A stretch of 38,088 nt of DNA, taken from the NCBI GenBank assembly GCA_029262295.1, contig JAJCZR010000019.1, positions 1-38,088 of the forward strand. Direction: 5' to 3'. The translations under genes and the position numbers were made by a program. How positions within the stretch are numbered: position 1 is the first letter of the stretch; every line of letters begins with the position of its first letter. Below, piece after piece: positions 1-38,088 of the stretch. A model generated the notes under the pieces. The model was not told where the DNA came from. It saw nothing but the letters and a program-made list of their open reading frames with translations, and made no database searches. The stretch is from Deltaproteobacteria bacterium. GTDB taxonomy: Bacteria; Desulfobacterota_D; UBA1144; Nemesobacterales; Nemesobacteraceae.

Positions 1-479
1 CTGCAACCGGTCATATTGAGCTTTCAGAGAATATGAGCTGGGTATCCTCATACCCTGCTATAATTGCATTATCTGTGGCTTCTTTAATAGAAGTGTCAGC
101 TTATTTAATACCGATTGTAGATAATCTTTTGGATGTTGTAGACGGACCTGCTGCTGTGGTGGCTGGCACACTTGCAACTGCATCATTTATTACTGAGATG
201 AGCCCGTTTATGAAATGGAGCGTGGCAATTATTGCTGGCGGAGGTGTCGCGGCATCTGTTCAAACTGTAACAACAATGGCAAGGGCTTCTTCAACCACTA
301 TGACAGCCGGAATGGCAAATTCAATAATATCAATCGGTGAAGCTATCGGGGCAATATTCTTGTCAGTTATTTCAATTCTATTTCCTGTAATTGCATTTTT
401 TAGTGTTGCAGCACTTATAATTTATTTCTTTGTAAAAATGTCGAAAAGACTTTCAAGAAGACAGGCAAAATTGGAGTAG
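1..479 (+). CDS. DUF4126 family membrane protein, 3' part
   Basis: The frame is already open at base 3 and reads ATGHIELSEN before the first ATG at 33, so the true start lies left of the window and 159 codons including the stop are visible. The protein is very hydrophobic, with several predicted membrane segments. Its pattern of a proline-containing helix start, a VDNLLD-type motif after the second helix and a Gly/Ala-rich stretch near GPAAVVAGTLATASF matches DUF4126 integral membrane proteins, whose function is not established. It ends in a short basic tail (KMSKRLSRRQAK), probably cytoplasmic. The family call is by pattern recognition. The next gene converges on it from the other strand, so it belongs to a separate transcription unit. 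Confidence 0.7.
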   Translation, partial: ATGHIELSENMSWVSSYPAIIALSVASLIEVSAYLIPIVDNLLDVVDGPAAVVAGTLATASFITEMSPFMKWSVAIIAGGGVAASVQTVTTMARASSTTMTAGMANSIISIGEAIGAIFLSVISILFPVIAFFSVAALIIYFFVKMSKRLSRRQAKLE

Positions 480-517
480 ATTGTTCCAAATGTCATTCCA
501 TCAATCCTAATCTGACC

Positions 518-595
518 TGTCATTCCTGAAATTTTTTATCAGGAATCTTATATTTAAAGATTTTAGATACCCGACACAAACATTCGGGTATGACA
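518..595. repeat. Two inverted copies of a 30-bp palindromic repeat
   Basis: Bases 518-547 read TGTCATTCCTGA, then a 9-nt loop, then TCAGGAAT. Bases 566-595 are the same element on the other strand: TGTCATACCCGA, a 9-nt loop, then TCGGGTAT. Both are 30 bp with perfect 8-bp stems. Two stem positions differ between the copies, and in both cases the partner base changes too, so pairing is kept. A possible third, degraded half copy starts at 491 (TGTCATTCC). They sit in the 480-807 spacer, which holds no gene. The type resembles small dispersed palindromes seen in many bacterial genomes. Confidence 0.75.
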
Positions 596-631
596 TTGTG
601 CATCTTTCGTTTAATCCCCCTCACCCTTAAT

Positions 632-655
632 CCCTCTCCCACGTAGTGGAGAGGG
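632..655. repeat. GC-rich hairpin (CCCTCTCC/GGAGAGGG)
   Basis: An 8-bp stem, CCCTCTCC at 632-639 pairing with GGAGAGGG at 648-655, can be extended inside by A641-T647 and C642-G646 around a GTA loop with C640 bulged. It stands out as much more GC-rich than its surroundings. It is not followed by a T-run on either strand, so it is more likely a dispersed repeat than a terminator. It lies between the converging DUF4126 and hemY genes. Confidence 0.6.
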
Positions 656-691
656 GATATATGGTAGTAATCCTGAATCTTTTATTTCCCC

Positions 692-817
692 TAACCACTC
701 ACGACTAACAACTGTCTTTAGATTCATGACTGTCTTTCCAACCACCTACCACCTACTATCTACTAACACCTATCCTGTATCTTGCCTCATGTATCCTGCA
801 TCCTTTATCATGCATCC
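692..817. repeat. Degenerate heptanucleotide tandem array
   Basis: Read in 7-base steps from 692, the sequence falls into about 18 related units. The first units resemble TAACCAC. Units at 741 and 748 are both ACCACCT, followed by ACTATCT and ACTAACA. From 769 the units drift to a TGTATCC/TGCATCC type (776, 790, 797, 811). The middle (713-740) is the most degraded. The array runs over the hemY stop codon at 808-810, so the last codons of hemY (Val-Gln-Asp-Ala-stop) lie within repeat units. No coding function is seen. Confidence 0.7.
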
Positions 818-2190
818 TGAACTATTTTCTCGGCTGCTTCTTTTCCCGATCTAATACAATCTGGAATTCCAACTCCATTGTAAATATTGCCACAAATTGC
901 TAATCCTTTATAACCTGAAACAATTTCTAAAATATCATTGATTTTATTTACATGGCCCACTTTAAACTGTGGCATGGATCTTTTATATCTTTTAATAAAC
1001 ACTTTCTTGGGTTTGTTGTCAGCACCAAAAACTTTTTTTAACTCTAAACTTAAAGTTGAAATTATATTTTCATCCTTCCAGTCAATAACATCAGGGTTGA
1101 GCTTTCCACCCATAAAACATCGCATAATAAGCTCATCTGCATTTGCCCTTTGAGGAAATTTCTCAGTGTAAAAAGAACAGGCTATAAGGTTCATGTTTTC
1201 CTTTGGCGGAATAACAATACCAAAACCTTCTGGGTTATTATTAAATTCAGACTTATCAAAAACCAGATTTACAACAACAGAAGATGCATACTCAAATTCA
1301 CTAAACTTTAGCGAAAGTTGGGGGTCAAGTCTTTTAACAATATCCGAAGAAACATATGAAGGAGTTGCAATTACCGCTGAATCAAAATCATACTTCTTGT
1401 TTATTATCCATTTAGAGTCAAATAGAATTAACTCTGAGACTCCATTTCGAAGCTCCAAACTATCAATCTGAGACTTCTTTTCCAACTCCGAAATAAGACT
1501 ACTCATTCCATTTTTGAGTGAAAAAAACTTGCTGTACCTTGCCCCACTTTTATCTTTACTTCCACCAAACGATTTTTTCATCAATGCCCTGATTACACTT
1601 CCACTCTCTTTTTCCATCCGAAGAAACTGCGGCATTGTGGCACGAAGGCTAAGCTCCTTAGAATCTGATGTGTAAATGCCGCCTATCAAAGGTTCGGCTG
1701 CTTTATATAAAGCCTCTTTACCAAACCGTCTTTTAATAAAAGATTCCAGACTTTCATCTTCTACTTTCTTTTCGGGAATCAGAATCTCAAGGAGTATCCT
1801 TAGTTTCCCCTTCCATGAAAAAAAATCAGATTTTAAAAATGGCCAGAGCTTTGATGGAGCAATCATAAAAAAACCTTCAGGCAATGGTTTCAGTTTTCCT
1901 TCAAGATAAACAAAAGTTCTTCTATTTTTTTCACTTGTATTAATAAGAGAATTTTCTAATCCAAGTTCTTTAATAAGTTCGAGTGCCCAGGGTTTTGTCG
2001 TTATAAAAGAATCAGGGCCTTGTTCCACGACAAGCCCTTCATTATTCAAGGTATCAAAAACCCCGCCTAGAGAAGCTTCTGGTTCATACAGTGTTAACTC
2101 GAGCGGGAACCCTTTTTCAACACTTAGTTTTCTTAGGTAGTAAGCAGCAGAAAGTCCGGATATTCCGCCACCAATGATGGCAGTTTTCAT
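808..2190 (-). CDS. hemY: Oxygen-dependent proto-/coproporphyrinogen oxidase (HemY type)
   Basis: This FAD enzyme, 460 residues long, oxidises a porphyrinogen to the porphyrin near the end of haem synthesis using oxygen. The N-terminus MKTAIIGGGISGLSAAYYL is the Rossmann FAD-binding motif, followed by the LGG and EQGPDSF motifs typical of HemY/PPOX. The C-terminal part has the usual GIPDCIRSG segment that closes the FAD site. It is the last gene of a minus-strand run hemD-hemE, hemH, hemY, like the hemEHY order of Bacillus. No strong Shine-Dalgarno is seen before the ATG, and a long inverted repeat lies just upstream. Whether the substrate is protoporphyrinogen IX or coproporphyrinogen III cannot be told from the sequence; the latter would make it CgoX. 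Confidence 0.9.
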   Translation of the reverse strand: MKTAIIGGGISGLSAAYYLRKLSVEKGFPLELTLYEPEASLGGVFDTLNNEGLVVEQGPDSFITTKPWALELIKELGLENSLINTSEKNRRTFVYLEGKLKPLPEGFFMIAPSKLWPFLKSDFFSWKGKLRILLEILIPEKKVEDESLESFIKRRFGKEALYKAAEPLIGGIYTSDSKELSLRATMPQFLRMEKESGSVIRALMKKSFGGSKDKSGARYSKFFSLKNGMSSLISELEKKSQIDSLELRNGVSELILFDSKWIINKKYDFDSAVIATPSYVSSDIVKRLDPQLSLKFSEFEYASSVVVNLVFDKSEFNNNPEGFGIVIPPKENMNLIACSFYTEKFPQRANADELIMRCFMGGKLNPDVIDWKDENIISTLSLELKKVFGADNKPKKVFIKRYKRSMPQFKVGHVNKINDILEIVSGYKGLAICGNIYNGVGIPDCIRSGKEAAEKIVQDA

Positions 2191-2203
2191 AAGTTATTAT
2201 TGG

Positions 2204-2268
2204 AAAAAGGGGACGCTACCCTTTTTCTTGAAATTTTTGTTATATAAAAAGGGTAGCGTCCCCTTTTT
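2204..2268. repeat. Perfect 23-bp inverted repeat between hemH and hemY
   Basis: Arms at 2204-2226 and 2246-2268 are exact reverse complements over 23 bp, with a core of GGGGACGCTACCC flanked by A5/T5 runs, and a 19-nt AT-rich loop. The right arm overlaps the hemH stop codon (2267-2269). The hairpin fills nearly all of the 76-bp hemH-hemY gap. In RNA it would form a very stable stem ending in T residues, so it could act as a partial terminator or block processing of the hemH 3' end. The GGGGACGCTACCC core resembles REP-like palindromes mobilised by Y1 transposases, but no such gene is in the window. Confidence 0.85.
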
Positions 2269-3193
2269 ATACTCCTATAAGTTTGAGAACTTCATCTTCG
2301 AGTGCCTGAATATACTTGTCGTCATCATTTACAGTTTTAGCCCTGTGAAGAGTTATCCCCACTTCATCCGAGGCCTCCTGGGCTTCGATTCCAATATCAA
2401 AAAGCACTTCAATGTGATCACAAACAAAACCAATTGCCTGAACAACAATATCAGTAATACCTTGCTCAGCTAATTTGGGAATAACATCACAAATATCCGG
2501 CTCAAGCCAGGGAACATGAGGGCTACCGCTTCTACTTTGGTAACAAGTAATGCAATTGTTGTGACCGGTTTTTTCGGCAACAAGCCTTGCAGTTGCCTCA
2601 AACTGTTCTACATAAGGAGATTCATCAGCCATCTTCACGGGAATACTATGAGCAGTAAAAATGAGCTTTGTAGTTTTAAGTCTATCTGCGGGGATTTTAT
2701 CGAGACATTCACTTACCCTGTCTGCACAACCTTCAATAAAAAGAGGATGATCGAACATTGGCGGGACATATTCAAAATTAAGATTAATTCCAATATCATC
2801 AGCAGCCTCGGATACATCCCTCATATACCTTTCCCAACTTGCATCACATCTGTGCGCTGCCATTATTAGACCCACAACATTTCTAATTCCTTTGTCATGC
2901 ATTTCTTTTAATGTATCGCTGATATAAGGATGCCAGAATCTCATTCCCACATGAACTGGCAAGTCATGTCCTTTTTCTTTCAAGAAAGTTACAAGCTTCT
3001 TCGCTTGTTTATACGTGTATTCATTTAATGGTGATTTACCGTCAAATAGCTCATAATGATGTGCCACTTCTTTGAGTCGATCTTCAGGGATTGGCCTTCC
3101 GGCAGATATATTCTTTAGAAACGGCATTACATCTTCCATCTTCTCAGGCCCGCCGTATCCAAGCATCATTATTGCATCAAAATTCTTACTCAT
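2267..3193 (-). CDS. hemH: Ferrochelatase
   Basis: Inserts ferrous iron into a porphyrin (protoporphyrin IX or coproporphyrin III). At 308 residues it is close to family length and has no C-terminal extension. Visible motifs are LGYGGPE near the start, MRFWHPY at about 84-90, the catalytic TAHSIP (His182), CITCYQSRSG at about 214-223, and GFVCDHIEVLFD with Glu262 of the metal-handling site. Cys214 and Cys217 are close together, and some ferrochelatases carry a 2Fe-2S cluster, but the spacing alone does not prove one. The start lies 9 bp after the stop of the hemD-hemE gene, so the two are probably co-transcribed. Confidence 0.93.
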   Translation of the reverse strand: MSKNFDAIMMLGYGGPEKMEDVMPFLKNISAGRPIPEDRLKEVAHHYELFDGKSPLNEYTYKQAKKLVTFLKEKGHDLPVHVGMRFWHPYISDTLKEMHDKGIRNVVGLIMAAHRCDASWERYMRDVSEAADDIGINLNFEYVPPMFDHPLFIEGCADRVSECLDKIPADRLKTTKLIFTAHSIPVKMADESPYVEQFEATARLVAEKTGHNNCITCYQSRSGSPHVPWLEPDICDVIPKLAEQGITDIVVQAIGFVCDHIEVLFDIGIEAQEASDEVGITLHRAKTVNDDDKYIQALEDEVLKLIGV

Positions 3194-3202
3194 TAAATAG
3201 TT

Positions 3203-5155
3203 TCACCTTACTTTGTTTGAATATTCATGTACTTCATCTACTAACCTTAAAACATTATCAACAGGTGTATTAGGAAGGACCCCGTGTCCTAGATTAAAAA
3301 TATGTCCGGGACGGTTTCCAACTTTATCTATAATTTTTTTTGCCTCATCGGCAACATATTTTGGAGTTGAAAAAAGTGTGGCAGGATCAAGATTTCCCTG
3401 AATTGCTTTATCAAAACCCACTTTTTCCCAGCCATCAACAATGTCCACTCTCCAATCAAGCCCAACAACATTTGCCCCTGTTGTGCTAAACAACTCAAGT
3501 AAAGAATTTGTGCCGGTACCAAAAATAATTATGGGTAAATCATGTTCAATATTATTAACAAGTTTTTTCATATAAGGCAGAACATATTTACTATAATCAT
3601 CTGGTGAAAGACACCCTGCCCAACTATCAAATATCTGAATTGCATCGGCCCCGGCTTTTATCTGGGCATTCAAATATTTAGATGTGGAGTCTGTGAGAAT
3701 TTCCATCACTGTTTTCCAAAGTTCAGGATCCTTATACATCATTTTTTTTGTATTAATGTAATTTTTAGAACCGCCGCCTTCTATTGCGTAAGAAGCAACT
3801 GTAAAAGGGGCACCTGCAAAACCAAGTAGTGGGATTTTAGGATCAAGGGCTTTTCTTGTTATTTTTAAAGCATCATAAACAAACTCAAGGCTCTCAGTTT
3901 CAAACTCTTTTAAACTATCAATATCACTTGAGTTTCTTACAGGTTTTTTAATCTGTGGGCCGTCGCCCTTTGAAAACTCAAGCCCAATTCCCAAAGACTC
4001 AAGAATAAGAAGAATATCAGAAAATATAATTGCAGCATCCACCCCGAGCCGGTCAACTGCCATTAGTGTTACCTCAGCTGAAAGTGAAGGATTTTTACAT
4101 AGATCAAGAAATGACACTTTTGATCGTAGTTCCCGATACTCCCTTAAAAACCTTCCTGCCTGACGCATAATCCATATCGGAGTGTAATCCGTTTTCTCAA
4201 GTCTGCAGGCTTTCATAAATTCTGAGTTGTAAGTTACCTCTTTTCTATCTGCAACCGATTTTGTCCAGATCATATCAACCCGTTTCCAATTATCTGTGGA
4301 CACTCCATTATTGAGAGCTGTCCTTTTCTTATTTAGTAAAGAAGATGCACTTCTCGCCATTTCTCTTACAAGGTTTCCCATCTTGGGGCTGTTGGGTTCA
4401 TAATCAACAGAAAAGCCTTTATCATTTAGCGTTTCAGTAGTGGTCGGCCCGATAGATGCTATTAAGGCATTTTTTGCACCATTTCTTAAAGAAGATTCCA
4501 GACCATCCTCGGCTGCAATTTTTAAAAGATTTACAACCTGCTGGGAACTTGTAAAAAGAAGGCAGTCTTCTTTTCCTTTGGATATTGATTTAATTGCATC
4601 TCGAAGTGGATTAATATCTTCGGGAAGTGCCCATTTATATATTGTTATGGTTTTAACATTGGCGCCTAGACTTTTAAGTGAATCTGTAAATTTTTTATTT
4701 GAGACACCGTATTCCTGAACAAATACATTTTTGCCTTCAATATCTAAATTTTCGTCTTCAATTGTTTTTAATATATCTCTCCATGTATTGGGCTCGGGCA
4801 CTGTAATATCAGCTTTTATATTAAGCTCACGCAGAGCAGCAACAGGTTTTGGTCCTCTTGCCAATATATTGGTATTTCTAAGCGCTTCAAGGTATCTACC
4901 CCTTCCAAACTCATCAATTACCAGGTTGGAGAGAAAACGGGTTCCAACACCAGTCATTAAAATAAGAAGGTCAATATTTCCATCAAAAAGCTGTTTTGAA
5001 AAAGAAGAGATGTCAGGTGACTCAGCCTCAGGAAGTTCTCTCATAGAGGGCGCAACCCTTGGATTACCCTTATGGTATCTTATTAGCTTTTCTATTTCCT
5101 GAGATCGCCTGCTCTCAAAAGATGTTACATTTAATCCATTAAAACTGTATTCCAT
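3203..5155 (-). CDS. hemE: Fused uroporphyrinogen-III synthase / uroporphyrinogen decarboxylase
   Basis: A 650-residue protein joins two consecutive haem enzymes. Residues 1-275 look like HemD: NGLNVTSFESRR, TGVGTRFL (68-75), TSSQQV (202-207) and SIGPTTTETL (234-243). These domains cyclise hydroxymethylbilane to uroporphyrinogen III. A Ser/Lys-rich linker (about 270-310) leads to a complete HemE from about 310: IWIMRQAGRFL (327-337), FSDIL (378-382), GFAGAPFT (445-452), FDSWAG (509-514), GLDWR (565-569), QGNLDP (586-591) and NLGHG (621-625). HemE decarboxylates uroporphyrinogen III to coproporphyrinogen III. No stop or frameshift separates the halves. HemE is certain; HemD is a fast-evolving family and rests on weaker motifs plus pathway logic. 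hemH and hemY follow downstream. Confidence 0.9.
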   Translation of the reverse strand: MEYSFNGLNVTSFESRRSQEIEKLIRYHKGNPRVAPSMRELPEAESPDISSFSKQLFDGNIDLLILMTGVGTRFLSNLVIDEFGRGRYLEALRNTNILARGPKPVAALRELNIKADITVPEPNTWRDILKTIEDENLDIEGKNVFVQEYGVSNKKFTDSLKSLGANVKTITIYKWALPEDINPLRDAIKSISKGKEDCLLFTSSQQVVNLLKIAAEDGLESSLRNGAKNALIASIGPTTTETLNDKGFSVDYEPNSPKMGNLVREMARSASSLLNKKRTALNNGVSTDNWKRVDMIWTKSVADRKEVTYNSEFMKACRLEKTDYTPIWIMRQAGRFLREYRELRSKVSFLDLCKNPSLSAEVTLMAVDRLGVDAAIIFSDILLILESLGIGLEFSKGDGPQIKKPVRNSSDIDSLKEFETESLEFVYDALKITRKALDPKIPLLGFAGAPFTVASYAIEGGGSKNYINTKKMMYKDPELWKTVMEILTDSTSKYLNAQIKAGADAIQIFDSWAGCLSPDDYSKYVLPYMKKLVNNIEHDLPIIIFGTGTNSLLELFSTTGANVVGLDWRVDIVDGWEKVGFDKAIQGNLDPATLFSTPKYVADEAKKIIDKVGNRPGHIFNLGHGVLPNTPVDNVLRLVDEVHEYSNKVR

Positions 5156-5219
5156 AATTCTCGACTTTTAGTTTAACATTGTTTCAAAATTTCAGAAGGA
5201 TTGACTAAGGGTATTGATA

Positions 5220-5468
5220 TTAAATAATTTTATCGTATTCCGCATGGCTACCAATCCATACCCAGATAAAATCTTCACCATCTTTTAGTGCTAAAGCACG
5301 ACAATAAAGCCCAACTCTAGCTGACCAAAAATCACCGATTTGTTTGAAATGTAAAGATGGATGTTTTGGATTCCTTTTAAGTAATTCAAAGTTTTTACGA
5401 GCAGTAGCTTGAGTGCTTTCATCGAGAAGCCCAAAGCGTTTCCAGAATTTGGGTGTTGTGCGATGCAA
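5220..5468 (-). CDS. RelE/ParE-family toxin
   Basis: An 82-residue protein with the pattern RTTPKFWKRFGLLDESTQ, NPKHPSLHFKQIG, WSARVGLYCRALAL and WVWIGSHAEYDKII, typical of a small RelE/ParE-like toxin family (type II toxin-antitoxin systems; RelE members cleave mRNA on the ribosome). The start is a TTG at 5468-5466 immediately after the TAA of the upstream antitoxin. No in-frame ATG or clear ribosome binding site exists, so translation is probably coupled to the antitoxin. The His-Ala-Glu-Tyr C-terminal motif is kept and the gene looks intact. The cellular target is not shown by the sequence. Confidence 0.8.
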   Translation of the reverse strand: MHRTTPKFWKRFGLLDESTQATARKNFELLKRNPKHPSLHFKQIGDFWSARVGLYCRALALKDGEDFIWVWIGSHAEYDKII

Positions 5469-5669
5469 TTATAAATCTCGGAGCTTAGAATTTTCCTTCG
5501 CAGAAGTTGCTTCATCGCGTAGAAAATCGAGTTTGCCTGTAGCAACATCTTTTTCTAATTGTTCATCCCAGTGCTGCCAATCAAGCTCGGCAATCCATTC
5601 TCGAAGATTCACAAAATCTTCTTTTGACAAAGATTCAATACTGGCTTTGATACTATCTATTTGTGTCAT
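5469..5669 (-). CDS. Cognate antitoxin of RelE/ParE-type toxin
   Basis: A 66-residue acidic protein starting MTQIDSIKASIESLSKEDF, followed by LREWIAELDWQHWDEQLEKD and a charged C-terminal tail. This fits small antitoxins found next to this toxin type: a helical N-terminal part and a flexible tail that covers the toxin. The open frame continues upstream to 5750, but the upstream part is Cys-rich, is encoded by the repeat-bearing spacer and is not credible protein, so I place the start at the ATG at 5669. A promoter -10 lies directly upstream (5676-5681). The stop abuts the toxin start codon, as expected for an operon. Confidence 0.78.
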   Translation of the reverse strand: MTQIDSIKASIESLSKEDFVNLREWIAELDWQHWDEQLEKDVATGKLDFLRDEATSAKENSKLRDL

Positions 5670-5675
5670 ATTAAA

Positions 5676-5703
5676 ATTATAGCAGAAATAAATAAAATGA
5701 CAG
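5676..5703 (-). promoter_or_regulatory. Promoter of the toxin-antitoxin pair
   Basis: On the minus strand a perfect extended -10, TGCTATAAT (5684-5676), is preceded 16 bp upstream by CTGTCA (5703-5698), a 4/6 match to the -35 box. A start point about 7 nt downstream would fall on or next to the antitoxin ATG at 5669, giving a leaderless or nearly leaderless mRNA. No Shine-Dalgarno lies between, which agrees with that. Confidence 0.55.
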
Positions 5704-5711
5704 CAAGAATT

Positions 5712-5832
5712 GCAGGATGCAGGATTCAAGATGCAGGATATAAGAATCAATAATAATAATCATAGGTAAATACAAATATTGTATCTTGCATTTCTTTATT
5801 TCCGCTAATCACTAACTACTATCCACTAACTT
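5712..5832. repeat. Second, shorter heptanucleotide repeat region
   Basis: Bases 5712-5739 are four 7-base units, three of them GCAGGAT and one TCAAGAT. This is the complement of the TGCATCC-type units at 776-817. Bases 5805-5832 are four units of a CTAACTA type (starts at 5805, 5812, 5819 and 5826), like the TAACCAC-type units at 692-712. Between them, 5779-5803 (GTATCTTGCA followed by TTTATTTCC) resembles 672-690. The two regions thus appear to be diverged relatives of one composite element. The spacer 5670-5899 holds no gene. Confidence 0.65.
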
Positions 5833-5899
5833 CCAATTTTTTGCTTTTTAACTCTTTTATTGGTAGATTCTCCGACAATTATACAGAGAGGTTTTTCAG

Positions 5900-7159
5900 A
5901 TGTTTGAACAATTCCAGTACCTTAACGACCAACTTTATATAGAAGACGTTTCAATAAATAAAATATCAGATGAAGTTGGCACACCATGTTATATATACAG
6001 CTATAAATCTTTAAAAGACCGTTTTGAGGGTTATGTAGATGCTTTTAGGGAACTTGAACCACTTATTTGTTACTCTGCAAAGGCAAGTTCAAATATTGCT
6101 ATTTTAAAAGCCTTCTCAAATCTTGGGGCCGGGTTTGATATTGTGTCCATTGGTGAGTTAAAAAGAGTATTGAAAGCTGGTGGTGATCCCCAAAAAGTTG
6201 TATTCTCAGGGGTTGGAAAAACTGATATTGAGATTGAAGAAGCCATTAACTCGAATATTCTGTTTTTTAATGTTGAATCAGAAGAAGAGCTTCATAAAAT
6301 AAATGAGATTGCCATTAGGCTCGACAAAAAAGCTCCAATTGCTATAAGGGTTAACCCGGACATAAGCCCCGATACACATCCATATATTTCCACCGGTTTC
6401 AAAGAAAGCAAGTTTGGTATTGAGCTCTCAAAAGCTATAGAGGTCTATAAAGACGCTGCAAAAATGCAGGGAATAAATATCTGTGCTATTGATGCTCACA
6501 TTGGATCACAAATATTTGATTTGTCATCTTTTTCTGACTCAATTGCCAAACTGGTTGATCTGGCAAACAAGTTGATAATACAAGGTTTAAAAATTGAGTA
6601 TATAGATATTGGTGGTGGACTTGGTATTAAATATGAAGATAAAGACAACCCCCCCCCTAAAAGTGAATATGCAAAAATATTTGAAAAACATCTGAAAGAC
6701 AAACCTTTTAAACTTGTGCTTGAACCTGGAAGATCACTTATGGGAAACTCAGGGATTATGACAACTAAGGTTTTATATCGGAAAGAAGGCTCTGAAAAGA
6801 AGTTTGTAATAGTGGATGCAGCAATGAACGACCTTATTCGTCCGTCATTTTACAACTCCTTTCACAAAATAATTCCAGTAAATAGAACCACAGCAAAGGA
6901 TGAAGTAGTAGATATAGTAGGGCCTATTTGTGAATCAGGTGATTTTCTTGCAAAGAAAAGATTATTTCCAAAAGTGGAACCGGGTGAAATTCTTGCAGTA
7001 TTCAGTGCAGGTGCTTACGGGTTTGCAATGGCCTCAAATTACAATACGAGGCCAAGGGCCGCTGAAGTGCTCGTAAAAGACGATAAGTTTTACGTAATTA
7101 AAAGCAGGGAGACATTCGAAGATTTAGTACGGGGAGAGCAAATTCCCGATTTTCTTTAA
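5900..7159 (+). CDS. lysA: Diaminopimelate decarboxylase
   Basis: PLP enzyme that converts meso-diaminopimelate to L-lysine, the last step of that pathway. At 419 residues it has family length. Seen are the PLP lysine in CYSAKASSN (Lys61), His200 in DAHIGSQ, the phosphate-binding GGG at 238-240, EPGR at 275-278, the GPICESGDF motif with active-site Cys344 and Glu345 contributed across the dimer, and the Tyr of AYGFAM near 373. A good ribosome binding site (AGAGAGG) precedes the ATG. Codons for Pro251-253 lie in a run of nine C bases (6649-6657) that keeps frame here. exbB starts 71 bp downstream on the same strand. Confidence 0.95.
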   Translation: MFEQFQYLNDQLYIEDVSINKISDEVGTPCYIYSYKSLKDRFEGYVDAFRELEPLICYSAKASSNIAILKAFSNLGAGFDIVSIGELKRVLKAGGDPQKVVFSGVGKTDIEIEEAINSNILFFNVESEEELHKINEIAIRLDKKAPIAIRVNPDISPDTHPYISTGFKESKFGIELSKAIEVYKDAAKMQGINICAIDAHIGSQIFDLSSFSDSIAKLVDLANKLIIQGLKIEYIDIGGGLGIKYEDKDNPPPKSEYAKIFEKHLKDKPFKLVLEPGRSLMGNSGIMTTKVLYRKEGSEKKFVIVDAAMNDLIRPSFYNSFHKIIPVNRTTAKDEVVDIVGPICESGDFLAKKRLFPKVEPGEILAVFSAGAYGFAMASNYNTRPRAAEVLVKDDKFYVIKSRETFEDLVRGEQIPDFL

Positions 7160-7230
7160 ATTAATTTCAAAATACCCTATTTGAAGATACAGTATTCAAC
7201 TAAACAACATACAAAAATTCTGGAGCAGCT

Positions 7231-7848
7231 ATGGAAAATCTAAAATCATTTGTAGAACTTGTGATGAAAGGCGGATTCTTTGTCTACCCAATAATTATCT
7301 GTTCAATATTTGCAGTAACTATTTTTCTTTACAAATTTTGGAGCTTTAAAAGAAGCAAGATTGTGCCTGAAAGCTTTATTGCAAGGCTCACAGCATTATT
7401 AAAAAGTGGCAAGGCCGCAGATGCTAAAACTCTTTGTAAATCAAACAACTCTTCAATATCAAGAATTGCATCAACTGCCTTAGAAAATAATGGGAACTCC
7501 AGAACACATATTCAGGATCAAATTGAAGTTGCCGGAAAGAGTGAAACCCGGGAGCTTGGAAAATATATTGAGTCCCTGGGTGCCATTAGTAATATAAGCA
7601 CTCTTCTTGGGCTTCTTGGAACTATTTCAGGTATGATCAAAATTTTTGCCGTTATCTCTGAAAAAGATATTGTAAACCCCCCTGCCCTTGCTGGTGGAAT
7701 TTCAGAAGCACTTTACTCAACGGCAATAGGACTTTCAGTGGCAATACCTGCATTTGTTGCATACAAATATATAAGTGCAAGATATGCAGAGTATGTTTCA
7801 CTCCTTGAAGAAGAAAGCAGCAAGATACTAGATCTAACGAGCAACTAA
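7231..7848 (+). CDS. exbB: MotA/TolQ/ExbB proton channel family protein
   Basis: A 205-residue inner-membrane protein of the ExbB/TolQ type, the proton-channel subunit that powers outer-membrane transport or envelope work. One membrane helix lies near residues 16-36, a cytoplasmic loop follows, then two helices at about 112-140 and 155-180. The signature LGLLGTISGMIKIF and the GGISEALYSTAIGLSVAIPAF stretch are the conserved channel segments. A partial ribosome binding site (GGAG) precedes the ATG. exbD follows after 5 bp. ExbB and TolQ cannot be separated reliably here, since neither TonB nor TolA/TolB is in view. Confidence 0.88.
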   Translation: MENLKSFVELVMKGGFFVYPIIICSIFAVTIFLYKFWSFKRSKIVPESFIARLTALLKSGKAADAKTLCKSNNSSISRIASTALENNGNSRTHIQDQIEVAGKSETRELGKYIESLGAISNISTLLGLLGTISGMIKIFAVISEKDIVNPPALAGGISEALYSTAIGLSVAIPAFVAYKYISARYAEYVSLLEEESSKILDLTSN

Positions 7849-7853
7849 ACACT

Positions 7854-8264
7854 ATGAATTTTTTAGACAAAAGAAATGGCCAGGGAATACTTTCAAACCT
7901 GGATCTTACACCGGTTGTGGATGTAGTGTTTAACCTTCTTATTTTTTTTGCACTGTCCCTTAACTTTGCAGCCCAGACAAGCGGGATTAAAGTAAAGCTG
8001 CCCAAGGCTTCTGCAGCAGAACAGGTAAAAACAGAAGATATTACTATTAACCTTACGAATGAAGGCAAGATGTTTTATAATGATGAAGCTGTAGATGCAC
8101 AAACAATAATTGAAAATCTTAAGAAAACCAAAAAGAAAGATATCCTTGTGATTATCAAGGCTGACGACACAGTAAATCATGGAACAGTTGTTGAAACTAT
8201 GGATATTGTAAAATCCAACGGCTTTTCTCGGCTTGCTATTGCAGTTGAAAGAAAGGATGAATAG
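7854..8264 (+). CDS. exbD: ExbD/TolR family protein
   Basis: A 136-residue partner of the preceding channel protein. A short cytoplasmic N-terminus is followed by one membrane helix starting LTPVVDVVFNLLIFF. Asp23 in that helix is the conserved proton-carrying residue of ExbD/TolR. The rest is a periplasmic domain with the repeated strand-helix pattern ending VETMDIVKSNGFSRLAIAVE. It is the last gene of the lysA-exbB-exbD run. A 348-bp gene-free spacer with a large palindrome follows. Confidence 0.9.
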   Translation: MNFLDKRNGQGILSNLDLTPVVDVVFNLLIFFALSLNFAAQTSGIKVKLPKASAAEQVKTEDITINLTNEGKMFYNDEAVDAQTIIENLKKTKKKDILVIIKADDTVNHGTVVETMDIVKSNGFSRLAIAVERKDE

Positions 8265-8413
8265 CTGTGCCTTCAATTTACTTCTTACTACTTTAAATTA
8301 GTTCTCCTCCACCATTTTCATTATATTAATCCCTGACCTGATGAGAACTATAAAAATTTAAATAATGTAGCGAAGAAATGGTAGTACAAAAAAGTTATAA
8401 TATCTTTTTATAA

Positions 8414-8569
8414 TTACTTTTTCTTGATAAAAAGTAACAAAAATCAAGGCTGTGCAAAAATTTAGCTAAAAATAAATTAATATTGCTAAAGTACCCAAGT
8501 CCTCCCCCACCCTGGATACTTCTTAACGCAATATTAATTCATTTTCTTAACGGCCATTTTTGCAAGGCC
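8414..8569. repeat. Long imperfect palindrome, possible MITE-like element
   Basis: The gene-free spacer 8265-8612 holds nested inverted repeats. A perfect 9-bp hairpin, TTACTTTTT (8414-8422) with AAAAAGTAA (8429-8437), is followed by a larger palindrome. There 8453-8461 (TGCAAAAAT) pairs with 8556-8564, and 8469-8486 pairs with 8528-8545 at 17 of 18 positions. The centre at about 8491-8519 is C-rich and partly symmetric (GTACCCA/TGGATAC). An AT-rich palindrome without coding capacity suggests a miniature element or transposon remnant. It could also end exbBD transcription. The bases 8265-8400 show nothing else I can name. Confidence 0.65.
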
Positions 8570-8612
8570 TATAAAAAGAAAATATATCAAAAAACTTACC
8601 AAATTATTCAAC

Positions 8613-9512
8613 ATGAACAGTATCCCAACTTCTGAAAAACTTCCTATAAAAGGATATTTATTCTTAGTTTCTACCGCTTTTTTTACCGCTCTTTCCTATG
8701 CATTTGGAAAATCACTTGACTCCAATCTTGATCCTGAAACTACCACATTTTTTTGGTTTTTTGGAGCATTTGTATTTGCAGCAATTCTGGTGCCTTTTTT
8801 ACCTTCACAGCAAAGAGAGTTAAGGCAAATTGGTAAATATAAAGAAATATTTATATGGAGCTCGATACTAACCTCAGTAGGGGCTGCACTCTGGGTAATC
8901 TCACTTTGGTCAATTGGCCCTGCCCTTACTTCATTTCTTATGAAAGCCCAAACACTATTTTCACTTATACTTGGAGTGTTGTTTCTTGGTGAAAGGCTAA
9001 ACAGGGGAGAAAGCATCGGAATAGCTATTACTGTTGTAGGAGGAATAATCGTCGCCTACCAAAGGGATTCATATCTGATTTATGGGACTATTACTGCAAT
9101 CTCAGCTGCATTTCTCTATTCATTTCTTTCATTCAAAGTAAAGCAGATAGCACAAAACCTTAACATGCTCATGGTTGCAACACTCAGGACACTAGGAGTG
9201 TCAATTGTGCTTTTTATATATCTTGTTGCAACAGGTACATTTGCTGCTCCATCATGGAAGGAAATTATTATTATGGCACTTGGCGGCACCACAGGTGCAT
9301 ATATTGCAAAGGCAAGCCAGTTTCATTCCATTAAACTGCTTGATGTATCAAGGTCTACTGCTGTAATGCCATTGGAATCCATCTTTGTTGTGCTGCTCGC
9401 ATATTTTCTTTTTGATGACATTCCACCGACTATAAAACTCATTGGTGGCGCTGGAATTATTTTGGGTGTAGTGTTTCTGGTTATATACAGATCAGAAGAA
9501 AGAAAGCCTTGA
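8613..9512 (+). CDS. EamA/DMT family transporter
   Basis: A 299-residue membrane protein with about ten predicted helices arranged as two EamA repeats. The first ends near GVLFLGERLNRGESIGIAITVVGGI, the second near LAYFLFDDIPPTIKLIGGAGIILGVVFLVIY; these E-R/D-D plus Gly-rich segments are the family signature. Drug/metabolite transporters of this family export or import small metabolites such as amino acids, but the substrate cannot be read from sequence. No clear ribosome binding site precedes the ATG. The stop lies 1 bp from the stop of ddl on the other strand. Confidence 0.88.
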   Translation: MNSIPTSEKLPIKGYLFLVSTAFFTALSYAFGKSLDSNLDPETTTFFWFFGAFVFAAILVPFLPSQQRELRQIGKYKEIFIWSSILTSVGAALWVISLWSIGPALTSFLMKAQTLFSLILGVLFLGERLNRGESIGIAITVVGGIIVAYQRDSYLIYGTITAISAAFLYSFLSFKVKQIAQNLNMLMVATLRTLGVSIVLFIYLVATGTFAAPSWKEIIIMALGGTTGAYIAKASQFHSIKLLDVSRSTAVMPLESIFVVLLAYFLFDDIPPTIKLIGGAGIILGVVFLVIYRSEERKP

Positions 9513-9513
9513 T

Positions 9514-10623
9514 TTATTTCTCAGAAAAATCAGTCTCAATCTTCTTTTTAGATTCAAAACGTTCTTCAGCAAGTTCAATCAACCTGGTTAATAAGTCTTT
9601 ATAGGAAATTCCACTTATTTCCCAAAGTTTGGGATACATGCTTATACTTGTGAACCCGGGGATCGTGTTAATTTCACTAACGTAAATTTCTTCGGTCTTT
9701 GAATCCATAAGAAAATCTATCCTTCCCATCCCGCTGCAGCAAAGGGAAGTATAAGTTTTTATTGAAATGTCTTTTAATTTTTCTATCAGGTTTTCATTTA
9801 GCTTTGCCGGAATAACAAGCTCTGTGGAATCATCGTGATATTTTGCCTCATAATCGTAAAAATCTTTTTTGGGAATAATCTCTCCCGGAAGTGATGCAAT
9901 TGGACTTTCATTTCCAAGCAAGCTTACCTCAAGCTCTCTTATATTATCAACTGCTTTTTCCACTATTACCCTATTTGAAAACTTGAAAGACGAATCTACG
10001 GCTTTTTCAACTTCACTTTCAGAAAATATTTTATATACCCCAACACTTGATCCCAGATCTGCAGATTTTACAAACGCGGGAAATGAGATCGTTTCAGTAA
10101 TACTCTTTAAAATTTCTTCTTTATTTTCATTCCACTCGGATGAATTAAACCCGAGATAATCAACCACAGAAATTCCAGCATTTTTGAGGACATCCTTCAT
10201 CACAATTTTGTCCATTCCAACTGAGGAACCCAAAACACCTGCACCAATATAGGGAATGTTCATAAGTTCAAACAGACCCTGCACAGAACCATCTTCACCA
10301 TAGGTGCCATGCAAAACAGGAAATATGATATCAACATTAACTTTGTTAACTACAGAGCTGTTTTTTATTTCCAGAAAATGGCCTGGTGCATTAATTCTTA
10401 GAGATGGCGTAATTTCAGAGCTTTGATCTATAACAAGCTCACCACCATCTAACCATTGATCTACTTCGGCTTTATGCCAGTTTCCTTGTTTTGAGATAAA
10501 TATGGCAAAAATATCAAATTTTGATCTATCCAGGTTAGAGATAATGGATTTTGATGAAATAAGTGAGATTTCATGCTCAACACAAGCCCCACCAAAAATA
10601 ACTGCAACTGTTTTATTGCTCAA
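9514..10623 (-). CDS. ddl: D-alanine--D-alanine ligase
   Basis: ATP-grasp enzyme that joins two D-alanines for peptidoglycan. The 369 residues cover the family: VIFGGACVEHEISLIS at the start, HGTYGEDGSVQGLFE, IPYIGAGVLGSSVGMDK, the FYDYEAKY motif typical of D-Ala-D-Ala rather than D-Ala-D-Lac ligases, and EINTIPGFTSISMYPKLWE with metal-binding residues at the C-terminal end. The start codon is TTG at 10623, supported by AAGAGG about 8 bp upstream and by the usual N-terminus. It has a Lys-rich tail of about 20 residues. It is transcribed alone, away from the mltD-like gene. Confidence 0.94.
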   Translation of the reverse strand: MSNKTVAVIFGGACVEHEISLISSKSIISNLDRSKFDIFAIFISKQGNWHKAEVDQWLDGGELVIDQSSEITPSLRINAPGHFLEIKNSSVVNKVNVDIIFPVLHGTYGEDGSVQGLFELMNIPYIGAGVLGSSVGMDKIVMKDVLKNAGISVVDYLGFNSSEWNENKEEILKSITETISFPAFVKSADLGSSVGVYKIFSESEVEKAVDSSFKFSNRVIVEKAVDNIRELEVSLLGNESPIASLPGEIIPKKDFYDYEAKYHDDSTELVIPAKLNENLIEKLKDISIKTYTSLCCSGMGRIDFLMDSKTEEIYVSEINTIPGFTSISMYPKLWEISGISYKDLLTRLIELAEERFESKKKIETDFSEK

Positions 10624-10657
10624 TTCAAAGCCTCTTGATTAAATTTGTTGATTAAAC

Positions 10658-10666
10658 ACTATAGCA
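10658..10666 (-). promoter_or_regulatory. Extended -10 promoter element of ddl
   Basis: The minus strand reads TGCTATAGT, a 5/6 -10 box with the TG extension. No good -35 lies at 16-18 bp, which extended -10 promoters tolerate. A start point near 10651 would give a leader of about 28 nt containing the AAGAGG ribosome binding site and the TTG start. Confidence 0.4.
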
Positions 10667-10822
10667 AATAATTGTCAAGAATGAGAACTATTTTGCGGAT
10701 TTTACAATAATTGGGTAAATTAATAATCCAAATCCAAAAACCGGAAATTTTTGTATTTAGGGACATCTTATTTAAGTCCGTTTTTTTAGCAAATAAAATC
10801 AATATTTAACAAGTATTTATAG

Positions 10823-12418
10823 ATGAATCGATTTATCTATCGAAAATACATTTTTTTAACACTAATTTTTAGCCTGCTACTTTTTGCAGGATGTGTAAAG
10901 CCATCTCCAAAATCAACTATTAATAAACTTCCTGATCCAAGAACTGAGCCTATAGAGTTTGTTCACCTTCCAAGTGATTATGAACTTTCTGTGAGAGGAT
11001 ATGGTTCTACCTTCTTTTTTATTAACCCAATGGTAAATAGTTATAGAAAGAATATTTACCTTGAAAAACTTGTTGGGATTGTAAACAAAGAGGATCAAGA
11101 ATTTGAACTGAATGTTGTTGAGAATGAACAGGTTCAAAAATATATAGATTACTTCACCGGAAGGGGCAGAAAATATTTTGAAGTATGGCTTGAACGATCA
11201 GGGAAATATGTACCAATCTTTGAAGATATGCTCCAGGCACGCAGGGTTCCAAAAGAAATTGCCTATCTTTCCATGATAGAAAGTGGTTTTAATATGAAAG
11301 CCCGTTCAAACAAGCATGCTGTCGGGCCCTGGCAGTTTATAAGATCAACTGGAAAAAGATATAACTTAAGAATTGATTCATGGGCAGATGAAAGAATGCA
11401 CCTTGAAAAATCAACCCATGCTGCTGCAAGTTACCTGACTGACCTTTATGATATTTTTCAATCCTGGGAACTCGCACTTGCAAGTTATAACTGCGGTGAG
11501 AGAAGGGTATTCAGAGAAGTAAGAAAACATAAATCCCATGATTATTGGGTTGTATCAGAATCCCTTCCAAGAGAGACAAGAAACTATGTTCCAAAATATT
11601 TTGCAGCCCTGATTATTTCAAAAAACCCTGAAAAATATGGTTTTAAAAAACCTGAATTTATTAGGGAAAAAGACTATCAACTTGTAAACGTTCCTCCCTC
11701 AAAAAACCTTAAAGATATTGCAAGAATATCAAATATAAGTGATGAAACCCTTCTGGACTTTAATCCAAGCTTAATTAGCAAAGCCACTCCACCGGGAAGT
11801 TCTTACCAGCTCAAAGTTCCACGGATTTATGCTGATCAGGTTGAATCCAAAAACAAGGAAATAGCTGCACTTAAAATAGTGAAAGAACCTTCAGTTACAA
11901 GACCGAAAATCACTTATTACAGGGTAAGAAATGGTGACAACCTCGGTTATATTGCAAAAAAATTCCGTACATCTGTTAAAAGCATTAAAAGACTTAATAA
12001 AATAAATGGAACCAAAATTTTTCCAGGGCAAAGGCTCAGAATTTCTGGCTCTTCTAAAAGTTATGCTTCATCTTCCAAAAGCAAAAAAAGAACTTATACT
12101 TCAAGTTCTGGTTCAACTCATAAAGTAAGAAGCGGTGAATCCTTATCTGTAATTGCTGAAAAATACGGGACTTCTGTCAGATCAATAAAAAGTGCTAACA
12201 ACCTTAGTAACACAAAGATTAAGGCAGGACAAACATTAAGAATCCCAAAATCCAAAAGCTCAAAAAGTTCATCTAAAGTAGACTATAAGATAAGAAATGG
12301 TGATACGCTTTCAGAGATTGCTGAAAATTACCGTGTATCAGTTTCCGACCTAAAGAAATGGAACAACATGTCTTCAAACAGGCTTACCGCAGGAAAAAAG
12401 ATAGTGATATTCAGGTAA
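10823..12418 (+). CDS. mltD: MltD-like membrane-bound lytic murein transglycosylase with three LysM repeats
   Basis: A 531-residue lipoprotein that cleaves glycan strands of peptidoglycan. The N-terminus has a signal peptide with lipobox LFAGC (Cys24). The SLT domain spans about 125-260: catalytic Glu153 in MIESGFN, then AVGPWQFIRSTG (166-177) and ALASYNCG (218-225). Three LysM peptidoglycan-binding repeats follow at about 365-408, 432-475 and 487-530, joined by Ser/Lys-rich linkers. This layout is that of MltD. It is the first gene of a run with the two glycosylase-like genes, the next start lying 10 bp after its stop. Confidence 0.92.
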   Translation: MNRFIYRKYIFLTLIFSLLLFAGCVKPSPKSTINKLPDPRTEPIEFVHLPSDYELSVRGYGSTFFFINPMVNSYRKNIYLEKLVGIVNKEDQEFELNVVENEQVQKYIDYFTGRGRKYFEVWLERSGKYVPIFEDMLQARRVPKEIAYLSMIESGFNMKARSNKHAVGPWQFIRSTGKRYNLRIDSWADERMHLEKSTHAAASYLTDLYDIFQSWELALASYNCGERRVFREVRKHKSHDYWVVSESLPRETRNYVPKYFAALIISKNPEKYGFKKPEFIREKDYQLVNVPPSKNLKDIARISNISDETLLDFNPSLISKATPPGSSYQLKVPRIYADQVESKNKEIAALKIVKEPSVTRPKITYYRVRNGDNLGYIAKKFRTSVKSIKRLNKINGTKIFPGQRLRISGSSKSYASSSKSKKRTYTSSSGSTHKVRSGESLSVIAEKYGTSVRSIKSANNLSNTKIKAGQTLRIPKSKSSKSSSKVDYKIRNGDTLSEIAENYRVSVSDLKKWNNMSSNRLTAGKKIVIFR

Positions 12419-12428
12419 GTTTGCCTCA

Positions 12429-13073
12429 GTGATTACCCTTAGTTCAATTCGATCAAATCACAAGTTAAAAAGAAAAGAAATAAAAAGTCGGCTGAAAGAG
12501 TTTGAGAAGATTGGCAAAAATGCAGGAAATGAAAAACTGTTTGAAGAAATGGCCCTTTGCATTTTTACTGCCGGGGCTAGTGCCAAGATGGGTATTAATG
12601 CTGTCAATTCCATAAAAGACATTCTTGCCCATGGATCCTTGGCAGAACTTAAAAAAAGGCTCCGTGGAGTCTACAGGTTTCCAAATGCAAGGGCTGGCTA
12701 TATTATCCACACCCGAAACTATCTTACCCGTGAATTTGATATGAATTTAAGAAAGCTTCTACTCTCTTTTAATAATCCAATTGAAAGAAGAAGTTTTATT
12801 GCTAAAAACAAAGACATCAAAGGACTTGGATTTAAAGAATCCAGTCATTTTCTTAGAAACATAGGTTTTAAAGGATATGGAATTCTGGATAAACATATTG
12901 TCAATTGCATGTATGAACTTAATTTGATCAAAACTAACAAACCACCCACAAATGAGAAAAGCTATCTTGAGCTTGAAGACAGGTTGAAAGAATTTTCTCA
13001 AAAAAACAATTTGGATTTTGATGAACTCGATCTACTTTTATGGAGTGAAAAAACCGGAGTAATTCTAAAATAA
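12429..13073 (+). CDS. ogg: Archaeal-type (Ogg2-like) 8-oxoguanine DNA glycosylase/AP lyase
   Basis: A 214-residue helix-hairpin-helix glycosylase that should remove 8-oxoguanine from DNA and cut the abasic site. The hairpin and active site read KGLGFKESSHFLRN, with Lys136 as the expected nucleophile, and GILDKHIVN with catalytic Asp154 and His156, as in the Ogg2 family best known from archaea and some bacteria. The start is GTG at 12429 with no upstream ATG; a weak AGG lies near the mltD stop. A clear paralogue follows 5 bp after the stop, with matching segments along the whole length (FEEMALCIFTAG/FKELCFCILSSG; LDFDELDLLLW/IDIDELDLLLW). Confidence 0.85.
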   Translation: MITLSSIRSNHKLKRKEIKSRLKEFEKIGKNAGNEKLFEEMALCIFTAGASAKMGINAVNSIKDILAHGSLAELKKRLRGVYRFPNARAGYIIHTRNYLTREFDMNLRKLLLSFNNPIERRSFIAKNKDIKGLGFKESSHFLRNIGFKGYGILDKHIVNCMYELNLIKTNKPPTNEKSYLELEDRLKEFSQKNNLDFDELDLLLWSEKTGVILK

Positions 13074-13078
13074 GAGCA

Positions 13079-13732
13079 ATGTGCATCGATAAAGACATAA
13101 AAAATGAACTGGTTCATCTTTATAACGAGAACAAGGATAAAATTAAAAAGCAGCTAAAGTCTTTTGAAAACAACTTTAAGAACTCGAATGATGAAAAGAT
13201 ATTCAAGGAACTTTGTTTTTGTATTTTGAGTTCAGGAGTGGGCCCCAAAATTGCTGAAAATTCACTTCTAAAAATAGAGAATGAATTATGGGATGGCACC
13301 TCTGAGGAGATTATCAAGCTTCTCGAGGGAGTTCATAAATTTCCTGCTAAAGCTTCATATCTGGTTACTACCAGGGATTATCTTAAAAGTGAGCATGATT
13401 TCAAAATAAAATCCCTTATCAGCGAATTTAAGGATAAGAATGAAAGAAGGGATTTTTTTGCAAACAATAAAAACATAAAGGGGCTTGGATATATGCAGGG
13501 AAGCCATTTTCTTAGAAACCTTGGTTTTAAAGGATATGCAATTCTTGACCGAAACAACATTAAATCACTTTATGAGTTGGGCCTTCTTAGCGAACCAAAT
13601 CAACCTTCAACAAGAAAAAGATATCTGGAAACAGAAAAAATTATGGAGGATTTTGCAAAGGAGATAAATATTGATATTGATGAGTTAGACCTTCTTTTAT
13701 GGCTTAGAAAAAGAGGTTATATACCAAAATAG
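13079..13732 (+). CDS. Ogg2-like paralogue lacking the catalytic lysine
   Basis: A 217-residue tandem paralogue of the preceding glycosylase. The fold is kept: ELCFCILSSG, the FP motif near 88, KGLGYMQGSHFLRNLGFKGYAILDRNN and DELDLLLWLRKRG. The active-site position of Lys136 in the neighbour is Met139 here (codon ATG), the next Glu is Gln, and the His two residues after the catalytic Asp is Asn159. Asp157 is kept. A Schiff-base lyase reaction therefore looks impossible, while base removal or DNA/lesion binding remains possible. The ATG has AAGAG just upstream, overlapping the previous stop region. The frame is intact, which argues against a decaying pseudogene. Its stop lies 1 bp from the converging PIG-L gene. 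Confidence 0.8.
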   Translation: MCIDKDIKNELVHLYNENKDKIKKQLKSFENNFKNSNDEKIFKELCFCILSSGVGPKIAENSLLKIENELWDGTSEEIIKLLEGVHKFPAKASYLVTTRDYLKSEHDFKIKSLISEFKDKNERRDFFANNKNIKGLGYMQGSHFLRNLGFKGYAILDRNNIKSLYELGLLSEPNQPSTRKRYLETEKIMEDFAKEINIDIDELDLLLWLRKRGYIPK

Positions 13733-13733
13733 A

Positions 13734-14399
13734 TCAGCTTTCTTTATATTTAATAAATACTTCTGCATAACTATTATCAATGAACTCATAAACATCATTA
13801 AATACTGCCCTGTATCTGTTAAGCCCTAAAACACCTGCAGTATAATCTTTGTACGCAAGTTGACTTTCATGAGTATTAATCGCCTTAGATTTTATTTCGA
13901 CAAAATCAGTAATATCTTCAATTCTGTCATACTGCTCAAAGGGAGTCCATACTTCATAACACCATATACGAGGTTCAGACCCTTTTTCAACTAAACCTTC
14001 AAGTATTCTTATTGAAGTGCTAGCCACTATTTTATGAGTCGGATGTTTATCAATTTCAGGATGGGGAATATATATTTCAACTGGATTATATTTTTCAAAA
14101 CAGGCTGAGAGCATATTCTCTAATTTTTTTCTGTTAGCTTCTGACTTAACCTCGCTTAATCTAAAGCATTCAAGGTTTTTTATACCCAGAATTTCACTTG
14201 AAGCGTCCACTTCACTTTTTCTAATCTTTACGAGTTCACTGGTTGACATATTATTTGATCTTGTACTTCCACTTCCATCTGTTACAACCACTGAAACAAC
14301 TGTGTGACCTTCCTTTATTAGCTTCGCAACAGTGCCGCTCATTGCTATTTCTAGATCATCGGGATGTGGGGAAATAACAAGAATATTTTTAGAATTCAT
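13734..14399 (-). CDS. PIG-L/LmbE family deacetylase
   Basis: A 221-residue zinc-dependent deacetylase of the PIG-L family, which removes acetyl groups from GlcNAc-linked compounds. The N-terminal motif ISPHPDD (residues 10-15) and the later EIDKHPTHK (His119, His122) give the zinc and catalytic residues. The middle has the expected R-K-E segment (LVKIRKSEVDASSEILGI). Relatives include BshB of bacillithiol synthesis and sugar-nucleotide enzymes; the true substrate cannot be decided here. It is a single gene with its start 70 bp from gatB, which runs the other way. Confidence 0.85.
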   Translation of the reverse strand: MNSKNILVISPHPDDLEIAMSGTVAKLIKEGHTVVSVVVTDGSGSTRSNNMSTSELVKIRKSEVDASSEILGIKNLECFRLSEVKSEANRKKLENMLSACFEKYNPVEIYIPHPEIDKHPTHKIVASTSIRILEGLVEKGSEPRIWCYEVWTPFEQYDRIEDITDFVEIKSKAINTHESQLAYKDYTAGVLGLNRYRAVFNDVYEFIDNSYAEVFIKYKES

Positions 14400-14469
14400 C
14401 TATTTAATTTCCTTGACAAAAAATATAAATCAATCACCTTTTTTTATTTTTAAACCTAAAGGAGTGATA

Positions 14470-15900
14470 ATGGAATTTGAACCAGTAATCGGACTCGAAG
14501 TACATGCACAACTTCTCACTGAATCCAAAATTTTTTCTTCCGCTTCAACAAAATTTGGGAGTAAACCCAATTCGCAGGTAACCCCTGTATGCTTGGGGAT
14601 GCCTGGGGTTTTACCGGTTTTCAATAAAAAAGCCCTTGAATTTGCTGTAAAAGCAGGCCTTGCAACAAATTGTGAAATTTCAGAAGAATCAAGGTTTGCA
14701 AGAAAGAACTACTTTTACCCTGATCTCCCCAAAGGCTATCAAATATCACAGTATGATATGCCACTTTGCCAGTTTGGAAAACTTGATATTAAATGTGAAG
14801 GATATGAAAAAACAATAAGAATTACAAGGATCCATCTTGAAGAAGATGCAGGAAAACTAATACATGAAGATTCTGAAACAGAAAGTTATGTCGATCTCAA
14901 CAGAGCAGGAGTGCCGCTTATTGAAATTGTTAGTGAGCCCGACATCTCCACTTCTGAAGAAGCAGTTGAGTATGTAAAAAAGTTGAGAAATATACTCAAA
15001 TATATTGGCGTCTGTGATGGGAATATGGAAGAAGGTAGCCTGAGGTGCGATGCAAATATATCTGTAAGGCCCAAAGGAGAGAAAAAGCTTGGAACAAAAG
15101 CTGAGATTAAGAATATTAACTCTTTTCGGTTTATTCAAAAAGCAATTGACTATGAGATAAAAAGGCAAATAACAAGTATTCAAAATGGAGAAAAGGTAGC
15201 ACAGGAAACCAGGCTTTTTGACTCTGAAAAAGGTGTAACTTTCTCTATGAGATCAAAAGAGGAAGCCCATGATTACAGATATTTTCCAGATCCAGACTTA
15301 CTTCCTGTATTGGTAAGCAAAGAATATATTAATAATCTGAAAGTTAGTTTGCCCGAACTTCCAGATCAAAAACTGCAAAGGTTTACTGAAAAACTTTTAC
15401 TTTCAAAAAATGATGCCGGGATACTTACTTCATCAAAACCACTTTCAGACTACTTTGAGAAGTGTCTTAAGTATCTTGATAATCCCAAAGTTGTTAGCAA
15501 TTGGATTATAAATGAACTACTAAGCGTGCTTGATGATGAAGATAAAATCGGAGAGTTTCAGGTAAAACCAAAAGATATGGCAAAACTACTGGAGCTTACT
15601 GAAAATGGGAAAATAAATGGGAAAATTGCTAAAGAAATATTTCCCGAAATGATAAGCTCTGGAAAATCTGCTGACACTATTGTTGAAGAAAAAAACTTAT
15701 CCCAGATTACAGATCAATCGGAAATCGAAACAACTATAAAAGATATTATTGAAGCTAATCCAAAAGAGGCACAGCGTTATAGCGAAGGTGAAGAAAAGCT
15801 ACTTGGTTTTTTTGTTGGCCAAATAATGAAAGAAACCAAAGGGAAGGCAAATCCAAAGATAGTAAATGAAATACTGAAAAGGCTTCTTGGAAGTAACTAA
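14470..15900 (+). CDS. gatB: Asp-tRNA(Asn)/Glu-tRNA(Gln) amidotransferase subunit B
   Basis: Subunit B of the amidotransferase that makes Gln-tRNA(Gln), and often Asn-tRNA(Asn), from mischarged tRNA. The start at 14470 (MEFEPVIGLEVHAQL) has a strong AAAGGAG upstream; the open frame extends left to 14332 but that part is spurious. Motifs are CLGMPGVLP, RKNYFYPDLPKGYQISQYD, EEDAGK, VDLNRAGVPLIEIVSEPD, EGSLRCDANISVRPKG and the YRYFPDPDL segment. The C-terminal helical tail domain (about 330-476) ends GKANPKIVNEILKRLL. gatA and gatC are not nearby. The stop overlaps the stop of the response regulator on the other strand. Confidence 0.96.
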   Translation: MEFEPVIGLEVHAQLLTESKIFSSASTKFGSKPNSQVTPVCLGMPGVLPVFNKKALEFAVKAGLATNCEISEESRFARKNYFYPDLPKGYQISQYDMPLCQFGKLDIKCEGYEKTIRITRIHLEEDAGKLIHEDSETESYVDLNRAGVPLIEIVSEPDISTSEEAVEYVKKLRNILKYIGVCDGNMEEGSLRCDANISVRPKGEKKLGTKAEIKNINSFRFIQKAIDYEIKRQITSIQNGEKVAQETRLFDSEKGVTFSMRSKEEAHDYRYFPDPDLLPVLVSKEYINNLKVSLPELPDQKLQRFTEKLLLSKNDAGILTSSKPLSDYFEKCLKYLDNPKVVSNWIINELLSVLDDEDKIGEFQVKPKDMAKLLELTENGKINGKIAKEIFPEMISSGKSADTIVEEKNLSQITDQSEIETTIKDIIEANPKEAQRYSEGEEKLLGFFVGQIMKETKGKANPKIVNEILKRLLGSN

Positions 15901-17015
15901 CTTTTATTAATTTTATAAAAAAGGTTGCTTAGGTAATCCGCTCCATTTTTTTCAAACTTCTTTCTAATATTTTTAAATTCACTAATATGTACCATTCTGA
16001 AGACCTTGATGATTTCGGGATCAAACTGCTTTCCAGCTTCAGAAATAATAATATCACTTGCCTCTTCAAATGGTCTTGAACTTCGATAAACCCTATTACT
16101 TGTAAGCGCATCGAGGGCATCGACAATTGAGAATATCCTGGCCCCAAGTGGAATATCATTTCCTGATAAGCCATGGGGGTAGCCCCCTCCATTATAATGT
16201 TCATGGTGATGCAAGACAATTTTTGAGGCTTCCTCAAGAAACTCAATCTTTTTTAAAAGTTCAAAACCGTGGACCGGGTGTTTTTTCATAATAGCCCACT
16301 CTTCATCATTTAAAGCGCCGGGTTTCAAAAGAATATCATCAGGTACACCAATTTTGCCTATATCATGAAGAAGTGCACCTTTTGCAATTGTTGAAAGCTG
16401 ATATTCTGGAAGTTTCATCGCCCTTCCAAGAGTAAGTGCAAATTCGGTAACACGGTATGAATGAAAACCAGTCTCTTTTTCACGAAGATCAAGGGCAAGC
16501 ACCATTGCCTCAAGGGTATCAGCGTAAAGTTTTATTAGTTCCTGGGTCTGTCCAATAACCTTTTTTTCAAGGTTTTCTTGATAATCTTTATTCTCTTTTA
16601 TTAAATTTGATCTTTCAATTGCCCTTTGAATTACATTTCTGAGTTCCTCTACATCAAATGGTTTAAACACATAATCATAAGCCCCTTCTTTAAGGGCTTC
16701 TTTTATATGTTCGCTTTCCCTTGAAGCTGAAACCATCACTATAGAAAGATCAGGCGAAAGAAGTTTAAGGTTTTTAAGGGTATCAATACCATTTATTTTT
16801 GGCATCTGAACATCAAGCAAGACAACATCAAAATGCTCCCCCATCTTGATCTTCTCGATGCACGAAAACCCATTATCCACTGTGTCACACTGGTATCCAA
16901 GTATATTGAACGTCTTGACAAAAAGGTTTCTTATAAGCTCTTCATCATCAACTACAAGGATTTTTACAGTTTCTTCACTCTTGTTTTTATAACTTAAAGT
17001 TGCCTGTAAATTCAT
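15897..17015 (-). CDS. Response regulator with HD-GYP output domain
   Basis: A 372-residue two-domain regulator. Residues 17-130 are a receiver domain: acidic DDE at 23-25, phospho-acceptor Asp68 in LLDVQMP, and Lys118. A coiled linker (about 135-165) leads to an HD-GYP domain: HDIGKIG (His217, Asp218), KHPVHG, HHHEHYNGGGYP (269-280) and DALDALTSNRVYR. HD-GYP proteins usually hydrolyse cyclic di-GMP, so the likely role is phosphorylation-controlled lowering of c-di-GMP, as in RpfG. All key residues are present. No sensor kinase is nearby. A good promoter and an AAGGGG ribosome binding site precede the ATG. Confidence 0.92.
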   Translation of the reverse strand: MNLQATLSYKNKSEETVKILVVDDEELIRNLFVKTFNILGYQCDTVDNGFSCIEKIKMGEHFDVVLLDVQMPKINGIDTLKNLKLLSPDLSIVMVSASRESEHIKEALKEGAYDYVFKPFDVEELRNVIQRAIERSNLIKENKDYQENLEKKVIGQTQELIKLYADTLEAMVLALDLREKETGFHSYRVTEFALTLGRAMKLPEYQLSTIAKGALLHDIGKIGVPDDILLKPGALNDEEWAIMKKHPVHGFELLKKIEFLEEASKIVLHHHEHYNGGGYPHGLSGNDIPLGARIFSIVDALDALTSNRVYRSSRPFEEASDIIISEAGKQFDPEIIKVFRMVHISEFKNIRKKFEKNGADYLSNLFYKINKS

Positions 17016-17045
17016 TAATACCCCTTCTCAACAAACTAAACATTA

Positions 17046-17075
17046 ATTATAGTACAAAAACGAAAATGTTTTCAA
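17046..17075 (-). promoter_or_regulatory. Promoter of the HD-GYP response regulator gene
   Basis: On the minus strand TTGAAA (17075-17070, 5/6 match to -35), an 18-bp spacer and a perfect TATAAT (17051-17046). The predicted start near 17039 gives a short leader holding GAAGGGG just before the ATG at 17015. Confidence 0.65.
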
Positions 17076-17100
17076 ATTTTTCATAAAAAGTTTAACCAAT

Positions 17101-17129
17101 TTGACATAACAACTCACAGTATGTATTTT
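17101..17129 (+). promoter_or_regulatory. Promoter of carA
   Basis: Perfect TTGACA at 17101-17106, a 17-bp spacer and TATTTT at 17124-17129 (4/6). The -10 box lies just downstream of the ATG at 17121, so that ATG would not be in the mRNA. Transcription starting near 17136 leaves the ATG at 17142 with a leader of only a few bases. Confidence 0.55.
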
Positions 17130-17141
17130 CAAGCTTCCAGA

Positions 17142-18254
17142 ATGAAAAAATCTTACCTTGTCCTTGAAACTGGAAAAACCTTTGAAGGCACCTCTTTTGG
17201 TGCAGAAGGTGAAATCTTTGGTGAAGTGGTTTTTAACACCTCACTTACCGGTTATCAGGAGATACTCACAGATCCATCGTATAATGGCCAGATTGTAGTA
17301 ATGACATATCCTGAGATTGGGAATTATGGAATTAACTCTCAAGATCTGGAATCTAAAAAACCTTATTTAAGAGGCTTTGCCGTAAAAGAGTACTGGCCTC
17401 ATCCAAGCAACTGGCGCTCTGATGACAACCTTCACAACTTTCTTTCTAAGAATGGTGTGGTTGGTATACAGGGAATTGATACAAGGGAGCTTGTAAAAAT
17501 ATTACGGACCGAAGGTTCACTTAAAGGGGTAATCTCCACTGTAGATAGTGATATTGAGAGCCTCACTCGAAAAGTAAAGGAATCAGCTGGAATAGTTGGT
17601 ATCGATCTTGTAACAGAGGTAAGCTGCGACAAAAAATACAGTTGGGATCAAGGCGGTGAACTTTGGAGTGAGAAACAACAGGAAAAGAAATACAACGTTA
17701 TTGCTTATGATTATGGAATAAAATCCAACATAATGAGAATGCTCGATGATCTTGGATGCAAATTAACAGTGGTTCCTTCAAAAACCACTGCTGATGAGGT
17801 TTTGAAACTTAACCCTGATGGAATTTTTCTCTCAAATGGTCCTGGAGATCCTGCTGCAGTTGAGTATGCTGCCAAAAATATTAAAGAGCTCATAGGGAAA
17901 AAACCTATATTTGGAATATGCCTGGGCCATCAAATTATTAGCCTTGCACTTGGTGGAAAGACTTTTAAGCTGAAATTTGGGCATAGAGGGGCAAACCAAC
18001 CGGTCAAAAATATACAAACTGGAAAAGTAGAAATAACCTCACAAAATCATGGATTCGCTGTTGATCCCGACTCTTTGGGTGACAAGGTTGAAATATCACA
18101 TATCAATCTTAATGACCAGACTGTTGAAGGGCTTCGTCATAAAGAACACCCTCTTTTTTGTGTTCAGTATCACCCTGAAGCCTCACCAGGTCCGCATGAT
18201 TCTTCTTATCTATTCAGCGATTTCATTAAATTAATGGAAGAGTTTGAATCATAA
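17142..18254 (+). CDS. carA: Carbamoyl-phosphate synthase small subunit
   Basis: Glutaminase subunit that supplies ammonia to CarB for carbamoyl phosphate (pyrimidines and arginine). The start is set at MKKSYLVLETG (17142), which matches the family N-terminus and the promoter position; an ATG at 17121 is the alternative. The N-terminal CarA domain shows FNTSLTGYQEILTDPSYNGQIV and GIDTRELVKILR. The class I amidotransferase domain has FLSNGPGDP, the nucleophile Cys in FGICLGHQ, LKFGHRGANQPV, and the His-Glu pair in VQYHPEASPGPHDS. carB is not adjacent; an unrelated small secreted protein follows. Length with this start is 370 residues, normal for CarA. Confidence 0.95.
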   Translation: MKKSYLVLETGKTFEGTSFGAEGEIFGEVVFNTSLTGYQEILTDPSYNGQIVVMTYPEIGNYGINSQDLESKKPYLRGFAVKEYWPHPSNWRSDDNLHNFLSKNGVVGIQGIDTRELVKILRTEGSLKGVISTVDSDIESLTRKVKESAGIVGIDLVTEVSCDKKYSWDQGGELWSEKQQEKKYNVIAYDYGIKSNIMRMLDDLGCKLTVVPSKTTADEVLKLNPDGIFLSNGPGDPAAVEYAAKNIKELIGKKPIFGICLGHQIISLALGGKTFKLKFGHRGANQPVKNIQTGKVEITSQNHGFAVDPDSLGDKVEISHINLNDQTVEGLRHKEHPLFCVQYHPEASPGPHDSSYLFSDFIKLMEEFES

Positions 18255-18348
18255 TTGTTTTAATTCCATCGTATATTTCAGTTACAATTAAATAGTTTTA
18301 AATCTGCGTTATATATAAATACGTATATTTAAATAAGGAGATATTATA

Positions 18349-18729
18349 ATGGTAAGATTTACACTTTTTGTATCAATATTTAGTTTACTTTTTCTTTTTG
18401 CATTCCAGCAAAGTAGTTTTGCTGATGGACATGAACAGGCTAAGGATGTCCATGCGAGTGATGTTACTGTAAGGGGAAATGTGATTTGTCTTTTACCTGA
18501 TCATGATAAAGGGAATGTAAAACCTTTCATCGCAACAAAACCTTGCAATGGACATGAACCACATGCACATGTAATGTTGGATACTCGTTCCAAAGTTGGA
18601 AACGTGTATGCTGTGCAGGGATCACCTGAAGCTGTAGAGAGGCTTGAGAAAGGAAACAAAAAAGATATTGAAGTAAAAGGAAAAGTTAGTGGAAGCCAAC
18701 AAACCGGCTGGATACTGACTGTTGAATAA
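18349..18729 (+). CDS. Small secreted protein with Cys/His-rich loop, unknown function
   Basis: A 126-residue protein I do not recognise. It starts with a clear signal peptide (hydrophobic core to about 20, then SSFA-DG, cleavage likely after Ala25), so the mature part should be periplasmic. The mature part alternates short strands (VTVRGNVICLL, GNVYAVQGS, DIEVKGKVSG, GWILTVE), as in small beta-barrel or OB-like folds; this is inference. A segment at 66-74 reads CNGHEPHAH, and with Cys47 and His52 it could bind a metal or form a disulfide. A strong ribosome binding site (AAGGAG) precedes the ATG. It has its own terminator and is a stand-alone gene between carA and ndh. Confidence 0.75.
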   Translation: MVRFTLFVSIFSLLFLFAFQQSSFADGHEQAKDVHASDVTVRGNVICLLPDHDKGNVKPFIATKPCNGHEPHAHVMLDTRSKVGNVYAVQGSPEAVERLEKGNKKDIEVKGKVSGSQQTGWILTVE

Positions 18730-18744
18730 AGATTTTTAATTGCA

Positions 18745-18780
18745 GGCAAAGAGTTGTTAAATAAAACTCTTTGTCTGTTT
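18745..18780 (+). terminator. Intrinsic terminator after the small secreted protein gene
   Basis: An 11-bp stem (18745-18755 with 18765-18775, one G-T pair, core CAAAGAGTT/AACTCTTTG) with a 9-nt loop is followed by TGTTTT. It lies 15 bp after the stop at 18729 and just before the converging ndh stop. On the minus strand no T-run follows, so it probably serves the plus strand mainly. Confidence 0.65.
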
Positions 18781-18783
18781 TCA

Positions 18784-20115
18784 TTATTCAGCTTTTTTCG
18801 TTTCTGAGTAGTAATTTTTATCCAAATAGGGAAAAGGTGCATCCCCTGTAATGAGTCTCGCACCTCTTTTCATAGTCAGGTAGTTCCATGCCCACTGAAA
18901 CATAACCAGTATCTTACTGTCAAATTCTATTAAATACCTTATGTGTATAAATGCCCATATATACCAGGCAGTAATCCCGCCAAAAGAAAATTTCCATATT
19001 TCGGCAATGGCTTTATTTCTACCTATAACAGCGAGACTGCCTTTATCTAAATACTCAAAATCTTTATAATCTTTACCTTTTAATCTTGCTTTAAGCAGTT
19101 TTGCCACATACTTTCCCTGCTGCATGGCAACAGGTGCTAATCCGGGAAGTGGTTTTCCTGTCTGATGGGTAAATAAGGCCAGATCACCAAGGACAAAAAT
19201 ATCTTTATAATGGTTAATCGAAAGATCAGGATTAACATAAACCCTTCCGGCTTTATCCGTTTTTGCATCAAGCTTATCCGCCAAAACTTCACTAATCTTC
19301 GACGCCTTCACACCTGCAGCCCAAAGAATTGTTTTTGCTTTTAAACTAAAAACATTATCACCTTGTTTTAATACAACCTCATTATCTTTAATATCTGTTA
19401 CCATTGTATTAGTTCTTATTGTCACTCCCAGTTTCTCTAACTGCTTTGTTGCTTTTTTGGATGAAGTTTCTGTAAATGGTGGAAGAATCCTGTCAACTGC
19501 CTCAACAAGGATGATCTCGGTTTGCATTGGATTAAAATTTCTGAAATCTTCTTTCAATGTATGCCGCGTAAGTTCTCCGAGTGCTCCTGCAAGCTCCACT
19601 CCAGTGGGCCCACCCCCAACAATAACAAACCTGAGCCACTGCTCTCTTATATACTCATCATCTTCACGCTCAGCTTCTTCAAATGCATGAAAAACCCTGT
19701 GACGGATTCCCAGGGCATCTTCCATTGTTTTTAATGGAGGGGCTTTTTCCTGCCATTTTTCATTACTGAAATAGTTGTACCTTACCCCTGTTGCTATGAT
19801 TAGTGAGTCAAACTTAATATTTTCACCATCTTTTAACTCAACCTCTTTTTTCTCAGCAAGAATATCAACAACTTTTGCCCTAAGCACCTTTACATTTTTA
19901 TATTTATTTAAAACTGCTCTCAGAGGTGAAGCAATATCCCCTGGGGAAAGCCCTCCTGTCGCAACCTGATACAAAAGTGGTTGGAATAAGTGAAAGTTTC
20001 TTTTATCTATTAGTGTTATTGTAATGTTAGTAGACTTTGCCAGTTCTTTCGCTGCATACAAACCACCAAAGCCCCCACCTATAATTACTATATGATGTAG
20101 CTCGTTTTTATCCAT
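18784..20115 (-). CDS. ndh: Type II NADH dehydrogenase (NDH-2) family
   Basis: Single-subunit flavoprotein that passes electrons from NADH to quinone without pumping protons. The ATG at 20115 (MDKNELHHIVIIGGGFGGLYAA) is preferred over a TTG at 20139 that would overlap pdxH. The first Rossmann motif GGGFGG (13-18) binds FAD. FQPLLYQVATGGLSP and the second dinucleotide motif FVIVGGGPTGVELAGALGE follow, with AGVKASKI and LGDLA further on. The C-terminus (WYIWAFIHIRYLIEF, FQWAWNYLT) is aromatic and amphipathic, as in the membrane-bound ends of NDH-2. At 443 residues it is of normal length. It is the last gene of a minus-strand operon, 4 bp after pdxH. Confidence 0.9.
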   Translation of the reverse strand: MDKNELHHIVIIGGGFGGLYAAKELAKSTNITITLIDKRNFHLFQPLLYQVATGGLSPGDIASPLRAVLNKYKNVKVLRAKVVDILAEKKEVELKDGENIKFDSLIIATGVRYNYFSNEKWQEKAPPLKTMEDALGIRHRVFHAFEEAEREDDEYIREQWLRFVIVGGGPTGVELAGALGELTRHTLKEDFRNFNPMQTEIILVEAVDRILPPFTETSSKKATKQLEKLGVTIRTNTMVTDIKDNEVVLKQGDNVFSLKAKTILWAAGVKASKISEVLADKLDAKTDKAGRVYVNPDLSINHYKDIFVLGDLALFTHQTGKPLPGLAPVAMQQGKYVAKLLKARLKGKDYKDFEYLDKGSLAVIGRNKAIAEIWKFSFGGITAWYIWAFIHIRYLIEFDSKILVMFQWAWNYLTMKRGARLITGDAPFPYLDKNYYSETKKAE

Positions 20116-20119
20116 AATT

Positions 20120-20764
20120 TTAAGGGTAAAGCCTGTCAATTTTCCATTTTTTTGAGTCTATCAAAAGGTATCTAAAACGGTCATGAAGCCTGTTATCCCT
20201 ACCCTGCCAAAATTCAAATAAAGTAGGGGCAACTTTGTAACCATTCCAAAATGAAGGCCTTGAAATTTCTTCTCCTTTTTTTTTCTTTTCAAAATCATTA
20301 AACTTTTTTTCTAAACTTTCCCTGTTATCAAGAACCTCGCTCTGATCAGAAATCCAGGCACCAATTTGGCTTTCCCTTGGCCTTGTCTTAAAATATTCAT
20401 CTGTAATTTTTTCAGATAAAAGCTCTACCTTTCCGTCAATTCTTACCTGCATTTCAAGTAATGACCACCAAAAACATAGTGAGACATGAGGATTTGAAGC
20501 AATTTCCCTGCCTTTCTTACTATTACAGTTTGTATAAAAGCTATAACCACTTTCATCATAACCTTTCAACAAAACGATCCTCGAGGATGGTATACCATCA
20601 GAATCTGCTGTGGATAGCACCATTGCGTTAGGAAATTTCTCATCACTTTTTAAAACTTCGCTAAACCATCTATCAAACTGCGTAAATGGATCAGAACTAA
20701 GATCCTTAAGATCTAGTTCTGAAAGTTTGTACTGTTTTGAGCCAAGAACCTTATCTTTAGACAT
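20120..20764 (-). CDS. pdxH: Pyridoxamine 5'-phosphate oxidase
   Basis: FMN enzyme that oxidises pyridoxamine or pyridoxine 5'-phosphate to pyridoxal 5'-phosphate with oxygen. The 214 residues show the family pattern: DPFTQFDRWFSEVL, PNAMVLSTADSDGIPSSRIVLLKGYDESGYSFYTN, SKKGREIASNP, FWWSLLEMQVRIDG, RPRESQIGAWISDQS, and the C-terminal FEFWQGRDNRLHDRFRY with RLYP at the end. The complete C-terminus shows it is intact. It is set tightly between the epimerase gene (7 bp upstream) and ndh (4 bp downstream). Confidence 0.96.
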   Translation of the reverse strand: MSKDKVLGSKQYKLSELDLKDLSSDPFTQFDRWFSEVLKSDEKFPNAMVLSTADSDGIPSSRIVLLKGYDESGYSFYTNCNSKKGREIASNPHVSLCFWWSLLEMQVRIDGKVELLSEKITDEYFKTRPRESQIGAWISDQSEVLDNRESLEKKFNDFEKKKKGEEISRPSFWNGYKVAPTLFEFWQGRDNRLHDRFRYLLIDSKKWKIDRLYP

Positions 20765-20771
20765 TAAACTT

Positions 20772-21662
20772 TCAGAGAATATTTTTTAGAGCTATTTCCA
20801 GAGTTGGATCATGAAAATTATACCCTGAGTTCAAAAGTTTTTTAGGAATAACCCTTGTGCTTGCCAGAACGGCATGTTCACCCATCTCACCAAATACAAG
20901 CTTTATAACCTTGGAAGGCACAGGAATTATAGCCGGACGGTTTAATACTTTGGAAAAGGTTTTTGTAAACTCTTTACAATTAACCGGATTAGGTGAAACC
21001 GCATTTACTGGCCCTTTAATTTCTTCATTGTTTATAATAAACTCAACCATAAGTGAAAGATCATCAATTGAAATCCAACTCCAATATTGATCACCGCTTC
21101 CAACAACCCCTCCCAAACCAAATTTGAAAAGAGGAAGCATTTTTGCAAGCGCACCTCCATCCTTACTTAGAACAACACCTATTCTAAGGTTAACAACCCT
21201 AACTCCAAGTTCCTTTGCTTTATTTGCAGCATTTTCCCACTCTATACTTACATCCTCAAGAAAGCCAGAACCTGGATCACTCTCCTCTGTTAGTTTTGTA
21301 TCACCTCTATCACCATAATATCCTATTGCTGATGCAGAAATAAAAAGTTTTGGAGGATTTTTTAGTTTTCCGAATAAATCCACCAAATAATTGGTTGTAT
21401 CGACCCTGCTGGATCTAATAAGTTTTTTCTTCCGATCAGTCCATCTACCTACAATGTTCTCTCCAGAAAGATTTATTACTACATCAAAACCTTCAAGAAT
21501 ATCAATACTTTCAATACTCTCTTTAGATGGGGCCCAGAAAATAGTATTGTTATTCTCAGTTTTACTTCTGACAAGGCTCCAGACGGTAAAGTCTTTTGAG
21601 GAAAGATACTTGCTTACATGTGATCCTATAAGACCAGAAGCACCTGAGATTAGAATTTTCAT
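20772..21662 (-). CDS. TIGR01777-family NAD(P)-dependent epimerase (YfcH-like)
   Basis: A 296-residue Rossmann protein related to sugar epimerases. The ATG at 21662 (MKILISGASGLIGSHVSKYL) gives the GxxGxxG cofactor motif right at the N-terminus; the open frame to 21716 overlaps the preceding gene and is not used. Further motifs are VINLSGENIVGRWTDRKK, SASAIGYYGDRGD, LRIGVVLSKDGGALAKMLPLFKFGLGG and a C-terminal DUF1731-like end (RVIPKKLLNSGYNFHDPTLEIAL). The reaction of this family is not established; some relatives affect cell division. It is part of an operon with a luciferase-like enzyme, pdxH and ndh. Confidence 0.9.
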   Translation of the reverse strand: MKILISGASGLIGSHVSKYLSSKDFTVWSLVRSKTENNNTIFWAPSKESIESIDILEGFDVVINLSGENIVGRWTDRKKKLIRSSRVDTTNYLVDLFGKLKNPPKLFISASAIGYYGDRGDTKLTEESDPGSGFLEDVSIEWENAANKAKELGVRVVNLRIGVVLSKDGGALAKMLPLFKFGLGGVVGSGDQYWSWISIDDLSLMVEFIINNEEIKGPVNAVSPNPVNCKEFTKTFSKVLNRPAIIPVPSKVIKLVFGEMGEHAVLASTRVIPKKLLNSGYNFHDPTLEIALKNIL

Positions 21663-21696
21663 TGAATTTAATAAGTTTATTGCTCGAATGGGAAAG

Positions 21697-22701
21697 TCAA
21701 GAAGAAAAGGTGTCAATCAATGATAATTGATACTTCTTTACATCTTCAAAATCTATAAAATAATGCGGAACACTTAGAATTGGTAAATCCAGATATTTTC
21801 TATACTCATTTATCTTTTCTTTACAAAAATTTTTGTCTCCAACCACTGAGAAAGTATCAACCATCTCATCGGTAACATGGTTTATCATTGATTTAATATC
21901 CTTCTTGAAATAGGCATCTCTAATAAGCTGCGTTTGCCCTGTAAATCCATGAAGTTTAAATGGGGGCTCATAAGTTTTTACAGTGGCATAAAAGGCAATT
22001 GTGGCTTTTGCATGCTCTCTCGCTTTTTTCAAGTCATCAGAAATGGCACAAGTTATGATTGAGCATCTGTTAAAATCACTGGCTGTTGTTTTTTCCGGCC
22101 GAAGCTCTGGTAATACTTTTTCTTCAAGATATTTAAGTGAGCATACAACATGGCCAATATATCCATTAGCACATTCAGAGGAAGCCCGCACCATATTGCT
22201 TCCAATCCCCGCTAGATAGACCGGTATTGATTCCCTGACAGGCTTAAAAGCCCTCTTGTAGCCTTTGGTATCTATATTGTAAAATTCTCCCTTAAAATCA
22301 ATTATTTCGCCTGTATGAGAGCCAGAAATGATTGACTTTATGAGGCTTATACACTCTTTTACCCTTGTTACAGGTTTATCACCAAATTTAATACCATGAA
22401 AATTCTCATTTGTTCTTTTGGCCCCCGTCCCGAGACCAAGAATAAAACGCCCGTTTGAAAATTCATCCAGATCCAAAGCAGTAAGTGCAGTTATGAGTGG
22501 ACTTCTAACAAAGGCAAGTGCCACTGAAGTGCCAAGTTTAATTTTACTGGTTACAGATGCTGCAGCTGCTATTTGTTGGAAAGAAGTCCTGTAAAGTTCG
22601 GTTGACCAAACAGAATGAAAACTTGCCTGCTCAGCCTCACGGGCAAGTTGTTTTAGTTCATCGATTGACTTTGCATCAAGTATTAATCCAACATTACTCA
22701 T
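21697..22701 (-). CDS. LLM-class flavin-dependent oxidoreductase (luciferase-like)
   Basis: A 334-residue TIM-barrel protein of the bacterial luciferase superfamily, which uses FMN or coenzyme F420. Seen are an N-terminal strand (MSNVGLILDAKSI), SVWSTELYRTSF, KIKLGTSVALAFVRSPL, EFSNGRFILGLGTGAKRTNENFHG, VYLAGIGSNMVRASSECANGYIGH and a C-terminal FSVVGDKNFCKEKINEY. The GLGTGA and YLAGIG segments are typical of the F420-dependent branch, but F420 cannot be told from FMN by eye, and no F420 synthesis gene is in view. The start ATG lies only 18 bp beyond the hairpin of the ribosomal terminator. It is the first gene of the four-gene minus-strand operon. Confidence 0.87.
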   Translation of the reverse strand: MSNVGLILDAKSIDELKQLAREAEQASFHSVWSTELYRTSFQQIAAAASVTSKIKLGTSVALAFVRSPLITALTALDLDEFSNGRFILGLGTGAKRTNENFHGIKFGDKPVTRVKECISLIKSIISGSHTGEIIDFKGEFYNIDTKGYKRAFKPVRESIPVYLAGIGSNMVRASSECANGYIGHVVCSLKYLEEKVLPELRPEKTTASDFNRCSIITCAISDDLKKAREHAKATIAFYATVKTYEPPFKLHGFTGQTQLIRDAYFKKDIKSMINHVTDEMVDTFSVVGDKNFCKEKINEYRKYLDLPILSVPHYFIDFEDVKKYQLSLIDTFSS

Positions 22702-22711
22702 CTTTGGCAGT

Positions 22712-22745
22712 ATAAATAAAAAAGGGGAGCAAATGCTCCCCTTTT
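22712..22745 (-). terminator. Intrinsic terminator of the ribosomal cluster
   Basis: On the minus strand AAAAGGGGAGCA (22745-22734) pairs with TGCTCCCCTTTT (22731-22720) around a tiny loop, followed by a T-rich tail (TTTATTTATA). It lies 26 bp after the rplQ stop. It is the only strong terminator near the cluster and sits immediately before the luciferase-like gene. Confidence 0.88.
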
Positions 22746-22771
22746 ATGATTTTACTTAAAATAAAAGTTTT

Positions 22772-23572
22772 TTACCCTTCTTCATCAGAAGAAGGTTTTT
22801 TATCTTTTGACTTTTCTGATTCAGGTGACTCATCTGGTTCACTATCTACAGATTTCAGTTCATCCTCAGCATCTTTTTTTTTAGAGTCTTCAGGTTTTTC
22901 TTCTTTAACATCTTCTTTTGTTTTAGCTTCTGGCAACTCTTTTTTATCTTCAGAAGTAACTATCTCTTCTTTGCCAGACTCTTCATTATTTTCAGAATCT
23001 CTAGATTCAGGCTGAGAAGGCTCTTTTGCTTCAGCTTCAATATTGTCTTTAACTTTTTCAGCCACTTCCTCTGCAGCTTTTGCAGTGGCAGCTGTCTCCG
23101 CAAGGCCTAGATCTTCTGCTGATTCTTTTTTGGAACTCTTAGTAGGCTCATCGGTAGTCTTTTCAACTTTTTTTGCTTTTGGTTTACTTTTCTTTTTCTT
23201 CTTTTTGGGTTTATAATCTTCTTCAAGAAGCTCAATTAGAGAAATTGGAGTATTATCACCTTTTCTAAAACCGAGTTTAACAATCCTTGTATACCCACCT
23301 GGACGATCCTTAAACTTCTCGGCAAGCTCTGTAAAAAGTTTTTTTACAACTTCTTTATCCCTTATAAAACCTTCTGCTTTTCTTCTTGACTCAAGTGTGC
23401 CTTTTTTAGCAAGGGTAATTAATTTTTCTACAACTCTTCTAATCTCTTTTGCCCTTACATCACTTGTTTTGATTCTATCGTATCTTAAAAGGTCGGTTGC
23501 CATATTACGAAACATAGATTTTCTATGTTTTGAGGTAACTCCAAGTTTTCGACCTACTTTTTTGTGTCGCAT
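22772..23572 (-). CDS. rplQ: Ribosomal protein L17 with long charged C-terminal extension
   Basis: Residues 1-120 are a standard L17 of the large subunit near the exit tunnel: MRHKKVGRKLGVTSKHRKSM, ATDLLRYDRIKTSDVRAKEIRRVVEKLITLAKKG and GGYTRIVKLGFRKGDNTPISLIELLE. L17 normally ends near here. This protein goes on to 266 residues with a Lys-rich stretch (about 121-137), then low-complexity sequence rich in Glu, Lys, Ser and Asp, with one Ala-rich patch near 158-172. The tail is probably disordered and has no recognisable domain. The frame is continuous and the terminator follows its stop. The ribosome binding site is GGAGG. It is the last gene of the alpha operon. Confidence 0.95.
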   Translation of the reverse strand: MRHKKVGRKLGVTSKHRKSMFRNMATDLLRYDRIKTSDVRAKEIRRVVEKLITLAKKGTLESRRKAEGFIRDKEVVKKLFTELAEKFKDRPGGYTRIVKLGFRKGDNTPISLIELLEEDYKPKKKKKKSKPKAKKVEKTTDEPTKSSKKESAEDLGLAETAATAKAAEEVAEKVKDNIEAEAKEPSQPESRDSENNEESGKEEIVTSEDKKELPEAKTKEDVKEEKPEDSKKKDAEDELKSVDSEPDESPESEKSKDKKPSSDEEG

Positions 23573-23590
23573 CTAAATAGCCTCCAAAAA

Positions 23591-24622
23591 CTACACTACC
23601 TGCTCAGCCTTATCTCTTTTTTCTTTCTCTGCTTCAAATACATCATTGTCAATTGGCATTTCCAGCTTCAATTCCATCTCAACCAGTTTTTCTCTTATTT
23701 CAACAAGAGATCTTTTGCCAAAGTTTTCAAGATTTAAAAGGTCATCTTCACTTTTTTGCACAACATCACCAATATATTTGATATTGGCTTTTCTAAGACA
23801 GTTCATCGACCTTGCAGAAAAATCGATATCCTCAATTAAAGTGAAAAGTATGTCCTCACTCCCCATTATTTCATTACTTTCCTCAACAATTGGTTCATCT
23901 TCAAAATCATCTTCATCAAAATTAATAAAAATACTGAGTTGCTGCTTTACAATCTTTGCACTATAGGCAATTGCGTCTTCTGGAAGAATTGTGCCATTTG
24001 TCCAAATCTCCATAGTAAGCTTATGATAATCAGTTCTTCTTCCAACACGGGCATTGGTTACATTGTAGTTAACTTTTTTTATTGGAGAAAAAAGTGCATC
24101 TACCGGAATGGAACCTATGCTATCATTAATTTCCTCTCTTCTTTCAACAGGCTGATAACCACTTCCCATCTCAATTGTAAGCTCCATATTAAGCTCACCA
24201 CCCTCAGCAACAGTTGCAATATGTTGATCTTCATTAACCACTTCCACCTGGTGAGTTGCAATAATATCTGAAGCTTTCACATCTGCAGGACCTGTAACAT
24301 TAACAGTTACTGTCTGCGCCTCGTAGCTGTGCATCTTCAAATCCACACCTTTAAGATTGAGAATTATCTCAGTAACATCTTCTGTGACTCCTGGAACAGT
24401 GGAAAATTCATGCAATACACCATCTATTTTCACTGATGTAATGGCAGGCCCCTGTATTGAAGATAGAAGTACCCTTCTTAAAGCGTTACCAAGGGTAATT
24501 CCATAACCTGGCTCAAGCGGCTCACAAACAAATTTTCCATAAAAAGGTGTTGAAACCTTTTCATCTTTCTCAATCCTTTTAGGATGAATTAAATCCTTCC
24601 AATTCCTTTGAAATTCATTCAA
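23591..24622 (-). CDS. rpoA: RNA polymerase subunit alpha
   Basis: Alpha subunit, scaffold for polymerase assembly and contact for activators and UP elements. The start is a TTG at 24622 (then Asn-Glu-Phe-Gln-Arg-Asn-Trp), set by GGGAGG 8 bp upstream and the family N-terminus RNWKDLIHPKR. The frame stays open to 24694 but that part overlaps rpsD, and an out-of-frame ATG lies 2 bases after the TTG. The N-terminal domain shows LGNALRRVLLSSIQGPAIT and GVLHEFSTVPGVTEDV. An acidic linker leads to the C-terminal domain with SARSMNCLRKANIKYIGDVVQ and NFGKRSLVEIREKL. Length 343 residues. Confidence 0.96.
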   Translation of the reverse strand: MNEFQRNWKDLIHPKRIEKDEKVSTPFYGKFVCEPLEPGYGITLGNALRRVLLSSIQGPAITSVKIDGVLHEFSTVPGVTEDVTEIILNLKGVDLKMHSYEAQTVTVNVTGPADVKASDIIATHQVEVVNEDQHIATVAEGGELNMELTIEMGSGYQPVERREEINDSIGSIPVDALFSPIKKVNYNVTNARVGRRTDYHKLTMEIWTNGTILPEDAIAYSAKIVKQQLSIFINFDEDDFEDEPIVEESNEIMGSEDILFTLIEDIDFSARSMNCLRKANIKYIGDVVQKSEDDLLNLENFGKRSLVEIREKLVEMELKLEMPIDNDVFEAEKEKRDKAEQVV

Positions 24623-24668
24623 AGTTACTACCTCCCGTAATATATGGGGTATCAAATAATATTTTTGT

Positions 24669-25304
24669 TTAAACTCTTGAGTAAAACTCAACAATCAGCT
24701 GTTCATCAATTGGCACTGTCACATCTTCTCTTTCAGGAAGTTTAGTAACCTGCCCCTTGTAATTATCTTTATCTAAATCAAGCCATTGCGGAAGACCCCT
24801 TCTCTCCAAAATCTCAAGTGACTGATTTACATGCACGTTGCTTCTTGTTTTTTCCTTTATTTCTATTCTCTGTCCTTCGCTAACTTCATAAGAAGGAATA
24901 TCCACTTTTTTACCATCCACAAGCACATGACCTAACCAGACAAGGTGCCTTGCTTCATTTCTGGAACTTCCAAAACCAAGACGGTAAACCACATTATCAA
25001 GCCTTCTCTCTAAAAGTGAAATAAGCAAAGATCCGGTAACCCCTTTTCTCTTGGCAGCATCAAAGAAATACTTGCTAAACTGACTTTCGGTAAGACCATA
25101 AATACGTTTTACCTTTTGTTTTTCCCTTAATCTGATCCCATACTCTGAAAATTTACTACGTCTACCTTTCCCATGAACACCTGGAATCTGATCAGGTCTT
25201 CTGTCTATAGCGCATTTTGTTGTATAACATCTTGCCCCTTTCAAAAAGAGTTGTTCACCCTCTCTTCTACACAACTTGCATGAAGAACCTCTGTATCTTG
25301 CCAC
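24669..25304 (-). CDS. rpsD: Ribosomal protein S4
   Basis: Primary binding protein of 16S rRNA and, in many bacteria, repressor of the alpha operon. The 211 residues include a zinc-type N-terminus (Cys9, Cys12, Cys26, Cys31), the S4 RNA-binding domain with LERRLDNVVYRLGFGSSRNEARHLVWLGHVLVDGKKV, and the C-terminal end EQLIVEFYSRV. It lies 46 bp before rpoA. Confidence 0.97.
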   Translation of the reverse strand: MARYRGSSCKLCRREGEQLFLKGARCYTTKCAIDRRPDQIPGVHGKGRRSKFSEYGIRLREKQKVKRIYGLTESQFSKYFFDAAKRKGVTGSLLISLLERRLDNVVYRLGFGSSRNEARHLVWLGHVLVDGKKVDIPSYEVSEGQRIEIKEKTRSNVHVNQSLEILERRGLPQWLDLDKDNYKGQVTKLPEREDVTVPIDEQLIVEFYSRV

Positions 25305-25348
25305 TTATATATCTCCTTTAGCTTTTAATATCAACTCTTTCATAATAA

Positions 25349-25732
25349 TTAAACTCTCCTTCTTCCTGGCGGTCTGCAACCATTATGGGGAATAGGGGTA
25401 ACATCTTTTATTAAAGCAATTTTTAAACCTGTTGATTGAATAGACCTTATTGCGGGTTCTCTTCCTGGGCCTGGGCCAGTAACATAAACATGAACTGATT
25501 TCATACCAAAAGTCTGAGCTTTTTTTGCTGCATCTTCAGCAGCAATTTGAGCCGCAAATGGAGTGCCTTTTCTAGTTCCTTTAAAACCTTTATGTCCTCC
25601 ACTAGACCAGGAGACAACATTACCTTTAGTATCACAAAAGGTGATAAGAGTATTGTTAAAAGTTGCCTGAATATTAACAATTCCCTGTTCAACAAATTTT
25701 TTTATTTTCTTTTTGCCTGTTTTCTTACCCAT
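25349..25732 (-). CDS. rpsK: Ribosomal protein S11
   Basis: Small-subunit platform protein of 127 residues. Typical segments are [54 protein letters not shown] and the C-terminal [18 protein letters not shown]. The ATG has an AGGAG ribosome binding site. It sits between rpsM and rpsD as in most alpha operons. Confidence 0.97.
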
Positions 25733-25751
25733 AATTTATAAGCTCCTGGCT

Positions 25752-26132
25752 CTACTTAGTTACCTTTTTCTTTTTGGCTATAGCTGTACCTCTCGCCCCT
25801 TTCCTGGTGCGTGCATTTGATTTTGAACACTGACCTCTCACCGGAAGTCTGGATCTATGCCTTATTCCTCTATAGCAACCAATTTCAACAAGTCTTTTAA
25901 TATTTGTTTGTACCTCTTTTCTTAAATCACCTTCAACTGTATATTTGCCTTCAATTATTTCCCTTAATTTTGCAACTTCCTGATCATCAAGATCTTTTGA
26001 CCTTTTATTAACATCAATACCAGCATCACCCAGTATATCGTTTGATGAGACTTTACCTATTCCATAAATGTATGTAAGACCAATCAAAATTCTTTTATTT
26101 AAAGGTATATCTACTCCTGCAATTCTCGGCAT
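25752..26132 (-). CDS. rpsM: Ribosomal protein S13
   Basis: Head protein of the small subunit that contacts tRNA and the large subunit. It has 126 residues, from [26 protein letters not shown] to the basic tail with [16 protein letters not shown]. The tail region [14 protein letters not shown] is the usual one. It follows rpmJ by 21 bp, with an AGGAGG site in between. Confidence 0.97.
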
Positions 26133-26153
26133 TAAAACAAAACCTCCTATTAA

Positions 26154-26267
26154 CTACCCTTGCTTCTGTTTATGTTTTTTATTAACGCAGATTACTCTAA
26201 CCACACCTTTTCTTTTAATAATCTTGCATTTATCACATATTTTTTTTACTGATGCTCTAATTTTCAC
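26154..26267 (-). CDS. rpmJ: Ribosomal protein L36
   Basis: A 37-residue protein, found by reading the gap between infA and rpsM. It starts at GTG (26267-26265) and reads [19 protein letters not shown], then [17 protein letters not shown]. Cys11, Cys14, Cys27 and His32 form the zinc site, so this is the zinc-binding form. The ribosome binding site GAGG lies about 8 bp upstream. The place between infA and rpsM is the usual one. Confidence 0.95.
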
Positions 26268-26282
26268 TTTTTATACCTCAAA

Positions 26283-26504
26283 CTACTTTTTAAGTCTGTA
26301 TGTAATCCTTCCTTTTGTTAAATCATAAGGAGACATCTCAAGCTTGACTCTGTCACCGGGTAATATTCTTATAAATCTGGTTCTCATTTTACCAGACACA
26401 TAACCCAGTATTTCATGACCATTTTCGATCTCAACCTTAAACATGGCGTTCGGCAATGCTTCTGTTATAGTTCCTTCAAACTCAATTTTTTCTTCCTTTG
26501 CCAT
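26283..26504 (-). CDS. infA: Translation initiation factor IF-1
   Basis: A 73-residue OB-fold factor that binds the A site during initiation. It shows [59 protein letters not shown], which covers the whole family. It lies 9 bp after map and 15 bp before rpmJ. Confidence 0.97.
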
Positions 26505-26513
26505 TAACTCTCC

Positions 26514-27278
26514 TTAATGTATAATCTCAGTTAAAACTTCAGGGCCATTGTCTGAAATAGCAACTGTATGCTCAAAATGAGCTGAAAGTGTACCATCAGA
26601 TGTAACAGCAGTCCACCCATCATCCAAAATTTTAACATCAGATGTTCCAACATTAACCATTGGTTCTATTGCAATAACCATTCCTGCTTTGAGCTTTACT
26701 CCTCTTCCATTACTAGACTTCGGCACAAAGTTTGGGACTTGTGGATCTTCGTGAAGACTTTTTCCTATCCCATGACCAACAAAAGTTTTTACCAAAGAAA
26801 AACCATTAGTCTCAACGTAGGTTTGAATTTGCTCAGATATATCAAAGATCCTGTTTGAAGTTGTGGCTTTATCAATTCCTTTATATAAAGAAGTTTCAGT
26901 AACTTTTAACAATTTTTCTGCTAGTGGTGAGATTTTACCAACTGCCACTGTGATTGCAGAATCACCATAATATCCATCAAGGTAAGCTCCAAAATCCATA
27001 CCCAAAATATCGCCGTTCTTAAGAACTGTTTTTTTTGAAGGTATACCATGAACCACTTCTTCATTGAGAGCAAAACAGACTGAAGCAGGAAAATCAGCAT
27101 AACCTTTAAAAGCGGCTTTAAAAGATTTTGCAGATGCAATACCTTCAGCAATCTCATTAAGTTCCCAAGTTGTAACGCCCTCTTTTGCTTCTTCTTTTAA
27201 TCTTGAAAGCACTTCTGCAACCGCCTTTCCAGCATTTCTCATTTTTTTTAGCTCTTCTTTATTCTTTATGTATATCAT
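26514..27278 (-). CDS. map: Methionine aminopeptidase type I
   Basis: Removes the N-terminal Met from new proteins. The 254 residues carry the five metal ligands: Asp95 and Asp106 in MDFGAYLDGYYGDSA, His169 in FVGHGIG, Glu205 in IEPMVN and Glu236 in HFEHTVA; His77 lies in the substrate pocket. No N-terminal zinc-finger extension is present, so it is the short type. The ATG overlaps the adk stop by one base (TAATG), which suggests translational coupling. Confidence 0.97.
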   Translation of the reverse strand: MIYIKNKEELKKMRNAGKAVAEVLSRLKEEAKEGVTTWELNEIAEGIASAKSFKAAFKGYADFPASVCFALNEEVVHGIPSKKTVLKNGDILGMDFGAYLDGYYGDSAITVAVGKISPLAEKLLKVTETSLYKGIDKATTSNRIFDISEQIQTYVETNGFSLVKTFVGHGIGKSLHEDPQVPNFVPKSSNGRGVKLKAGMVIAIEPMVNVGTSDVKILDDGWTAVTSDGTLSAHFEHTVAISDNGPEVLTEIIH

Positions 27279-27844
27279 TAGTCAAACTGTTTTAGAACAT
27301 TATCAATTCTTTTCGAGATATCCGACACTTCTCCAACACCTTCAACAACATGGAGCAAACCTTTTTTTGAATAATAATCCTTGAGTGGAGAAGTTTGTTC
27401 TCTGTAAACTTTCAACCTGTTTCTGACAACATCTTCACTGTCATCATCCCTACTTTCTATTTGCTGCCTTTTCATAATTCTTTGAACAACTTCTTCATCA
27501 TCCACTTCCAGTAGTACCACAGTATCCAAATTCAGATTCTGATTTGAAAGCGCACTGTCAAGGGCTTCAGCCTGCTTAATAGTTCTCGGGAAACCATCAA
27601 GCATAAAACCTTTGTCACCCAGACCAGATATTTTCTGGTTTATTATTTCTATTACTACTTCGTCTGGTACAAGTTCTCCCTTATCCATATATGATTTTGC
27701 AAGAAGACCAACTTCTGTTTCGTTTTTAACAGCTTCCCTTAAAACATCACCCGTTGATATATGTTCAACATTGTATTTTTCTTTAATAAAAGCTGCCTGG
27801 GTCCCCTTACCAGCTCCCGGAGGACCGAAAATAATTAATTTCAT
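27278..27844 (-). CDS. adk: Adenylate kinase, short-LID form
   Basis: Interconverts ATP plus AMP and two ADP. The P-loop GPPGAGKGT is at 7-15, STGDVLR binds AMP, DGFPRT follows, and the LID is reduced to a short segment around RQQIESRDDDSEDVVRNRL. At 188 residues it lacks the insertion and the zinc-binding Cys residues of the common 214-residue bacterial form. It lies between secY and map, and overlaps map by one base. Confidence 0.96.
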   Translation of the reverse strand: MKLIIFGPPGAGKGTQAAFIKEKYNVEHISTGDVLREAVKNETEVGLLAKSYMDKGELVPDEVVIEIINQKISGLGDKGFMLDGFPRTIKQAEALDSALSNQNLNLDTVVLLEVDDEEVVQRIMKRQQIESRDDDSEDVVRNRLKVYREQTSPLKDYYSKKGLLHVVEGVGEVSDISKRIDNVLKQFD

Positions 27845-27856
27845 TTTAATTTTTCC

Positions 27857-29185
27857 TTAAAATCTGTATCGTTGAGGACCTTTCATTCCCTTCTTTTTAA
27901 CAAAACCTTCGTAACTATGAGTAATTAGGAACGACTCAATCTGCTGAAGGAAGTCAAGTGTTACACCCACAACAATAAGAAGCGAGGTTCCACCAAAATA
28001 AAATGGAAGATTAAAAGGCTCTTTCTGTAAAAAGGCTGGAAGCACACACACCGCTGCCACATATATAGCACCAATAGTTGTAATCCTGGTTAATATTCTT
28101 CCAATATACTCAGCTGTTTTCTTTCCTGGCCTTATACCTGGAACATTTCCACCGTTTTTTCTTAAATTATCTGCAAGATCAGCGGGATCGTATATGATCC
28201 CCGTGTAAAAGAAACAAAAGAATATTATTAAAATTGCAAAAATAAGGTTATATACAAAAACATTTTGAAAAATAAGATCAGAAAAATTTCTTATAAACGG
28301 AACATCTGCAAACGCAAGTATCGTGGCAGGGAAAATTAGCAGCGATGATGCAAATATCGGTGGAATAACCCCCGCAGGGTTTGTTTTAAGCGGGAGATGC
28401 GAAGACTGTCCGCCAAATACTTTTTTTCCAACCACCCTTCTCGGGTATTGGACGGGGACTTTTCTATACGACCTTTCTACAAAAACAACAAGCGCTACAA
28501 TTAAAACCAGGAATATTAAAATTAATAAAACCCCAAGTACAGTAATCTCATTAGTTTGAACCAACCTTATAATATTCCAAAAAGCCCCGGGAATACTTGC
28601 AATAATTGATGCAGCAATAATAAGTGAAACGCCATTACCTACACCATTTTCAGTAATTTGTTCACCAAGCCACATAACAAAAAGAGCCCCGGCAGTAAGG
28701 GTTAAAATACAGGTAATTTTAAAAAATATACCGGGATTAGTAACAGCACTTACAAGAGTACCACCACCAACTCCACCTCTCTCGAGGGTAACAGCAAGCA
28801 TAAAACCCTGAACAAGACAGATAAGTACTGTCCCATATCTTGTATACTGGCTTATTCTTCTTCTACCTGCCTCACCTTCTTTTTGTATTGCTTCAAGGGT
28901 AGGAAATGCCTTTACCAGAAGCGACATAATAATAGAAGCAGTTATGTATGGCAGCACGCCAAGGGCAAAAACAGAAGCCTGCTCAAGTGCTCCACCAGAA
29001 AAAACATTAAGTATATCAAAAATAGTTCCTTGGGTTTGTGCAAAGAGCTGAGTAATTTGATCAGGATCAATACCAGGAATTGGTACAAAAATACCAAGCC
29101 TGTATATAACAAGCATCAATGCAGTAAAGAGAAGCCTCTTGTTAAGCTCAGGAATTTTGGGAAGTGATGCAAGATTTGTACTCAT
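27857..29185 (-). CDS. secY: Preprotein translocase subunit SecY
   Basis: Central pore of the Sec translocon in the inner membrane. The 442 residues contain about ten membrane helices. Conserved parts include the plug-region stretch (GGALEQASVFALGVLPYITASIIMSLL), RRRISQYTRYGT, the ribosome-contact loop near ERSYRKVPVQYPRRVVG, and PGIRPGKKTAEYI in the C-terminal half. The end QQIESFLITHSYEGFVKKKG is typical. It overlaps rplO by 4 bp. Confidence 0.97.
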   Translation of the reverse strand: MSTNLASLPKIPELNKRLLFTALMLVIYRLGIFVPIPGIDPDQITQLFAQTQGTIFDILNVFSGGALEQASVFALGVLPYITASIIMSLLVKAFPTLEAIQKEGEAGRRRISQYTRYGTVLICLVQGFMLAVTLERGGVGGGTLVSAVTNPGIFFKITCILTLTAGALFVMWLGEQITENGVGNGVSLIIAASIIASIPGAFWNIIRLVQTNEITVLGVLLILIFLVLIVALVVFVERSYRKVPVQYPRRVVGKKVFGGQSSHLPLKTNPAGVIPPIFASSLLIFPATILAFADVPFIRNFSDLIFQNVFVYNLIFAILIIFFCFFYTGIIYDPADLADNLRKNGGNVPGIRPGKKTAEYIGRILTRITTIGAIYVAAVCVLPAFLQKEPFNLPFYFGGTSLLIVVGVTLDFLQQIESFLITHSYEGFVKKKGMKGPQRYRF

Positions 29186-29613
29186 ACTATTTCAACTTTC
29201 CCGCCTGCTTGTTCTATCTTTTCAAATGCTGATTTACTTGCAGCATTTACCTGGATTGTAAATTTTGAGCTAACTTCTCCGTTACCAAGAAGTTTGATTG
29301 GGTTTTTACCTGAAGATAAACCACTTTGTTTTAGAACATCAATTGTAATCGATTCAGTTCCTTCCAATCTTTCTAAGTCACTTAGGTTAATAATATCAAA
29401 CTCTTTTTTGAAAATGTTGGTAAAACCTCTTTTTGGACTAGTCATTTTAATAGGGGTCTGACCACCTTCAAACCATCTTGGGATAGTTTTTCCGGATCTG
29501 GCACGCTGACCTTTATGCCCCTTACCACTTGTTTTTCCATGACATCCGGGACCACGGCCAACTCTTTTTCTTCTCTTTTTAGAACCTTTTGATGGTGAAA
29601 GTGTATTTAACAT
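29182..29613 (-). CDS. rplO: Ribosomal protein L15
   Basis: Large-subunit protein of 143 residues. The start MLNTLSPSKGSKKRRKRVGRGPG and the GKGHKGQRARSGKTIPRWFEGGQTPI stretch are diagnostic, and the C-terminal half is the usual mixed domain ending KIEQAGGKVEIV. Only 20 bp separate it from rpsE, so rpmD, which usually lies here, is missing. Confidence 0.97.
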   Translation of the reverse strand: MLNTLSPSKGSKKRRKRVGRGPGCHGKTSGKGHKGQRARSGKTIPRWFEGGQTPIKMTSPKRGFTNIFKKEFDIINLSDLERLEGTESITIDVLKQSGLSSGKNPIKLLGNGEVSSKFTIQVNAASKSAFEKIEQAGGKVEIV

Positions 29614-29633
29614 TTTTTATTCCTTTATTTATC

Positions 29634-30161
29634 TTACTGAATAACGTAGTAGTTAGGCAGATCAAGATCTTTTACTTCCTTATTTCTTAGTTTTGCAATA
29701 TCTGCGGGCATTCTTAACTGTGAAAGTCCTTTAACTGCAGCCAAAACGACATTAAGTGGATTTCTTGATCCAACAGCTTTTGAAAGCACATCATGAATCC
29801 CTGCAAGCTCTACAACCGCACGCACTGGCCCACCGGCTATAACTCCTGTACCAGGTGCTGCAGGTAGTAGCATTACCTTACTTGATACATGCTCAGCATA
29901 AATCTCATGTGGTATCGTTGACCCATTTCTCGGTATCTTTATAAGGTTTTTTTTTGCTTTTTCAATAGCCTTTCTTATTGCATCGGGCACTTCATTTGAT
30001 TTTCCAAGACCGGAACCAACAATTCCATCTCCATTACCAACAACGGCAAGTGCAGTAAAATGGAACCTCTTACCACCTTTGGTAACTTTGGCTACCCTTC
30101 TTATATGAACAATCTTTTCCTGTAAGTCTAATCCTGTAGGATCAATTTTTGTCTCTACCAA
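29634..30161 (-). CDS. rpsE: Ribosomal protein S5
   Basis: Small-subunit protein at the mRNA entry channel, involved in fidelity. The 175 residues show [42 protein letters not shown], then [35 protein letters not shown]-terminal double-stranded RNA-binding and C-terminal domains are both complete. Confidence 0.97.
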
Positions 30162-30173
30162 TGTTTCCTCCTG

Positions 30174-30548
30174 CTAAAAATCAAGACCGGCTTCCCTCAA
30201 ACCATCGGCAAGAGACTTAACTCTTCCATGATAAGGGTAACCACCTCTGTCGAAGCGAACTTTTTTTATTCCTTTGGATTTTGAGAGTTCACCAAGATGT
30301 TTGCCAACCAGATTAGCTGACTCAACTTTAGTTAACTTCTCGCTGCCAAGTTTTTCTTTAATCTCAGCTGTGAGTGTTGAAGCATGTAAAAGAGTTGTGC
30401 TGTTTTCATCATCGATTACTTGAGCTTGTATGTGTCTTGCGGATTTAAAAACACAAACCCTTGGGATATCAGCACTACCAGATAGTTTTCTTCTTATTCT
30501 GGAATGTCTCTTTTTATTTTTTATTTTTCTACTTGTCTTTTTTATCAT
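30174..30548 (-). CDS. rplR: Ribosomal protein L18
   Basis: 5S rRNA-binding protein of 124 residues. The basic N-terminus (MIKKTSRKIKNKKRHSRIRRKL), RVCVFKSARHIQAQVIDD and the end KVRFDRGGYPYHGRVKSLADGLREAGLDF are diagnostic. It overlaps rplF by 4 bp. Confidence 0.96.
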   Translation of the reverse strand: MIKKTSRKIKNKKRHSRIRRKLSGSADIPRVCVFKSARHIQAQVIDDENSTTLLHASTLTAEIKEKLGSEKLTKVESANLVGKHLGELSKSKGIKKVRFDRGGYPYHGRVKSLADGLREAGLDF

Positions 30549-31093
30549 TTTTTTGCACCAGCCTTACCAGGTTTCAACCTTAATACTTCATCGTGATATT
30601 TTACGCCTTTTCCTTTATATGCATCTGGCTTTCTAAGTTCCCTTATCTTTGCAGCTGTCTCACCTACAAGTTGTTTGTCTATACTGAGTAGGGATAATTT
30701 TGTTCCCCTATCCTCAACCTGGGCTTCAACTTCCTTTGGAAGGGCAAATTCAATTGGATGTGAATAACCAAGTGTAAGCTTAATTTTATCACTTCCCATA
30801 AGTTCTGCTTTATAACCAGTGCCTGAAATAAGAAGCACCTTTGTAAAACCGTCGGTAACCCCTATTATAGAATTATTAATTAAAGATCTAGTTAGCCCGT
30901 GGAAAGATCTTGTTTTTTTACTGTTACTGGATCTTTGTACTAACAAGCTTCCATCTTCAATTTTTGTAGAAATCCCCTCAGGTATAGAAATATCAAGATC
31001 CCCTTTTGGCCCTTTTACATTCATAGAAGCACCTGCAAGGTTCACTTTTACACTTTCTGGGATTGATATTGGTTTTATTCCTATTCTAGACAT
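30545..31093 (-). CDS. rplF: Ribosomal protein L6
   Basis: Large-subunit protein of 182 residues near the sarcin-ricin loop. It has the two L6 repeats and the signature PDAYKGKGVKYHDEVLRLKPGKAG at the C-terminus, with a normal start MSRIGIKPISIPESV. It follows rpsH by 9 bp. Confidence 0.97.
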   Translation of the reverse strand: MSRIGIKPISIPESVKVNLAGASMNVKGPKGDLDISIPEGISTKIEDGSLLVQRSSNSKKTRSFHGLTRSLINNSIIGVTDGFTKVLLISGTGYKAELMGSDKIKLTLGYSHPIEFALPKEVEAQVEDRGTKLSLLSIDKQLVGETAAKIRELRKPDAYKGKGVKYHDEVLRLKPGKAGAKK

Positions 31094-31102
31094 TAATATT
31101 CC

Positions 31103-31495
31103 TCAAATCACTTTACAAAGTATTTCGCCGCCAATACCCATACTCCTGGCATTTGCACCTGTCATGATTCCTTTTGACGTTGATAAAACTGTTATACCCA
31201 TTCCACCGCTAATCCTGGGTATGCTATCTTTATTAACGTAAACCCTTCTGCTTGGTTTACTTACCCTTTCAATTTTTGTTATAACCTTTTTTCCATCACT
31301 GTTATAACGAAGGGTAACTTTTAGATTTTTCTTTATTCCATCCTCAAGAAGCTCTACATTGTGAAGATAACCTTCTTCCACGAGCACCTTGGAGATATCT
31401 TTTTTTAAGTTAGAACATGGGACTATTACGTCTTTTTTATTAACTAATAACCCGTTTCTAATCCTTGTTAACATATCTGAAATTGGATCTGTCAT
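31103..31495 (-). CDS. rpsH: Ribosomal protein S8
   Basis: Small-subunit assembly protein, and in many bacteria repressor of the spc operon. The 130 residues run from MTDPISDMLTRIRNGLLVNK to the C-terminal GGMGITVLSTSKGIMTGANARSMGIGGEILCKVI; the STSKGIMT segment is the 16S rRNA contact. Confidence 0.97.
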   Translation of the reverse strand: MTDPISDMLTRIRNGLLVNKKDVIVPCSNLKKDISKVLVEEGYLHNVELLEDGIKKNLKVTLRYNSDGKKVITKIERVSKPSRRVYVNKDSIPRISGGMGITVLSTSKGIMTGANARSMGIGGEILCKVI

Positions 31496-31513
31496 ATTTT
31501 TACCAACCTTAAT

Positions 31514-31699
31514 TTAAAAACTAGCTTTTCTCACTCCAGGCAGAAACCCTTTGTGGGCCAAGAGCCTAAAACATAGTCTGCAAAGTCCAAATTTTCTAAT
31601 AAAAGCCTTTGGTCTTCCACAACGTTCGCATCTATTTACTTTTCTGACGCTAAATTTTGGTTCTCGTTTTGCTTTTTCAAGTAGTGCTTTTCTAGCCAT
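31514..31699 (-). CDS. rpsN: Ribosomal protein S14, zinc-binding short type
   Basis: A 61-residue S14 with CERCGRPK and CRLCFR, four Cys that hold zinc, then [15 protein letters not shown]. The short zinc form (also called rpsZ) is one of two S14 types in bacteria; the longer zinc-free form is not in the window. Confidence 0.97.
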
Positions 31700-31710
31700 T
31701 AAACCCTCAC

Positions 31711-32265
31711 TTAATTTTTAATAAACGGCATACCTAAAGCTGCAAGCAGCTCTTTTGCCTCTTCATTTGTATTTGATGTGGTTACAAAAGTAACGTTAAG
31801 TCCTTTATTGTGCTGCACGAGACTATAATCTATTTCAGGGAAAATTACATGCTCTCTTAACCCAAGTGTGTAATTCCCTCTACCATCAAATGATTTTGTT
31901 GAAACCCCTCTAAAATCCCTTACCCTTGGAAGGGCAAGATTTACAAGCCTGTCTAGAAACTCAAACATTCTGATACCCCTAAGCGTAACCATACATCCTA
32001 TTGGTTGGCCTTCTCTTAGCTTAAAGCCAGCAATGGAGCTTTTGGCCTTTGTAATAACTGCTCTTTGGCCTGTAATCTGACTTAACTCTTCAACACAGTC
32101 TTCTAAAACTTTGCTGTTTTTTCCTGCTTCACTTAACTTTCCCAAACCAAAATTTATAACAATCTTCTCAAGTTTGGGAACTTGCATTTTGTTTTGATAT
32201 GCAAACTTCTCGATAAGCAGCGGGGCTACTTTTTCCAAATAATGCGTTTTTAACCTGGGTACCAT
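31711..32265 (-). CDS. rplE: Ribosomal protein L5
   Basis: 5S rRNA-binding central protuberance protein with 184 residues. Diagnostic are [83 protein letters not shown] and the end [16 protein letters not shown]. Confidence 0.97.
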
Positions 32266-32270
32266 TAAAA

Positions 32271-32612
32271 TCAGATCTCCTTCCCACTTTTCTTGCTAAT
32301 TCTTACCTTGCTTCCATCCTCATTTATCTTAAAACCAACCCTGGTTGGCTCGTTTATAGAAGTATCAAACAACATTAGGTTTGAAAGATGAATAGCAGCT
32401 TCTTGCTCGACAATTCCGCCAGTTGGGCTTTTTTGTGTAGGTTTTGTATGTTTTTTTACGATGTTTAGTTTTTCAACAATGGCCCTGTTATCTTTTGCGA
32501 TTATCTTTAATATCTTACCAGTCTTGCCTTTTTCCTTACCAGAGGTAACGAAAACAGTATCCCCAGCCTTGATATTTAGTTTGTTTTTTCTATTCACAGT
32601 ACTTAAACTCAA
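32271..32612 (-). CDS. rplX: Ribosomal protein L24
   Basis: Assembly-initiating large-subunit protein of 113 residues. The KOW motif [22 protein letters not shown] is near the N-terminus, followed by [15 protein letters not shown] and the C-terminal [23 protein letters not shown]. Confidence 0.96.
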
Positions 32613-32613
32613 C

Positions 32614-32982
32614 TTAAATAACCTCCGGGGCTAACGAAATAATTTTCATAAAACCCTTAAGTCTTAGCTCACGTGCTATAGGGCCAAATACCCTTGTTCC
32701 AACAGGTTCATTGTCTTTATTAATAATCACAGCTGCATTGTTATCAAACCTTACATAAGAACCATCAATTCTTCTTTGTTCTTTTCTCACTCTCACAATT
32801 ACAGCTTTGTGTATAGTTCCCTTACTCACTTTTGCACTGGGAATAGCTTCTTTTACAGATACTACAATTACATCTCCCAGCCTTGCATACTTTCTTCCTG
32901 AGCCTCCAAGGACTTTTATACAAAAAAGTTTTTTAGCGCCTGTATTATCCGCAGATTCAAGATATGTGCTTGATTGTATCAC
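32614..32982 (-). CDS. rplN: Ribosomal protein L14
   Basis: Large-subunit protein at the subunit interface, 122 residues. It begins [27 protein letters not shown] and contains [24 protein letters not shown]-like VRVRKEQRR and the end [19 protein letters not shown]. One base separates it from rplX. Confidence 0.97.
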
Positions 32983-32999
32983 TTTTACATAGTCTCCCT

Positions 33000-33278
33000 T
33001 TATTCAGCTACCGTTGGCGTTGGAACTTTGTTTTGTTCAATTATTTTGCTGACTCTCCACCTTTTTGTCTTACTATAGGGTTTTGATTCAACTATCATTA
33101 CTTTATCACCGAGGTTACATGCATTTTGTACATCATGTGCTTTAAACCTTTTATTTCTTTTTATTGGTTTACCATAAACCGGGTGATTAGTAATTTGGAT
33201 AATATCCACAACAACTGTTTTATCCATTTTATTACTTACAACTAAACCAATTTTGGACCTTAATTTTGTCCTTTCCAT
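33000..33278 (-). CDS. rpsQ: Ribosomal protein S17
   Basis: Small-subunit OB-fold protein with 92 residues, slightly longer than common. Diagnostic are [36 protein letters not shown] and [20 protein letters not shown]. It lies between rpmC and rplN. Confidence 0.97.
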
Positions 33279-33283
33279 TATTA

Positions 33284-33487
33284 TTAACTCCTACTACCTA
33301 AATCTCTTTCTCTTTTTATTGTGTTAATTCTTGAAATATCCTTTTTAAGCTCTTTAATTCTTGAATAATTGGAGTTTTGCTGCGTGGCAACCTGTATTCT
33401 GATATTAAAAAGTTCTTCTTTTGTGTCCCGCTCTTTTTTAGCAAGTTCTTCTTCAGTCAGATCTCTTATCTCGTGAGCCTTTGCCAT
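33284..33487 (-). CDS. rpmC: Ribosomal protein L29
   Basis: A 67-residue two-helix protein near the exit tunnel: EIRDLTEEELAKKERDTKEELFNIR, then QNSNYSRIKELKKDISRINTI. The rplP stop is close upstream and rpmC overlaps it by one base (TAATG). Confidence 0.96.
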   Translation of the reverse strand: MAKAHEIRDLTEEELAKKERDTKEELFNIRIQVATQQNSNYSRIKELKKDISRINTIKRERDLGSRS

Positions 33488-33909
33488 TATACCAAATCTC
33501 CATAATCACGTGTAATAATTCTTGTTTTAACCGGGAGCTTATACTCTGCGAGCCTGAAAGCTGATCTTGCAAGCTCTTCAGATACACCACCTATTTCATA
33601 AAGGATTTGCCCTTTTTTTATCCGGGCAACATAACCAGCAACATCACCCTTTCCTTTTCCCATCCTTGTCTCAGCAGGCTTTTTTGTTATAGGTTTATCA
33701 GGGAAAACCCTTATCCAAAGTTGTGCCCCTCTTTTCACATGCCTTGTAATAGCAATACGAGCGGCTTCTATCTGACGGGAAGTAAGCGTTCCGCTTTCAA
33801 GGGTTTGTATTGCAAGTTCACCAAAAGCAAATGTAGTGCCCCTTGTTGCTTTTCCCCTGTTTCTTCCTTTAAACATCTTTCTGTATTTAGTTTTTTTTGG
33901 CTGAAGCAT
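33487..33909 (-). CDS. rplP: Ribosomal protein L16
   Basis: Large-subunit protein near the A site, 140 residues. Seen are [30 protein letters not shown]-type [24 protein letters not shown] and [24 protein letters not shown]. Confidence 0.97.
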
Positions 33910-33921
33910 ATAAAAATCCTT

Positions 33922-34575
33922 TTAATTTACAGTCTTAGTTTTTCTCTCAATTATCTCGCCTTTAAAAATCCAAACTTTAACACCGATAATACCAAAAGTT
34001 GTAGCAGATTCTGCTACTCCATAATCAAGATCTGCCCTTAAAGTGCCAAGTGGGACCCTTCCCTCTCTATACCATTCTCTTCTCGCAATCTCTGTTCCGC
34101 CTAATCTTCCTGCTACCATTACCTTTATTCCAAGTGCCCCCGCTCTTAATGCAGAGGAAATCACTCTTTTCATTGCCCTTCTGTAAGCAACCCTTCTTTG
34201 AAGCTGAACTGCAACATTTTCGGCAACAAGCTGTGCATCAACCTCAGGTCTTTTTACCTCACGAATGTCGAGAAAAATTTCTTTGCCTGTCAATTTTGTC
34301 AGCTCTTTTCTGAGTTGATCAATTTCCTGACCTTTTCTTCCAATTATAATTCCGGGCCTTGCAGCATAAATTATTACTCTTACCTTTTCAGAAGCTGCCC
34401 TTTCTAGTTCAATGCTGGAAATTGCAGCCATATAAAATTTCTTTTTGATTAAGGTTCTAAGCTTGAGATCTTCATGAAGAAGAGTCGTATATTTGCCCTT
34501 TTCAGCAAACCATTTCGAATCCCATGACCTAGTTATTCCTAATCTTAATCCTATAGGGTTAACCTTTTGTCCCAA
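33922..34575 (-). CDS. rpsC: Ribosomal protein S3
   Basis: Small-subunit protein at the mRNA entry channel, 217 residues with the start at TTG (34575), which reads Met-Gly-Gln-Lys-Val-Asn-Pro as in the family. AAAGGGGG lies 7 bp upstream, and the start is one base after the rplV stop. The open frame to 34602 overlaps rplV and is not used. The KH domain shows [19 protein letters not shown]; the C-terminal domain has [43 protein letters not shown]. Confidence 0.96.
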
Positions 34576-34576
34576 T

Positions 34577-34915
34577 TTATAGCCCCCTTTCTTCGAGTAC
34601 AATAGTTACATGACTCATTTTTCTTTTCCTTGAAAAAGCCCTTCCCATCGCCCTTGCCCTAAATCTTTTTAAAACCGGGCCCTGTGATGCATAAGCCTCT
34701 TTCACGTATAGGGTTTCTGTATCTGAATGCCCTTTTTCAGAAGCATTAGCTACAGCAGATTTTAAGATTTTTGCAATTATTGGCGAGGCCTTTTTTCTCA
34801 TTGCAAAAAGTATTGAGAAAGCTTCCTCGACATTTCTTCCCCTTATTAAATCCAAGACTATGCTTGTTTTCTTGGGAGAAACTCTCATATATTTAAGTAC
34901 TGCTTTAGAAACCAT
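34577..34915 (-). CDS. rplV: Ribosomal protein L22
   Basis: Exit-tunnel protein of 112 residues. It begins [32 protein letters not shown] and ends with the loop and strand [26 protein letters not shown]; the loop is where macrolide-resistance changes occur in other bacteria and looks normal here. Confidence 0.97.
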
Positions 34916-34936
34916 TTTTAGAATCCTTTTAAATCT

Positions 34937-35215
34937 TTATCTTCTTTTTGCCTTTCTATCTGCAACATGGCCATGAAATGTTCGCGTGGGAGAAAACTCT
35001 CCAAGTTTATGCCCAACCATATGCTCTGAAACATAAACGGGAATAAATCTCTTTCCGTTGTATACTGCGAAAGTCATTCCAATCATTTCCGGAATAATCA
35101 TTGAAGCCCTTGACCAGGTCTTAATTATCTTACTGCTTCCAGTCTCTTTGGCAGAATCAACTTTTTTTAATAACTTTTCATGGACATATAGTCCTTTTTT
35201 ACTTGATCTTGGCAT
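34937..35215 (-). CDS. rpsS: Ribosomal protein S19
   Basis: Small-subunit head protein with 92 residues. Diagnostic are [70 protein letters not shown], in near-complete match to the family. Confidence 0.97.
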
Positions 35216-35225
35216 TTATTTTCCT

Positions 35226-36068
35226 CTAATCCATTCCGTAACCAATTCTTCTTGGTCTCACAATATATTTGTCTGTTCTTTTATTCTTTCTTGTCTTATA
35301 ACCAATTGTAATCCAGCCCCAGGGTGAAACAGGATGAGGGCTTCCTTTTGTTGCTTTACCTTCACCACCACCATGAGGATGATCTACAGGGTTCATTGCA
35401 ACGCCTCTTACAACTGGCCTTTTACCTTTATGTCTGCTCCTTCCAGCTTTACCTACAACTGCAAGTTCATGCTCAGAATTACCAATCCTTCCAATAGTGG
35501 CCATACACTTTTTATGTATAAGCCTTATTTCGCCTGAAGACATTTTAATCTGAGCATAACTACCTTCCCTGGCTGTAATCTGCGCATAACCACCTGCGCT
35601 ACGAATTAGTTTTGCACCGGCCGAAGGCTTAAGCTCTATATTATGCACTATAGTACCAACAGGAATATTCTCTATAGGAAGTGCATTTCCAGGGGAAACC
35701 TCAGAATTTGGTCCAGAAAACAGCTCATCTCCCACATTTACCCCATTCGGTGCAAGTATATACCTTTTCTCACCATCAGCATAATTCAAAAGCGCTATTC
35801 TTGCTGTGCGATATGGATCATATTCAATTGAGACAACTTTTGCAGGAATATCAAACTTATCCCTTTTAAAATCAATTACCCTGTAAAGTTTTTTATGGCC
35901 ACCACCCCTGTTATAGCTTGTAATTCGTCCTTCTGAGTTTCTTCCCGATTTTTTGTTTAATGAACGAAGAAGTGCTTTATTTGGCTTTTTCTTCGTTATT
36001 TCACTAAAATCAGGACCGGATCTGAACCTTGTGCCTGGAGATGTTGGATTGTATTTTTTAATTCCCAT
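35226..36068 (-). CDS. rplB: Ribosomal protein L2
   Basis: Large-subunit protein near the peptidyl transferase centre, 280 residues. It begins [16 protein letters not shown], has [19 protein letters not shown] in the OB part, and the conserved [14 protein letters not shown] with the functionally important His, ending [17 protein letters not shown]. Confidence 0.98.
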
Positions 36069-36083
36069 ATTTACCTAACCTTT

Positions 36084-36371
36084 CTATACACCTTCAAATA
36101 AATCAATATTACCTTCTTTCAATTTCACATAAGCTTTTTTAACAGCAGACTTTTTACCAACTGAGCGTCCATATTTTTTGACTGGTTTGCCTCTTGTAAT
36201 TAAAGTTCTCACTTTATCCACTTTAACGCCAAATATTTTCTCAATTGAGTCCTGTATCTGTTTTTTATTTGCACTTCTTATAACAGAAAATACATACCAG
36301 TCTTTTTCTCTTATATCCGTGGTCTTCTCAGTTACAAGTGGGAGTTTAATTATTGATCTTGGATCCTTCAT
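36084..36371 (-). CDS. rplW: Ribosomal protein L23
   Basis: Docking protein for trigger factor and SRP at the exit tunnel, 95 residues. It shows DPRSIIKLPLVTEKTTDIRE, YVFSVIRSANKKQIQDSIEKIFGVKVDKVRTL and the basic loop region. It overlaps rplD by 4 bp. Confidence 0.96.
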   Translation of the reverse strand: MKDPRSIIKLPLVTEKTTDIREKDWYVFSVIRSANKKQIQDSIEKIFGVKVDKVRTLITRGKPVKKYGRSVGKKSAVKKAYVKLKEGNIDLFEGV

Positions 36372-36988
36372 GCGAGGGCCTCCTCAATCTTTTCAACAGA
36401 TTTTTTAAGAATTACAACATTACTAAACTTTAATATATCGTAAACATTGAGCCCTTCATCTTTAAGGACTTTAACCCCTTTTACGTTTCTTGCTGATTTT
36501 GATAGATTTTCATTTCCTGAATCAACAACTAAAAGTGCTTTTGGTAAATCAAATTTTTTCATGAACTCAGATACTTGCTTTGTTTTTATCTCAGGCAGTT
36601 CAAAATCTTTTAAAACAAATATTGAACCTTCACTAAATTTTTTGGATAGTGCAGATTTAAGTGCACTTTTTCTAACTTTTTTTGGAATAGAATATGACCA
36701 ATCTTTGGGTTTAGGGCCAAAAACTACACCACCTTTTCTCCAAATAGGAGATTTTCTTGTACCTGCCCTTGCGCGGCCCATTCCCTTTTGTTTCCAAGGT
36801 TTTGCGTTACTTCCCCTCACTTCCCCTCTGGTTTTTGTGGAGGAAGTACCCGCGCGTTTTGACGCAAGCTGCCAGTTAGTAACACTGTGAAGTAAATGCT
36901 CTTTTACAGGTGCTTCAAAAACATCTGAGTTTAACTCTATATCTTCAACCTTCTTTTTATCTAAATCATATACTGTAGCTTTAGGCAT
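36368..36988 (-). CDS. rplD: Ribosomal protein L4
   Basis: Exit-tunnel protein of 206 residues, which in some bacteria also represses the S10 operon. The loop RAGTSSTKTRGEVRGSNAKPWKQKGMGRARAGTRKSPIWRKGGVVFGP is highly conserved. It overlaps rplC by one base and rplW by 4 bp. Confidence 0.97.
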   Translation of the reverse strand: MPKATVYDLDKKKVEDIELNSDVFEAPVKEHLLHSVTNWQLASKRAGTSSTKTRGEVRGSNAKPWKQKGMGRARAGTRKSPIWRKGGVVFGPKPKDWSYSIPKKVRKSALKSALSKKFSEGSIFVLKDFELPEIKTKQVSEFMKKFDLPKALLVVDSGNENLSKSARNVKGVKVLKDEGLNVYDILKFSNVVILKKSVEKIEEALA

Positions 36989-37620
36989 TACACACCTCCT
37001 TTACTGGTGTGTTTAAGATAAACTGTGCCACCAACCGGACCTGGTATTGATCCCTGGACAAAGAGAAGATTATTTTCAGCATCTACATTCACAACTTTTA
37101 GGCCCTGTATAGTTACATTTTTACCACCCATTCTTCCGGGCATTTTTATCCCTTTCCAGACTCTTGCAGGTGAAGACGCCTGTCCTATAGATCCAGGTCT
37201 TCTATGCGCCATACCACCATGTGACATTGGCTGGCGAGCAAATCCATATCTTTTAATTGTTCCAGCAAAACCTTTACCTTTGCCGGTGCCAGTTATATCC
37301 AGAAAATCACCTAATTTAAAAATATCGGCTTTTACTATATCTCCAATCTGAAGATCATCTTTATCAGCACGAAATTCTTTTAGGGTTTTTTGAGGTTTAA
37401 CTTTTGCTTTTTTAAAATGCCCCGAGAGCGGTTTTGACACTCTTTGAGCTTTAGCCTCTTCAAAACCCAGCTGAACAGCTTCATAACCGTCTTTTTCTTC
37501 TGATTTTTTTGAAACGACAACGCAAGGACCAGCCTCTACAACAGTTGTTACGACCATTTCAAACTCGTCGTCAAAAATCTCAGTCATACCTAATTTTTTT
37601 CCAATCAAACCCTGAATCAT
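36988..37620 (-). CDS. rplC: Ribosomal protein L3
   Basis: Assembly-initiating large-subunit protein, 210 residues. It begins MIQGLIGKKLGMTEIF and has the extended loop with PMSHGGMAHRRPGSIGQASSPARVWKGIKMPGRMGGKNVTIQGL, which reaches the peptidyl transferase centre. It follows rpsJ by 4 bp. Confidence 0.97.
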   Translation of the reverse strand: MIQGLIGKKLGMTEIFDDEFEMVVTTVVEAGPCVVVSKKSEEKDGYEAVQLGFEEAKAQRVSKPLSGHFKKAKVKPQKTLKEFRADKDDLQIGDIVKADIFKLGDFLDITGTGKGKGFAGTIKRYGFARQPMSHGGMAHRRPGSIGQASSPARVWKGIKMPGRMGGKNVTIQGLKVVNVDAENNLLFVQGSIPGPVGGTVYLKHTSKGGV

Positions 37621-37624
37621 AATT

Positions 37625-37945
37625 TTAAGAACCCGTTAATTTAATTTCTACTTCCACTCCTGAAGCTAAATCAAGCTTCATAAGTTCATCAATTGTCTGT
37701 TGCGTTGGCTCAAGAATATCAACTAGCCTTTTATGAGTCCTTACCTCAAAATGCTCTCTTGAGTTTTTATTCACATGAGGTGATCTCAAAACGCAGTACC
37801 TGCTTATTCTTGTTGGCAAAGGTACAGGGCCCGCAATCCTGGCCCCCGTTCTCTTTGCGGTATCAACAATCTCAACTGTAGATCTGTCTAAAAGCCTATA
37901 GTCAAAAGATTTTAATTTTATTCTAATTTTAGAAGCTTTGCTCAT
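37625..37945 (-). CDS. rpsJ: Ribosomal protein S10
   Basis: Small-subunit protein also known as NusE in antitermination, 106 residues. Diagnostic are [41 protein letters not shown] and [20 protein letters not shown]. Only 11 bp separate it from tuf, so there is no room for the long S10 leader known from E. coli. Confidence 0.98.
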
Positions 37946-37956
37946 TTATTTATATC

Positions 37957-38088
37957 CTATTCAACAATACTGGTAACAACACCTGCGCCTACTGTCCTGC
38001 CACCTTCTCTTATTGCAAACCGAAGTTGCTCTTCCATTGCCACTGGTGCTATTAACTCAACTTCCATGTTGATGTTATCTCCTGGCAT
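37957..38088 (-). CDS. tuf: Elongation factor Tu, C-terminal end (cut by window edge)
   Basis: The last 43 codons of EF-Tu: [20 protein letters not shown], then [23 protein letters not shown] and a TAG stop. The Met is internal to domain 3; the gene continues beyond 38088. EF-Tu brings aminoacyl-tRNA to the ribosome. Its place directly before rpsJ is the common str-S10 junction. Confidence 0.97.

Follow-up and report, generated by a model that had tools for sequence, protein, structure and literature searches.

What does an 8-oxoguanine (8-oxoG) DNA glycosylase do when its Schiff-base lysine is gone? The question is raised by a 38,088-nucleotide stretch of DNA (contig JAJCZR010000019.1, hereafter the window), in which two genes of the Ogg2 type, A and B, stand in tandem and only A encodes the lysine. 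Every OGG family described so far acts bifunctionally in vitro, and the cellular importance of the lysine chemistry is debated (PMC3397491). We compared the pair with its relatives in 58 genomes of the class Candidatus Dadabacteria. As judged from sequence, B is probably a lyase-less Ogg2 paralogue with a role of its own, either in repair or in damage reading.

The Gene Pair

An ORF check found both genes where an earlier note on this DNA had placed them (Table 1), on the plus strand, with 5 bp separating the A stop codon from the B start codon (ATG). The claim that they are paralogues along their whole length was borne out. Over 200 aligned residues, 45% are identical, and both proteins match the full length of the Pfam Ogg-HhH profile (PF22175, cut-off 27 bits), with 165.8 bits for A and 134.7 bits for B (1-173/173). 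Against the NCBIfam equivalog for N-glycosylase/DNA lyases (PRK01229, cut-off 183 bits), A scores above the cut-off with 187 bits and B below it with 157 bits. The solved relatives of the two are MjaOgg (3fhf/3knt), TmaOgg (3n0u), and SsoOgg (3fhg). The AlphaFold (AF2) model of B has a pLDDT of 95.4, and its top Foldseek matches in the PDB are the MjaOgg entries 3fhf and 3knt, with TM scores of 0.85-0.86. In the tree, the B sequences form one clade (support 94/85) that is nested among Ogg2, with a gene-converted copy standing apart. By profile, fold, and tree, B is a member of the Ogg2 family by descent.

The active site of A consists of Lys136 (codon 12834-12836), Glu137, Asp154, and His156, and the chain ends in Lys214. 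The alignment confirmed that the four active-site positions correspond to Met139, Gln140, Asp157, and Asn159 in B. Its sequence thus lacks the catalytic Schiff-base lysine (GxGxK) of the Ogg2 N-glycosylase/DNA lyases of PRK01229. It has instead the features expected of a monofunctional HhH-GPD glycosylase, namely an absent lysine, a kept aspartate, and a residue other than histidine two positions after the aspartate (34 of 35 B sequences). The ribosome binding site of B had been called good, which was an overstatement, as the sequence taagagcaATG matches only partially.

Table 1. Features of the gene pair and its surroundings in the window
Feature	Position	Strand	Remarks
Lytic transglycosylase with LysM repeats (MltD-like), upstream of A	10823..12418	+	Syntenic with A
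Copy A, canonical Ogg2 8-oxoguanine DNA glycosylase/AP lyase	12429..13073	+	214 aa, GTG start
Copy B, Lys-less Ogg2 paralogue	13079..13732	+	217 aa, ATG start
B-specific wedge loop, residues 51-56 (SSGVGP)	13229..13246	+	Ser52, Gly55, and Pro56 invariant in B
Estranged-base site of B, residues 87-90	13337..13348	+	Lys87 where A has Arg
Met139-Gln140 of B, replacing the catalytic Lys-Glu pair	13493..13498	+	Met codon ATG at 13493-13495
Asp157-Arg-Asn159 of B	13547..13555	+	D-x-N (D-x-H in A)
Asp204 and Trp208 of B, retained 8-oxoG pocket residues	13688..13702	+	Equivalent to MjaOgg Asp194 and Trp198
C-terminus of B, YIPK	13718..13729	+	Same end column as A; Pro216 invariant
PIG-L/LmbE deacetylase, downstream, convergent	13734..14399	-	Often syntenic with B
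GatB	14470..15900	+	Closes the conserved block MltD-Ogg-PIG-L-GatB

Origin of the Pair

In the sister lineage, the family coded f8, a single Lys-bearing Ogg gene occupies the same place in the MltD-Ogg-PIG-L-GatB block. The conserved block, together with this single gene, indicates that B arose by duplication in situ. In family f3, the block is split; A adjoins MltD, B lies elsewhere, often next to PIG-L and GatB, and both genes persist. B is therefore not always a neighbor of A, and obligate operon coupling of the two was rejected. The word operon in the earlier note was too strong, and the tandem placement is better described as a remnant of the in situ duplication. The neighboring MltD, PIG-L, and GatB genes gave no functional hint.

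Distribution and Conservation of B

A complete or near-complete B is present in 35 of the 58 Dadabacteria genomes, and fragments of it lie at contig ends in three further genomes. The gene occurs in families f1, f3, f5, and f7 and is missing from the single f2 genome, the single and incomplete f4 genome, both f6 genomes, and all 14 genomes of f8. In two f1 genomes (G011 and G014), the loss of B is real, with A kept and then followed by other genes. B is thus dispensable, being lost in these two genomes and missing in f6 and f8. The converse state, a genome with B and no A, is represented solely by G042, which is 80% complete. Two further Ogg2-like genes were observed in the class. One f1 genome has a third, weak match (G001:C9:142724-143149; 29% identity, E 8e-7). 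The single Ogg2 of the f2 genome G015 (L155:6498-7160) has Lys-Gln and two B-like wedge-loop residues (Ser and Gly), and it is possibly an intermediate or an A/B chimera.

A wider search used a degenerate DNA pattern for the Lys-less, Gln-bearing motif in 84,980 species genomes. The motif was confined to Dadabacteria, besides one contig with a Poribacteria title and one chance match. The contig (L080, JAGWBU010000215.1, Candidatus Poribacteria by title) carries the Dadabacteria block ExbD-EamA-Ddl-MltD-A-B and was taken as probably misbinned. A match in Neomarinimicrobiota (L093) was discarded because it contains no Ogg ORF. The pattern demanded Gln after the lost lysine, and Lys-less forms with another residue there are excluded only by a sample of about 330 other bacterial genomes. 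In that sample, 29 of 31 motif matches were Lys-Glu, and the Lys-less matches in G190 and G247 were chance matches outside any Ogg frame. The pattern scan of viral contigs gave no match. A contig search using a single B protein also gave none, while the degenerate pattern did recover relatives.

The lysine position is filled by Thr in 14, Met in 13, Val in five, and Leu in three of the 35 B sequences, differing by family, and never by Lys. Both the adjacent Gln and the catalytic aspartate of the GPD motif (Asp157) are invariant (35/35). The D-x-N motif is found in 34 of 35, the exception being the gene-converted copy with D-x-H. A sequencing error at the Met codon, which the earlier note had considered, is excluded by the lack of Lys in all 35 sequences, among them 12 further Met-Gln sequences from its own family; no relative of B with Lys at this place, another of its concerns, was found among them. 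Its third concern, a dN/dS near 1, did not materialize either. Across 12 genomes of the genus that have both genes, the median pairwise dN/dS was 0.148 for A and 0.169 for B (0.15 and 0.17 after rounding), indicating purifying selection on the Lys-less copy. The genomes are mostly metagenome assemblies, and one may ask whether B is a pseudogene, a sequencing error, or an assembly artefact. The chance of this is negligible. B recurs in separate genomes as full copies without stops, and its dN/dS and conserved B-specific residues already refute such a reading.

Residues That Separate A from B

The earlier note counted three active-site changes. These are present, but the number is too low, as 15 alignment columns separate A from B. 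Eleven of them, including all eight that are fully fixed (8/8), are at base- or DNA-contacting sites; the set of contact sites was picked from the literature after the alignment had been seen, and the small p-value serves as a guide only. The contact-site differences lie in the wedge loop, the opposite-base site, the Lys-Glu pair, the His of D-x-H, and the C-terminus (position 214 and Pro216). In the wedge loop, A has Ala, Ser, and Ala at the places of Ser52, Gly55, and Pro56, and Val54 is also diagnostic of B. At the opposite-base site, Arg is replaced by Lys87 in every unconverted B, and Asn by Glu at position 90. The equivalent region of MjaOgg includes Arg84, the sole residue that contacts the opposite base (PMC3397491). 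The changes at these two sites weakly suggest that the substrate or pairing context of B may differ from that of A.

B retains the pocket residues Trp208 and Asp204. The MjaOgg counterpart of this Trp, Trp198, stacks against 8-oxoG, whose N7-H is sensed by the carboxylate at the C-terminus (PMC3397491). Every complete B stops at the same end position as A; its final residue can be K, R, V, I, or L, and that of A is always K. The carboxylate could still serve as the 8-oxoG sensor despite this variable residue.

Gene conversion has put these differences to a natural trial in Bacterium HR37 (HRbin37; G018:C10, L020, L071), where A has overwritten much of B. The two genes are identical at 133 of 138 nucleotides in the 46 codons before the catalytic lysine and at 188 of 189 nucleotides in the 63 codons that begin 12 residues past it. 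An active-site island was spared, with Lys-Glu (KE) in A and Thr-Gln (TQ) in B, and four of its six nucleotides differ. B also kept its own C-terminus (HIPR; EILK in A) and the B-type wedge and opposite-base segment, while its D-x-N was overwritten to D-x-H. The lysine loss and the Gln survived homogenization and the Asn did not; Asn is therefore not absolutely required.

Other Glycosylases of the Class

MutY (TIGR01084) was found above the curated cut-off in none of the 58 Dadabacteria genomes; the best matches in the class are Nth-like and score no higher than 92 bits (cut-off 286.5). A MutM match is present in two of the 58 genomes, one of them above the cut-off. A full MutM gene in one Dadabacteria genome (G034:C59:28642-29415) is perhaps acquired or on a contaminating contig. 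Two Nth-type enzymes and a MagIII-like one are encoded in the genome of the window. The principal 8-oxoG glycosylase of Dadabacteria appears to be Ogg2.

The catalytic residues of HhH-GPD proteins were surveyed in sampled Dadabacteria, in E. coli, and in 20 further bacterial genomes, with spurious pattern matches removed by eye. Lys was paired with D-x-H in 30 of 30 cases, the Ser/Tyr of MutY with D-x-N in 11 of 11, and the Glu of MagIII-like proteins with D-x-Y in seven of seven.

Possible Roles of B

Our analysis points to B most likely being a monofunctional glycosylase that removes a base by hydrolysis via Asp157-Asn159, a reading that we give an even chance of being correct. A chromosomal Ogg2 gene was duplicated in tandem, in situ, long ago within one Dadabacteria order. 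B diverged by losing the Schiff-base lysine, fixing Gln beside it, and changing D-x-H to D-x-N. The protein would still flip the base into the Ogg2 pocket with neither a lysine Schiff base nor strand cutting. The Asp157-Asn159 pair and a water molecule would remove the base, as the Asp-Asn pair does in MutY, and the resulting AP site would go to an AP endonuclease. A would stay the bifunctional 8-oxoG enzyme. Hydrolytic removal is favored by the coupling of lysine loss with the change from D-x-H to D-x-N, as in MutY. In the MutY active site, Asp and Asn are joined by hydrogen bonding and bond likewise to the DNA backbone (PMC12871665), and the role given to His270 of hOGG1 is in Schiff-base chemistry or formation (PMC4207560). 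On the other side, the D-x-H of the converted B speaks against a strict need for the Asn, no new acidic residue like Glu43 of MutY was identified in B, and some relatives do without B altogether.

Lysine loss alone would predict something else. The Lys-to-Gln mutant of hOGG1 (K249Q) recognizes 8-oxoG but does not catalyze (PMC4207560), and that of NTHL1 (K220Q) binds lesions and is inactive (PMC13022620); both argue for a dead binder and against a monofunctional B. B may thus be catalytically dead, flipping and holding an oxidized purine and serving A or further repair proteins as a sensor, a shield, or a factor that hands lesions over; we regard this, the main rival, as a real but lesser possibility. 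The retained Trp208, Asp204, and exact C-terminal end suit such a reader, as does position 139, where M, T, V, or L is found by family and only the absence of Lys seems to be required. Moreover, the MjaOgg-DNA crystal 3knt itself has Gln at the lysine position, and B stands without A in a single incomplete genome. However, the invariant Asp157 and the MutY-like convergence on Asp-x-Asn go beyond what binding should require. Outside the DNA and base sites, there is no fully fixed difference that hints at a partner surface, A and B persist when unlinked, and a dead binder could be harmful, given that NTHL1 K220Q is dominant negative (PMC13022620). The near absence of MutM and the lack of MutY over the cut-off raise yet another role, in which B acts at 8-oxoG:A, either by removing adenine or by shielding the mispair from A. 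Ogg2 has little opposite-base preference (PMC3397491), and A alone would therefore be mutagenic at such mispairs; the MutY-like D-x-N and the Arg-to-Lys change of the opposite-base site would also fit. Yet families f8, f6, and f2 have neither MutY nor B, so that B is not a required substitute for MutY and may at most contribute. With just 217 residues, B also has no [4Fe-4S] cluster or MutY-type C-terminal domain, and its retained 8-oxoG pocket does not suggest one for adenine. We consider this role improbable.

The earlier note had proposed a new role for B as a lesion sensor, a monofunctional glycosylase, or a regulator or partner of A. The premise of a kept Lys-less paralogue with conserved fold and Asp under purifying selection holds, and the monofunctional glycosylase fits best of the three, in view of the coupled loss of Lys and D-x-H and of the position of the A/B differences at DNA and base sites. 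A regulator or partner has little support, as A and B both persist apart in f3 and B without A occurs in one incomplete genome only.

Comparison with Known Systems

In B, the lysine and its partner His were removed together by evolution, in a paralogue that is kept, beside A or apart from it, across an order. The natural A/B pair, including the near-identical pair of HR37, opens the passage from lyase to non-lyase to direct testing. Such work would show how a class of bacteria that lacks MutY and has almost no MutM deals with 8-oxoG. It is conceivable, though we think it unlikely, that an Ogg2 has naturally turned monofunctional with a MutY-like Asp-Asn center, and that tandem duplication of a single gene provided Dadabacteria with a two-enzyme 8-oxoG system in place of MutM and MutY.

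B shares with the Ogg2 enzymes (PF22175; MjaOgg, TmaOgg, and SsoOgg) the fold, length, HhH-GPD aspartate, stacking Trp, equivalent of Asp194, and C-terminal end position. It differs from them in having no catalytic lysine, D-x-N in place of D-x-H, wedge-loop and opposite-base residues of its own, and no conserved C-terminal Lys. Like MutY, B is a member of the HhH-GPD superfamily with a D-x-N pair and without a Schiff-base lysine; unlike MutY, it has an Ogg2-type pocket, neither a [4Fe-4S] cluster nor a C-terminal 8-oxoG domain, and membership in a different family of the superfamily. The laboratory mutants hOGG1 K249Q and NTHL1 K220Q have lost the same lysine and kept the pocket, whereas B is natural and ancient and has its His, Glu, and DNA-contact loops changed as well. 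EndoIII-3 of Deinococcus is also an HhH paralogue that binds damaged DNA with high affinity and for which no activity was detected, but it belongs to the Nth family and retains both the Lys and the Asp.
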